NCBI GenBank assembly: GCA_014898415.1
Contig: RCTD01000028.1
Coordinates: forward strand, 248,001-312,000
Direction: 5' to 3'
Origin: Stromatinia cepivora
Taxonomy: Eukaryota; Ascomycota; Leotiomycetes; Helotiales; Sclerotiniaceae
DNA: 64,000 nucleotides
In this document: one piece after another, positions 1-64,000 of the stretch
Numbering within the stretch: the stretch's first letter is position 1
Layout: every line of letters starts with the position of its first letter
Position numbers and translations under genes: made by a program
The notes under the pieces: model-generated
The model's database searches: none
What the model saw: only the letters and a program-made list of their open reading frames with translations
What the model was told of the DNA's origin: nothing

Positions 1-435
1 TTAATATGCCATCCACTCAAGTAGAACTTGACAACCGAAACAAATCTTTGCAAGGGATCGTCTAACTCCGCCATGGGAAGCAGAGTTTCCGGGTGGGCCA
101 TGAAGCTATACACCATCAGCATGCCTGCTCCTCATATTTCCTTTCCTTCCGAAGCCCCGGTATCTACGCACTTCGTAATTCTTTCCAGCATACTCCTCGG
201 CTCAAGAATAAAGGTAGGCAAAACGACGCGGCTCAGATCCGCTCCAGGACGGAGTTGTGAGATGATGTGGGAGAGAACTGTATTCCAGTCCAAGTCAGCT
301 TTTGCAAAATCTCTCCCTTCTCAAAAATCATGGGTTCCTACCATTTCCCTGATCTGGCTCAACGACCGTAGTCTCATCCTCCGCATCGGAAATCTTCGAT
401 TCATCGACGGAAGACCGGTTGCCTAGAATTCCCAT
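1..435 (-). CDS. Short oxysterol-binding protein (Kes1/Osh4-like), 5' part, runs off the left edge
   Basis: Three exons on the minus strand: 435-342, 277-172 and 105-1 (continuing beyond the window). The start is the ATG at 435-433. Intron 1 (341-278, 64 bp) begins GTAGGA and ends ATACAG; intron 2 (171-106, 66 bp) begins GTGCGT and ends GTATAG; both have CTGAN branch-like sites. The splice phases join cleanly (G+TT and AA+C). The spliced product begins MGILGNRSS, has an acidic leader ending VEPDQGN, then [42 protein letters not shown], and [19 protein letters not shown] at the left edge. That block is the N-terminal lid and start of the lipid-binding barrel of short, PH-less oxysterol-binding proteins, which exchange sterol and PI4P between membranes. 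No PH domain or FFAT motif precedes it. The rest of the barrel, with the signature EQVSHHPP region, lies outside the window. Confidence 0.87.
106..171 (-). other. Spliceosomal intron 2 of the oxysterol-binding protein gene
   Basis: Donor GTGCGT and acceptor GTATAG, with GCTGATG as likely branch site. Removing it joins MLERIT-N to FMAHPE in frame and removes an in-frame TGA. The first intron is 278-341. Confidence 0.85.
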
Positions 436-2206
436 ATTGTTATTAATGATGTCTTTCTAATTTGAGTATTTCACTCTGAAGTAATAGCGTATCGATAAAG
501 CACATTCCAACAAGAGAAAAACATACTTGCACCAGACTGCCTGCGATGAACATGCCCTAAGCTAACCATCCTTGCGATTTAATGAATGTAGATAGAGCTT
601 TCTTCCGAATGGGTCAGGAGATTAAGATCAAATTTCCGTATTCACAACTTTGCAGTTGTAAGAGGAAGCTAGGTTGGGAAACGTGTGAACGATTTGAATG
701 GTTTCAAGGTATGTCGTTGTTGTAAATGGTTCGGACAAAAAGTGTGATGAAAACACAAGGTGGACCTTAAAAAGGTTCGTTACCGGCAGGAAGTACAAAA
801 AAATGTGATGAATGGAGGGGAAACCACGCAACGTCACAGGGGGCTTAATATGGTAGGCCAAAAAAAATTAGATTTAGTGTTATCATTCAGTGGTGAGATG
901 AGAGAGACTCCTGTGAATTGATGGTGGATGTTTATGTGTAGGTAGTAGGTAGTAGGTAGTAGGTACTCATATTATACTCATATAGTGAGAGTTATCAATT
1001 TATATATAAAATATAGAAATCTATTAGGAAATGCGTGGCGACGGCTGGGAAACCTAACAAAAAGCCCATACTCCGTACTTGCTGCCTTGCCTGTAGTGTA
1101 GAAATTTCTTTCGTCATCGGAATCTCAAGAATTTTCCAGATTCCGGCCCATTACTTATTCTACTTTACTTTCATGAAGCTTAACCCTTTGTAAGGTAACA
1201 AGTATTAGTATTACCAATCGATATCATTACACTTTGTTATCTACTCCTTCCTACCTACCCTACCTAGGTACACAGCGACATCTATTTTGTGTTGTATTAC
1301 TAAACATTATCTAAGAATCATCCCCAGAAAGAAAAAAAAACACGTGCAATGCTTTGTACCTCACCAACATCACTGCGGGGTTAATTAATGACGGTGTTTT
1401 TACTTCAAAACTTGCCAAATTCATGCTATCAATCTACGTACAAAGAGTACGCTTATTGGAATATTATGCCTGGGCAAATAAATGTAATGTGATAAATCAA
1501 CGAGTGAAGTGATACCAACCAAACCAAACTTATTTGATTCAATCGCACCAACTGTTGAAATCACTCTATCCAACATCAATAACAATTAGATCAAAGGGAT
1601 ATCTAAATATCGCATGATTCATGCTGTCCATCTGTCTCACCCTCGATTTTCCACAACTTTCAAAATTCACCCATTCAAAGCACATACTACAAGCCAAAAT
1701 ATATTAATTTATCCATATCCCATATCCCATATTCCTATCCGTATCTCTATTTCCGTCATCCACGATCCGATCCGGTTCAATCCAATACCTAGGTAACTGT
1801 TGCCTTTCTTTCCCTGCCGTTCCTTTCCCTTTTACACAAAAGCCGCCTCCCCTAACACACAAATCTAACTTCGCCGGCCCATCCCTTCTCTCTACTGTGC
1901 GTATTATTACAAGGATCGCGAATATCAGATAATGTATAGACAGACTAGGTGAATTATATGTCTTCTGATTTTGGGGGATTCCTTCCTTCTCCTTCCCCGA
2001 TCCATTCTAAACAATCAGCTATCCCTCGCCAACCATGAAATTCCATCGCTTTCCTCCCATCGCCATGTTACTCCGATCCTTTCTACAATACATACAAGCT
2101 GTAAAACTCCAAGAAACTTTTCTGACCAAGGAAATTCGTTCATATGACGATCAAATGCATATTAGTAAAGTGGAAAAAGTGAAACATTTGTGTAAAGTGC
2201 CTTCTA
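436..2206. promoter_or_regulatory. Intergenic region between two co-directional host genes
   Basis: This 1.8-kb stretch has no credible coding frame. It should hold the promoter and 5' UTR of the oxysterol-binding protein gene (near 436-1100) and the 3' UTR of the TRP-like gene (near 1800-2206), since both are on the minus strand. Visible elements are a GTAGGTA tandem repeat at 938-966, a CACGTG box near 1341, and exact TACCTAGGTA palindromes at 1261-1270 and 1786-1795. Pyrimidine-rich tracts lie around 1800-1860 and 1970-2010. Confidence 0.6.
938..966. repeat. GTAGGTA heptanucleotide tandem repeat, four units
   Basis: Four consecutive GTAGGTA units followed by C, in the upstream region of the oxysterol-binding protein gene. 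The unit resembles a half of the TACCTAGGTA palindromes found elsewhere in this segment. Confidence 0.85.
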
Positions 2207-5200
2207 TCATTGAGGATGATCAATAGATGATCCTCCACTAATTCGTCCATCCACCAATTCAGCGGAGCTGCCAAGATATTGCGGGTTGTTCTCCGGCGGA
2301 TTGATGGTATGGATGTGGTGCTGAGAAACATATCCTACACTTGTTGGCCGATCATTCCCATACGCCTCTGTAAAATTGCCAAAAGAAGTGTTTCGAGAAT
2401 GTCCATATCCATCGTTCGGTGCTATGCTTGATTTGGCAGATATGTCCGAATGTCGCTTATTAGAATTTGACCTCTCAAATGGAAGTCGTGAAGTGAGGGA
2501 GTTTTGAGGTGTGTGACGGCTACTACCTGGAAGGCTTAAATCTACACTTGTATTCTGTGACTTTCGGCGGGAACTCTTTCGCGGAACTGTAGGTGTTCGA
2601 ACCGGCAAGCTTAAAGGCATATTTGGTATTGAGTCGCCGGCTCGTGAACCATGAGGTACTCTTGAGCTAGCTTTGGAAGGAAATCTACTAGGCAATTCCA
2701 TACCGCCTTCAGGGATCTTCAGTCCTTGCAACGAGGGAGGAATATCAGAGATCCTAGTCATTTCAAACTCGTCCTCGTCATCATGGTAACTCCGTCCATC
2801 GTCCGATACTATAGGGCTAACTAATTCACCATCGTCGGCATCGGCTCCGTCCACGTGCGATGGGCTAATTTTTCCAGATGAACGAGCTCGCTCGTGTCCG
2901 TCATCAGAGTCAGAGTCGATCGGACCATGTCGAATCGCTCCCGTGGCGACTGGAATCCCCTCTGGCGGTGACTCATCGCCAGGTGCGTTCCTTGCGTTGC
3001 TCATTCCTGGTGGCATCCTGGAGCTCCGCACTACCTCGAACCCTTTACCCTTTTCTTTCGTTTTGCCTTTGAAGAGGCTCTTGAACCAACCCGCGGCAGA
3101 GGCAGGAATTCCTGTAGGATCTGTTGGGCCAGTCTTGATTCTTCGACTAGGTGCTTCGGCATTCAAAGCAGGCCCACGAACTCCGTAGTAGAAGTCCACC
3201 TCTCTTGTAGTGTAATCAGCTTTCGATCGGTTAAGCTCTAGTGGTGCTCCATCTAACGCTTGCTGTTGAGACGGACTGTTACGTCCGGAAATTGAAGGAC
3301 CCTCAAATGGCTCAATGGCATCAGGATCGGCGGGTGGTGATTCATGTTGACTCCATCGTCTATTGGTCCAATCACCACTAGCCCACGAACCTCGACTCCT
3401 CGCCCCTGGAGAATAAGCATCTGCCGTCGGTCGGCGGAATCTGGGAGGGCGATAGTAGGGATCGGCTGCATCGGTTGTGTCCAGGCCAAGTATGGGGCCT
3501 TTATTACGTCCCCGGCCGCTCGGCGCTGCAGCCGATGGCAAAAATGAAAACGTGCTTGCCTCTCCTGGTGTTGTTGGAGTATAGGAGCTTGGCGCACCGC
3601 TGCCGACATGATGCGCGGGCATGGCACCAAAGGCGTCTATAGCCATACTATCGAGATTTGCACTTTGTCTGTTGAGCAAGATACCAGCACTGCCGGCAGA
3701 CTGACTACGAAGCCTGCCTCCCTCGATTAGATATGATTTTCTGTCTTGATCAGAAAGCATAGCAGCACTTGACAGTTGACTTTGACGCGATGTGGCGTCC
3801 CGGCGGGGTAATCTTCTAGACAATTGTCGCATACCGAAAACCTTGGAGAGACCGCCTCTAGCTGCCCCACTCTCATCGCCTCCGGCCCCTGCAAGCCTGG
3901 CTGCAACTTCAACAATTGTTTGGATAGCGTTCAGCAGAAAGCCAAGAATGAGTACAATAGCATGCATTAGGAGAATCGCATAGCCAACCCATCCCTTTGG
4001 CCCTTCAGTAATACCGAGTGAAGGAGCGAATGCTATCATTAACAAAATGGTTGAAAAGCGTACAGCGGCGAAGAATGTGTGGTAGGCATTCATTGATGTT
4101 GGAGAATGAAACGGACGAAAGGCATGTAATGTCAATATCGTGATGACCTCACAAATGGCAAGTAGAACGAGCTGGGCAATGCCTGAAGGTTGGACAGCTC
4201 CAATTGAGATACCGCGAAGCAAGGTCAGAAGTACCGGTACGAGGGCGAAAGGGGCCGCATTGTCCGAATATGTGTTGTACAATGCTCCGTAGGTAAGCAC
4301 CGTGGGAAGATCATCGAACAGGTAGGATTTTGGTCTTGCCGTTGCAATGAGGTACAACAGGTAGACGCAAAAAACGACAATCACGATTAGCATAACTAAA
4401 GCCAGGCCGGTCGTATAGGCTGGTGAGTTGGAAGCCTCGACTAGTTGAAACATGGAAAGAGCAACGACGGGAAGTAAGAAATAGTTGAACACAATCCGAA
4501 TCACATTTCCAACAGAAAATGGCATATTTTTCTTCCTCAGATCCTCTTCTTGCGTACCCATAAGCAGTCTCCGCATCCACCGCATTGCAAAACCAATCTG
4601 AATAAGTACGAGGATGGCTCCAATGATAGCTAGAAGCCAGACCGCCATGCCCGCCCAGACATCGTCGGCTTCTCCCATTCCAATGAGTTGTCGCATCCGA
4701 TCGAGACCATAGGTTCCGTTCACTACGTATATACCGTCTACCAAGCTCTCTTTGTAGGTGTTGCTGACGAAGCTTTCATTAAACATCAATGAAGACCAAG
4801 CAACTTTACTAACGATGGGTTGATAAAAACCAGGGTAGTTAAGTGTCAATCCTCCAGTAAGAACAACGAATTGAATATATTGTAAGCAATCGCCAAAGCC
4901 AGGGGTAACCAAACGGAGAAGATCAGCATCTCGGCCATAATTTGTTGTCCATCGAAAGATATCATTCGTACCCCAGGGGCTGTATGTGCCTGCAAAAGCA
5001 GTTGCAAACCCGACGCACACGAGCACGATCATAGGGACATACTTCACAACCCCAGCCAAATTGCTTCCAATGTCAGGCGTAATATCAGCTGATATGCAGC
5101 CGATAGAAGTGGCAGCAGTATCGCCATTCTTAATGACCATTGTTGCAGTGAACGAAGTGAAAGCATACGAGGAGTAGAAGTTGTTGTTGAACCCGAAAGA

Positions 5201-5979
5201 AGGAAAAGTGTATGGATTCCACCTAGAGCAGATTAGTTATTCGAGCATCATACAAGATCTTGAGCTATAGCTTACCTTGAAGCATTGAAAGAAGGGCCAA
5301 GGGGACATGTGCCGTTGATAAGCTGATCACAGAAATCTACATATTCATTGTAAGGCTCATAGGTTAGCACGGTGACCTTATTAGAGAGCGTTGTAAGTTT
5401 CTGAGATGTGGGATCTGGCTCGTCTGCAATCTTGCCATTGTAGGTATTGGATGAGTTACTTTGCCAGTACGCTGTGTCGTTTGATGGAGGTGTAGGCTGT
5501 GGTGATGGCCCTGGGCCTGATCCTTTAACATCTCCCCATACTTGGACCGCAAGGTTATGAGTTGAATCGGTGGTATTGAATACTGCCCATAGGAAATATG
5601 GAACAAATTGTAATTGATAAGGCTTGTTACCCTGGTAGCTCTGCTCCAAGCAGTTCGAGAACTCTATAAACACAGCAGACACAGGAGCGATCCAGAAGGT
5701 TGAGATCAACACAACGAGCATTCTCCAGACACCGGAAGAAAATTTTGTAGAAGCTCTAGAACGAGGACGGGATGCATGCGTTTGCTCGTCCTCAGAGGCT
5801 CCAGGCGATGAAGACGATCGGTTCAAGTATGGTTCGCCCTTAAATCCCCTCCCCTTCATCTCTTCTTGTTCCCAGCAGTCCGCAGACATTATGAATGTGG
5901 TACTCAAACGACTCGTTCGATCATGGTCAGCATAGGGATCCGGAATGACCTGAGCTTCGTATTTCGAATTTCCTGGCAT
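2207..5979 (-). CDS. TRP-like membrane channel with N-terminal ML-like domain (fungal Pkd2/spray family)
   Basis: Two exons: 5979-5276 and 5222-2207, giving 1239 residues and ending TGA at 2209-2207. The open frame extends upstream to a GTG at 5988, but the first ATG is at 5979. Residues 1-83 are a polar, Ser-rich cytosolic-type leader; 84-104 are hydrophobic (signal anchor); about 105-285 form a lumenal ML-like domain with Cys and NxS/T sites (for example NGTCPLGPSFNAS), spanning the splice junction RWNPYTF. About nine membrane segments follow between residues 290 and 680, including VPMIVLVCVGFATAFA and AIVLILGFLLNAIQTI. A basic GMRQLSRRLPRR motif ends the channel core. The last 540 residues are a low-complexity Ser/Pro/Asp-rich tail, long for the family, probably regulatory. 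Fungal members act in calcium signalling, cell-wall stress and cytokinesis. Orthology to S. pombe Pkd2 rather than another TRP-like paralogue is inferred, not shown. Confidence 0.88.
5223..5275 (-). other. Intron of the TRP-like gene
   Basis: 53 bp, donor AG|GTAAGC, acceptor CTCTAG, branch site ACTAATC. Its removal restores an AGG codon across the junction and joins SFNASR to WNPYTFPSF. Without it the frame stops at TAA immediately after the donor. Confidence 0.9.
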
Positions 5980-6750
5980 TGGTAGCACGAGTGACCGTAC
6001 TCAGCGACGAACTTTAATTGGGCCTTAAGCATACGCGGTGGTGATTTGCTCTACTTTTTTCAGAAAGCCATGATGATGTGGTTGCTGTCACGAATGAGCG
6101 AGAGTGCCTATTGGTAAAAAGATCACCCAGATTTAGCTTGATCAAAAATCCAAAATTCAGTGTATGATGACTGATTCTTTCTGAAACGCCTAACGTATAC
6201 CCTGTTGGCAAGCGCTACTGAAGCTCGAAAATATTTGATATATGGCAAAATCAATGAGATCACTGCGGAAATCGATAGACCAACAAATGGGAATCGTTAC
6301 AAAATGGTTTAAAAGAAAACGATAGAGATTTGTTAGTTTACTGTAGAAGCTGGAGGAGTTGGATGTGGATGAGATCTCGTAATTGCGGGTATCCACAATT
6401 CACTAAAACTAAAAATATACCTAGGTAGGTATCGGCTTTTTCTTTTCTGACCAGTCTCTTCCTTTCCCCAAATAGAGGCTTTCTCTATTGATCGAATGGA
6501 ATACGCACGTATTAGGTTGATTATAGAAGATAGTAGGTATCTGATGATTTAATCAACTGTTGAAGGTGTCTATTTGACAAATGTCTAGACAATTTGATGA
6601 CTAGCAGTTGGAGATTCTAATTTCATAAACACTACAAGTTCAATTACCTAGGTAAACTATTATTTAAAGTTTCCATGGGGGGTGCTGTGGCTGTGGCTGC
6701 GGCTGCGATTTCTCAATCATCTGTCTAAACTATATAATTTTAATTAGTGG
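5980..6750. promoter_or_regulatory. Upstream region of the TRP-like gene, ending at the composition boundary
   Basis: This stretch has no supported gene; the short open frames lack family resemblance or splice logic. TACCTAGGTA palindromes lie at 6418-6427 and 6645-6654, the latter extended to the 12-bp palindrome TTACCTAGGTAA. A TGTGGC/TGCGGC run lies at 6683-6707, right before the AT-rich block starts. Confidence 0.55.
6683..6707 (+). repeat. TGTGGC/TGCGGC imperfect hexanucleotide repeat
   Basis: Roughly four imperfect units of TG(C/T)(T/G)GGC at the last GC-rich spot before the AT-rich block. It is noncoding as far as I can see. Confidence 0.6.
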
Positions 6751-7079
6751 ATGTACTCTAGTACTACAAACCTATGTCAAATATTTATATATCTTAACAG
6801 AGATCGCTAGTATCTTTTAAATAATAACTTTATTATATAATACTCCCAAATAAATATATACGAAATATATAAGATTTTTTTCAAGCTTTCAAAGAGATTA
6901 AATTATATTAATATTATAAATACGATTGATATATTATTTAAACCCCAAAATCGGGCCGAAATTGAAGAGTTTTCACTCATTATATATAATAGTTCTTTTA
7001 TAGATTCAGAAAAAAAATTGATATGAAAATTATTCTTATTTATATTCTAATACTAATTAATTCTTTATTATATTTCTTA

Positions 7080-7440
7080 CAATTCTTTTCATTTACTTAA
7101 AAGAATAATTTTACTTTTCGAAAAATCAATAAAACTCTTTCGAATTCTTTTCGAAATACATTCGAATTTTATCTTCAAATTATCTTCGAATATACTTCGA
7201 GTTTTAATCTCGAATTGATCTTGAAAACACCTCGAAAAATCATCGAAAATACCTCGATAAAAACCTACGAATAAAGAAAATAAGAAAAAAAAAGAATTGA
7301 AGATATTCATTCGAAAAGATATTGATATAATATACGAAACGAATCCTACTCTACGAAGATCGAAAGCGAATCGAATCCTATAAAAAATAAATTTCATTTT
7401 ATAAAGGAATAAAAAAATATTGAAGATATTAAAAAATAAT
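7080..7440 (+). repeat. Decayed relic of the Lard1 interior
   Basis: Repeated TCGAAAA/CTTCGAA blocks followed by ataaagaaaataagaaaa, TATTCGAAAAGATAT, ataatatacgaa and GAAAGCGAATCG appear in the same order at 59880-60300 inside Lard1. Similarity is by eye and interrupted by transitions. Confidence 0.6.
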
Positions 7441-7849
7441 AAATAATCTTTAACACTCTCTCGAATGAAGATTAGAGATATTAAAGATATTGAAAAAGTT
7501 GAAGATATTACTATTCGAAAGATATTATTATTTCATTTAAAAGAATAATATAATTACTTGAATTAGTATATTAATCCGATATAAAATCTTTAACTTTCGG
7601 AAAATCTTTAATACTCTTATTGAAGATTACGAATAAATAATAAAAGATCTTCAATATAAAGAAACAATAACTCGTAAACTATAAAAGAATAAACAATATA
7701 GGATTATAATAATAAAAGTAAAGATCAAAATAATATTAATATAATTATATTATTGTTATTGAATAATAAATAACTCTTATTAATTACTTTATAATATAAA
7801 GATCTATATATATATAGAATATACTCATTCTGAATAATAAGAATAATAT

Positions 7850-8253
7850 AATCAATACGAATATAAATTCGAATTCTACGAATTCACTAGTATATACGAA
7901 ACCATCGAATTCATAGATATTCGAAAAAAAAACCTAAATTAATTAAATATCAGGATTATTCGAAATAAAGAATCTTTATAGTATTAATCAGAATAATTAG
8001 AATAATAAATTTTTATTCAAATTAACGAATAAGAATAAAGTATTAATATATAAAAAATTTCGGAAAAGGTATATAAAAAGATTATACTCTCAATATTAAA
8101 AGTTAAGAATCTGTATTCTAATATTATATATAATATTATTATACTATTCAACTTTTATTATTATAATTTGATATTTGTTTATTTCATTATAGTTTTCGAA
8201 TTATTACTTCTCAATTATAAGGTTTATCATCTTTGAATATATAATCTTTAATA
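7850..8253 (-). repeat. Repeat M copy 1 (probable LTR, heavily decayed)
   Basis: Matches 47868-48282 over about 400 bp, for example ttattcaaatTAACGAATAAG versus the other copy's ATCGACGAATAAG, then tatactctcaatatt. The right terminus taatctttaata equals tgacctccaaca of copy 2 with C-to-T and G-to-A changes. Read on the minus strand copy 2 starts TGTTGGAGGTCACG, a typical LTR beginning. The left end is approximate. Confidence 0.55.
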
Positions 8254-9759
8254 AATTATAAAACCCGGAAAGTTTTAAAATGATTATAATCACAAAAAAA
8301 GCAATTATATAATTAAAACTCTTTATTACTTAAAATCAATACAAATCATAATCATTATTATATATCATTATATATCGATATTATATCGAATATTATCAAA
8401 AATATTATTGTATATCGATATAATATTGAATATTATATACAATATCGAAGTTATCCCTTCTTTTTCAAATATCTCATTTAATATATATCAATTATATATT
8501 ATATATTCTATATATATATATATATATATAAATATTATAAAAGAATTATATACAAATATATATATATATATATATTATATTCGAAATTATTTATTCAAAT
8601 TAAAAAGTATTTATTCAAAAGAATTTCAATTATTTCAAAGCAATTCATTATTATTCATTGATTATAAATTGAAAATCGAATATCAATTATTATCTGAAAT
8701 ACCAAATTTAAACTTTACGCTACAATTCAACAAATCAAAATATAGATTTTGTATATTCTGTGGGTTCCTAAGTAGTGAATCAAAAATCATATAAAATATT
8801 TAATTTAAAACTGAAATAAATACAAATATCAATTTAATCGAAACTGAAATTTGATATATTGATGAATTCAAGAATATCGATAGGGATATAATAAATTATC
8901 TAAATTCCATTCAAATTAGATATATATGGAATTTCGAATCGAACGAAATAAATGAAAATTAATACTTTTAAAATTTGGACTCAAAATCAATAATAAATTA
9001 AATTTAAGAAATTTCAATATTCAAAAGAAAATAAAGGATATTGAATGAATTATATATCTTTTATAGTATTTGAGAATTTATATTTTTTTTAGATTATAAA
9101 AAGGAATATATTATATATTAAGAATTATTGGTAGAATAGTATTTTGAATTTTATTTTGAATTTATATTAAAGTTTTTTATAAAAAGAAGAATCAAATATA
9201 AATATATTTATTAAGTGTCAGAGTCACAAATGGTAAAGAATCAATTAGTTCTAAAACAGCTATAAAACTTTTCATTATCTCTTTTCTATCTAGAAGAATC
9301 TTCTTCTTTTAAATCTAATAAAAAGTGATATCAGAATGATAATAAATCGTTGATTATATATTAGAGTTTAATAAATATAAAATTTTTGTAGAGTTTTCTA
9401 ATCAATCAATAATATACTATCGATTATATATTTGTTTTTAATAATAAAGTTACTTTTTTATAAAGTTTTTTAACTTATTAGCAATATCCTTTTAACAATT
9501 GTAATAGAATTTTCCTTTTGGGATTTCGTTTTCGAAAAGCCAATGAATTGCTGATATATTTATAATTACAGAGAGCTATCGATCAATAAAGCAATTATAA
9601 TATATAATAATTTTTGTATAACAAATAAAAAGATAAATAATAATAATAATAATAACAAAAACATATATAATCTACTTTTTGAAGATTATATAAACTCTTT
9701 GGAATCCCATCTTTAAATTTTCATACTTCTTTATTATAATTATAATATTATATCTTAAA

Positions 9760-10962
9760 ACTTTTATTACTCTTTTCATTATATCTCAATCTTTTCCCGA
9801 ATTAATAGTAAATTCGATTTATATATTTCTACAATTCATATATCCGATATATTTTTGCTATATTAAATGTATTGCTTTTTACAATAATATAAAATCTTTA
9901 TCTGAAAAAGAAATAATAAACGAAGAATACTCTTTTCCAAAAGAATCTGATCTGATATATACAGAATATACCCCAAAAAAGAAATTCTATATAGCGTTAC
10001 CAAAAGATATTAATTTTGTAATAAATTGTTTATTACAGTTTCATTGCGAATAATAGATAATCGAAATGGGTTCATCTGAAGAAACTATATTATTGAAAAA
10101 ATTGAAGAATTAGCAAATTAAATTTATACAGAAAATAAAAATTTTCCTTTGTAAATAAAAGAAATATGATTTGATATAACTATTCTATAATACAAAAGAA
10201 ATTATGTTGATATTAAATATATAAATAAAAAAAATTGATGAAATTGATGAAAATATATATAAATTTGTAATAATACTTATCAATATATTAAATATAATTC
10301 ATTGTTTTTTTGTTAATAATTATATAATTATATTAACAATTAATAAATAAATTAACGAATAAAAATGAATGAAAGAATATTATTAACAAAAAGAATAAAA
10401 AGAAATCCTTAGGGTTCCCCCGATTCGATTCAAATTATCTAAATCCGCTTGTATTTTGCCAGCGAAATCGGTATATTGAAAGATAGTTAAAAACAAAGCC
10501 AAAAGTATTAAAAATATTGATAAAACAATAATAAAAAAATTACAGATTGTAATGCTTCGAATAATCAAAGCGAAATTTATCAGGAAAACTCTTAAATCGA
10601 TTTCTATCAAAAAAAAAAAGTGTTAGAATTAATTGAACTTTTTGATGATAATGATAAGAATTTATAACAATTTGATATTAAACCATCAAATCCCAAAAGA
10701 TTTAAAAAAAACCCTAATAATTAATACATTATTTTCATCTCTAACAAATTCTAATAAACTAAATCTAGTTTCTGAAATAAATATAATATTATCGATCGAT
10801 TATCGAAAAGCATTGATAATCTTAATAAAGTTAATAATATTTATAATAAAAAAATTAATAATTCAAATTAAGGGTTTCGATTTTTTGAAGGATTCTAATA
10901 ATAATAATATAAGTATTATCCTAAATGAATATAATCAATTAATAAAAGAATTTCTAAATTGA
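9760..10962 (+). pseudogene. Gy2 accessory frame, antisense to pol (copy 1), broken
   Basis: Plus-strand frame conserved between the two Gy2 copies with a few stops. An N-terminal part has SQSFPEL, YPIYFCYIKCIAFYNN, EIINEEYSFPKE and ALPKDIN...LLQFHCE. A later basic part has PPIRFKLSKSAC, SIKNIDKTI and FLKDSNNNNISIILNEY. The partner in copy 2 (50281-51480) reads the same with scattered changes. I do not recognise the family. It lies between pol and the 3' LTR and opposes pol. It could be a decayed gag-like or captured gene; function unknown. Confidence 0.45.
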
Positions 10963-11399
10963 TATAACGAATATAATGAATTGAATTTAATTAATTGATA
11001 ATTAAATATTAACGAATCTCTTAAATCTCAATTATAAAATATAGATAAATCTCTTTTTATATCTATTTCCATAATAATTCTACAAATTTTCTATTGGGAT
11101 TCTATTATTGAAAAACATATTCGGCGGATATTCCATTAATCGATGGAATTGAATGTTAGTGAAGGTTCGGGTGATGTAGGTGAGGATAGGTTGTTGAAGG
11201 AGGAGATAAAAGAATAAAGAAAATATAAATATTTGATAATAAAATAAAGATGATATATTTTTAATAATATATTAAAATAAATTGATTGTATAAGGGTTTT
11301 TAAATATAGATATTTTAATTTTCTAATATAAATATAAATCCCTTTTATTTTTGTAATATACTTTGATGATATTACTTTTTTATTCTCTATTATCATTAT

Positions 11400-12590
11400 A
11401 ATGATAATACATTTTCTTTTTTATAATTCTTCAAATGTTTTTTAATATATATTAAGTTTTATAAAACTTTCTATATATCTTTTGTTGATTAATAATCTTT
11501 CTATTATACTAGATATTGTATTCTTTATTCTCTCTTCCTATGAATTAGTATTTTTTCGACTTCATAGTTTATATATTCTTTAATTTCTTCAGAAGACAGG
11601 GGGTCGGTAATACCTTTATATTCAAATTATGATTCGAATAATGAAATATAAAAGATATTATATATTTTATATAATATTGAAAGTACTAATTTGTATATTT
11701 GTCCATTACTTTTGATATTGATGATAATAAAAGAACTTATAAAACAATCAAAGAATTTCTTTTTGGATTATAATTGTTTGATATTCTTAATATTGAATAT
11801 AACCTTATCATCGATATAGAATCATCGGAATAAATCTTTTTTATTATTCTTCGATCTTTTCTTTATTGAGTTATTCCAAATTTCTATTAGTTTTGCCCTT
11901 TCCTGATTTAACGATTCGATATATTTTCGTATAATAAGTACCCTCCCTTCAATATCGATATCCTTGTTGATATAATTAAATATAGATAGGTATTTATGTA
12001 TTGTTTTAAAGGGCATTTTATCAATTATATTATATTATATTATATTATATTATATTATATTATATTATATTATATTATATTATATTATATTATATTATAT
12101 TATATTATATTATATTATATTATATTATATTATATTATATTATATTATATTATATTATATTATATTATATTATATTATATTATATTATATTATAGATGAA
12201 TTCTGTTAAGAGTAATAACGATGCCTAATCGTTTTATCTCCAATTGGTATAACAAATAATATAATAAATCAGGTTCTGATTTTATTATTTTATTTAGCTA
12301 TCGATTTGTAAATAGAATATTATTAATAATTTGTAATATATTTTTAAATAGAAAAGCAAATTCCTTCAAAATTTGCTTATAAATTATAATCCTCGATCTA
12401 AAATTATTTCTTTCAGTATATCGAAATCTTTAAAAATATATCGAAATAAAACCTTTATTAATTTGAATAAAGTTATCGTTTTATTGACTAGAATATATCA
12501 AATAAATTTTATATATTTATCAACAATAACAAAGATAATATTGTATATATATTTATTTATCTTTGAAGAAAATAGATTTATATTAAAATC
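11400..12590 (-). pseudogene. Gy2 integrase and chromodomain-like C-terminus, RIP-broken
   Basis: Minus strand, reading from 12590: integrase core with KINKYIYNIIFVIVDKYIKF (the first catalytic Asp region, HIIVVVDRYTKF-like), a DRG(P)QF motif, and a YxQIDSQIK stretch matching YPQTDGQTER. It continues through the (TATAT)n array into SLNQERAKLIEIWNNSIKKR at about 11930. Then comes a chromodomain-like YEVEKILIHRER near 11530. Several stops interrupt it. It is catalytically dead. The family role is insertion of retroelement cDNA, often targeted by the chromodomain to heterochromatin. Confidence 0.72.
12024..12194. repeat. Expanded TATAT pentanucleotide microsatellite, about 34 units
   Basis: Uninterrupted TATAT units. 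The homologous position in Gy2 copy 2 (about 59263-59286) has only about five units flanked by the same sequence (tatagatgaattctRTTAAG), so this array expanded after the copies separated. It sits inside the integrase frame. Confidence 0.95.
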
Positions 12591-12872
12591 TGTGACGCAC
12601 AAGAGCCGTAGTAGAGCTGAATAAACAGGGTCAATTATATTCCTTAGAATCTATAATTGAAGAATTATGATTCGTAAGGAGCGATTAGATATATATATAT
12701 AAATATTCATTTATGGGTTGTGGGGCTGTATGTATACATTATTAAAATCATTATTTTATTATATTAAATTGTATGATTTGTAATATATATGTATGAACAA
12801 TCAACTCATAAATTAACATAGAAGATAAAGAATATCATGTGATTAGTTTCCTGTGGTTTATAATTCGTAATA
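12591..12872 (-). repeat. Gy1 3' LTR (partial copy a)
   Basis: 282 bp. It matches the LTRs at 15251-15532, 25443-25724 and 32358-32639 end to end; differences are transitions. Confidence 0.85.
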
Positions 12873-15250
12873 CTACCCTTCTCTTCGGAAAAACTCATTT
12901 TCGAACATTTTATTCCTCTATTCCATTATTATTTCATCGGAAATCAGGTTTTGTAAAAGTTTATAAATTCTAAATCAATTAGATTAATCATTTTGATTGA
13001 TTTAATATTGATTTATATTCTTTTTGATTTAGGGAATCTTTGAAAAAAAAAAAGTTTCAATAGAAAAGGGAAGGAGATTGAATTATGGTATAATAATGAT
13101 GAATGATTAATATAATCAATTCCGAAATCAATCAAGTTAATTGATCAAATTGATTAAATCAATTAAATTGAACGAAATCGATAGAGGTGATATTATATTT
13201 CGTTTTTATTATATTCAAGCTTTCTTTTTGCATGATTTTTGAAATAATTATAAACATAAGTTTTTTGAAATATATTGCTTTTGTATTATTTTAATAATAG
13301 CAACTCATCTATTATATAGAACTTGGACTATATATATATACAATCAAATTCCTTCGAATTTATATAGGTTTTCGATCCTTTCGCAATTATATATATATAT
13401 ATTATTATAAAATCATAATATCTAATCTATTAAATTGAAGAATATCTTTCTTTTCTTTAGTTTTATAGATGAATCGTTATCCATATAATTATAATTATCC
13501 TCTTCACTTTTATAAAGCTTTATCCAATCAATTAATCAATTAAAAGGATCAAACAATATTGGATTAGTCAGATGAAAATTGTATAAAAAATGTGGTGATA
13601 TTTTAAGATCGGAAGTAGAATACCAGATGAGATCGGTATTGTTATTAAACTACAAAACTCTGTATAATAGGGTTTTTCGTATTTTCTTTATTATTAAAAT
13701 CTTCTTCATTTCCTATTCCGAATTATTAATTATATTAATAAATAAAGGTGGTTCGAATATTTGATTAGAAAAAGGATCGTTATATACCTTATGTAATCAA
13801 TTTAAAAGAAAAACAGGATGAATTTTCATTGTAGTTGGGAATTCGAATTTGAAAGAATTCCTAGATCGATTAATAATCTTGAATCTTCCTTGAATCGGGA
13901 AGTCCAGCTTTTTGGATAATTTCTGGGTAGGATAATTCTTTATATTGAGTCATATATAATCTCCGATATCGAAATCGATTTTATGTTGGTAAGTATTCAT
14001 GGATTTCGATATTTTGGTTTGAATATATAATAGATCTTCTTTTGCTCGTACGAAAGCCAATTTATTGTGTTCTGTGTATATATAGGCATTATATATATTC
14101 ATATTGTTTATTGGCCCACCAACGTTTTCCTCTTATTCTTATATATATTTCGATATATGCTTGTATAGGGTTTTGTAGGGTATAAACCCTACTAAAAAAT
14201 CATATAGAAGAGTAAATTATATATAATCCATTATAAATAGCAATTCTGATTAATCGTTTTGATAGTAATTAACAAACAGTTTTAATTATTGCTGAAGGTA
14301 TTAATTATAAATTTCAATTTGATTATCAATTTGAAAATAGTGAGTAATGGATAGTTTGAGGTTGGTTCCTAGGATTTAATTGAATTCCTTCTAGAATTAT
14401 AATATGAATTGGGGGCCACGATCCGATATTATAATGTTAAAGGGACTATAATATTGATATATATGATAGAAATATAATTGTATTTGAGTTCGAGTATTGA
14501 TTGATTTGTAATAAAATATAAAGATAGTTTGCTTCGTTAATCGATTAATAATGATTAAAATATTGTTATATTTATATTTATCTTTATTAAAGTTGTAGTA
14601 ATTTATAATAATATATTATTATATTTGATTAGGAATTGGAAGTGGATATAATAAACTGGGGGTATAATTGTATAGAACGGAATTATATTTGTAGATATGA
14701 TAATTATATATTTATCTAGTTATAGTATTGTATATTTTGGGTTAATAGTATTGTTAAGATAATAAAAGGTAGGTTTTGCTTGTATCGGGATAAATAATAG
14801 AAACGGAATTATAGGCTTTACGAATTAAATAAATTTGAAGATTATCGGTGTTAAGTATTATTAAACGGTTATTGTAGAGTAAGAAGTTATTTTAGAGTGA
14901 TATATATTTATGATTTTGGGTAGCTTGTATTCTGAATACTAATAAATTATCTATAGTTTTATTTGCTTCGATAATATAATTAATTAGATCGAATCGAAGA
15001 GCGATTTCATTCAAATCAATACTGGTAATCGCTATTTCATCTAGGTGATGTTTTTGTAAAGCTTCTTTTATGATTTCGGTATCAATTTAATTATCTTTAA
15101 TAAACTATTGGAGGCGATTCTTCTTTTTGGTATGGTTTTAAAGGTTTAATTTATCAATCCGATAGGTTAAAGCATCAATGAAAGAATTATCTTTTCCAGG
15201 GCGATATATAATGATGAAGTTATAATTGGCTAAAACTTCTATTTAGTAAG
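12591..15250 (-). mobile_element. Gy1 partial copy a (minus): 3' LTR plus integrase region, truncated
   Basis: A 282-bp LTR (12591-12872, plus-strand reading TGTGACGCAC...CGTAATA) is followed by interior sequence matching the 3' end of Gy1 (25443-32639, reversed): PPT region, chromodomain and integrase, up to the RNase H boundary at 15250. There the LTR of the neighbouring copy begins. No own reverse transcriptase, gag or 5' LTR is found. It is inserted into Gy2 copy 1; the flank at 12586-12590 is AAATC, but the matching right TSD is lost. Confidence 0.78.
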
Positions 15251-15532
15251 TGTGACGCACAAGAGCCGTAGTAGAGCTGAATAAACAGGGTCAATTATGT
15301 TCTTTAGAATCTACAATTGAAGAATTATGGCTCGTAAGGAGCGACTAGATATATATATACAAATACTCATTCGTAAGCTATAAAGCTGTACGTATATATT
15401 ATTAGGGTTATTATTCTATTATATTAAATTGTATAAATCGTAATGCATATACACGGACGATCAGTTTATTAATTGATATAGAAGATAAAAGGTATCATAT
15501 AATTAATCTCCTGTAATTCACGATTCGTAATA
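15251..15532 (-). repeat. Gy1 3' LTR (partial copy b)
   Basis: 282 bp, plus-strand reading TGTGACGCACAAG...CGTAATA. It abuts the truncated end of partial copy a exactly. Confidence 0.85.
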
Positions 15533-18500
15533 CTATTTTTTTCTTTGGAAAAGCTTGCCCTCGAGCGTTTTATTCTTCTATTCCATTATTATTTCATCGG
15601 AAACCAGGTTTTGTAAAGATTTATAAGTTCTAAATCAATTAGATTGGTCATTTTAATTGATTTGATTAATTTACTAGAAATTGATCAAATTGACCAAATT
15701 AATCGATTAAATTGATCAAAATAATAAATAAATTGATCAAATCGATTAAATCGTTTATTAATTGATTAAATTAATATTGATTTGTATTCTTCTTAATTTG
15801 AGGAACTTTTGAAAGGAAAAAGTTTCAATAGAAAAAAAAAAGGAGGTTGAATTATAGTATAATGATAATGAATGATTAATATAGTTAATTCCGAAATCGA
15901 TCAAGTTAATCGATCAAATTAACCAAATCAATCAAATTAAACGAAATCGATAGAGGTAATATCACATTTCGTTCTTATTATATTCAAGTTTCTCTTTATA
16001 TGATTTTTGAAATGATTATAGGTATAAGTTTTTTGAAATATATTGCTTTCGTATTGTTTTGGTGGTAACAGTTCGTTTATTATATAGAACTCAGGCTATA
16101 TGCGTATATAATCAAATTCCTTCGAATTTGTATGGGTTTTCGATCCTTTCATAATTGTAATCGTATATACTATTATAAAATCATAATATTTAATCTGCTG
16201 AATTGAAGAATACTTTTCTTTCTCTTGATTTTATGGATGAATTGTTATCTATATAATTATAATTATCTTTTCTGTTCTTATAAAACTTTATTTAATCAAT
16301 TAATCGATTAGGAGGATTAGACAATATTGGATTGATCAAATGAAAATCGTGTAGGAAATATAATAATGTTTTAAAATCGGAAATAGAATATTAGATAAAG
16401 TCGGTATCATTATTAAGTTACGAGATTCTATATAATAGGGTTTTTTATACTTTCTTTATTATTAGAACTTTCTTTATTTTTCATTCCGAATCATTAGTTA
16501 TATTAATAGATAGAGGTGGTTCGAGTATCTGATTAGGAAAAGGATTGTTATATATTTTGTATAATCGATCTAAAGGGAAAATAGGATGAATTTTCATTAT
16601 AATCAGGAATTCGAATTTGAAAAAGCTTTTAGATCAATTAATGATCTTAAATCTTCTTTGAATTAGGAAATCCAATTTCTTAGATGATCTTTAGGAAGAA
16701 TAATTCTTTATATTAAGTTATATATAATCTCTGATATCGAAATCGATCTTATATCGATGAGTATTCGTAGATTTCGATATCTTGGTTTGGGTATGTAATA
16801 GACCTTCTTTTGTTCGCATGAGAATTAATCTATTGTATTCTATATATATACGGGTATTATATATATTCATATCGTTTGTTGGCTTATTAGTGTTTTCCTT
16901 CCATTCCTATGTATATTTCGGTATATGCCTGTATAGGATTTCGTAAAGTGTGAACCTTTCTAAAGAGTTGTATGGAAGAATAAATTGCGCGTAATCTATT
17001 ATAAATAGGAATTCTAACTAATCATCTTGATAGTAATTAACAAACAGTCTTAATTATTGCTAAAGGTATTGATTATAGATCTCAATTTGATTATCGATTT
17101 GAGAATGATAAACAATAGATAATTTGAAATTGATTCCTAGGATTTGGCTGAATTCCTTCTAGAACTATAATATAAATTGAGGGTTGTGATTTGATATTAT
17201 AATATCAAAGAGATTATAATATCGATATATATAATAAAGATATAATTGTATTTGAATTCGAATATCGATTAATTTGTAACAAGGTATAGAGATAGCTTAC
17301 TTTATCAATTGATTAATAATAATTAAAATGTTGTTATATCCATATTTATCTTTATTAAAATTATAATAATCTATAATAATATATTGTTATACTCGATTAA
17401 AAATCGGAAATGGATGTAATAAATCAAGGGTACAATTATATAAAATAGAATTGTATTTGTAGATATAACAATTATATATATATCTGGTTATAGTATTATA
17501 TATTCTGAATCAATAATATTGTTAAGATAATAAGAAATAGATTTTGCTTATATCAGGATAAACAATGAAAACAGAATTATAAGTTTTACAAATCAAATAA
17601 ATTCGAAGGTTATCGATATCAAGTATTATCAGATAATCATTGTAAAACAAAAAATCATTTTAGAGTAATATATACTTGTAACCTTGGGTAGCTTATATTC
17701 TGAATATTAATAAGCTATCTATAGTTTTATTTACTTCGATAATATAATTGATTAGATCGAATCAAAAAGCGATTTCATTCAAATCGATATTAATAATCAT
17801 TATTTTATTTGAATAATACTTTCGTAAAACTTCTTTTATAATTTCAATATTAATTTAATTATCTTTAATAAATTATTAAAAACGATTCTTTTTTTTAATA
17901 TAATTCTAAAAATCCAATTCATCGATCCAACAAATTAAAGTGTTAGCGAAAGAATTATCTTTTCCAAAGTAATATATAATGATGAAGTTATAATCGATTA
18001 GAACTTCTACCCAACAAGTTTATTAGGCATTGAGAGTTTTAATAATTATAAAATATTCGAAAATCTTATAGTTGGTATAAACCTTGATTTTATATAATAA
18101 ACCAGCAAGTTCTATTCTCCAATAATTGAAAGATCGAATGATTGATAGTATTTCCTTGTTATGAACTTTGTAGTTCAATTTAACAGCAACTATGGTTTTG
18201 GAGAAATAAGCTATAAAGAATCAATCCTTGTTATACTATTATGATAATATACTAGCAATTATTCTATCGGATATATCTATTTCGAGTATACAAGGGAATT
18301 GATGATTATAGTATTACAGAAATGGAATGGAAATAAGCTTTTTCTTTAAGATATTGAATATATTTTAGTATACTTCGTTGAATACAAACTTAACGTTTAC
18401 TTTAATGAATTTATTAAAAGGTTTCGTTATTATATTATAGTCCTTAATGAATTATCGATAAAAATTACAAAAATTAAGGAATGATTGGATCCCTTTCATC

Positions 18501-20266
18501 ATTATCGAAAAGATTCAATTCTCAATTATCTTAATCTTTTTAGGATTTATCTTTATTCTTTTAGTAAAAATGATAAAATCTAAATATTTGATATATATAA
18601 TATTGAATTCGTATTTTTTGAAATCTGTTTGTAAATCAATAGTTTCTAATTATTCGAAAATTAATTTAATATAAGTTTGATACTTTTTTTCGTTTTCGGA
18701 ATAAATTAGAATATTATCGAGATATATTATACAAAAGATGTTTAAATAATCGAATAAAATATTATTTATATAATATTGATAAATTGCGGGATTATTCGTT
18801 AATCCAAATAGTACAACTTTGTATTTGTATAATCCATATCGGGTTCGAAAAGTAGTATATTTTTTTGAAGTAGAATCCATTTTTATACAATAGAAAACTT
18901 AACGAATATCGAATTGGGTAAAAATCTTAATATCGGAAAACCGAAAAAGCATTTCATCGATCAAAGGGAAAGGATATCGATCCTTATATATCAAAGAATT
19001 CAATAATCTAAAATCTATATAGAATTTCAAACTATTATTAAGTTTCTTGATAAATAGAATGAATATAATATAAAAGATTTAATTAAATTTAATAAAACCT
19101 TTATTAAAATTATCCATAATATATTTTTTAATAATTTTTAATTGTTCTAAGGATATTTTGTAAAATAAATTATAATATAAAATTTGTTCTTCTTTATTTT
19201 CCAATATGATTTTATAATTATAAAATCAATTAGGAAACAAAATATTTGATTCATATTTGGAAAAGACTCGATAATATTGTCGATATTTAAATAGTATTTC
19301 AGGTTTTGAATTGATTTCAATCAGTATTCGATTAAGTTTTTTTCGAACTTTTGTATTCTTGAATTTGGTTAGGGCAATTAGTATTTTCTCTTTTGTATAT
19401 TATTCGTTTTATTGGGAATTTATTATATCATCGAATTCTTTCAGAATAATAATAAAGAATTCAATTTGTTCGTTTCTTTTGTATTCTAATTAGAACTTAT
19501 CGGATTTGAATATATATAAATCGAGAATTTCAAGCGATATATAAAAAAGGCATTTATAGATTTGCAATAATGATATAATTGATTGAGAAAAAAATGGATT
19601 GAATTTGAAAGGAATCGGGACTTCTTCCTTTTCAACAAAAATCTATATTGTATTTATATTTGAAGGTTTTTGTTATATATCATCAATTGCGATTAATCTG
19701 CTCAATTATGAATCTCTTCGATTCCAATATTCTTCGAACTGATTATCTTATCGATCAGCATTTTATTGAGTTAATCGATCGATTTTTCGTTTACAAAAGA
19801 ATGATTGGGTAACAAGGAGATTATTCGAATAAGAGATGATATAGAGTCTCTCTTTAAGCTATTCGAAATATCGATTAAAGTAATCGAATTTCGTTCGAAT
19901 CTCTGATAATCAAAGTCTATTTAAAATAACATTATAACTCTTTAATTCAATAATAAGAAAAGGGATAAAAGATTGTTCACAATTATTGACTGTTAAATTA
20001 AAGAATATGAAATAGATAATAGTATAGCTTTATATATTATTATATTCTTTAATTTTAATTGAAATTTTAAGTAATATAATTCTTAATTTAAATATAGGAA
20101 ATAAACAAGTAAAAAGTATAATATTAATAAAAACGAATCCATTTGTTTCAAAGTCAATAAATACTCTTAATTGATAAATATAATCATTTTTCAAAAGATT
20201 GTAAAAAAGGATAAATGCTTTTCCTTTTATAAATTTGATTAGATCAAGAAATCTTATATCCTATAT
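15533..20266 (-). pseudogene. Gy1 pol remnant: protease/RT/RNase H/integrase
   Basis: Best open piece at 18880-18650: TTFRTRYGLYKYKVVLFGLTNN...IIYLDNILIYSENEK, the gypsy RT palm with the YxDD box reading YLDN (second Asp to Asn, a G-to-A change). RNase H lies near 18000-18400 and integrase at 15900-17990, all with many stops. It is collinear with Gy1 28700-32350. Dead element. Confidence 0.8.
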
Positions 20267-20432
20267 TGTTGGAAATGAGGCCATCATAGGATTAGAATTG
20301 AGGTCACGTGATCACAATGGTGCACAGACCATATTTGGGGATAACCTCAAATCTACTCCTATTAGAATTATATATCCTTAGTTCAATCTATATAATCAAT
20401 AATACTACTACTTCCTGTATCAAAAGTTAACA
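20267..20432 (+). repeat. Co1 5' LTR
   Basis: 166 bp, TGTTGG...TTAACA, little affected by RIP, with a GGTCACGTGATCAC palindromic box (CACGTG at 20305-20310). Confidence 0.9.
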
Positions 20433-20447
20433 GATTATGAGATCCGG
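20433..20447 (+). promoter_or_regulatory. Co1 primer-binding site, complementary to a tRNA-Met anticodon arm
   Basis: Directly after the LTR comes GATTATGAGATCCGG. The GATTATGAGA core is complementary to the anticodon loop and stem (TCTCATAATC) of elongator tRNA-Met. This is the half-tRNA priming used by copia-type elements. The match beyond ten bases is imperfect. Confidence 0.6.
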
Positions 20448-21199
20448 TTGTATAGTAGTGATTAGAAAGCAAAGCAAATCGAGAAAGGATTAGTATAACT
20501 AGTAGAGATAAAATAGAATGAAAATTAAAGTTTTCATATAGTGTTACCGAAGTAGAGTTGAAATACGGTAATACAGTTTATAATTTACAATATTATAGGC
20601 CAGAGCGGAGAGCAATCTGTATAATGTTGATACAGAATTATAATAGAAGCGAAAAGCAAATTCGTATAATTATAAGAAAATATATTACAATACGATTTTA
20701 CGAATTTTCTTATTGTTTTATTTTTATATTTCTTTATTATCCTGAACTTATTTGTTATATATTTTTTAAGATCGTTTTAAAAACTTGAAGATTATCTTTG
20801 ATATTTATCAAACAATAAGAAACCTTTATAATATCAGAATCAAACAATCCTTCAAGATTCGATCAAAACAATTATAAGTGATAGTTTAGACAAACAAAGA
20901 TATAATTGAAAGAGAAAGGATGGTTTTATATAATTAATCAAATATTAAACAAATATATATAGATTACAGAATCCAATATAGTATCTATTTATAAGATCAA
21001 TGGTCATATATATTATAATATCGAATTGAAATCGGAATACTTAAAGGATGAAGCGAATGTGTTATCATATATTTATATAATATTTAATAATAACGATGAA
21101 GCCTTTATCGATGAATATTCAATAATATATATATTCTAGAGATACCTTAAATCGAAATATATTAGAGTTAATATAGTTATAATTAATATATATATAATA

Positions 21200-24100
21200 A
21201 TGATCCAGAACTTCAAATTTCAATCCGATACTTATTCTGACATAATTATTATTAAAGTTTGGAATAAACTGAAAGAGTATAAAAGGAAATTAGGGGTTAT
21301 AAATAAAAATTATCGATCAGTATATCAAGATATTGCTTTGTTTTTGATTTTAATATACAATCTTTCAATCGATTATCAAAGAGTAATGGATATATTGGAT
21401 ATTCAAATTAATTTTAGTATCGATGATAAGATCAAGTATTTATAGATTAAGGAATTTTATTTTAAAGATAGATCAGAGCGAATATAAGTTACAAAAGAAT
21501 TTAGATACGTTTTTCGATATCAAAAATCAGATTTCGAGATCCCAAATAATGTTTACGATCTGTATCAAAAAGAAAATCATTATATACGAGACTGCCCGTA
21601 TTTAATGCGAATCAATAAACTTCTTCATAATTATTTTTGTTATCAAAAAAGAAGAGGATTATCGAATTCGAAAAAGGTCTATTTCAATAAGAAAGATTAA
21701 GTATACTCTATTAATAATATCTTTGAATCAAACTCTGATGTTAAGAATATAATAAAGGAAAATTGTAATTTGATAAAGGAAATTATTAATAAAACTTCCT
21801 TTAATAAATGATATATTGATATAGATATTTCTTTATATATATCTAATTAATCTTTATTATTCAGATCAATAGATTTTATTATCAAATGAAGAATAAAGAT
21901 TGATGGGGGAGTGATATATTATTGTTATTAGAGTTTAATGGATATAGTATACGAAAATAGTTCTAAGATACTACTTTCAAATGTATTATATATATTAGGG
22001 CTGAAAGTAAACTTACTATTAGGAAAAAGGATTTGCGAAATAGAATTGTAAGAGGAATTCAATTCTCATTATATATATTTCAAAAAGAATAATAAGAAAA
22101 TCATCTGTATTAAAATATAAGAATGAATATATATGGTTTTATATATAACTAAAGGATACGAGGATACAGTTTTTTGTTCAAATGTATATTAAAATGATCA
22201 GGAAAAAGGCTTTTCTTTAAAGATAATTAATAGTATTAAAGGTATCGATAACGAATTAATATTCAAGAAGAAAAAGAGATACCTATTATAATATCGAAAA
22301 TTTAATCATTTAGATTTAGACAAGATCAAGAATCTATACAAGGTATTCAATATAATCAAATCAATAAAGATCCCAATTGAATTAGATATTTGCGAAATAT
22401 GTATACTCATCAAAATAATTAATCGTATTCCGAAGCAATTGAATCAGTACAAATCAAAGAGATTCGAATTTATATATTTCGATGTTATAGGATCATTTCC
22501 AAAATCGATTTGAGGGAATCGTTATTTTATATTGATTATCGATAATTGTATAAGAATAAATTGGATCATATTATTTAAACAAAAAGACGATGTAATTCAA
22601 ATATTGAAAACTTGAAAAAAGGAGATGGAATTGATTATTAAAGAAAAGATATCACGGGATAGTATGATTACAGAGCACTTTCAGGGATCGGGGAATAGGT
22701 GGTATACGTGATTGGTAGAGTAAAAGAATTGAATGACTTGCCCTTGATTATATGAATCAAGAGCTGTATATATAGAACAAATGAATGGTTATCTAGCCGA
22801 TATGCACCTTAATTAGGCTAGATCTTTGTTTATTAGGATATCAGGATCACCTTATCAATTGGTAGATTGGTAAGGGCTAGTAGATCCTTCATTCCGATTG
22901 GAAAGCATACGCTTTGATCCTTCATAAGATACAGGGGATCACAGGGCTTTCCGTGACAAAAGATTATTGTAATCAGGATTAATAATGTATCGGAACTTTT
23001 ATAAATTATTTGTGAATGGTTATTAGATATATGATTCAAAGTTATAATAATTTTTTTTTCATATCAAAATAAATCTATAGAATGGAATATAAGGATTGTA
23101 GAAGTAGATATAAAAGTAATAAAAGTAATACTAAAAGAAGCTTAATTATTATTAAAGTTTTGGGATGAAGTTATAGAGTATGATATTTATATTAGGAATT
23201 GTATTAATATTGATTTTGATATAAACGGAATAGATCGATTCTTTATAGAAGCTTTTATAGATATAATATCAGATATAAAGATGTATAAAGTTTGGGGGAG
23301 CAAATATTATGTTTATATCAATCCCAAGATTATTCTGAAAGGGTAAAGATATGATAAGTTATGGAATATTTCGAGAGTTGATATATTTTTAGAATATTCA
23401 AAAATTACAAATAAATATATCAAAGCGTATTCTCCAAAATTAGATTATATATTTCGATCAAATAGAGTAATTATAAATGAATTTCATTGAGAAGGAGATT
23501 TGGATCTTAAATTAAGAAATTGTGAATCAGGTTTATAAGGAATAAAGAATGTAGAGTTAGATTGAAGATCTTGTAATAGATCGGTAATAAACAAAGTATC
23601 TTTTCTATTTTCAATATTAAATGCGATATCTGTATTATCTTTATTCTAAATGTTCTTTTTAATAAATATTATATTGAGTTTAATGATTGTATTAAATACT
23701 TTAATTGTTAAATTGAAATCAGATAAATTAGATATATCAATATTAATATATAATGAAGATGAAGATGATAATATCTAAAAGACAAATCAAGAATCTTTTT
23801 TCAAGGATACTTCAAATATCGAATCCATTATTCCAAAAGTTCCAGTCCAAGAGTCAATTTCTGTAGATTCTGAATCTATATCGGAAGCAAAATTTAAGAT
23901 TATTTTAAATTTTGTTGATAAGCCTATTTCAATAGAATCAGAAAGCGAAGTAAATCTATAATTATCTAAAATCGAATAAAAGGATATAATAAATCTTAAA
24001 AACAAATCTTCAAAGTATTTAATACGAAAACAGAAAAGAGATATAGAACAAGATTCTGAAGGAAAATAGGAAAGCAAGATTATAAGGGCGTTAATTACGA

Positions 24101-25437
24101 TATTTATATAGACCAAAATTCAAGAAAGTATAGAATATATTATAATTATAATTCTAACTATTTATAAGATAGACCCTTATATTAAAGACAAGATTGTTTC
24201 AGATTTCATAATTTCGTTGATAGATACAAATAATATAGAAAATAGAATATATCTGATTAAAGAAGTTTTGGGAATTAAAATACTAAGAATTTATAAAGAA
24301 ACAATATCAGATCGAAAATACTCTGAAAAATGAAAGGAAACTATCCAAAAGGAAATTATATTTTTAATTCAAAATAATACTTAAAAAGAATATATATTCT
24401 TTAAAAGAAATAATTTGGTTTTAATGAAATAGATATTTATAATTAAAATTAAGGATAACAAAATAAAACAATTCAAAGTAAGATTAATGATTCGAGGGTT
24501 TAATCAGATATTAGAAAAAGATTATAACGAAATATTTATATTAATAATAAAGTTAGATATATTCAGATTATTCCTAATTATTATTATAAAGGAAAATTTG
24601 GAATATTTATATTTCGATATCAAAAATGTCTTTATTGAATTGTATTTGAAGAAAGAGATCTATTTCGAATTATTTCAAAATATCAAAGTCGAAAAGGGAT
24701 ATATATTACAAATTCTACAAAGTTTATATGATTTGAAGCAAATTGGAAGGGATTGGAATTTATTATTGAAGAAAGAGCTTTTAGGTATAAACTTTGTATA
24801 AAGTTTGACAGATCTATATTTGTATATATTCAAAGATTATAATATAATATTACTAATATATATTGATGATATTGTTATTGTATTGTATATATCATTACAA
24901 ATCATTTAATTCGATAAAAAACTATTAGTCTGTTTTAATATCAAGAATCTAGGGGAGATTAATAAGATTCTAAATGTTAGAATTATTTATGATAGAAAAG
25001 TATATATATTAATTATGGATCAAAAAGAATATCTCGATATTATACTAATCAAATACAGTATTATATATAAATAATACCAAACTAAGAAATTACTAATAAT
25101 GGATTATATCTATTTCCGGCTAACAATCAATAATAATGAACTAATAGATATAAACGAATGTCAATAACGAATAAGAAGTATAATTCATTCAATAGTATAT
25201 ATTCGATCAGATATAGCGTTTTTAATTAGAAGACTTTCATAATTTATGACAAAACTAACAAAACATCATATTATAACTTTGAAGAATCTGATGCGATATT
25301 TATGATCAATAATCAAATAGAAGCTATAATTCAGGCCAAAAAGAGTACAATCTGATATCTACAAAAAATATAATATATCTGACAATACAATAAAGGTATA
25401 TATAGATACAGATTAAACTAATAACAAATATAATCAA
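21200..25437 (+). pseudogene. Co1 gag-pol remnant (gag to RNase H), interrupted
   Basis: Starts at the ATG at 21200 (gag piece MIQNFKFQSDTYSDIIIIKVW, 81 codons open). A zinc knuckle lies near 21555-21605 (YQKENHYIRDCPYLM, with one Cys to Tyr). The integrase has CEICILIK and YFDVIGSFPKS near 22390-22510, is split by the solo LTR at 22650, and resumes with LLLKFWDEVIEYDIY at about 23150. The RT holds MIRGFNQ, IKLDIFRL, YFDIKNVFIELYLKKEIYFEL and LYDLKQIGRDWN at 24487-24800, with YIDDIVIV near 24860. RNase H begins at 25400 and is cut by Gy1 at 25437; it resumes at 32645. Many stops. Confidence 0.83.
22650..22958 (-). mobile_element. Solo LTR of the Co2 family, inserted in Co1 integrase
   Basis: 309 bp, minus orientation, plus-strand reading TATCACGGGATAG...CTTTCCGTGACA. 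It is flanked by perfect 5-bp TSDs AAAGA (22645-22649 and 22959-22963). It matches the Co2 LTRs at 37671-37979 and 45623-45931. Its composition is noticeably less AT-rich than its host. Confidence 0.93.
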
Positions 25438-25442
25438 AAAAG

Positions 25443-25724
25443 TGTCACGAATCGTGAACCACAGGAGGCTAACCACGTGATACCTTTTATCTCCCATATC
25501 AATTTATGAGTTAATCATCTGTACATATGTGTTACAAATCATACGATTTAATATGGTAAAATGGTAATCCTAATAATGTATACGCATAATTTCGTAGTTT
25601 ACAAATGGGTATTTATATATATATATCTAGTCGCTTCTTACAAGTTATAGTTCTTCAGTTGTAGATTCTAAAGAATATAATTGACCCTGTTTATTCAGTT
25701 TTATTATAGCTTTTGTACGTCATA
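25443..25724 (+). repeat. Gy1 5' LTR
   Basis: 282 bp with a CACGTG box at 25474-25479. Over the aligned stretch I compared, differences from the 3' LTR are transitions only, as expected of RIP. Confidence 0.92.
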
Positions 25725-26048
25725 TTATCTACAACTTATTTATAAGCGTCCGGCCATTTAATGGCCTCCCAAATAATACCTCATTTTAATAATACCTTCT
25801 TAGATGAACTTTTACGAATGTTATATTCAGAGGAAGAAGATCTATTCCGATCTAGTCGATGAAGATAAACCCCTTTAGAAGTATACCATCATTTTCACAA
25901 TGCAACGAACTCTTCCTTCTGTATGCTCCGAACCTTCGAAAGTATATTCTGAGGAATTCTTTTCTTTTCCTTAATTATTTTAATAATCTTTCGAAGAAAA
26001 TATGAATACAGGATTGGATAACGTTATTATTGGAAGAAAGAAGACTGG

Positions 26049-26198
26049 TGTCACGAGATACACGTGATCGCGTCCGATCGGGCTAGTACGGTACTAAGCT
26101 TCGAGCCGATCATATATATAGCTTCGTAGCACTCTCTCTTTAGCTCTGTAGCTTTTAATTCTAAGGTTGATCTCTAAACGCTCGTTGGGTTCGTCACA
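26049..26198 (+). mobile_element. Short GC-rich solo LTR in the Gy1 leader
   Basis: 150 bp, TGTCACGAGATACACGTG...GGTTCGTCACA, flanked by perfect TSDs ACTGG (26044-26048 and 26199-26203). It is essentially free of RIP and carries CACGTG at 26061-26066. No full-length relative is in the window, so the orientation is inferred from the TGT...ACA ends only. Confidence 0.9.
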
Positions 26199-26964
26199 AC
26201 TGGTAAAGAGAAGATTCTAATGTATGAAATCGATGTTTTTAATAGTTCAATTGTTTTTTCCGAATCATTATTACAATTACAAGATCTTTATACAATGATT
26301 ATAAGTTTGAAAAAGAAAAATCGATAATTGAAAGTTATGGTGATGATGAGTTTTGCAATAATGCAATTTCTTTTTGAGTCTCAAATGATGTCTATATAGG
26401 CATTTAGATCAATAATAGTACTTGGGATTCCTTTTATTCTTTTAATCGAAATCCAAGGACCTTTATTCAAGCAAATCCGAAGATCCCGAAGTCAGAGGAA
26501 GAAAATTTTGATTAGACGATTTGATCATCTAGGGCTCTTCGAGGATTCTCCTTTTTTTTTAGGAAATAACGATCTATTTAATAATCAAGGGTTTCTTTAT
26601 TCAAGAAGTCGATCTAATTGGTCAAGATTGTATTTTTGTGTTAATTACAATTTGTAGTAAAATATATATATATCAAAATCTATAAATCTTATTACTAAAC
26701 TTAACGATGATATTGAATCTAAAGTTAGTTTGTGGTAATTATTGGTTATAGAACGATTTGAGCTGTATATTATATTATTTAAAAGTGAAATACAATATTA
26801 TATATATAATCGATCAAATCGAATTGGAAGTATAAATATATTATTATACTTTTTATATATAAGTACCCCGATTTATAATATTCGAATTAATCGAACAATT
26901 TACAGTGATTTATCGGAATCTGGTCGAAATCGATGATACTCGTTTTCAATATGAGATATAGGTT

Positions 26965-29900
26965 ATGTTTAATACAATTCGATATAATAATTTCCTAGAA
27001 TGGTATAGGAAGTTTAGATTATTTATTATTCAAATGGAGATTATCGATGATAAGGTTTTATTCAGGGATTTCGAATAGAAGATTTCCGATTTTCTTTTGT
27101 GAGCGGTAGTAATATTTATCAAGGATTGTAAGATTATGGAAGAATTCGTAAATATATTTATTAAAGTAGATCAAAACGAAGTTTCATTATAAAAACAAAA
27201 TCGATATTGTGTTGATCGAAAAGTCTTTATAGCTATTTGTAAATCAATGGCTATTATAAATTCCTTATAATCCTTTTGGAACTCTAATAATTCCAATTTT
27301 GGAACCTCTATATTCCTGAAATTGTTTTCACTTCGGAATACCCTTTCCGGATATATCGGCCCTGCTATATCCAATAACTATTCGAACTTCAAACGTTCGT
27401 TGCCCTCTTCTTCTCCTGGAGCAGTATATACATTGATGTTTTGTATCGATAACCTTAATGAGATCGAGATGGTATAAGAAGAAGTAAAAGAATTCGAAGA
27501 ATATCGGGATGCCGAAGAAGACTTCAGCTCAGAAGTTATAATTGAAGCTATGCAGAATGTCTGTTTAGAAGAAGAAAAGCGTTTAAAACCAAATGCTTAG
27601 ATTCTGTTTCTATTTTAAGTGCTATATGGGATATGAGATTTCTTGATCTAATTAAACTTATGGGAGGAGAAGCATTCATTTTTCCCTATAATCTTTCGAA
27701 AAATGGTTATATTTATCGATCAAGAGTATTTATTGATTTTGAAGTAAATAAATTCGTTTTTATTAATATTATACTCCTTATTTGTTTATTTTTTATGTTT
27801 AAATTAAGAATTATATTGTTTGAAGTTTCAATTGAAGTTAAAGGGTATAATGGTATACAAGATTATATTATTACCCATTTTATATTTCTTAATTTAACGG
27901 TCGATGGTTGTGAATAATTTTTTGTTCCTTTTTTTATTATTGAATTAGGGAGTTATAATATTATTTTAGGTAGACTTTGGTTATTAGAGATTTGAGCGAA
28001 GTTCGATTGCTTTAATTAATGTTTTGAATAGCTTAAAGAGAAATCCTGTATTATTTTTTATTCGAATAATCTCTTTGTTATTCAATCATTCCTTTGTAAA
28101 CGGAAAATCGATCGATTAGCTCAACAAGATGTTGATCGGCGAGATGACTAATTCGAAGAATATTGGAATCGAAGAGATTCACAATTGAATAGATCAATTA
28201 TAATTGGTGATGTATAATAAGAACCTTCAAATATGAATGTAATATAGATTCTTATTGAAAAAGAAGAAGTTCTGATTTCTTTCAAGTTCAATTTATCTTT
28301 TTCCCAATCAATTATATCATTATTGTAGATCTACAAATGCCTCCCCTGTATATCGTCTGAAATCCTTGATCTATGTGTATTCAAATTCGATAAGTTTTAA
28401 TTAAAATGTAAGAGAGATAAACAAATTGAACTCTTTATTATTATTTTGAAAGAATTCGATGATATAATAGATTTTTGATGAAACGAATGATATGCAGAAG
28501 AAAGAGTATTAATTGCTTTGATCGAATTCAAGAATACAAAAGTTCGAAAAAAACTCGATCGAGTATTGATCGAAATCGATTCAGAATTTGAAATATTATC
28601 TGAATATCAATAGTATTATCAAACCTTTTTCAAGTATGAATCAAATATTTTGTCTCTTAATTGATCTTATAATTATAAAATCATATTAGAAGATAAAGGA
28701 GAATAAGTTTTGCATTACAATCCGTTTTACAAGATATCCTTAGAACAATTGGAAATTGTTAAAGAATATATTATGAATAATTTCAATAAAGATTTTATTG
28801 AACCCAATTAAGCTTTTTATACTACATTTGTTTTATTCATTAAGAAATTCAATAGTAGTTTGAGGTTCTGTATAGATTTCAGATTATTGAATTCCTTAAT
28901 ATGTAAGGATCGGTATTCCCTCCTTTTGATCGACGAAACGTTTTCTCGGCTTTCCGGTGTTAAGATCTTTACCAAACTCGATATTCGTTAAGCTTTTTAT
29001 TGTATAAGAATGGATTCTGTTTCAGAAGAGTATACTACCTTTCGAATCTGATACAGATTATATAAATACAAGATCGTATTATTCGGATTAACAAATGATT
29101 TTGTAATTTATTAATATTATATAAATGATATTCTATTCGATTATTTAAATATCTTCTGTATAATATACTTCGACAATATTTTAATCTATTTCAAGAACAA
29201 AGAAAAATATCAAATTTATATTAAATTAATTCTCAAACAATTAAAAGTTATTGATTTATAAATGGATCTCAAGAAATATAAATTCAATATTATATATACC
29301 AAATATTTGGATTTTATCATTTCTATTAAAGAAGTAAAGGTAAATTTTGAAAAGATTGAAATAATTGAGAATTGGATCTTCTTAATAATAATGAAAGGGA
29401 TTCAATCATTCCTTGGTTTTTGTAATTTTTATTGATGGTTTATTAAGGATTATAATATAATAACGAAATCTTTCAACGAATTTATTAAAGCAAATATTAA
29501 ATTTATATTCAACGAAGTATACCAAAACGTATTCAATATCTTGAAGAAAAAACTTATCTCCGCTTCACTTTTGCAACATTATAATCATTGATTTCTTTGT
29601 ATATTCGAAACAAATATATTCGATGAAATAGTTGTTAGTATATTATTACAACAGTATAGCGAAGATTAGTTTCCCATAACTTATTTCTTTAAGATTATAA
29701 TTACTGTTAAATTGAATTATAAAGTTTATAATAAGAAAATACTGTCAATCATTCGATCTTTTAATTATTGAAGAATGGAACTCGCTGATTCATTATATAA
29801 AATCAAGGTTTATACCGATTATAAAGCTTTCGAATATTTTATGATTACCAAGATTTTCAATGTCTGACAAACTCGTTGAACAAAAGTTCTAATTGATTAT

Positions 29901-31700
29901 AACTTCATTATTATATATCACTTTAGAAAAGATAACTTTCTTATCGATGTTTTAACCTGTTGGACCGATGAATTGGATTTTCAGAATTATATCAAAAAGA
30001 AGAATCGTTTTTAATAGCTTATTAAAGATAATCAAATTGATATTGAAATCATAAGAAAAGCTTTATGAAAGCATTGTCCAAATGAAACAGCGATTATTAG
30101 TATCGATTTGAGTGAAATCGTTTCTCGATTCGATCTAGTTAATTATATTATCGAAGCAAATAAAATTACAGATAATTTGTTAGTATTTAGAATATAAACT
30201 ATCCAAGGTTACAAATATATATCATTCTAAAATAATTTTTTGTTTTACAATGATTGTTTGGTAGTGCTTGATGTCGATAATCTTCGAATTTATTTGATTC
30301 GTGAAGCTTATAATTCCGTTTCTATTATTTATTTTGGTACAAACAAAATCTACCTTTTATTATCTCAACAATACTACTGATCCAGAATGCACGATATTGT
30401 AGTCAGATATATATATAATTGCTATGTTTGCAAATGCAGTTCTGTTCTATATGATTGTACCTCTGATTTATTGTATTCATTTCTGATTCCTAATCGAGTA
30501 TGGCAATATATCATTATGGATTATTGCAGTTTTAATAAGGATAAATACGGATATGATAATATTTTAATCATTATTGATTGATTAACGAAGCAAACTATCT
30601 CTATACTTTGTTACAAATCAATCGATATTCAAATTCAAGTATAATTATATCTTTATTATATATATCGATATTATAATCTCTTTGATATTATAATATCAGA
30701 TCGTGGCCCTCAATTCATATCACAATTCTGGAAGGAATTCAATCAAATCCTAGGAACCAATCTCAAATTATTTATTGCTCATTATTCCCAAATCGATGGT
30801 TAAATTGAGATCTATAATTAGTATCTTTAGCAGCGGTTAAGATTGTTTATTAGTTACTATCAAGATGATTGGTTAGAATTCCTATTTATGATGGATTACG
30901 CGCAATTTATTTTTCTACATGATTCTTTAGGAGGGTTTACATCTTACGAAACCCTATATGGGCATGCACCGAAATATATATAAGAATGGAAGGAAGACAC
31001 TAGTAAGCTAATAGATAATATAAATATGTATAATACCTGTATATACACAAAACGCAATAGATTAGTTTTTGTGCAAATGAAAAAAGGTTTATTGTATATC
31101 CAAACTAAGATATCGAAATCCATAAATACTTATTGGCGTAAAGTTGATTTCGATATCGGAGATTATATATGACTCAATGTGAAGAGTTATTTTATTTAGA
31201 GATTATTTAAGAAACTAGACTTCCCAATTCAAGGAAGATTCAAGATCATTGATCGATCTGGGAGCTCTTTTAAATTCGAATTCCTGATTACGATGAAAAT
31301 TCATTCTATTTTCCTTTCAGATCGATTATACAAAGTATATGACGATTCTCTTTCTGATCAAATACTTGAACCATCTCTGTCTATTAATATAATTAATGAT
31401 TCGGAATGGGAAGTGGAAAAGGTCCTGGCGGTGGGGAAGGCGCGGGGAGTTCTATTGTACAGAATTTTGTGGCTTAATAACGATATTGATTTTATCTGGT
31501 ATCCTGTTTTAGATCTTAAAACATCATTGTATTTCCTACGCGATTTTCATCTGGCCAATCCAATATTACCTGGTCCTCCCAATCGACTAATTGATTGGAT
31601 AAAGCTCTATAAGAACAGAAAGGATAATTATAATTATATAGATGACAACTCATTTATGAAATCAAGGGAAAGAAAAATGTTCTTTAATATAGCAGATTAG
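26965..31700 (+). pseudogene. Gy1 gag-pol, RIP-broken, chromodomain still open
   Basis: Gag-like start near 26965 (MFNTIRYNNFLEWYRKFRLF). RT near 28700-29200 has KDRYSLLLIDETFSRLSGVK, FTKLDIR and IIYFDNILIYF (YxDD reading YFDN). RNase H has YFKIIITVKLNYKVYNK near 29690. The integrase zinc finger is at 30387-30580 (HDIVVRYIYNCYVCK), followed by DYCSFNKDKYGYDNILIIID. The last piece, 31293-31700, is open for 135 codons: SEWEVEKVLAVGKARG...WLNNDIDFIWYPVLDLK is a chromodomain, ending PNRLIDWIKLY. Most other parts carry stops from CAA, CAG or TGG codons. Chromodomains of this group steer integration to heterochromatin, which fits the location. Confidence 0.85.
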
Positions 31701-32357
31701 ATGTTATGATTTTATAATGGTATATGTATATACGATTGTGAAAGGATCGAAAACCTATACAAATTCGAGGGAATTTGATTGTATATATATATAATTCAAA
31801 CTCCATACAACAGACGAGCTGCTATTACCAAGATAATACAAAAGCAATATATTTCAAAAAAACTTATACTTATAATCATTTCAAAAATCATACAAAGGGA
31901 AGTTTGAAAATGGTAAGAATGAAATATAATATTATCTCTATCGATTTTGTTCAATTTAGTTGATTTGGTCAATTTAATTGATTAATTTGGTCGATTTCGG
32001 AATTGATTATATTAATTATTTATTATTATTATATTATAATTCAACCTCCTTTTTTTTTCTATTAAAACTTTTTCCTTTCAGAGGTTTCTCAAATCAAGGA
32101 GAATACGAATCAATATTAATTTAATCAATTGATGAACGATTTGATTGATTTGATCAATTCATTCATCATTTTGATCAATTTGATCGATTAATTTGATCAA
32201 TTTGGTCAATTTCCAGTAAATTGACCAAATCAACCAAAATGATCAATCTAATTGATTTAAAGTTTATGAATTTTCACAAAACCTGATTTCCAATAAAATA
32301 ACAATGAAACAGAGGAGTAAAACATTCAAAGGCGAGTTTTTCCGAAGGAGGAAATAG

Positions 32358-32639
32358 TATTACGAATCGTGAATCACAGAAAACTAATTATATAATACCT
32401 TTTATCTCTTATATTAATTTATAAACTAATCATCCATATGTATACATTACGAATCATATAATTTAATATAGTAAAATGATAACTTTAATAACGTATACAT
32501 ATAATTCTACAACCCACAAATGGGTATTTGTGTATATATATCTAATCGCTCCTTACGAGCCATAGTTCTTCAATTGTAGATTCTAAAGAACATAATTGAC
32601 CCTGTTTATTCAGCTCTACTACGGCTCTTGTGCGTCACA
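32358..32639 (+). repeat. Gy1 3' LTR
   Basis: 282 bp, TATTACGAATCG...GTGCGTCACA. Its right half keeps a GC-richer segment with ctctactacggctcttgtg. Confidence 0.92.
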
Positions 32640-32644
32640 AAAAG

Positions 32645-33060
32645 TATTTCAAGAGGAGTTGTGATATTCTATAAAGGTCTTATATTATAAACTAACAAAA
32701 AACAAATATTTATAACTACTTCTAATACAAAATCAGAATATATTATAATAGTAATATTCATCAAACAAAAGAGATGAATTGTACAAATACTCAAAGACTT
32801 ATTTAGATCAAATTATATTAGAAAGAACAGAGATATAATTCAAATGCTTGATGATAATCAGGGCACTTTAGTTTTAACCAAGAATCTATATTTGTATAAA
32901 TAATCCAAACATATAGATATCAGTTATCATTTCATCAGGAATTTGATAGAAAAGAAGAAAATCGTCATTAATTATATCAATATATACAATATAATTGCCG
33001 ACAGAATAACGAAGCTTTATACAAAAATTGCTTTCAAAAAATTCAAGAAAATGTTAGGAT
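32645..33060 (+). pseudogene. Co1 RNase H C-terminal part
   Basis: Continues the frame broken at 25437: ISRGVVIFYKGLIL, then SNTKSEYIIIVIFIKQ, the copia RNase H motif (TESEYxAA-like), then the DxLTKxL-like end near 32990-33060. Then 33103 begins the 3' LTR. Confidence 0.8.
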
Positions 33061-33102
33061 TAATAGTCTAAAGGATCGAATAGAATATCCTTAATAAAGG
33101 AG

Positions 33103-33268
33103 TATTGGAAATGAGGCCATCATAAGATTAGAATTGAAATCATATAATCATAATGATGCATAGACCATATTTGGGGATAACTTCAAATCTACTTCTATTA
33201 GAATTATATATCCTTAGTTCAATCTACATAGTCAACAATACTACTACTTCCTGCACCAAAAGTTAACA
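33103..33268 (+). repeat. Co1 3' LTR
   Basis: 166 bp. It matches the 5' LTR, but its CACGTG box reads catataat, showing asymmetric RIP. Confidence 0.88.
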
Positions 33269-33882
33269 TTATTCAATATAATTAAACCTTCTTTTTAAAG
33301 GTTCTTCTTTAAAATTTATACCGGAAACTATTTTTAAACCTTTATATATAAGCTATATGGACTTTTAATCTGATAGAGAATTAATACTAATTTTGATGAA
33401 TTTAGTATTAAAATTTTGAATGAATTTCGATTATGATTCGAATTGATATCGAAATTAATTCGATTAAAAATTATAAATGTCACACCAAAAGTGACGCCAC
33501 TCTTGACGAATGGTTAATTGGGTTGATATAGTAATCATTTCCCGTGACAATAAACCAGTTATCTTTTAAATTAGATCTTTATTTTAAACTGTATAAAATA
33601 AAGTTTAATCAAGTTAGGGCACTTTGATATGAAGAAATTGATATATCATCCGCTATGGGTAGCATATAGCTTAAATATATCGTTTAGGGACCTAATTTTA
33701 TTCGCTCAATTAGGTTTAGTTTTAGGGATGCAGGCCTTAGGGTTTATTTTCGTATTTTATCGATGGTATTTGAATATAATATCGATATTATATTGATATA
33801 GTTATATTCGACGGCTTAATAGCTATAATATTATAGCTTTAAATCAAGCCAATACTCTTTTTTAAGCTAGTTATTTAACTAG

Positions 33883-33896
33883 CCGGGCTCATAACC
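33883..33896 (-). promoter_or_regulatory. Primer-binding site matching the initiator tRNA-Met anticodon arm
   Basis: The minus strand reads GGTTATGAGCCCGG, complementary over 14 bases to the anticodon arm CCGGGCTCATAACC of fungal initiator tRNA-Met. It is not a tRNA gene: neither the acceptor nor the D and T arms are present. It is untouched by RIP. Confidence 0.72.
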
Positions 33897-34263
33897 TCTT
33901 GAAGGAGATTGATTGGTTAATAATAATGAATAATATGATAATAATATTATTTACTATTATTCTAGTGGAAGACTTAGTTATATAGCTTAAAAGGGTGATC
34001 GAATATATAAAGATTGAAGTCAAAATATAAGTGTATTGAATATTGAATTTATTTTGCTTGTTTTTTCGAAGAATCCTTTGAAGAAAATCTTCTTATTTAC
34101 AATATTTGATAAGATTCTATGAAATTATATAGTATTCTATGATTATAAATAAGATCGATTTAAATCGAATCTTATAGAATTATTTTATATAATGAAATGA
34201 AATAATAGCCAATAATATTTAATCTTAGAAATAAGAAAGTTCTATATGCTTCCATTACATTCT

Positions 34264-34432
34264 TGTGACACAACGGTCGAATAACTTGAGCATCTCTTAG
34301 AATTAAAAACTACAGATCGAAAATAGAACTATATAATTATATATATATAGGCCAAAAGCTCATTTAGCCTATTCAAGGAATACTGTATTCCGATTAGGGC
34401 TAGAATCGATCACGTTGTACGTATACGTAACA
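34264..34432 (-). mobile_element. Solo LTR inside the Co4 LTR
   Basis: 169 bp, plus-strand reading TGTGACACAACGG...GTATACGTAACA, with perfect TSDs ATTCT (34259-34263 and 34433-34437). It contains two hairpin-forming segments: TAGGC...GCCTA and GGAATAC/GTATTCC. Confidence 0.9.
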
Positions 34433-34559
34433 ATTCTATTCCATTATAAATCATTCTAATATGATATATGATCAAGATTTCATATAATAATAAAATTAAA
34501 TTATATTATTAATATATCACGTGATCATATAACCATCGGTTCGGTTAATATTATTAAGT

Positions 34560-34843
34560 GATTTAATAAACTTATTAGAAATTCTTATAATAATTATGAA
34601 TTTATATTTAAGATTATATAAACACGATTTATAATCAGAGTTTAAATATCAAAATAGTAATATACTATTTTATTATTTTTAAAATTTGAAGAAACTCTTT
34701 TTATATAATATATCGATAGCAGAGATCATTATTCCGATATTATTTATTAATTGATCTTAAAAAGAAAGTAATTTCCTTTATAGAAAAATAATAAAAAGTT
34801 TTACAATTTAATTGAGATTAATTGATTCTTTACTATTTGTAAC
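34560..34843 (+). repeat. Decayed Gy2-type LTR, plus orientation
   Basis: The right end ATTGATTCTTTACTATTTG then TAACTCTTACA is the reverse complement of the Gy2 terminus (TGTCAGAGTCACAAATGG...) with transitions. The left limit is approximate. Confidence 0.5.
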
Positions 34844-34880
34844 TCTTACAAAGGATATTATAGATATCGATTTTTATATC

Positions 34881-34927
34881 GAAAAAATAAAAATAAAAAT
34901 AAAAATAAAAATAAAAATAAAAATAAA

Positions 34928-34958
<31 letters not shown>

Positions 34959-35021
34959 TAAAAATAAAAATAAAAATAAAAATAAAAATAAAAATAAAAA
35001 TAAAAATAAAAATAAAAATAA

Positions 35022-35052
<31 letters not shown>

Positions 35053-35066
35053 TAAAATAAAAATAA

Positions 35067-35097
<31 letters not shown>

Positions 35098-35158
35098 TAA
35101 AATAAAAATAAAAATAAAATAAAATAAAATAAAATAAAATAAAAATAAAAATTAAAAT
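34881..35158. repeat. AAAAAT hexanucleotide (with AAAAT) microsatellite, about 275 bp
   Basis: Almost pure AAAAAT units, with pentamer AAAAT interruptions in the right half. The long minus-strand frame across it (FYFYF repeats) is an artefact of the repeat. Confidence 0.95.
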
Positions 35159-35344
35159 TAAAGATTTTTTATAAATTAATATATTATTGATTAAAGATAT
35201 CAAAAATAATAAAGTTTTTTAAAGAATAAAATATATTATTAAAAAGTTTAATAAATATTAAATTGATATTATAATATTTTATATAAGAAAAAAAAGAGTA
35301 CAAAAAGTATCTTCAATTATATATAGAATAGTGAATGCCTGAGG

Positions 35345-35543
35345 TGTCTATGGTAGCTAGGAACGGGTAGTGAACCCTTGATAGTACCGATCGATCTCGA
35401 GCGCTAGCCGCTCGAGATCGATCACGTGCCTGTATCTAGCATATATAACCCCTTCGGGGTTATCGATCTTTCGATCGTTAGTTATAGATTCTAAGGAACA
35501 ATTGAACCCTGATTTATCAGCTCTTTACGGCATTTGTGTCACA
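35345..35543 (+). repeat. GC-rich solo LTR-like element with strong hairpins
   Basis: It starts about TGTCTATGG and ends TTTGTGTCACA. The last 60 bases resemble the Gy1 LTR 3' end (TAGATTCTAAGGAACA, CCCTGATTTATCAGCTCT). No matching TSD is seen (tgagg left, actat right), so the start is provisional. It contains a 15-bp inverted repeat around CTAGC, a TTCG-capped hairpin, and CACGTG at 35423-35428. Confidence 0.65.
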
Positions 35544-35662
35544 ACTATATTGAAGCCTGAAAAGTGCTTGCTCTAAACAATAGCGTTAAAGTATTTGTGA
35601 TTACGCTCTTTAAAGTGAAGACCCTGTTAATGTATCTTGAAAAAAAAAGTGTCCTCATAACC

Positions 35663-35775
35663 TCAGACATCGCCAACCTTCAAACGAATTCTACCGCATC
35701 TACATTCAAGCCCTCCATCAATATCGAGGCCTAGTGCTAAAAGCACTCGATTAATAGCTGGACCCGATATTGACC
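35663..35775 (-). pseudogene. Duplicated 3' coding end of the adjacent coiled-coil gene
   Basis: Minus-strand translation gives SISGPAINRVLLALGLDIDG then GLECRCGRIRLKVGDV and stop, paralogous to SSANINRVLLALGLSTTGGL...VGMKVGGV of the intact gene that ends at 35776. The DNA run gtgctaaaagcactcgatta is shared exactly. It lies directly downstream of the intact stop codon in the same orientation. It is a tandem partial duplication rather than a separate gene. Confidence 0.82.
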
Positions 35776-36534
35776 TTAGACTCCACCAACCTTCATGCCT
35801 ACAGCAACACGAAGGGTATCGCGTCTAGTTTCAAGCCCTCCAGTAGTACTGAGCCCCAGTGCTAAAAGCACTCGATTAATATTCGCACTTGACATACGGC
35901 TAAGAGCAGCAGGTGTTTCAGGAAATTCCGGAATATTTTCGGAAGTGCCTGCATTGACCAGAGGAGAAAGCTGTCTATCAACGAAAGCTACCATTGAGTT
36001 TTGTGTTCGAGCCGCAGAATTGAGGTTTCTAATATTGAGAGACAATAGATTAGTATATATATAGATATAATCACTAAAAGTACAATATCTAGAAAGAAGA
36101 GTTCAATCGATCTCGCAGGTTCGTATGTGGTTTGATAGAGGATAGTTACTGGAATGGGGAACTTACAAAGCCATAATCCTTGTCTCTAAGCTATCAAATC
36201 TCTGATCAATCCTTTGCCATCTATCTTCCATCTGTGTCTGCATCTGTTGCATCTGCATCTGCGTCTGTTGTATCTGTCTCTGCATCTGTGTTTGTTGGTC
36301 CTGCAACCCTTCAACCCGGTCAGTTAATCGTGCGAGAGCATTCTCAAACCCTCCAACCCGGCCAGCTAACCCTTCAAACTGGCCAGCTAACCCTTCAACC
36401 CGGTCAGTTAATCGTGTGAGAGCATTGAGAATATCAGCTCCTTGATTGAATGCAGGAATATTGTTGAATTTAGGGCATTCTTCGGAGACTATGCTGAATG
36501 CTTGTGATAGTCGATCGAGGTTGGGAGCTGCCAT
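35776..36534 (-). CDS. Coiled-coil protein with conserved C-terminal helical motif (uncharacterised fungal family)
   Basis: Two coding exons, 36534-36167 and 36028-35776, give 206 residues. The intron 36166-36029 has donor GTAAGT and acceptor ATTAG and joins MAL to NLNSAARTQNS in frame. The start is the ATG at 36534 (MAAPNLDRLSQAF); an in-frame ATG at 36546 falls inside a likely 5' UTR intron. Residues 1-36 are conserved-looking (VSEECPKFNNIPAFNQGADIL). Residues 37-120 form a heptad coiled coil with a duplicated LTRLTDRVEGL block and a Gln/Met-rich stretch. The C-terminus PETPAALSRMSSANINRVL and LALGLSTTGGLETRRDTL resembles a SAP-like helix pair. I recall similar proteins as uncharacterised in many filamentous ascomycetes; no function is known to me. 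It is fully open, of normal composition, and sits inside an AT-rich RIP block. Confidence 0.83.
36029..36166 (-). other. Coding intron of the coiled-coil gene
   Basis: 138 bp, donor GTAAGTTCCC, acceptor CAATATTAG with CTAATCTATTG upstream as branch region. Phase 2. Confidence 0.78.
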
Positions 36535-36540
36535 TATGGA

Positions 36541-36615
36541 CTGCATAAGGTATAAATTAGTCAAAACATAAACATGACCAGGACGGTTGACATCAGGTAC
36601 AATGTGTGTACGTAC
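36541..36615 (-). other. Likely 5' UTR intron of the coiled-coil gene
   Basis: 75 bp, donor TTAG|GTACGTAC, branch TGACTAATT, acceptor TTATGCAG just seven bases before the ATG at 36534. If spliced, it removes the upstream in-frame ATG and TTG. Confidence 0.62.
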
Positions 36616-36842
36616 CTAACAGAGGAGAGAAGGGTGGTGTTGATGATACTGATGATATTGGTAGATATTGTTGATGATGCTACAATGAAGAATATTATAA
36701 CATAGAATTTTGATGGTACTGATGAAGAATGTTGATGATTGCAATGAAGAATGTTGTGGAGAGAGAGTTGTGTTGTTTAGGGACTAGCATTTTATGTTGG
36801 TGGGGAGATCATGTGGGGCACACTAAGAATAGGAGCTAAACC
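36616..36842 (-). promoter_or_regulatory. 5' UTR and promoter of the coiled-coil gene
   Basis: On the minus strand this is CT- and CAACA-rich (CTCTCTCTCCACAACATTC, then several ATCATCAAC and TTCTTCAT blocks), typical of fungal leaders. GATGAT-type imperfect repeats fill 36635-36755. Composition turns AT-rich again after about 36850. Confidence 0.5.
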
Positions 36843-36849
36843 CCATTAA

Positions 36850-37022
36850 GGACATCCCTCCAATGAGATGATAATATAAAAATAATTTATCATTCGAAAT
36901 ATGAAATAGTTCATAGAAGATATCTTATATAATTTGATAAAAAATATAAAATAAAAAATTTATTTTAATTTAAAATATTTAATTATAAGAAATACAATAA
37001 AGAATTAATTAGTATTAGAATA
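36850..37022. other. AT-rich spacer, possible left part of Co3
   Basis: Nothing recognised. It may be decayed Co3 RT sequence, since a Co3-family solo LTR at 37023 interrupts it and Co3 coding resumes at 37231. Confidence 0.35.
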
Positions 37023-37230
37023 TATCGGAATATGAATCACGTGCATGCTAAGGATGGTAAGGATCACGTGCCTACTAGTGCTCGCACTAGTGCCTCGGCA
37101 TGCACCATTATATAATTCTTCACCTTCTATAGATTCTAGCTCTCTAGGCAAAATCAAAACATATTAATAACCAAAGAGTTCTATACGTTCGTTGATAAGC
37201 TTCACTTCCCCGTATACAGTTATCTCGACA
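37023..37230 (+). mobile_element. Co3-family solo LTR
   Basis: 208 bp, TATCGGAATATGAATCACG...CAGTTATCTCGACA. It matches 46640-46862 but is much less affected by RIP. Flanks GAATA/GAATT form a near-perfect TSD. It holds two CACGTG boxes (37038 and 37065) and an inverted CACTAGTG pair. Confidence 0.82.
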
Positions 37231-37670
37231 GAATTTGAAAATATAAAGTTTTTTATAAAAGATCGAGAAACTTTATTATTCGAGAATCCCTTCAAATTCA
37301 ACAGAATTATTATTATCCAAACAAACGATGGTTTTATTTATATCAATCAGAAAAAACAATATACGAATTTATAATTCATCAAAATATAATCAATCGATAT
37401 TTATAATACAAAAGGCAAAGTTCGAAAAAATGTGATTTTAAAGAATTAATATATTGTTTAATATATAAGAAGAATTTATATTTCGATAATATATCAATTA
37501 GAAGTATTATTTGCTTTTTCTTTTATTATTTGGATTATTAACCTTAAAAAGGAAGATACAAAATTGATAAATAAAACAATCCAATAGTAAATGAACAATT
37601 CAATTAAAGAATTGAAATTCGTATCATTCGATTTTGATTTCTTGAAATTAATAATATTCATAAATATATT
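37231..37670 (+). pseudogene. Co3 RT/RNase H junction, left half
   Basis: EFENIKFFIKDRETLLFENP, IQTNDGFIYINQKKQY and ELKFVSFDFDFLKLIIF are the copia RT C-terminus leading into RNase H. It is cut by Co2 at 37671. With the ATATT duplication removed, the frame runs on into FINNQDLFLQIKYIIIL at 45937. Confidence 0.75.
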
Positions 37671-37979
37671 TGTCACGGAAAGCCCCGCAATCCCCTGTAT
37701 CTTATGAAGGATCAAAGCGTATACTTTCCAATCGGAATGAAGGATTTATTAGCCCTTATCAATCCATCAATTGATAAGGTGATCCTGATATACTAATAAA
37801 CAAAGATCTAGTCTAATTAAGGTGTATATCGGCTAGATAATCACTTATTTGTTCTATATATACAGCTCTTGATTCATATAATCAAGAGTAAGTCATTCAA
37901 TTCTTTTACTCTATCAATCATATGTACCATTTATTCAACGATCCCTGAAAGTGCTATGTAATTATACTATCCTGTGATA
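37671..37979 (+). repeat. Co2 5' LTR
   Basis: 309 bp. It shares the segment CTTGATTCATATAATCAAG, a near-palindrome, with the 3' LTR and the solo copy at 22650. Confidence 0.92.
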
Positions 37980-37992
37980 GTTATGAGTTTGG
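37980..37992 (+). promoter_or_regulatory. Co2 primer-binding site (initiator tRNA-Met type)
   Basis: GTTATGAGTTTGG immediately follows the LTR. It equals GTTATGAGCCCGG, complementary to the initiator tRNA-Met anticodon arm, after three C-to-T changes. The intact version is seen at 33883-33896. Confidence 0.6.
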
Positions 37993-38099
37993 TAGTTCTT
38001 AAAATCTATGCAACTTTTTATCTGATGATTACTAAGTATTTAAGGGATCATTTTTAAAATATCATTTCTATTTTATTTATAATTCAATATTTATATCAA

Positions 38100-41000
38100 T
38101 TTAGTTACTTTTATTCAATATGGTAAAGAATCAAAACGATTTTCTTTTTATAATCCGTATTCAATAATTGGAGTGGTATTTATGCTTGAAAAATAAGTGT
38201 CAAGTTTAAGGAATCTGGGATTCAGTTAATCCAGAGAACGATCTGTTTATTTCTATATCAGCGATATCCACTTCAAATTCTGATCTGATGAGTGAGTCTA
38301 TCTGTATTTAGGTCGATTAGTTTTCAATCAAATCATTTGTTTTATTTTCTATTATTGATTTTTAAGTCAAATATGATTAAAAGAAATAAATTCAATATTA
38401 AAAGGAATTCTTGGAATATTTTGTAGCGATCCAATTCAGGGAAGATGTTAATGAAGATACGAAGATGAAAGATTCTGATGGTAATATATTGGGATTCATT
38501 TTTAATAGATTCATTGCTTTATTCCTAATTATCTTCCAAGAAATCTCCTTCGAATTTGCTTTTCTCTAATTGGAATATCGATACTGATAATAAGAATATA
38601 TATAGAATCACAAAGCTTTTAGGGATGTTTATGAGTGGATCGAATCGTCAGTTGATCAAGTACATTTTATAAAGCTATCCATTCTCAATCAGGGTATTAC
38701 AGCTCTTCCATTTAAAACGATTATCAATACATTCAAAAAGAAGTTTGTATTTATGGTAATTATTGTTAAGCTTATAGTATTACAAGAATATCGATTTGTT
38801 TTAACACAAGTCTCGCTCAACAGAACCGATTTTGTCAAATGGTATAAGGATTGGACTATAATCTATATCAAAGTTTTTATATATAAGATTATTGAGGTAT
38901 AGAATGAAGTTATTATTAATACTTTTCTATAAGCTATTAATATTAGGATATTTCTAATTTGGGCAAATACTATAATTATATAGATCGAAATGAACAATTA
39001 ATTTGGATTATTTAATTTCTTATTCAAGCAATTCGGAGATATTTTTGGAGGATTAATCTTCCAGGATTTTATTTCTTTAAAAGCTAAAGGAGGAGTATAT
39101 TTTATGTTTATCTTTTTTTAAAATGATAAAAGGTTTAAGAAGAATAAGAAGAGTATCAACTTTGGAAGCAATCAAGGGATCAAGAAGATCTGGGAATATC
39201 TTTGTAGAATCGAATCTAAATGGAACAATAGAATTGGTTATAGTTATATTACATACAATTACAAAATCATAGAATTAACGTTTACCGGAAGAATTAATCC
39301 ATTATTCAAAAAGATATTCAACAAAAATAAACTACAAGTAATTAAGGATCAAGCAAAATTGTATTTATAAAAGCAGTTTTATTTTGATTGAATCAAAAAA
39401 AAATGAATGAAAAATTCCATTGATTCTTCAGAATCTTCAATCAATGTTGCTATTTTGAATATTTGATACAATCAATCAGGGGTATACTCTATAATAATGA
39501 AAGTATATCATCTATTTAATAATACCTTGCTCGATAATTGTGATATTATATATATTGTGAATAATATATCTTTATTGAATGATTATCAATATTGATTATC
39601 CGATTCTAATGATTTTATAGAAATAAACATTTCTAGTTTCCAAATTTTAGAATACAGGGTTTGTATTATCAAAGGGATTATCAAAAGAGAAGGTTATTCT
39701 AATAATGATTTGGTTTTGAATGATATAGTATTTATCTTTGGTTTTTATATCAATATTGTTTTGAAGATTCGATTAAAGAAAGCCGACCTATAGTTTTCAG
39801 AATATGATTATATTCTTTGTAAAGAAGATTATACAAATAGTATAGTAGTTATTCAATATATTTATACTGAAAATCTTATATTCTTAGAATACAAATCGCT
39901 TTTTATTTATTCAAGTATTTTTTTATCTATTTCCATAAATAATCCTTCTATAATGTATTTAACAATAAATAGAAAAATAAATAAAGTATTCTATTGTTCT
40001 TGCGATCTATCTTTTCCAAGAAAAGATACGAATGAAATATGGTATAAACGCTTTGAGCATTTAGGGAAAGAAGTTCTTGAATATTTAGTATTTGCAATAT
40101 AAAACATCAAAATAAAAGATATCATTCGTTCCAATTATATTGACTACATTTGTACTTATACAAAGCAAATCATTTTTTGCGCTTTAAGTGATTATTAGCT
40201 ATTTCGGTTTTTCTACAAAATTCAATGGGATTTTTTTGATTTCGATAAAGAGTATAATAATATATTATGATTTCTACTGATTAAAGAAATATACTATAGC
40301 AAAATCTTTTTATATTCAATCTACCGCAAAATATACAATGAAGTATTTATAATCATCCAAAACTTTGTAGCCTAGGTTCACTATAAGTATGACTTAATAA
40401 TCGTAATAATCAAATAGGATAATAATATATTTGTTATTAGAGTCATAAAAGCAATATTATTTGAGAAATAGATCAAACAAGAAGGCATCGAATTTGAACT
40501 ATCCCTATCTTACACATATAAATTTAATAAAGGATCAGAATATACAAAACAAGAAATAATCACAAAACAAATAAAAATACAGATTATAATGGATTTACCG
40601 GACAAATTGTGAATGAAAGTAATACAAGTTATTATTTATTTATATAATATAAATCCTTTAAAGACCAAATCCTTTAAATCGTTTAATAAAATACTCGATA
40701 TATAATTCTATAATTATTTTTATAAAGATAATCCTTTATTTGTAAAGAAAATATCTAACGATCTCCATCCCAATTGGAATGGAATCTATAGATATAAATG
40801 TCGAGTTTATTCTTTAGATAAAAATAAAGAAACTGGAATTAATAGGAAATGATACAAAATCAATCTTCGAATATATATTGGATATTTAATGGGTTATATC
40901 CCAGGCATATTAATCTATTATATATGGATATCCAAATTCGATAGAGTTATTATTATTTGAAATATAATGTTCAATAAGGAATTCATTTATTATATAGATT

Positions 41001-43720
41001 CCATTAATCAAATAATCGATATTTATATTACAAAAGAGTTTAAACAGTTTGCTAGAATCCTTGATTTATAAGATCATATCGAATTGGATAGAACGATTAT
41101 TCAAAACGAGGATAATTATGAGGACTTCATTTATCTATCTATTTTTATAAATCGAAAAGCCCTTAATTCATTTATCAAATATATTTCAGATCTATTGCCT
41201 ACAAACGAATTGGTTTCGGGGGTAGATACAGATTTGGGGGGTGATGATGGGAATAAAGAAATCGATTTAGGATTATCCAATTCATTTAATCCTTTAAATA
41301 GTAAGGATAAAGTATATAATGAAGATATACAAATACTGATCGATCCTTTTATTAAAGAAACTAGAGAAGTCGACTTTTTCATTAAAGAGCAATTATATTT
41401 TGTGAATAAAGATATTAGTATTGTTTAAAGAGATATCCATAACAATAATACAGATCCCGATTTTATCGAATATATTGATATAAAGAATATAAAATATAAA
41501 TCTATTGATTGTATTATCAAAGTTCTTTGTAATATATACGAAAGTGATTCAGAGATCGTTTTAATCGATCAATCTCAATATTCCAAAAGGAAGTATATAT
41601 ATTAGAATAATCAATTAGAGTATTCTATAAAGGAAATCCAATCATTACAAAGATTGCCATACTCTATATATTTATCTGATCGATTTATAAAAAACTCGCG
41701 GACTTATAATCTCGAATAAATGCTTAAAAGAGCTCATATTATAAGGATTGAAATATCCAGGGCTCAGATCAATCCATCTGAGTTTCAATTATACAATTAT
41801 CACTCAAAATCACCTCTCTTCCGGGAGTCACCTGGCTCTCACGTCCCAAAACAATTAATATATATATAAAAGCAATTATATATACAACAACGTTATCAAG
41901 GGAACAATCCCAATATTAGATTCTATATAGAAACTATTATATCTCAAAGAATAAATTCAATAGGATTATTCTATTTAAACAACTTTCATTTTATATTTTA
42001 ATTTGATCAATAAAAAATAAACGATATAAAGGAATGTTCCCAATTTATAATAATTCATAATATAATCATTATTGGAATTGAAGCAAAACCATTACTGTTT
42101 TCTATCTAATCTACAATCAATAGATTATAAACAATATCACTTCCTCGAATTCATATATTTATAATTCCAAAATTACTTTGTTTTTATTACCTATTAGAAG
42201 ATCATCAAATGGGATATTGATTCAAATAGAACTATAATCTTGAGATTAATAACCTTAAGATTAGGAAAACCTAACATAAAATCGATTCTGGATCGGAATC
42301 TTTAAAACCGATCCCTTTTCAATAGGTATTTATATATAAATGTAATAATCAAGATTTAATTACTCATTACCGCTTATATTTAATAATATAAGGAAATCTC
42401 TAAATTAAGAGTATTATTAAGACTATTTACGCCGCTATATTAGCAAACCGATCATTCCGAATCATAATAACAATCATTATTAAATACGATCTCGAAATAA
42501 AGCAATACGATATAATCAATACCTTTGTTAATATTTTGTACAATCCTTCCAATACTTCAATTATATATTATCTATCTAATGGATACAAAATCCTAAACAA
42601 AAATGTTATAATCGATCGAACTTTGTATGGTCTATAAGATTCCCCAATTATATAGTTTAGGGATTTCATTCGAATACTTGAGAAACTAGGATTGATATAA
42701 TATAAGAAGGAACCATATTTATACATTAATTTAGAATACACTATTATGATTCTTTTCTTTATAAACAATATTTAGATCATTTATTATAAAAAAAACGAAT
42801 CAATTGCTACAAAAATCATCAAGGGAATCAAAACTGTATATGAACTACGAGACCTGGAAAACACTAAGTAGTTTCTGGATATACATATATTCTGTAATCG
42901 ATTCAAGAAAAAGTTGTAATTAATTTATAATATATATATTGAAAAGATTACTAAGAAATTCAAAGTAATAAATAGAACAGTAAACATACCGCTCCTGATA
43001 ATGATATTTCGGAAAAATCAGGATCAAGTTCCTATATATATTATAAAAATATATCAAGAGAAAATAGATTCAATATTATATATTACAATCATTATAAAAG
43101 CGGATATATCATTCGTTACTTTGCAATTGAGCCACTATTTGACCAATCCATCGAACAATTATATAAAAGCTATCGATCACTATTTACAATATCTATAGAA
43201 TACAAGATATCTCGTGATCCAATATAATGATGATTAAATACCACAACTTCTCGTCTTCTCAAACACTTTTTTTGCAGATGATCTAGATACTTATCAATCA
43301 TCCCAAGAATATATTATATCCCTTTTCGGTGATTTAGTCATATAGAAAGCATCCAAGCAAAACACCATAACCACCTCGACTACCAAAACAGAACTTCTCG
43401 AAATCGAATATACATCAAAAGAAACCATAACAATCTTACATTTCTTAAAAGAAATCGATCTAACAATAAAAGAGCCTATAACGATCTTCTACAATAACCA
43501 GCAAACGATCAGATTAATGATTAATGAAAACGAATGGATCATTACGAAACTACATCACATCGATATCCAAAATATATGATTACATTAAGAATATTCAAAA
43601 GGGAACTTTTATATAATCTATCTACCGACCACCGATATGACTATTGATGGGCTCATTAAGAACTTTACAAGACAAAAGTTCGAACATTTCTGATCCCTTT
43701 TTAATCTACAAAATATAAGC
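38100..43720 (+). pseudogene. Co2 gag-pol, RIP-broken
   Basis: The gag region (38100-39900) is poorly recognisable. The GAG-pre-integrase motif IWYKRFEHLGKEVLEYL is near 40036-40090, followed by the integrase with YIDYICTYTKQI and a long insert. The middle piece 41084-41428 is open for 114 codons and acidic. RT near 42290-43200 has KPIPFQ*VFIYKC, YDLEIKQYDIINTFV, TLYGL*DSPII and LILFFINNI. RNase H has KADISFVTLQLSHYLTNPS at 43108-43165, and the C-terminal TDHRYDY/TIDGLIKNFTRQKFEHF lies near 43625-43690. Stops replace Trp, Arg and Gln codons throughout. Confidence 0.82.
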
Positions 43721-44402
43721 AACAGAATCATAAAGCTTAAATAACGATGATTATAAAGCTTGAATAATAACAATCTGAAGTTTGTATTTCTTCCCTTTAG
43801 TATAAATGGAATAAATTCTATTTGGTATCCCAGATTATTATATTTTTCTACAATGCGCTCCAATTTGTATATTCCATATTCATCGGAAAACAAAGAACAA
43901 TTAAGGCCGATTACTTTTCCACTCTTTATTTTCCTATTCTCAAAGAAAAATAAGTTTCTTTCTAAATTCAATAGTTTGAAGTTCAAATAAAAGAGCTTTT
44001 GGATTATCCATAACAATCAAGAAACAAGGAACAATTAAAGCAATCAGAATTATTGATACTATCGGTATTACAAAAGCCAAAGAACTATTCCTTCTTTCCT
44101 TTTTCTTTGAATATATCATCTGCTTTTTTCTTCTTTTCTTTTTTATCACTCTTTCTTTTTCATCCTTATTATTGCTTTCCAAAATTACAATATACTTCTT
44201 TTATTCAATTTTTCGAGGATTTTGGTGAGTAATATAATAAGGAAAGGGGGAACGATGATATAGGGGCAAAAGAACAATTTCTTTTTTTTTCTCGATCTTT
44301 AATATCATCTTCATTGCAATTCTATATCCCTACTTGGATTATACAACCAATGATTAATATATTATAAAGGTAGGGAATGAACAAAAAACTTATTTTTGAA
44401 TT

Positions 44403-45175
44403 TTATTGATAAACGGCGATATAATAATCTGCTAGAGAATAAAGGAAAGCCAGCAAAAGAGTATACAGATGAATATTACAATTCCAATACCGACAATTAT
44501 TCGGTTTGGAAGAATCAATAAAGCATTTACTGTGAAAATTATATCTTTCAGTGATTAACGATTTCATATATCGAACGTATAAATGATCGTTCCTTTCCCC
44601 ACAATTCCTATCATCTTTTGTTTTGGCTAGAAAACCAGCAATTTTTGATAATCTTTTTTCTTTCTTTTCTTCATCTAATTCATCATCCGAAAAACCCAAC
44701 ATTGAAGGATTGAATGGATCGTTATCATTAGATAAAGAAACATTTCCTTTTTTCTTTCCTTTATCGAATGATTTTTACCTCAACAATTACAAATACAGGA
44801 TTAATAAAACTTTTCAATTATATAATAGAATTCAAGAATAAAACCTATTTTCAAATTACTATCTGAATCTATAATTAGCAATTGATTATGACGAGTAATA
44901 GTTCTTTCGATAAAGGGGAACGGTTTTTGAAATAAATGATGGTGTATCATTCTAGGAACAGATTTAGTTAAATTATACTCCTAGAAATCGATATCTTAGT
45001 TCGTTATTTGCACTAGATTCATTAATTCTTTTTGCTCGATTTGTTGATTTTTCGAAAAAGTACTGGGATCTTCTCTCGCATTCGACTCTCTCAAAGCTTT
45101 CTTCTCAACCACTGTTTGCCTAATATAACTAAAATTTACTTGCTTAACCTTTTTAGACCCCGAAATCTTAGGCAT
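44403..45175 (-). pseudogene. Antisense accessory frame in Co2, broken
   Basis: Minus strand, ATG at 45175: MPKISGSKKVKQVNFSYIRQ, then a Lys/Glu-rich segment ending KELMNLVQITN. The same frame continues for about 60 more codons (EYNLTKSVPRMIHHHLFQKP, ERTITRHNQLLIIDSDS) with only two stops, both explainable as Gln codons hit by C-to-T. A frame change near 44750 leads to MLGFSDDELDEEKKEKRL and SKIAGFLAKTKDD. I do not recognise the family. It lies between pol and the 3' LTR, opposite to pol. Confidence 0.5.
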
Positions 45176-45622
45176 AATAATGATCAATAAAAGCTTAATT
45201 AAAACAAAAACGAGAATACAAAAAGGGGATCCATATACCTTTAAAAAATTTATTTATTTTACTTCGTTATTACGATCAATATATTATAATTTAACAATTA
45301 TATACATTCTCAATTGCTACATTACAGGATCGATCAATCATTTATATTCTTCTGATGGAAAACTTTCTTTTTATTGTTCAAAATCTTGATTTTGAAGAAT
45401 ATCGCAGGTAGCAAGCCGAAGATTAAGAGAAATTTGCGATTTATATATACTCAAATTCTTCTTTATTCTAAGGGTACCAGGATCATTTCAGGTTTATATG
45501 TTATACCAATCCTTGGTTGATGTTTGCTTATGATCGCCTTGCATATTCATTCACGAATCATATGAATTGCCACTTTCTATACCTTTCCATTTGTTTCAGA
45601 TCGCCTTCCGATCTGGGGGGTG

Positions 45623-45931
45623 TGTTACGGAAAGCCCTGCAATCCCCTGTATCTTATGAAGGATCAAAGTGTATGCTTTCCAATCGAAATGAAGGATCTA
45701 CTAGCCTTTACCAATCCACCAATTGATAAGGTGATCCTGATATACTAATAAACAAAGATCTAGCCTAATTAAGGTATATATCGGCTAGATAACCACTCAT
45801 TTGTTCTATATATACAGCTCTTGATTCATATAATCAAGGGCAAGTCATTCAATTCTTTTACTCTACCAATCACGTGTACCACCTATTCAACGATCCCTGA
45901 AAGTGCTGTGTAATCATACTATCCCGTGATA
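45623..45931 (+). repeat. Co2 3' LTR
   Basis: 309 bp with CACGTG at 45871-45876 (aatcatatgtac in the 5' LTR). It is preceded by GATCTGGGGGG. Confidence 0.92.
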
Positions 45932-45936
45932 ATATT

Positions 45937-46639
45937 ATTTATTAATAATCAAGATTTATTCTTACAAATCAAATATATTATTATATTAATAAATAAAAGC
46001 AACAAAGCGAATTTAATTCATTAATTATTCGTTAAATATAAAAAAATCATTAAAAATATATTAATATCAAAATTTTATAATATAACTTTAGAATTCGATA
46101 TTAATATAATATTCAAGGATATTATTAAAAGTATATTATCAAAACAGAAAGTATTATTAATTATATATATAGATTCGAAATCATTTTATAATTGTTTTAC
46201 AAAACTAGATTCAATTTGAAAGAAAAGATTGATAATTGATTTAATGATTTTGTAATAATTATATAAATAAAGGGAAATAATAGAAATCAAATAGATTGAT
46301 AAAGAATTTAATTCTATTAATATAATAATAAAGACAAAACTATATTAAGTTTTTAAAGATCTTATAAAGAATAATATAATCAAAATTAAGATTATAGAAT
46401 AAATAAAGAAATTAAAATTTAATAAAAAGAGGATAATATAAATATAGAAATCAAAAAACAAATACAAAACAAAAGGTATTATAGATATATATTCAATTTA
46501 TCGGATATATGATTATTTCATATATAGATTGATTTGAATAAAAAAACAAAACGAAAATTAGAATTGGAAAGAATATTCATTTACCAGGTATATATATTCC
46601 TGGAGTATACGATACTTCGATTTTAAGAAAAATTACCAA
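45937..46639 (+). pseudogene. Co3 RNase H, right half, and 3' region
   Basis: FINNQDLFLQIKYIIILINKS, then NKANLIH, FYNITLEFDINIIFKDII, LLIIYIDSKSFYNCFTKL and RLIIDLMIL form the copia RNase H with its IYxDSKSLYDCL motif. It continues the frame left at 37670. Stops are present. It ends in the 3' LTR at 46640. Confidence 0.78.
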
Positions 46640-46862
46640 TATCGGAATATAAATTATATATATAATAAAGATAATAAGGATAATAAGAATGATAAAGATT
46701 ATATCCATTAATACTCGTACTAATGCTTCGGCATACATCATTATATAGCTTTTCATTTTCTATAGATTCTAGCTTTTTAGACAAATCAAAACGTATTAAC
46801 AACCAAAGAGTTCTATATGTTCGTTGATAAGCTTCACTTCCCCGTATACAGTTATCCCGACA
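46640..46862 (+). repeat. Co3 3' LTR
   Basis: 223 bp, TATCGGAATATAAATTAT...CAGTTATCCCGACA, strongly RIP-affected in its 5' half (CACGTG boxes lost) but well conserved in the last 90 bp. Confidence 0.82.
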
Positions 46863-47867
46863 TTATTATTTATTTAGATTTAAATCTATTAAAGTAATAT
46901 TTAATTTCCATAATAAATTATTTATGAAGATTATCAGAAAATATAAAATAAATATCATATATTTTAAATAAAAATAAGTTTTTATAATTTAGTTTTATAG
47001 ATAATAAATTTCATTTGTTAAAATTATTACATTTTCAATAAATAATTTTCTTTTTGATATTATTAATTTAATCGATAATGAATATTTAAGAAAGATATTT
47101 ATTAATTATTTTTCTATTCAATATTATAATATTTTTATGTAATTTTTATTATATTAATAAAAGCTTTGTTTTACAAATAATATTATTATTGATATTATTA
47201 TTAATTATTTATAATAAAATAATTATTTTTTTATTACGAAGCTTCTTTTAGATATATTAATAATCTTTAATTTATTTTGATTATAATATTATAATTTATA
47301 TATAAATTGAATGAATATAAATATTTTTCTTTAATTTTTAATATTATATTTTCTATTATGATCCTTGAAATATTTTATATAAAAGTAATATATTATTATA
47401 AAAAAACTATTCTTTGATAACATTATTGATATATCATCTTCAATTCAAGTTTTATTAATTAATAAAATTATAAATAAGTTTTTTAAGAGTATATTATAAA
47501 AACTAGTATTCTAATATTATTTAGAAACATATATAAATATAAAAATATTCTATAAAATAAAAAAATTTGATAGTAAGTAAATCAGATTAGATAAAATGAT
47601 AAAAATCTATTTATATATATATTTAATATAATTATTTGAAAATATGTAAATTTTCTTTATTCCTCATTATTTATTATTAATATTAATATATATATAAATT
47701 GTATTTTTGAATCAAATTATTGTAGTTTAATAAATATCATTTTAAATACTTCGAAATATTAATTGAAAAAAGGAATTAATATTTTAATAAATTTAAAGAA
47801 ATTTCATATTTTCTTTATATTCTTTAATATAAAATTCATATAATACTATTAATATTATAATTATATG
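46863..47867. other. AT-rich stretch without recognisable content
   Basis: Extremely AT-rich. I see no domain, LTR or repeat match in it. Confidence 0.5.
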
Positions 47868-48282
47868 ATTCGTACTACGATCATATGATATTATTCGCAC
47901 TACGATCGAAATCATCGATACAGGGGTATTCAAATAAAGAAACCTAATTAGTCGAATACCAGAGGTATTCGAATAAAGAACCTTTATGATATTAATCAAG
48001 ATAATTGGAATGATGAACCTTTATTCAAATCGACGAATAAGAATAAGGTATTGATATATGAAAGAATTCGAAAAGGGTATATAGGAAGGCTATACTCTCA
48101 ATATTGAAGGTAAAGAATCTGAATCCGAATATTATTTAGTATTATTAGTTGTATACAATACAATACCCCTATATAATCCTATATTATTATTATAACTTCA
48201 TAATTGCTTATTCCATTATAGTCTTCGAGTCACTACTTCCAAATTATAAGGTTTACCACCTTCAAATACGTGACCTCCAACA
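47868..48282 (-). repeat. Repeat M copy 2 (probable LTR)
   Basis: On the minus strand it starts TGTTGGAGGTCACGTATTTG and matches 7850-8253. It contains two ACTACGATC repeats near its left end and two GGTATTC(A/G)AATAAAGAA repeats. The left limit is approximate. Confidence 0.6.
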
Positions 48283-48892
48283 CAAATAATAATTAATAAA
48301 TTCAAAATAATTATATTTTATAATAAAATATTTGGAAAAGAAAATAATAAAATAAAATCGATATAAAAATAATGTCAGAGTCACAAATGGCAAAGAATCA
48401 ATTAGTTCTAAAACAGCTATAAAACTTTTCATTATCCTTTTCTAACTAGGAGAACTTCTTTCTTTTAAGTCCAATAAAAAACGATATCAGAACGATAATA
48501 AACTATCGATTATATATTAGAGTTTAATAAATATAGAAATTTTGTAGAGTTTTCTAATCAATCGATAAAGATTATCAATTGTATATTTGTCTTTAATAAT
48601 AAAGCCATTTTTTTATAAAAATTCCTAATTTTATTAATAATATCTTTTTAATAATTATAATAAAGCTTTCCTTTTTGAACTTCGCTTCCGAAAAGCCAAT
48701 GAATTGCTAGTTTATTTATAATTGCGAGAAGTCATTGATCAATAAGACGATTACAATATATAATAATTTTTGTATAATAAACAAAAAGAGAAATAATAAT
48801 AATAATAATAACAAAAATATATATAATCTGTTCTTTAAAAACTATATAAACTCATCGGAATCCTATCTTCGAATCTTTGTATTTCTTTATTA

Positions 48893-50271
48893 CAGTACTA
48901 ATCAACTTATATTACCCCACAACCTAATTTCAGTTTTTTTATATATTCAATATCTATCTTTCAATTTAATTATAAAATCAACTATTAATTATTATAATCT
49001 AAAATTTGAATATATTGAAGTTTTATATCTATACTATTCCCCAAAAAAAATTCAAATCCTTATCGCTCTACAATTAATCAATATTTTGTATACCAGCCCC
49101 CTGCTACAATACAAACCTTAATTCTATCAGGCATACTCACTCCTAATTTATCGAATAATTCTCAATCTAATATATCCCAAGCTATTTATAAACAATTCTC
49201 TAACCTTTATCTAGTATATTCCGATTCGTTTTTGTCGATTACAATATCAAGAAATATCTTATATAACCTCACTTTTAAAACCTACCAAATATATTTAATA
49301 AAATTGAAATCAGAAGAATAAAAAGGCCAATCCTTTAATATTAGAATCCCTTTCTTTTGAAACCAATCCCGTACTTTATGGATACAATGAATAAAAGCAT
49401 TATCCTGTATAAATTCATACCCTGAACCCAATCTTTCAAAAGCAAGGCCTACTTCAACATCGAGGATCTCGAAATATAAATTGATATTATACCCATATTT
49501 CTTACTCTCAAAATCTCTATCCATTATATATAAATTGCTCCTTTTAAGATCCCAAAAGCCTTCTCAAACCATAATCTTTATATTCTTATTCGTACTATAT
49601 ATTTGAACTATTTTAAGTTCTTATTTCTGAGTAGGAATGCGGAAGCACTATTCTCCTCTTTTACTCTGCCTCCATTCTACAGAGCATTTATTGTTCTATA
49701 TAACTAATCCCCATTCCTCTATTATCAATCCCCTATATACTAGGCACCATACAAGACATTTGAGCATATATACCTGGGTAAGTTCCGGCCGCTTTTTACA
49801 CTTCCAATTAATGATTTTATAAACCTTCAAAATCTTCTTAATAATAAAGGTACTACATTTAAGGCCTACAGCTGTTTTTGTTTGTATATAGATTGATTTT
49901 GGATATAATCGAATATATCGAATTAGTATACGTTCTTCTCTTTCTGTATAAAATCTAATTCGAGGAGTACGAGGTAGATTCATTCCTTCATTGCGTAATG
50001 CATTTTGCTGTAGAATATAACGAACGATTCGCACTTCGAGATTGAGATCAATTACGATACAATAAGGATTAGAATCATTGGAAGCTTTGCCAATAATTTT
50101 GCTACATAAATATGGAGTAAGATGCTTAAAAGCTAGCTCCCTTTCAATATTCAAGATTCTGGGAGTATGTTGTGATGCTATTGATGAATAAATAATAAAG
50201 AGAGTTGAAATTCAATTCGCGAAATTTATGCGTTTTTAAGGTTTTGGGGTAATATAAGTGCACGGTTACTG
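48893..50271 (-). mobile_element. Tc1/mariner-like DNA transposon
   Basis: 1379 bp between TA dinucleotides (48891-48892 and 50272-50273). The ends CAGTACTAATCAACTTATAT and CAGTAACCGTGCACTTATAT (right end reversed) form roughly 30-bp imperfect inverted repeats sharing ACTTATATTACCCCA. The empty site is in Gy2 copy 1 near 9731-9747 (tttatTATAATTATAA). One transposase pseudogene, minus strand, fills the interior. Confidence 0.92.
49080..50154 (-). pseudogene. Tc1-like transposase, inactivated
   Basis: About 350 codons. The N-terminal HTH half (MNIERELAFKHLTPYLCSKI, EREERILIRYIRLYP) is open over 152 codons. The DDE half at 49524-49282 has GYEFIQDNAFIHCIHKVRDW (second Asp) and WPFYSSDFNFIKYIW, where the third catalytic Glu of the usual NPIEHIW motif is Lys. 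The C-terminus has SMPDRIKVCIVAGGWYTKY near 49090. Stops in between look like Trp and Arg codons altered by transitions. The catalytic Glu-to-Lys change also fits G-to-A. Confidence 0.87.
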
Positions 50272-50280
50272 TATAATCAT

Positions 50281-51480
50281 AACATTTTATTTTAAAACTT
50301 TTATTATTTTTTCTATTATATCTCAACCTTTTCCCAAATTAACAGTGTATTCGGTTTGTGTACCTTTGCAATTCATATATCCGATATACCTTTATTATAC
50401 TAAATACATTGCTTATTATAATAATACAAAATCTTTATCTAAAAAGGAAATAATAAACAAAAAATGTTTTTTTCCAAAAAAACCCGATTTGGCATATATA
50501 GAATATACCCGAAAAAAGAAACCCTATATAGCACTATCAAAAAACATTAACTCTATAATAAATCGCTTATTGCAATTTCATTGTGAATAATAAATAATCA
50601 AATAAACTTATCTAAAAAAATTATACTATTAGGGAAATTGAAGGATCGATAAATTAAATTTATATAAAGAATAGAGATTTTCCTTTATAAACAAAAAAAT
50701 ATATAATTTAATATAGCTATCCTATAATACAAAGGAAGCTATACTAGCATTAAATATATAGATAAAAAAATTGATAAAATTGACAAAGATATATATGAAT
50801 TTATGGCGATACTTTGTCAATATATTGAATATAATTCATCTTTTTTTTTGCTAACAGTCGTATAATTGCATCAATAGTCAATGGATAAACCAATAAATGA
50901 AAATGAATTAGAGAATATTATTAGCGAAAAGGATAAAGAAGAAATCCCCGAAACTCCCTCGATTCGATCCAAATCATCGAAATCCATTCATACTCTGCCA
51001 ACAAAATCGGTATATTGAAAGATAGTTAAAAGCAAAATCAAAAGTATTAAAAATATTGATAGAACAATAGTAAAGAAATTATAAATTATTATATCTCAAA
51101 TAATTAAAACAAAATCTATCAGAAAAACTCCCAAATCGATTTCTGTTAAAAGAAAAGTATCGAAATTGATTAAATTTTTTGATAACAATAATAAAGATCT
51201 ATAATAATCTAATATTAAATTATCAAACCCTAAAAAATTTAAAAAGGAAAAGATCTTAATGATTAATATATCGTTTTCATTTCTAATAAATTCTGATAAA
51301 CTAAATTCAATTTCTAAAACCAGAATAATTTTATTAATTATTTATCGAAAAATATTAATAACTTTAATGAAGTTAATAGTACTTATAATAAAGAAATCAA
51401 TAATTCAAATTGAGGGTCTCGACTTTTTGAAGGATTTCAATAGTAATAATATAAGTATTATTTTAGATAAATATGATTAA
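50281..51480 (+). pseudogene. Gy2 accessory frame, antisense to pol (copy 2), broken
   Basis: The plus-strand partner of 9760-10962. The first block is 50281-50590 (PFPKLTVYSVCVPLQFIYPI, KKKPYIALSKNINSIINRLL). The second block at 50930-51480 is basic (ETPSIRSKSSKSIHTLPTKS, SIKNIDRTIVKKL, SIRKTPKSISVKRKVSKLI) and ends IEGLDFLKDFNSNNISIILD. Conservation of the frame in both copies argues that it was coding. Family unknown. Confidence 0.45.
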
Positions 51481-51584
51481 TTAATGAAAAAACTTCTAGA
51501 TCGATATAATGAATATAATAAATTGAATTTAATTAATCGATAATTAAATATTGATGGATTTTTCGAATCTCGATTATAAAGTAT

Positions 51585-51876
51585 TGTGAAAGAGGTAGGT
51601 CGAGATACGTGCGTCCCGATAGCACGCTGCGAAGGGAAATGGGAATTGGAATTGATTAGATTACATTGTAGAGGTTTCAAGTAGTAAAACTAGTAGGTTT
51701 AGATAATGGTTTGGGTTGTGCATAAATGGGGTACAAAAAGACTAGTGGAAAAACGATTAATTTCTTTCAAGGAGAGGGGAGCAGAGCCCTCTCTTATATC
51801 TAACTACGAAGAGTCATGTGACCATATGACTACGAACTAGCTACGTGTTAGGCCTTGATATCCCAACTTTCTCACA
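51585..51876. mobile_element. GC-rich 292-bp solo LTR or short non-autonomous element in Gy2
   Basis: TGTGAAAGAGGTAGG...CTTTCTCACA, flanked by GTAT on both sides (51581-51584 and 51877-51880; AGTAT on the left). The unoccupied sequence is at 11031-11050 in Gy2 copy 1. No coding capacity and no relative in the window. It contains GTCATGTGAC and the inverted pair AGTCATGTGACCATATGACT. The ends suit an LTR, but a short inverted-repeat element is not excluded. Confidence 0.82.
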
Positions 51877-52415
51877 GTATAAATAAATCTTTTTTTGTAT
51901 TCATTTCTACAATAATTCTATAAATTTCCTATCGGGATTTTATTACCGAAAAATATATTCGGTAAATGTTCTATTAATCGATGAAATCGAATACTAATAA
52001 GGATTTGGATAATATAAATAAAAATAGATTATTGAAAGAAAAAATAAAAGAGTAAAGAAAATATAAATATTTGATAATGAAATGAAGATAATATATTTAT
52101 AATAATTTATCAAAATAGATCGATTATATAAAGATTTTTAAATATAGATATCCTAATTTTCTAATATAAATATAAATCCTTTTTATTTTTGTAATATATT
52201 TTGATAATATTACTTTTTTATTTTTTGCCATCGTTATAATAATAATATATTTTCTTTTTCATAATTCTCCAAATACTTTTTAATATATATTAAGTTTCAT
52301 AAAACTTCCTATATATCTTTCACTGATTGATAGCCTTTCTATTATATTAGATATTATATTCCTTATTCTCTCTTTCTATAAATTAGAATTTTTTTGACTT
52401 TATATTCTATATATC

Positions 52416-52735
52416 TGTTACGACGGCATCCAACATACCGAGTCACATGATCAGGAAGTCACGAAATTAGAGATTCCCACTGGATCCCATTGCTCCCACT
52501 TGGTGGGATATAATGGAATCAATAAGATAACAGAGAATAAAGGTTTATATAAAGAAATGGATTTCATTATAATATAGAGCTTCGTATTCAAGAACAATCA
52601 TTAGTTTCATTATTATAATTACAAGAATTGCAATCAATTACTAACCTTATTGAATTCCTATTTGAAGTCTAGTCTAAACTATCTCGAAAGATCTCTAGCT
52701 ATTTCCATGTAACCCTAAAAACAGCTCCCGTAATA
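52416..52735 (+). repeat. Gy3 5' LTR
   Basis: 320 bp, first third nearly RIP-free, last part RIP-affected (ccatgtaaccc where the 3' LTR has ccacgtgaccc). Confidence 0.9.
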
Positions 52736-52749
52736 TTTTGAATATCATT

Positions 52750-55700
52750 TCTATTTCAAGTATTGATTCAATACTAATCAACAATATAACATCCAGAAAT
52801 ACTAATTCAGGCCAATCTGCATCAGTAATCGACACCGATGATATCGAGATGATCAACGCCCTTAAAGAAATCATCATTAACGAAACATTCAAGATCGCTT
52901 TACTAAACAAATACTAAAGTAGTTGATAGGAACTCGATACCTTTCTATTGCAATTGGAGATTTACTTTAGATTCAATGAGGATAAATTCATTACCACAGA
53001 ATCCAAAAATGTATAGATTACATTGTACTTTCGAGGAGAAATAATCAAATAGATCCAGTTATATTTATACGACTATTTCGAGTATACCGACCAGAATCGC
53101 ATACAATCTATACAAATAATCTTCAATAGTTTTGAAGGTTTTAAAATAGAGATTCACAGGATCTTTGGAAATTCTAATAAGCTAAAAGTAGCGGAAAAGA
53201 AGATCTTTAATTTCAAACAGACAGATTCAGCATTGAAGTATATTACAGAATTTCGAAGATATATAGGAACAATCAATTGGGATGAAACCGCTATCATGAA
53301 TCACTATCGTAAAGGGCTCAAATTAGAGATTAGATTGGAATTAGAAAAAACCATTGCAAATATAAACTTGAACGATCTAATCCAAGACTCTATTGAATCA
53401 GATAATTGTCTTTACAGATTTAAGTAAAGCTAAAGATCATACAAACCTCAAGAAAACCGAAACCAAAAGTATTACTGCAAGAACGAAGGTAGACTACGAT
53501 ACAATCTATAGAGATACAAAGATTTTATAGAATTAAATATTATATATTATATAAATAGAAATGATGATCAGGAAAAGAAATATAGATAAGACAACAACTT
53601 ATACTTTGAATATAGAAAAACAGAGTATCGAGTAGTAGATTATTGAAGTAAGAAAACAGAAGGCAAAAAGGGTAATTTTAAGAATAAATTTGGCAAAAGT
53701 TAATTTAATATTATCTTTATATTATAATTATATACAATCAGTATTACAAGATTAATTATACCATTATTAGTTTACAAAAAAGAGCTAAAAGAAAAAAAGA
53801 TAGAGAATCTTTTATAAATAAATAGAGACCCATAATTAGGAGAATTATAATTTATTCAAGAAATTGATCAATAGAATCATTGTATCTGGAAATTTGAAGA
53901 TATAGATAAAGGAATTATCAATAAGGATCTCAATATAATAGATATTGAAGAAGGAGAATCTTACAAAGTTCGGTATATCAATCAATATTGAATTTTATAA
54001 TTTGGAATTACCATCAATATTTCATTTATAGAAAGAATCAATAAAGAGTATCTATAATAATCAGAACAAAAAGAATTATAGGAAATATTCTATCAATATA
54101 CATCCGAACAGAACGAAAACCAGAACTTGTTTTTATATAGACAAATCAGAAATAAATATTGTATCCAAACTTAGGCCATACTACCATCATCAGTTATAAA
54201 TACAATAATAAGAATAACCCGAAAAAACTATCGATATATTCTATGAAAAGATTTATTCAATAATAAAACTAAATCAAGAATGAATGCAGTTTATTTAGAA
54301 GAAAAAGAACCACGATATGTAACATTTGTCGATGAAATTATCCAGGATCACGAGGACGAGTAAATTATATTATAGTTGAATGCTACAGGATAAACAGGAT
54401 AGATATACTGCAGAATCAAGATAAATGGACAAACACAGTCAATTATGATAAATTCAGGGGCTACAGGGAATTTTATTGCATTAGAAGCTACAAAGTACTT
54501 GGGAATTCTATTCCAAGAGAAACAAGAACCCTACCAATTACAATTAATTGATGAATAATTAGCAAGATCTGATAGAAACGTTTTTCAAAAGATATGATCA
54601 ATACAAATAAGTATAACCTAACATTTGGAGGTTATACAATTTGATATTGTACTATTAGGCCAATAACAGATCATCTTAGGGATGCTATAATTAAAAGTAT
54701 ATAACCCAAGAATAGATTGATCACAAGAAACAATGATATTTGATTAATACAAAAACGATTACAATGATATATTCAAGGTGTTTATGAAATATAATATATA
54801 TCAAGAAGAATTGAATGCGAATAATATCAGTGATATAGGATATCCAGTTTAGAATCCTTTATTAAAAGTGAAAAACAGTACATCTCCTTTACAAATGCAG
54901 AAACCAATGATATGATACAAAATCGCAATCGAGGTAAAAGAGTCTATGATATTAGAACAATATAAGGAATATAAATATGTTTTTAGAGAATCAGAAAATC
55001 ATAAGGCTTTATCAAAATATAAGTTATGGGATTACGAGATAACATTGAAGGATAGCAAAATGTTTATATACATTTTAATTTATTCAATATTAATTGATGA
55101 ATTAAGAACATTTAAAAAATATATCAACGATAATTTGGCTAAGGGATGGATCAGAGAATCCATATCCCAAATAGCAAATCCAATTATGTAGATACTCAAA
55201 AAGAATAGTATTAAGAGATTAGTTGTGGATTATAGAAAGCTCAATATATTTACCAAAAAGGATCGATATCCATTTCTATTAGTTATAGAATTAAGAGATC
55301 GATTAAACAGAGCAACGATATTCATCAAAATGGATCTGTATAATAATTACCATTTGATTAGAATGAAAAAAAGCGAAAAATGGAAAACCGCTTTCAAAAT
55401 TAGATACGGGCTATACGAATACTAGGTTATGCTGTTCGGGCTAATCAATACACTAATAACATTTATGAGATTTATGAATAATATATTATTATAATATTTG
55501 GACATTTGTTGTATATACTACTTAGACGACATTCTAGTATATTCAAACAACGAAGTTCAATATATCAAAAACATCAGTAATATTCTCGAATGTTTAACTA
55601 AAGTTGATTTGTTATATAAATTAAACAAATATGAATTCTATATTACAGAAATAGAGTTTTTAGGATTCATTATATCAAGTTAAAGGCTCAAGATAAGTAA

Positions 55701-57930
55701 GAATAAAATTGAAATAATATTTGAATGAAAGCAGTTTATTATAATTAAAGAAATACAATCTTTTTTAGGATTCGTTAACTTCTATTAAAGATTTATTAAA
55801 GGTTATTCAAGGATTACAATACCTTTAATCAATTTAACCAGAAAAAAGCAAGAAATATTCGAATAAAGCGATAAAGTATAGGAATCATTCGATATACTCA
55901 AATAGGCAATGGCCGAAAAGCCAATACTATTAATATTTGATCTAGAAAAGCAAATCATAGTGGAGACGGATTCCTCAGATTTCGTTATAAAGGCAATTCT
56001 GAGCTAACCAGATCAAAATGAGAAATATCAATCAATTACATTCTATTCTCGAAAACTATTATCAGCAGAATTAAATTATGAAATATATAATAAAGAATTA
56101 CTAACGATAATCGATATATTCAAAGAATAATAAGTATATTTGAAAGGATCAAAATATATAGTACAAGTATATATGGATTATAAGAATTTAATTTACTTTA
56201 TTATAACAAAACAATTGAATAGATAATAGATCAGATAATCGGAAATTATAATCAATTATAACTTTAAGATTTCATATATCAAAGAATCAGAAAATGTTAA
56301 AGCCGATACTTTCAATCGAAAATCAGAATATCAGGAAAACAAATTATATAAATTATATATTATATTCAAATAAGAAAGAGAATTATTAATCTATAATATA
56401 TTATAGCTTACAATTATTTATATATTGAAAGATAATTATTTAAGGAATAAAATTTAATTATATTACGAAAACAACATTACAGTAATATATATATTCAAAA
56501 CAACAAAACCAGGATTCACAATAGAAAATAATATAATATACTTTTATAAAAAAGTATATATTCTTAATCGAATAATTAAGGAATTTGTAATAAAACAATA
56601 TAGATTGCTTATATACAAACATCAAGGAATTACAAGAATATTTATAAAGATATAGGAAATCAATTATTTCCTATAAATAAAAACGATAATTGAAAAAATT
56701 ATTGGAAATTGTAATATTTATATACAGAATAAATCCTTTAGATATACTCTATATAATCAACTCCAGATCCCAAATATATCTTTTCAATTATAGAAGTCCA
56801 TTATATAGGACTTTATAATCAAATTATTATTTTCAAAAAATCCTATTATAAAAATTGAATACAATACAATACTTAATATAATAAATAGATTAACAAAATT
56901 TGTATATATAATATTATTCAAAGAAATATAGATTACTAAATAACTAATATATATATTCTTTAAAATTATAATAAGTATATATAAAATACCAAATAAAATA
57001 ATTTCGGATAGAAATAAACTCTTTATTTCGAAATTCTGGATTACCTTATTAACATTAATAGATATTAAAAGAAAGTTATCGATAATCTTTCATTTATAAA
57101 TAGATGATCAAATAAAAAGAATTAATCAAATAATGGAAGTATATTTTAGATACTATATAAATTATCAATAGAACAATTGAATAGAATTATTATCTATAAT
57201 ACAATTCGTATATAATATATCGGAAACGGAAACTATAAAGATTATATTAATATACACTAACTTTGGATTCAATCCTAAAATATACTAAATATTGATATTA
57301 TAAAAAATTAATACTGAATCAATAATAATACAAATTAAACAATTAAAGGATTTATAAAAGCAGTTTATTTTTAATTTAAGATTTATATCATTTAGAATAA
57401 TAGTTTATTATAATACAAAATATAATATAAAACCTATATTTAAAAAAAGGGATAAAGTTTATTTACTATAATGAAATATCGAAATCAAGAAATCAAACAA
57501 TAAACTCGACTACAGAAAACTAGGATTATTTAAGATTAATAAAATAATAGGAACCATTAATTATCGATTAAAACTATCAGATACAATGAATATCCACCCT
57601 ATATTTCATATATCCTTATTCGAATCAATATCACCAGGAGTACTGAATATATCATTAACGGAAATCGAATCAATCAATCCGAATACTATATACAATATCG
57701 AAATAATACTAGATTGTAAATATATCAAAGATATAATCAAATATTTAATCAAATAGTTAGATTATCCATATACCGAAAATTCATAAGAATTAAGAACAAA
57801 TCTCAATTACTTTGAGAAATTGGAGGTGTTCTATTAGCAATATCCGGATTTACCCAAAAGGAAAAAGAATCCATTAAAGTTAGGATCGAAAGATCCAAAA
57901 AAGAAAAATCGAAAACAAAAAAACCATCGT
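52750..57930 (+). pseudogene. Gy3 gag-pol, RIP-broken
   Basis: Gag (52750-53430): ELDTFLLQLEIYFRFNEDKF, then KYITEFRRYIGTINWDETAI and MNHYRKGLK, the retrotransposon gag core. Protease near 54450: IMINSGATGNFIA, the DSGAT active site with Asp to Asn. RT 55200-55690: VVDYRKLNIFTKKDRYPFLL, IFIKMDLYNNYHLIRMKK, IYYLDDILVYSNNE (YxDD intact), EFLGFIISS. RNase H near 55960: ETDSSDFVIKAIL. Integrase 56560-57250: HQGITRIF, ISDRNKLFISKFW. The chromodomain-like end near 57700-57850 has KYIKDIIKYLIK*LDYPYTENS and YPDLPKRKK. Most stops replace Gln or Trp codons. Confidence 0.87.
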
Positions 57931-58441
57931 TAAAATCAGCAACAGAAATAAACACCAATTCCTTTTCCTTCTCAATATACTCATTTTCCAATCGCTATTC
58001 CTCAACCTCAAACTCTTCAAAAGTTTCAATAATACGAAAATCATATTGAAGCATTTTGCCAATCTTTTCCTGCAAAACACACTTCTGCTTTCGTAGACGA
58101 ACCAACCAAACAATAACTTTAACTATAGCATTCACAATCTTTTCTTTTTCGAATTCAAAATACTTTTCCTCAGAATTAATACAGAATCAATCGCCTGCAG
58201 AGTGGTCATATATGTCATAACGATCATTATTCATACTCTTTATACATTCACTATAATATACAGTATTTAAAAGTACCCGATACTTAAGGTTCTTCTTTAA
58301 ACAATAATTATATTTATAAAATATAATAATATCTTTATTTTTAAAACGAAAATAAATATTTTTATAATTAATAATAGATTTTGAAGAACGAATAACAGAT
58401 ATTATAATAAATAGAAAAAAAGGTATTACAGAATTAATCAA
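57803..58441 (-). pseudogene. Antisense Cys-rich/coiled-coil accessory gene of Gy3
   Basis: One minus-strand frame of about 212 codons interrupted by only two stops (TGA at AGD*FCIN near 58188 and TAG at EVEE*RLEN near 57995), both explainable as Trp and Gln codons changed by G-to-A or C-to-T. Order: YNYCLKKNLKYRV and VYYSECIKS (a CxxC...C...CxxC pattern if two or three Tyr were Cys), YDHSAGD, a coiled coil FEFEKEKIVNAIVKVI...RLRKQKCVLQEKIGKML, an acidic Glu-rich stretch, then a hydrophobic/Ser tail DFSFLDLSILTLMDSFSFWV ending TPPISQSN. It overlaps the pol 3' end tail-to-tail by about 130 bp. I recall very similar zinc-cluster-like plus RLRKQK proteins as numerous uncharacterised predictions in filamentous fungi. 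Role unknown. Confidence 0.68.
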
Positions 58442-58499
58442 ATAAGAGAAATTTACTTTATAAATACTTAGGACAAACGTTAAACTAGGAAAGGGATAG

Positions 58500-58819
58500 T
58501 ATTACAATGATATTCAATATATCGAATCATATAATCAGGAAATCATAAGATTAAAGATTCTCATTGAATCCCATTACTTTTATCTGATAGAATACAATAG
58601 AATCAATAGAACAATAGAAAACGAAGATTTATATAAAAAAATAGATTTCATTATAATATAAAGCTTTATACTCAAGAACAATCATTAATTTCATTACTAT
58701 AATTATAAGAATTGCAACCAATTACCAATCTTATTGAATTCCTATTTGAAGTCTAGTCTAAACCACCTCAAGAGATCTCTAACCACTTCCACGTGACCCT
58801 AGAGGCAGCTCCCGTAACA
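58500..58819 (+). repeat. Gy3 3' LTR
   Basis: 320 bp. The first part is heavily RIP-affected; the last part keeps ccacgtgaccctagaggc with CACGTG at 58790-58795. Confidence 0.9.
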
Positions 58820-59609
58820 CTATCCTTCAATTTCTTCAGAAAATAGAAAGTCGATAGTACCTTTGCATTTAAATTATAATTCGAATAGCGAGATATAAAA
58901 GATATTATATATTTTGTATAATACTAAAAGTATTAATTTATATATTTATTCATTATTCTTAATATCGATGATAATAAAAAAACCTATAAAACAATCAAAG
59001 AATTTCTTTTTGGATCATAATTATTTGATATTCTTGATATTGAATATAACTTTATCATTAATATAAAATCATTAGAATAAATCTTTCTTGTTATTCTTCG
59101 ATCTTTTCTTTATTAAATTATTCCAAATTTCTACTAATTTTGTTTTTTCCTGATTTAACGATTCGATATATTCTTATACAATAAGCACCTTCCTTTTGGT
59201 ATCGGCGTTCTCGCCGAATGTAGACAAGTATTTATATATTATTTTAAAGAATATTTCGCCAATTGTATTATATTATATTATATTATAGATGAATTCTATT
59301 AAGGGTAATAATGATGTTTAATTATCTTATCTTCAATTAATATAATAAATAATATAATAAATTAGATTTTAGTTTTGTCGTTTTATTTAACCATCGATTT
59401 ATAAATAGAATATTATTGATAACTTATAATATTTTTTAAATAGAAAAGCAAGCTCCTTTAAAATTTGTTTGCGAATTATAATCTTCAATCTGAAATTATT
59501 CTTTTTGATATATTAAAATCCTTAAAAATATATCGAAATAGAATTTCTACTAATTCGGATGAAGTTATCGTTTTATTAATTAGAATATATCAAACGAACT
59601 TTATATATC

Positions 59610-59797
59610 TGTTACGAACCTCAACTACGAAACTAGGGCTAGCCGAAAGCGGGCCGAATTGTACGCTAGTTTGAAGAGTTTTCATCTATATAGAGGGGAA
59701 TTCTTCAATACCATTAGAAAAGTAATGAAAAGTTTTGATTCTAAACCCAAACCTATTGTTATTCGAAATTAACCGATTCTTTGCTGTGATTCTCACA
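59610..59797 (+). repeat. Lard1 5' LTR
   Basis: 188 bp, not visibly RIP-affected (GGGCTAGCCGAAAGCGGGCC). The 3' LTR at 61719-61906 differs by one-directional C-to-T/G-to-A changes. Confidence 0.92.
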
Positions 59798-59858
59798 ATT
59801 CTTTTCATTCACTTTTGAGAGCAATTCGTCGGTTAATTTTGGGAATAACCTTATTTTT

Positions 59859-60179
59859 TTGATTCATAAGAGCCTCAAATCTTATCGAAAAACCTTCGAA
59901 AATTACCTTCAAAACATATACGAATTTGACCTCGAAATAAGCCTTCGAAAACCCTTCGGAATATTATCGAAAACCTTCGAAATTTACCTTCAAAATACAT
60001 ACGAATTTGACCTCGAAATAAGCCTTCGAAAACCCTTCGGAATATTATCGAAAACCTTCGAAAACCCTTTGAAATTCATCTTCGAAATTTACCTTCAAAA
60101 TATATACGAATTTGACTTTAAAACGAATCTTCGAAAACCCTTCGGAATATTGTCGAAAACCCTATCAAAAATACTATAA
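59859..60179 (+). repeat. Lard1 array 1: 81-bp in-frame tandem repeat
   Basis: Three units begin at about 59905, 59986 and 60091; the first period is 81 bp and the third carries a 24-bp insertion. All three keep one open frame of 27-residue units (YLQNIYEFDLEISLRKPFGI, then LSKTFE). Without other coding evidence I treat it as a repeat whose unit length happens to preserve the frame. Confidence 0.75.
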
Positions 60180-60984
60180 AAAACCTTCAAATCAAGAAAA
60201 CAAGAAAAAGAAATTGAAAAGATTTATTCGAAAGATATAAATATAATATACGAATCGAACTCTATTTTATTTTACGAAATTCGAAAGCGAATCTTTAAAT
60301 TATATAAATTATTCAAATAAAAGAACGAAAAGACGAAAGTGTATAAAGAACTTTCGGGATCTTATCGGAAAATTGAAGAATTTGAATATAAAAGTTATTG
60401 GAAAAGTTGAAGATATTGAAGTTGAGATTATGATGAAGCTTTTGGTATTATTTTTGAGGAGTATAATGAGTGGATTTATATACGATAATGATAATAATGA
60501 AATTTTTAGTATTATTTTTGAGAAATATAATGAGTGGATTTATATATAATAATAACTGCATTTCTATTTCAAATAAAATCCTGGTGGAATGCTTGAAATC
60601 TCTTTTTTTTGACGGAATGCTAGGCCTTTTCCAAAAGAAGGGGTAAAGCTAGTATTTGTATGATTCTGAAAGATCATTGGTGAAAATTAATTACAAATAA
60701 TCAGATTTATATTGGAAAGTTAGTGTATTAGTTGAAAATGAAATAGTATTTATATTGAAATATTATTCGATACAAATTTGAATCGATATATTGATGAATA
60801 TAATATATCTTATATTTCAAATTATATATTGATGAATATAATATATTTTATATTTTAAGTTTCAAAAGAAAAAGCAAGTTGAAAACCCTCTCTCTTTATT
60901 ATTTACTGAATTTATAGGATTATTAAAATCGACAAAAATATCGATCCAAAAAGAGAGGCATCAATATCCTTTACTCATTGTATC

Positions 60985-61150
60985 AAAAGTATACCAAATC
61001 GAAAATATACCGAATCCAAATCGAAAGTATACCGAATCCGAATCGAAAGTATATCGAATCCAAATCGAAAGTATATCGAATCCAAATCGAAAGTATATAT
61101 ATCGAATCCGAATCAAAAGTATATTTATCGAAATCGTACCGAAATCGTAT
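60985..61150 (+). repeat. Lard1 array 2: 22-bp tandem repeat
   Basis: About six units of ATCGAAAGTATAYCGAATCC plus two bases, degenerating at both ends into a shorter ATCGAAAT motif. Confidence 0.85.
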
Positions 61151-61386
61151 CGAAATCGAACTGAAAATGGATCGAAAATGAATATATATATAAAGGTTTT
61201 TAAATGATATTGAAGAGTTTTCAAAGAAGTGAAAATACTGAACTTTATAAAATGAAGATGTAAATATTATAATTTCATTATTGAAGGAATTATTATAGAT
61301 TTAATCGTTATATAGAGTTTTTCATTGGAGTTTCAATTCAATCGATTATTGTAGAGTTAGGAATAGAGGAATTGGAAGAGTTGAAA

Positions 61387-61640
61387 AGGTTTCGATGGAT
61401 TTACGATGATTCTATGAAAAGGTATACTGTATACTATCGATGATTTTATGAAAAAAGTATACAATATAATACGATGGTTTTACGAAAAAGTATATAATAC
61501 AATATCGATGGATTTACAATGGTTTTACGAAAAGGTATATAATACAATATCAATGATTTTATGAAAAGGTATACAATATAATATCGATGGATTTATAATA
61601 GTTTTATGAAAAGATATATAATACAATATCGAATGATATT
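61387..61640 (+). repeat. Lard1 array 3: irregular tandem repeat of about 45-60 bp
   Basis: Repeated blocks of GATGGATTTACGATGG, TTTTACGAAAAGGTATA and YAATACAATATC, in five or six variably sized units. Confidence 0.75.
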
Positions 61641-61718
61641 GATTTTGATTGGATATTTCAATTTAAATGATTTCATTTCAAAAGCTTTCGAAGACGAAAG
61701 CTTCGGAAAGGAAGGCTT

Positions 61719-61906
61719 TATTACAAATCTCAACTACAAAATTAGGGCTAATCGAAAGCGGACCGAATTGTACACTAATTTGAAGAGTTTTCATTTATAT
61801 AAAAGGAAATTCTTCAATACTATTAGAAAAGTAATGAAAAGTTTTGATTCTAAACCCAAACCTATTGTTATTCGAAATTAACCGATTCTTTTCTGTGATT
61901 CTCATA
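61719..61906 (+). repeat. Lard1 3' LTR
   Basis: 188 bp, RIP-affected relative to the 5' LTR, preceded by a purine tract. Confidence 0.9.
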
Positions 61907-61989
61907 ATATCTATCGATAACAATAAAGACAATATTATATATATATTTACCTATCTTTGAAAAAGATAAATCTATAATAAAATCCATTA

Positions 61990-64000
61990 TTATTTCTTTC
62001 TAAAAATTAAAAAAGAATAATAGGATTTGTAATTTGTTATAAAACTAATAATACTTTATAATTGTTTATTAACAAATAATATATATTTGTATATACTTTT
62101 TTATATTTTTTATTATATTAAACCAGAAATACTTGTTTTTCAGGATCTCCCAGATTTTCTTGATACCTTAATAATCTTTTATAAAATCATTATAATGAAC
62201 CTTCAAAATTTCGATTTTTATAATTCTATTTAATAATATAAAGACGTATCTATTATAAATAAATAAACTATTAGTATTGATTTTTCAAAATACAGTATCT
62301 TCAATTAAATCATATTGATATTTTAAATACTCTTTGTTTTTTATAAAATTATTATTTTTTGAAATCATAATAAAGCATTTTTCATTAATTCCAATATTAA
62401 TTCAAATATTATTTTGTTATTAATTAATATATTAATTATCCAATATAATATCGATTATTTATAATTAATTTTTATCAACGATCCTTTAAAATCATATAAA
62501 AACAAACTATATCTCTTTTATTAAAAAAAGTTTATAATATTCTATAAAAAATTTGTTTCTACTTTCAAAAAAAAAGAAAATTGCGATTATTATCGTAATA
62601 CTTTTCAATTTATTTTGTAATATAAATAATATTTCGTTGATATTATTTATATTTTCTATATAATCTAATTATCTCAATAGATTATTGATAGAATTTAATT
62701 TGCCCAATCTATATATAATTATAAAATCGTAAACAATCAAAATTTCGGTTCATTATACTTATCTATTATTGAATTCTTTTTTTTTATAAAGTATTAAAGA
62801 TTATTATAATCCATTTTAATTATAATAATATATCGATTACTTGTAATATAATATTATTATTAAATAAAAGCTATATAAATAGTCAAAAGTTCCTAATTAT
62901 AAGTAAAGTATCTTTATTTTGTTAAATTGAATTTTCGCGAATAGAAAGTAATAAGATATTATCGAGAAATAATAGGATCATTTAATTATCAGGGAATAAT
63001 TGAGAGAGTATATATTTTAATACAAATTCAAAAATATCGATTTCGATTAAGATTCGGAATGCTGGATCAAAATATCAGAGTATCGATATTGTAATAAAGG
63101 TTTCTTTTAAATTATTAAAAGCATTTTGAGCTTTTCTTATTTATTTGAATTTTAATATAATCTTTCCTTTTTTGGTATTTTGTAACAAGTTTATTAAACT
63201 ATAGACAATTTGCAAATAAACTATAATAAACTATTAATAGAAATTTACAAAATCTAAAAAGACTTGAATTTCGTAAAGGAATATCGATATAGACCATTTA
63301 ATAATGATTTGAATTCTGTTTAATTCTATAATGATACTCTTCCTTAATATAATAAAACCTAGGAATTCCATTTTGTATATATAGAATATATATTTCTTTG
63401 ATTTGATATAAAATTTATATTCAAACAATTTGACGAAGACTCTATAGATATCAATAATATAGATTTCCTTATTTTTAGAATAAATAAAAATATTATCAAA
63501 GTATATAATACAAATATTATCTATAAGATTGATAAATGCTTGATTAATATATATTTGAAAGATAATAGGGATATTAATCAGATTGAAAGGTATAATTAAA
63601 TATTCGAACTATTTATAATAGATATAGAATACTATTTTCCATTCATTATTTTTCTATATATATATTCAATGATATATATCTTTAAGATCGAATTTTGTAA
63701 AGAAAACCCTTTGCTTTAAATGATCCAATGATTCATTAATTAAAGGTAAAAGGGTATAATCCTTTTTTGTAATCCAATTAAAACTATAATAATCGATATA
63801 TAATTAATAACTATTTTCTTTCTTTAAAATAAATATAATCAAAGTTTCAACAGAATTAATTGAATAACAAATCCAATCTTTCTTTTAGTATTCTTCAAAA
63901 TATTTTTGTAGAATTATTAATTCCTTTTCCGAAAAAGTATATATTGATTTTCAAAAGAAGATTGATCCGGGTTCAAAGTTAATATAATATTTCATCAAAT
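61990..64000 (-). pseudogene. Gy2 pol remnant: integrase N-terminus to reverse transcriptase
   Basis: Minus strand. The open piece 63428-63234 reads FEYKFYIKSKKY...MEFLGFIILRKSI then IQVFLDFVNFY, the RT thumb/RNase H connection (EFLGFIIS, IQxFLGFANFY). Further upstream, near 63500, ICIIYFDNIFIYSKNKE is the YxDD box with the second Asp as Asn. The RT palm continues to the right edge. Stops are frequent. Between about 62000 and 63000 the frame is too decayed to assign. Confidence 0.72.

What the first reader, a model, noticed from the sequence alone, without database searches (positions are those of the whole stretch)
57803..58441. Antisense Cys-rich/coiled-coil gene at the 3' end of a gypsy element
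A frame of about 212 codons opposite to pol survives with only two stops, both of the kind RIP creates, inside sequence where the pol frames themselves are full of stops. It has an ordered layout: a CxxC-type Cys cluster (some Cys now Tyr, a G-to-A change), a YDHSAGDW-like motif, a RLRKQK coiled coil, an acidic segment, then a Ser/Phe-rich tail. It overlaps the pol 3' end tail-to-tail. I recall closely similar uncharacterised proteins as abundant predictions in filamentous ascomycetes. If those sit antisense in gypsy elements generally, this is a retroelement-encoded accessory protein that has been counted as host genes. A nucleic-acid-binding or regulatory role is possible but unproven.
Basis: partly seen in the sequence, partly recalled or inferred. 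Interest (0 to 1): 0.85.

Follow-up and report, generated by a model that had tools for sequence, protein, structure and literature searches.

The report
Antisense zinc-cluster gene in fungal retrotransposon
A decayed fungal retrotransposon carries, on the strand opposite its main genes, the remains of a known but uncharacterised accessory gene (BRTN) whose intact relatives are built like a small DNA-binding regulator.

Summary
The frame is real. It lies antisense between pol and the 3' LTR of a RIP-damaged gypsy element (LTRs 52416-52735 and 58500-58819). Relatives place its start at 58405 (ATA here, Met in some copies): about 200 codons ending at 57803, with two internal stops and four of six cluster cysteines now Tyr. 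Past protein-level selection shows as a third-position excess of transversions (27/14/50 columns at positions 1/2/3 of codons 64-189, p=2e-5). Relatives include a protein named 'Putative BRTN', so the kind is known: an antisense gene of Boty-like elements (Zhao 2011, title seen only). In this genome 59 of 64 places with the frame lie opposite a pol end. One annotated host gene, EAF04_006770, is such a copy.

New here: 12 of 23 relatives have the six-cysteine spacing of fungal Zn2Cys6 DNA-binding domains, followed by a long coiled coil, and the predicted fold matches that class weakly. A palindrome next to the polypurine tract accompanies the gene at 42 of 42 sites found. The Ser/Phe tail is largely the antisense image of pol's Lys-rich end. 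Best reading: a self-encoded dimeric DNA-binding regulator. DNA binding and expression are untested.

The parts
52416..52735 (+). 5' LTR (begins TGTTACG)
   Evidence: 81% identity to the 3' LTR over 306 bp; edges read; LTR family found elsewhere in the genome
53053..53427 (+). gag remnant
   Evidence: Pfam Retrotrans_gag E=1.9e-8
55192..55683 (+). reverse transcriptase pieces of the broken pol
   Evidence: Pfam RVT_1 on two pieces, E=9e-6 (below cut-off) and 1.3e-8
57475..57933 (+). 3' end of pol: integrase SH3 (Tf2-1-like), chromodomain remnant and Lys-rich tail; frame ends at TAA 57931-57933
   Evidence: Pfam SH3_Tf2-1 E=1e-11; 58% identity over 103 aa to the L044 peptide that carries Pfam Chromo; tail read
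57803..58405 (-). BRTN-like antisense gene, broken: start codon lost, stops at 58187-58189 and 57995-57997
   Evidence: homology
58217..58312 (-). remnant of the six-cysteine cluster (Y,C,Y,Y,C,Y here)
57998..58174 (-). coiled-coil region with RLRKQK, ending in the acidic segment
   Evidence: for coordinates; helices in the models of relatives
57803..57933 (.). tail-to-tail overlap of the antisense gene and pol (131 bp)
   Evidence: no third-position excess here, 8/13/8 over codons 190-232
58465..58483 (+). RIP-damaged copy of the palindromic motif before the polypurine tract
58487..58499 (+). polypurine tract
   Evidence: read directly
58500..58819 (+). 3' LTR

Best explanation
It is a RIP-inactivated copy of the BRTN accessory gene, an antisense gene carried by one chromodomain gypsy lineage. 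Shown: position, linkage, homology to BRTN and past protein-level selection. Inferred: the working protein was a small nuclear DNA-binding regulator. Its N-terminal Zn2Cys6-like cluster would contact DNA, its long coiled coil would make the dimer, and it would act on the element itself, possibly at the palindrome beside the polypurine tract or at the LTR, to set transcription or copy number. It would be made from an antisense promoter in or near the 3' LTR, as HTLV-1 HBZ is.
For: The 13-copy profile finds P0001 (E=1e-12) and aligns to 'Putative BRTN' P0003 (hhalign 98.7%), to P0015 (99.85%) and over codons 33-232 to the 20-protein alignment (99.8%). Of 49 distinct loci, 47 have pol on the opposite strand downstream. 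Transversion columns 27/14/50 in codons 64-189. Zn2Cys6 spacing in 12 of 23 database proteins, 0 of 20000 shuffles for each of four tested. Models have confident cluster and helices. The top Foldseek rows for both models are the Leu3 Zn2Cys6 domain, and 1cld aligns over all 33 of its residues at 1.7 A. The palindrome is beside the gene at 42 of 42 sites. Antisense regulators of this kind exist in retroviruses (passages of PMC10186651).
Confidence: 0.55

Rival explanations
1. A BRTN protein that works outside transcription: the zinc cluster and coiled coil serve packaging, integration targeting, or binding of element RNA or of Gag/Pol.
For: The cluster is a weak match to Zn_clus; the lineage also carries a chromodomain; long helices suit protein-protein contacts.
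Against: Cysteine spacing and the best fold matches point to DNA-binding domains. An antisense gene would need its own transcript, apart from the gag-pol RNA.
Confidence: 0.25
2. The antisense transcript itself matters, for example by making double-stranded RNA that sets silencing; the protein is secondary.
For: Proposed for plant antisense ORFs as a possibility (PMC7264820, passages). Botrytis makes small RNAs from LTR elements (PMC8365987, abstract).
Against: Third-position excess of transversions and near-complete conservation of C or Y at the cluster columns call for a protein.
Confidence: 0.1
3. A host gene family, or copies taken over by the host; the link to gypsy elements is incidental.
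For: L044 and L045 keep an open antisense frame at GC 0.43-0.53 beside pol sequence that falls to GC 0.18-0.39 over the next kilobase.
Against: 59 of 64 places have a pol end opposite. L044 and L045 still have a polypurine tract and LTR start upstream. Sparing of divergent sequence by RIP explains the GC step as well.
Confidence: 0.04
4. A chance open frame or the antisense shadow of pol.
For: The last 42 codons do overlap pol, and their conservation can come from pol.
Against: About 470 of 603 nt lie outside pol; simulation rate 0.003; homologous database proteins over the full length.
Confidence: 0.02

Closest known systems
[quoted passage not shown] 2011, Virology 417:248; title seen in reference lists only)
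   Same: Antisense, between pol and 3' LTR of a chromodomain gypsy element; homologous protein over most of its length
   Different: Copy is RIP-broken and from another genus; the zinc-cluster layout and palindrome are described here, and I could not read whether Zhao et al. noted them
Antisense ORFs (aORF-3R) of plant elements: Grande gene23, RIRE2, Retand TRP28 (PMC7264820 passages and section 5; PMC11963269 passages)
   Same: Antisense accessory gene between pol and 3' LTR; nuclear location (Grande) or predicted DNA binding (TRP28) reported
   Different: Different protein domains; TRP28 is said to be present only in flowering plants
HTLV-1 HBZ (PMC10186651 passages)
   Same: Works-like comparison: antisense gene by the 3' LTR coding for a nuclear DNA-binding-type factor with a dimerising helix
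   Different: bZIP, not a zinc cluster; retrovirus; no homology claimed
Fungal Zn2Cys6 (GAL4-type) transcription factors
   Same: Cysteine spacing; cluster followed by coiled coil; best fold matches
   Different: Below the Pfam Zn_clus cut-off; encoded antisense by a retroelement; only about 175-256 residues in the proteins listed for except the shorter P0022

Membership tests
BRTN (antisense gene of Boty-like gypsy elements) | Antisense between pol and 3' LTR | tested here: met
   Window coordinates; 47 of 49 distinct loci opposite pol; LTR 58-76 bp from the frame in 14 of 16 family copies, read off, with inserted sequence in the other two
BRTN (antisense gene of Boty-like gypsy elements) | Protein homology to a named BRTN | tested here: met
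   hhalign of the copies' profile with P0003, named 'Putative BRTN', probability 98.7%, E=3e-16; with the 20-protein alignment 99.8%
BRTN (antisense gene of Boty-like gypsy elements) | Antisense transcript | not testable with these tools
   No RNA data. A Monilinia transcript similar to truncated Pol and BRTN is mentioned in PMC5987419 (passage); strand not stated there
Zn2Cys6 (Zn_clus) DNA-binding domain | Six cysteines with Zn2Cys6 spacing | tested here: met
   12 of 23 database proteins strictly, 1 with a longer loop, 4 with C or Y, 6 not. The window copy itself keeps 2 of 6 Cys
Zn2Cys6 (Zn_clus) DNA-binding domain | Pfam Zn_clus above its curated cut-off | tested here: not met
   Best 14.9 bits against 21; 5 of 20 members at E<=1, best 0.029. 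Hence described as Zn2Cys6-like, not filed as a member
Zn2Cys6 (Zn_clus) DNA-binding domain | Zn2Cys6 fold | tested here: inconclusive
Zn2Cys6 (Zn_clus) DNA-binding domain | Sequence-specific DNA binding | not testable with these tools
   Needs a binding assay

The most novel reading that the evidence does not exclude
BRTN is a retrotransposon-encoded, GAL4-like antisense DNA-binding factor, a fungal parallel to HTLV-1 HBZ, that binds a palindrome beside its own element's polypurine tract (CGCTTG-GGG-CAAGCG in the least damaged copies). It would couple the element's transcription or plus-strand priming to its copy number. Some proteins counted as host genes in Sclerotiniaceae would then be retroelement regulators.
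Probability: 0.25. Interest if true: 0.75.

Novelty: new member of a known kind. Interest (0 to 1): 0.42.

Why it matters
The gene class is known but unexplained. The zinc-cluster layout and the co-occurring palindrome turn 'function unknown' into a binding experiment. The linkage shows that some annotated host proteins in these fungi are retroelement genes, which affects counts of regulators and lineage-specific genes.

Tried and rejected
Pfam scan of the X-masked window protein: nothing. Protein search with it alone: nothing at E<=1; the 13-copy profile was needed. Scans of viral contigs with A1 and P0001 confirmed no relative. Rfam at gathering thresholds: nothing. Solved structures by sequence: weak rows that I take for coiled-coil noise. 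A conserved RNA hairpin at the palindrome is not supported: L045 and L044 fold differently, z -3.85 and -0.33. CGG-N11-CCG at the start of the window's 5' LTR (52424-52440) recalls the Gal4 site (recalled, no call), but the LTR starts of L045 and other lineages printed do not share it, so it carries no weight. Domestication of L044 and L045 is kept as a weak rival only.

Results against or limiting the reading: transversion columns in the main 16 copies alone are too few to show a bias (4/8/6); the signal comes with five divergent copies added. Codons 1-32, 33-63 and 190-232 show no significant bias. The chi-square treats columns as independent. Fold matches are weak, and unrelated helical chains rank first by Z. 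Six of 41 loci miss the RIP-tolerant palindrome pattern. Genome lists are lower bounds, as the tool says.

Full report
What is in the window. Between 52416 and 58819 lies a gypsy element with 320-bp LTRs (81% identical over the 306 bp aligned; edges read), a gag remnant, reverse transcriptase pieces, an integrase SH3 and chromodomain end, a polypurine tract and a 3' LTR. The sense frames are cut into short pieces by stops. The frame continues unbroken to the LTR edge at 58501, but the first 32 codons from the edge show no codon-position bias (transversion columns 18/13/13). Relatives align from codon 33, where copies read Met or Ile. So the gene is about 200 codons, 58405 to 57803, with its start codon lost, two internal stops and four of six cluster cysteines changed to Tyr.

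The genome. The open frame in L045 contains, letter for letter, P0008, annotated EAF04_006770 of Stromatinia cepivora. The contig length given for P0008, 1462899, equals that of contig C16. I infer that the genome is S. cepivora or a very close strain.

Copies. The stretch matches 37 places in the genome. Besides the window itself, 15 match over all or nearly all of it at 78-83% identity; one more full-length place is at 70%. In the window's register the 16 family copies hold 2 to 6 internal stops. Ten columns hold stops in these 16: nine are columns where other copies read W, Q or R, as RIP would give, and one (column 171, L elsewhere) is stopped in one copy. Transversions, which RIP does not make, were counted over the 16 and five divergent copies (L025, L027, L028, L035, L039); shorter or partial places were not used. 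Codons 64-189: 27, 14 and 50 columns at positions 1, 2, 3, p=2e-5. Codons 33-232: 42, 32 and 69, p=5e-4. Codons 33-63: 7, 5, 11, and codons 190-232: 8, 13, 8, neither significant. In the overlap, position 2 of this frame is the wobble position of pol (from the coordinates). So the protein was under selection, while its tail need not have been on its own account.

Linkage. Of 51 loci examined (49 distinct, as L022/L063 and L028/L059 are the same places), 49 (47 distinct) have pol sequence on the opposite strand; L025 and L030 gave no pol match. In 36 of the 49 the gap between the two matches is 23-52 bp. Merging the DNA and protein searches gives 64 places with the frame, 59 with a strong chromodomain match opposite; 59 of 65 strong chromodomain places have the frame. 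Of the six others, one (C35) shows it when its DNA is read (L073). Of 26 weaker chromodomain places, two are linked, both lying beside strong matches; the other 24, among them 16 with open frames of 372-1384 aa, have no listed frame nearby. I read this as one lineage with the gene and another without it. For the 16 family copies, 14 have an LTR match 58-76 bp from the frame's 5' side (read off); in the other two, foreign sequence follows the polypurine tract or interrupts the LTR.

Relatives. The 13-copy profile found one database protein, P0001 of Sclerotinia nivalis (E=1e-12). P0001 found 22 others at E<=0.01; the names given are from Sclerotinia, Botrytis, Monilinia, Stromatinia, Rutstroemia and Rhynchosporium. 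P0023 is marginal (E=1e-3). P0003 carries the name 'Putative BRTN', and P0002 a name beginning 'Zn(2)-C6 fungal-ty', so an automatic annotation had seen the cluster. The C-terminal 50 residues of P0006 (Monilinia fructigena, annotated hypothetical protein) match the antisense of the chromodomain region in the loci, which shows the same arrangement in a second species from the protein record alone. P0022 (Rhynchosporium agropyri) has Tyr where relatives have Cys, as a RIP-damaged copy annotated as a gene would.

Architecture and mechanism. The models of P0003 and P0015 show an N-terminal helix, a six-cysteine region with short helices, two long helices and a low-confidence tail; mean pLDDT is 79.8 and 81.5. 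Cysteine spacing fits Zn2Cys6 strictly in 12 of 23 database proteins. The best Foldseek rows are Leu3 at E 3-5, not significant alone. The second look lists 1cld (Lac9, name recalled) at 1.7 A over all 33 of its residues, and Hap1, Put3 and Pho7; unrelated helical chains, 8glv and 2wvf, rank first by Z. I read this as a probable, divergent Zn2Cys6 module with a coiled-coil dimer arm. It fails the Pfam cut-off, so I say that it looks and probably works like one without filing it there. The step from there to regulation of the element is inference.

Palindrome. In L044 and L045, whose gene is open, CGCTTGGGGCAAGCGCTA lies 3 bp before the polypurine tract. A RIP-tolerant pattern matches 35 of 41 loci, exactly 3 bp before the tract in 30 of the 35; simulations match at about 1e-4. 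Genome-wide the motif with the tract has 42 sites, against 0 for the reversed control. Forty have a listed frame beside them and the other two show one when their DNA is read: 42 of 42. It may be the protein's site, a promoter piece or part of plus-strand priming; these data do not choose.

Prior art. Zhao et al. 2011 reported brtn as an additional antisense gene of Boty-like elements (title in reference lists; paper not held). PMC7264820 (passages and section 5) says that such ORFs occur in Boty of Botrytis cinerea and Sclerotinia sclerotiorum and that their function is not known. PMC8365987 (abstract and passages) uses brtn as an additional ORF of BcGypsy1 and notes that it is missing from the last B05.10 annotation. 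PMC5987419 (passage) mentions a Monilinia transcript similar to truncated Pol and BRTN. I met no mention of a Zn2Cys6 cluster in BRTN or of the palindrome in the passages read or in the listings of searches; most subscription papers are not held, so this is not proof of absence from print.

Noticed in passing
window 58465-58483; L044, L045 and 42 genome sites: Palindrome CGCTTG-GGG-CAAGCG just before the polypurine tract, kept across divergent copies; role unknown.
   Followed up: partly
L044 and L045: Open antisense frame at GC 0.43-0.53 beside pol at GC 0.18-0.39: RIP spared the gene, or it was retained.
   Followed up: partly
P0010 against P0008 and P0003: P0010 has an N-terminal half like P0008 and a C-terminal tail like P0003, suggesting recombination between elements.
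   Followed up: no
window 52424-52440: CGG-N11-CCG at the start of the 5' LTR, the spacing recalled for Gal4 sites; seen in this LTR family only.
   Followed up: partly
window 49699-50211 (-): Open frame with a weak Tc3-type transposase helix-turn-helix match (E=0.004, below cut-off).
   Followed up: no
window 63237-63608 (-): Reverse transcriptase piece of another retroelement (RVT_1 E=5e-10).
   Followed up: no
window 59878-60064 and 60994-61637: Tandem arrays with 81-, 22-, 45- and 79-bp units between retroelement remnants.
   Followed up: no
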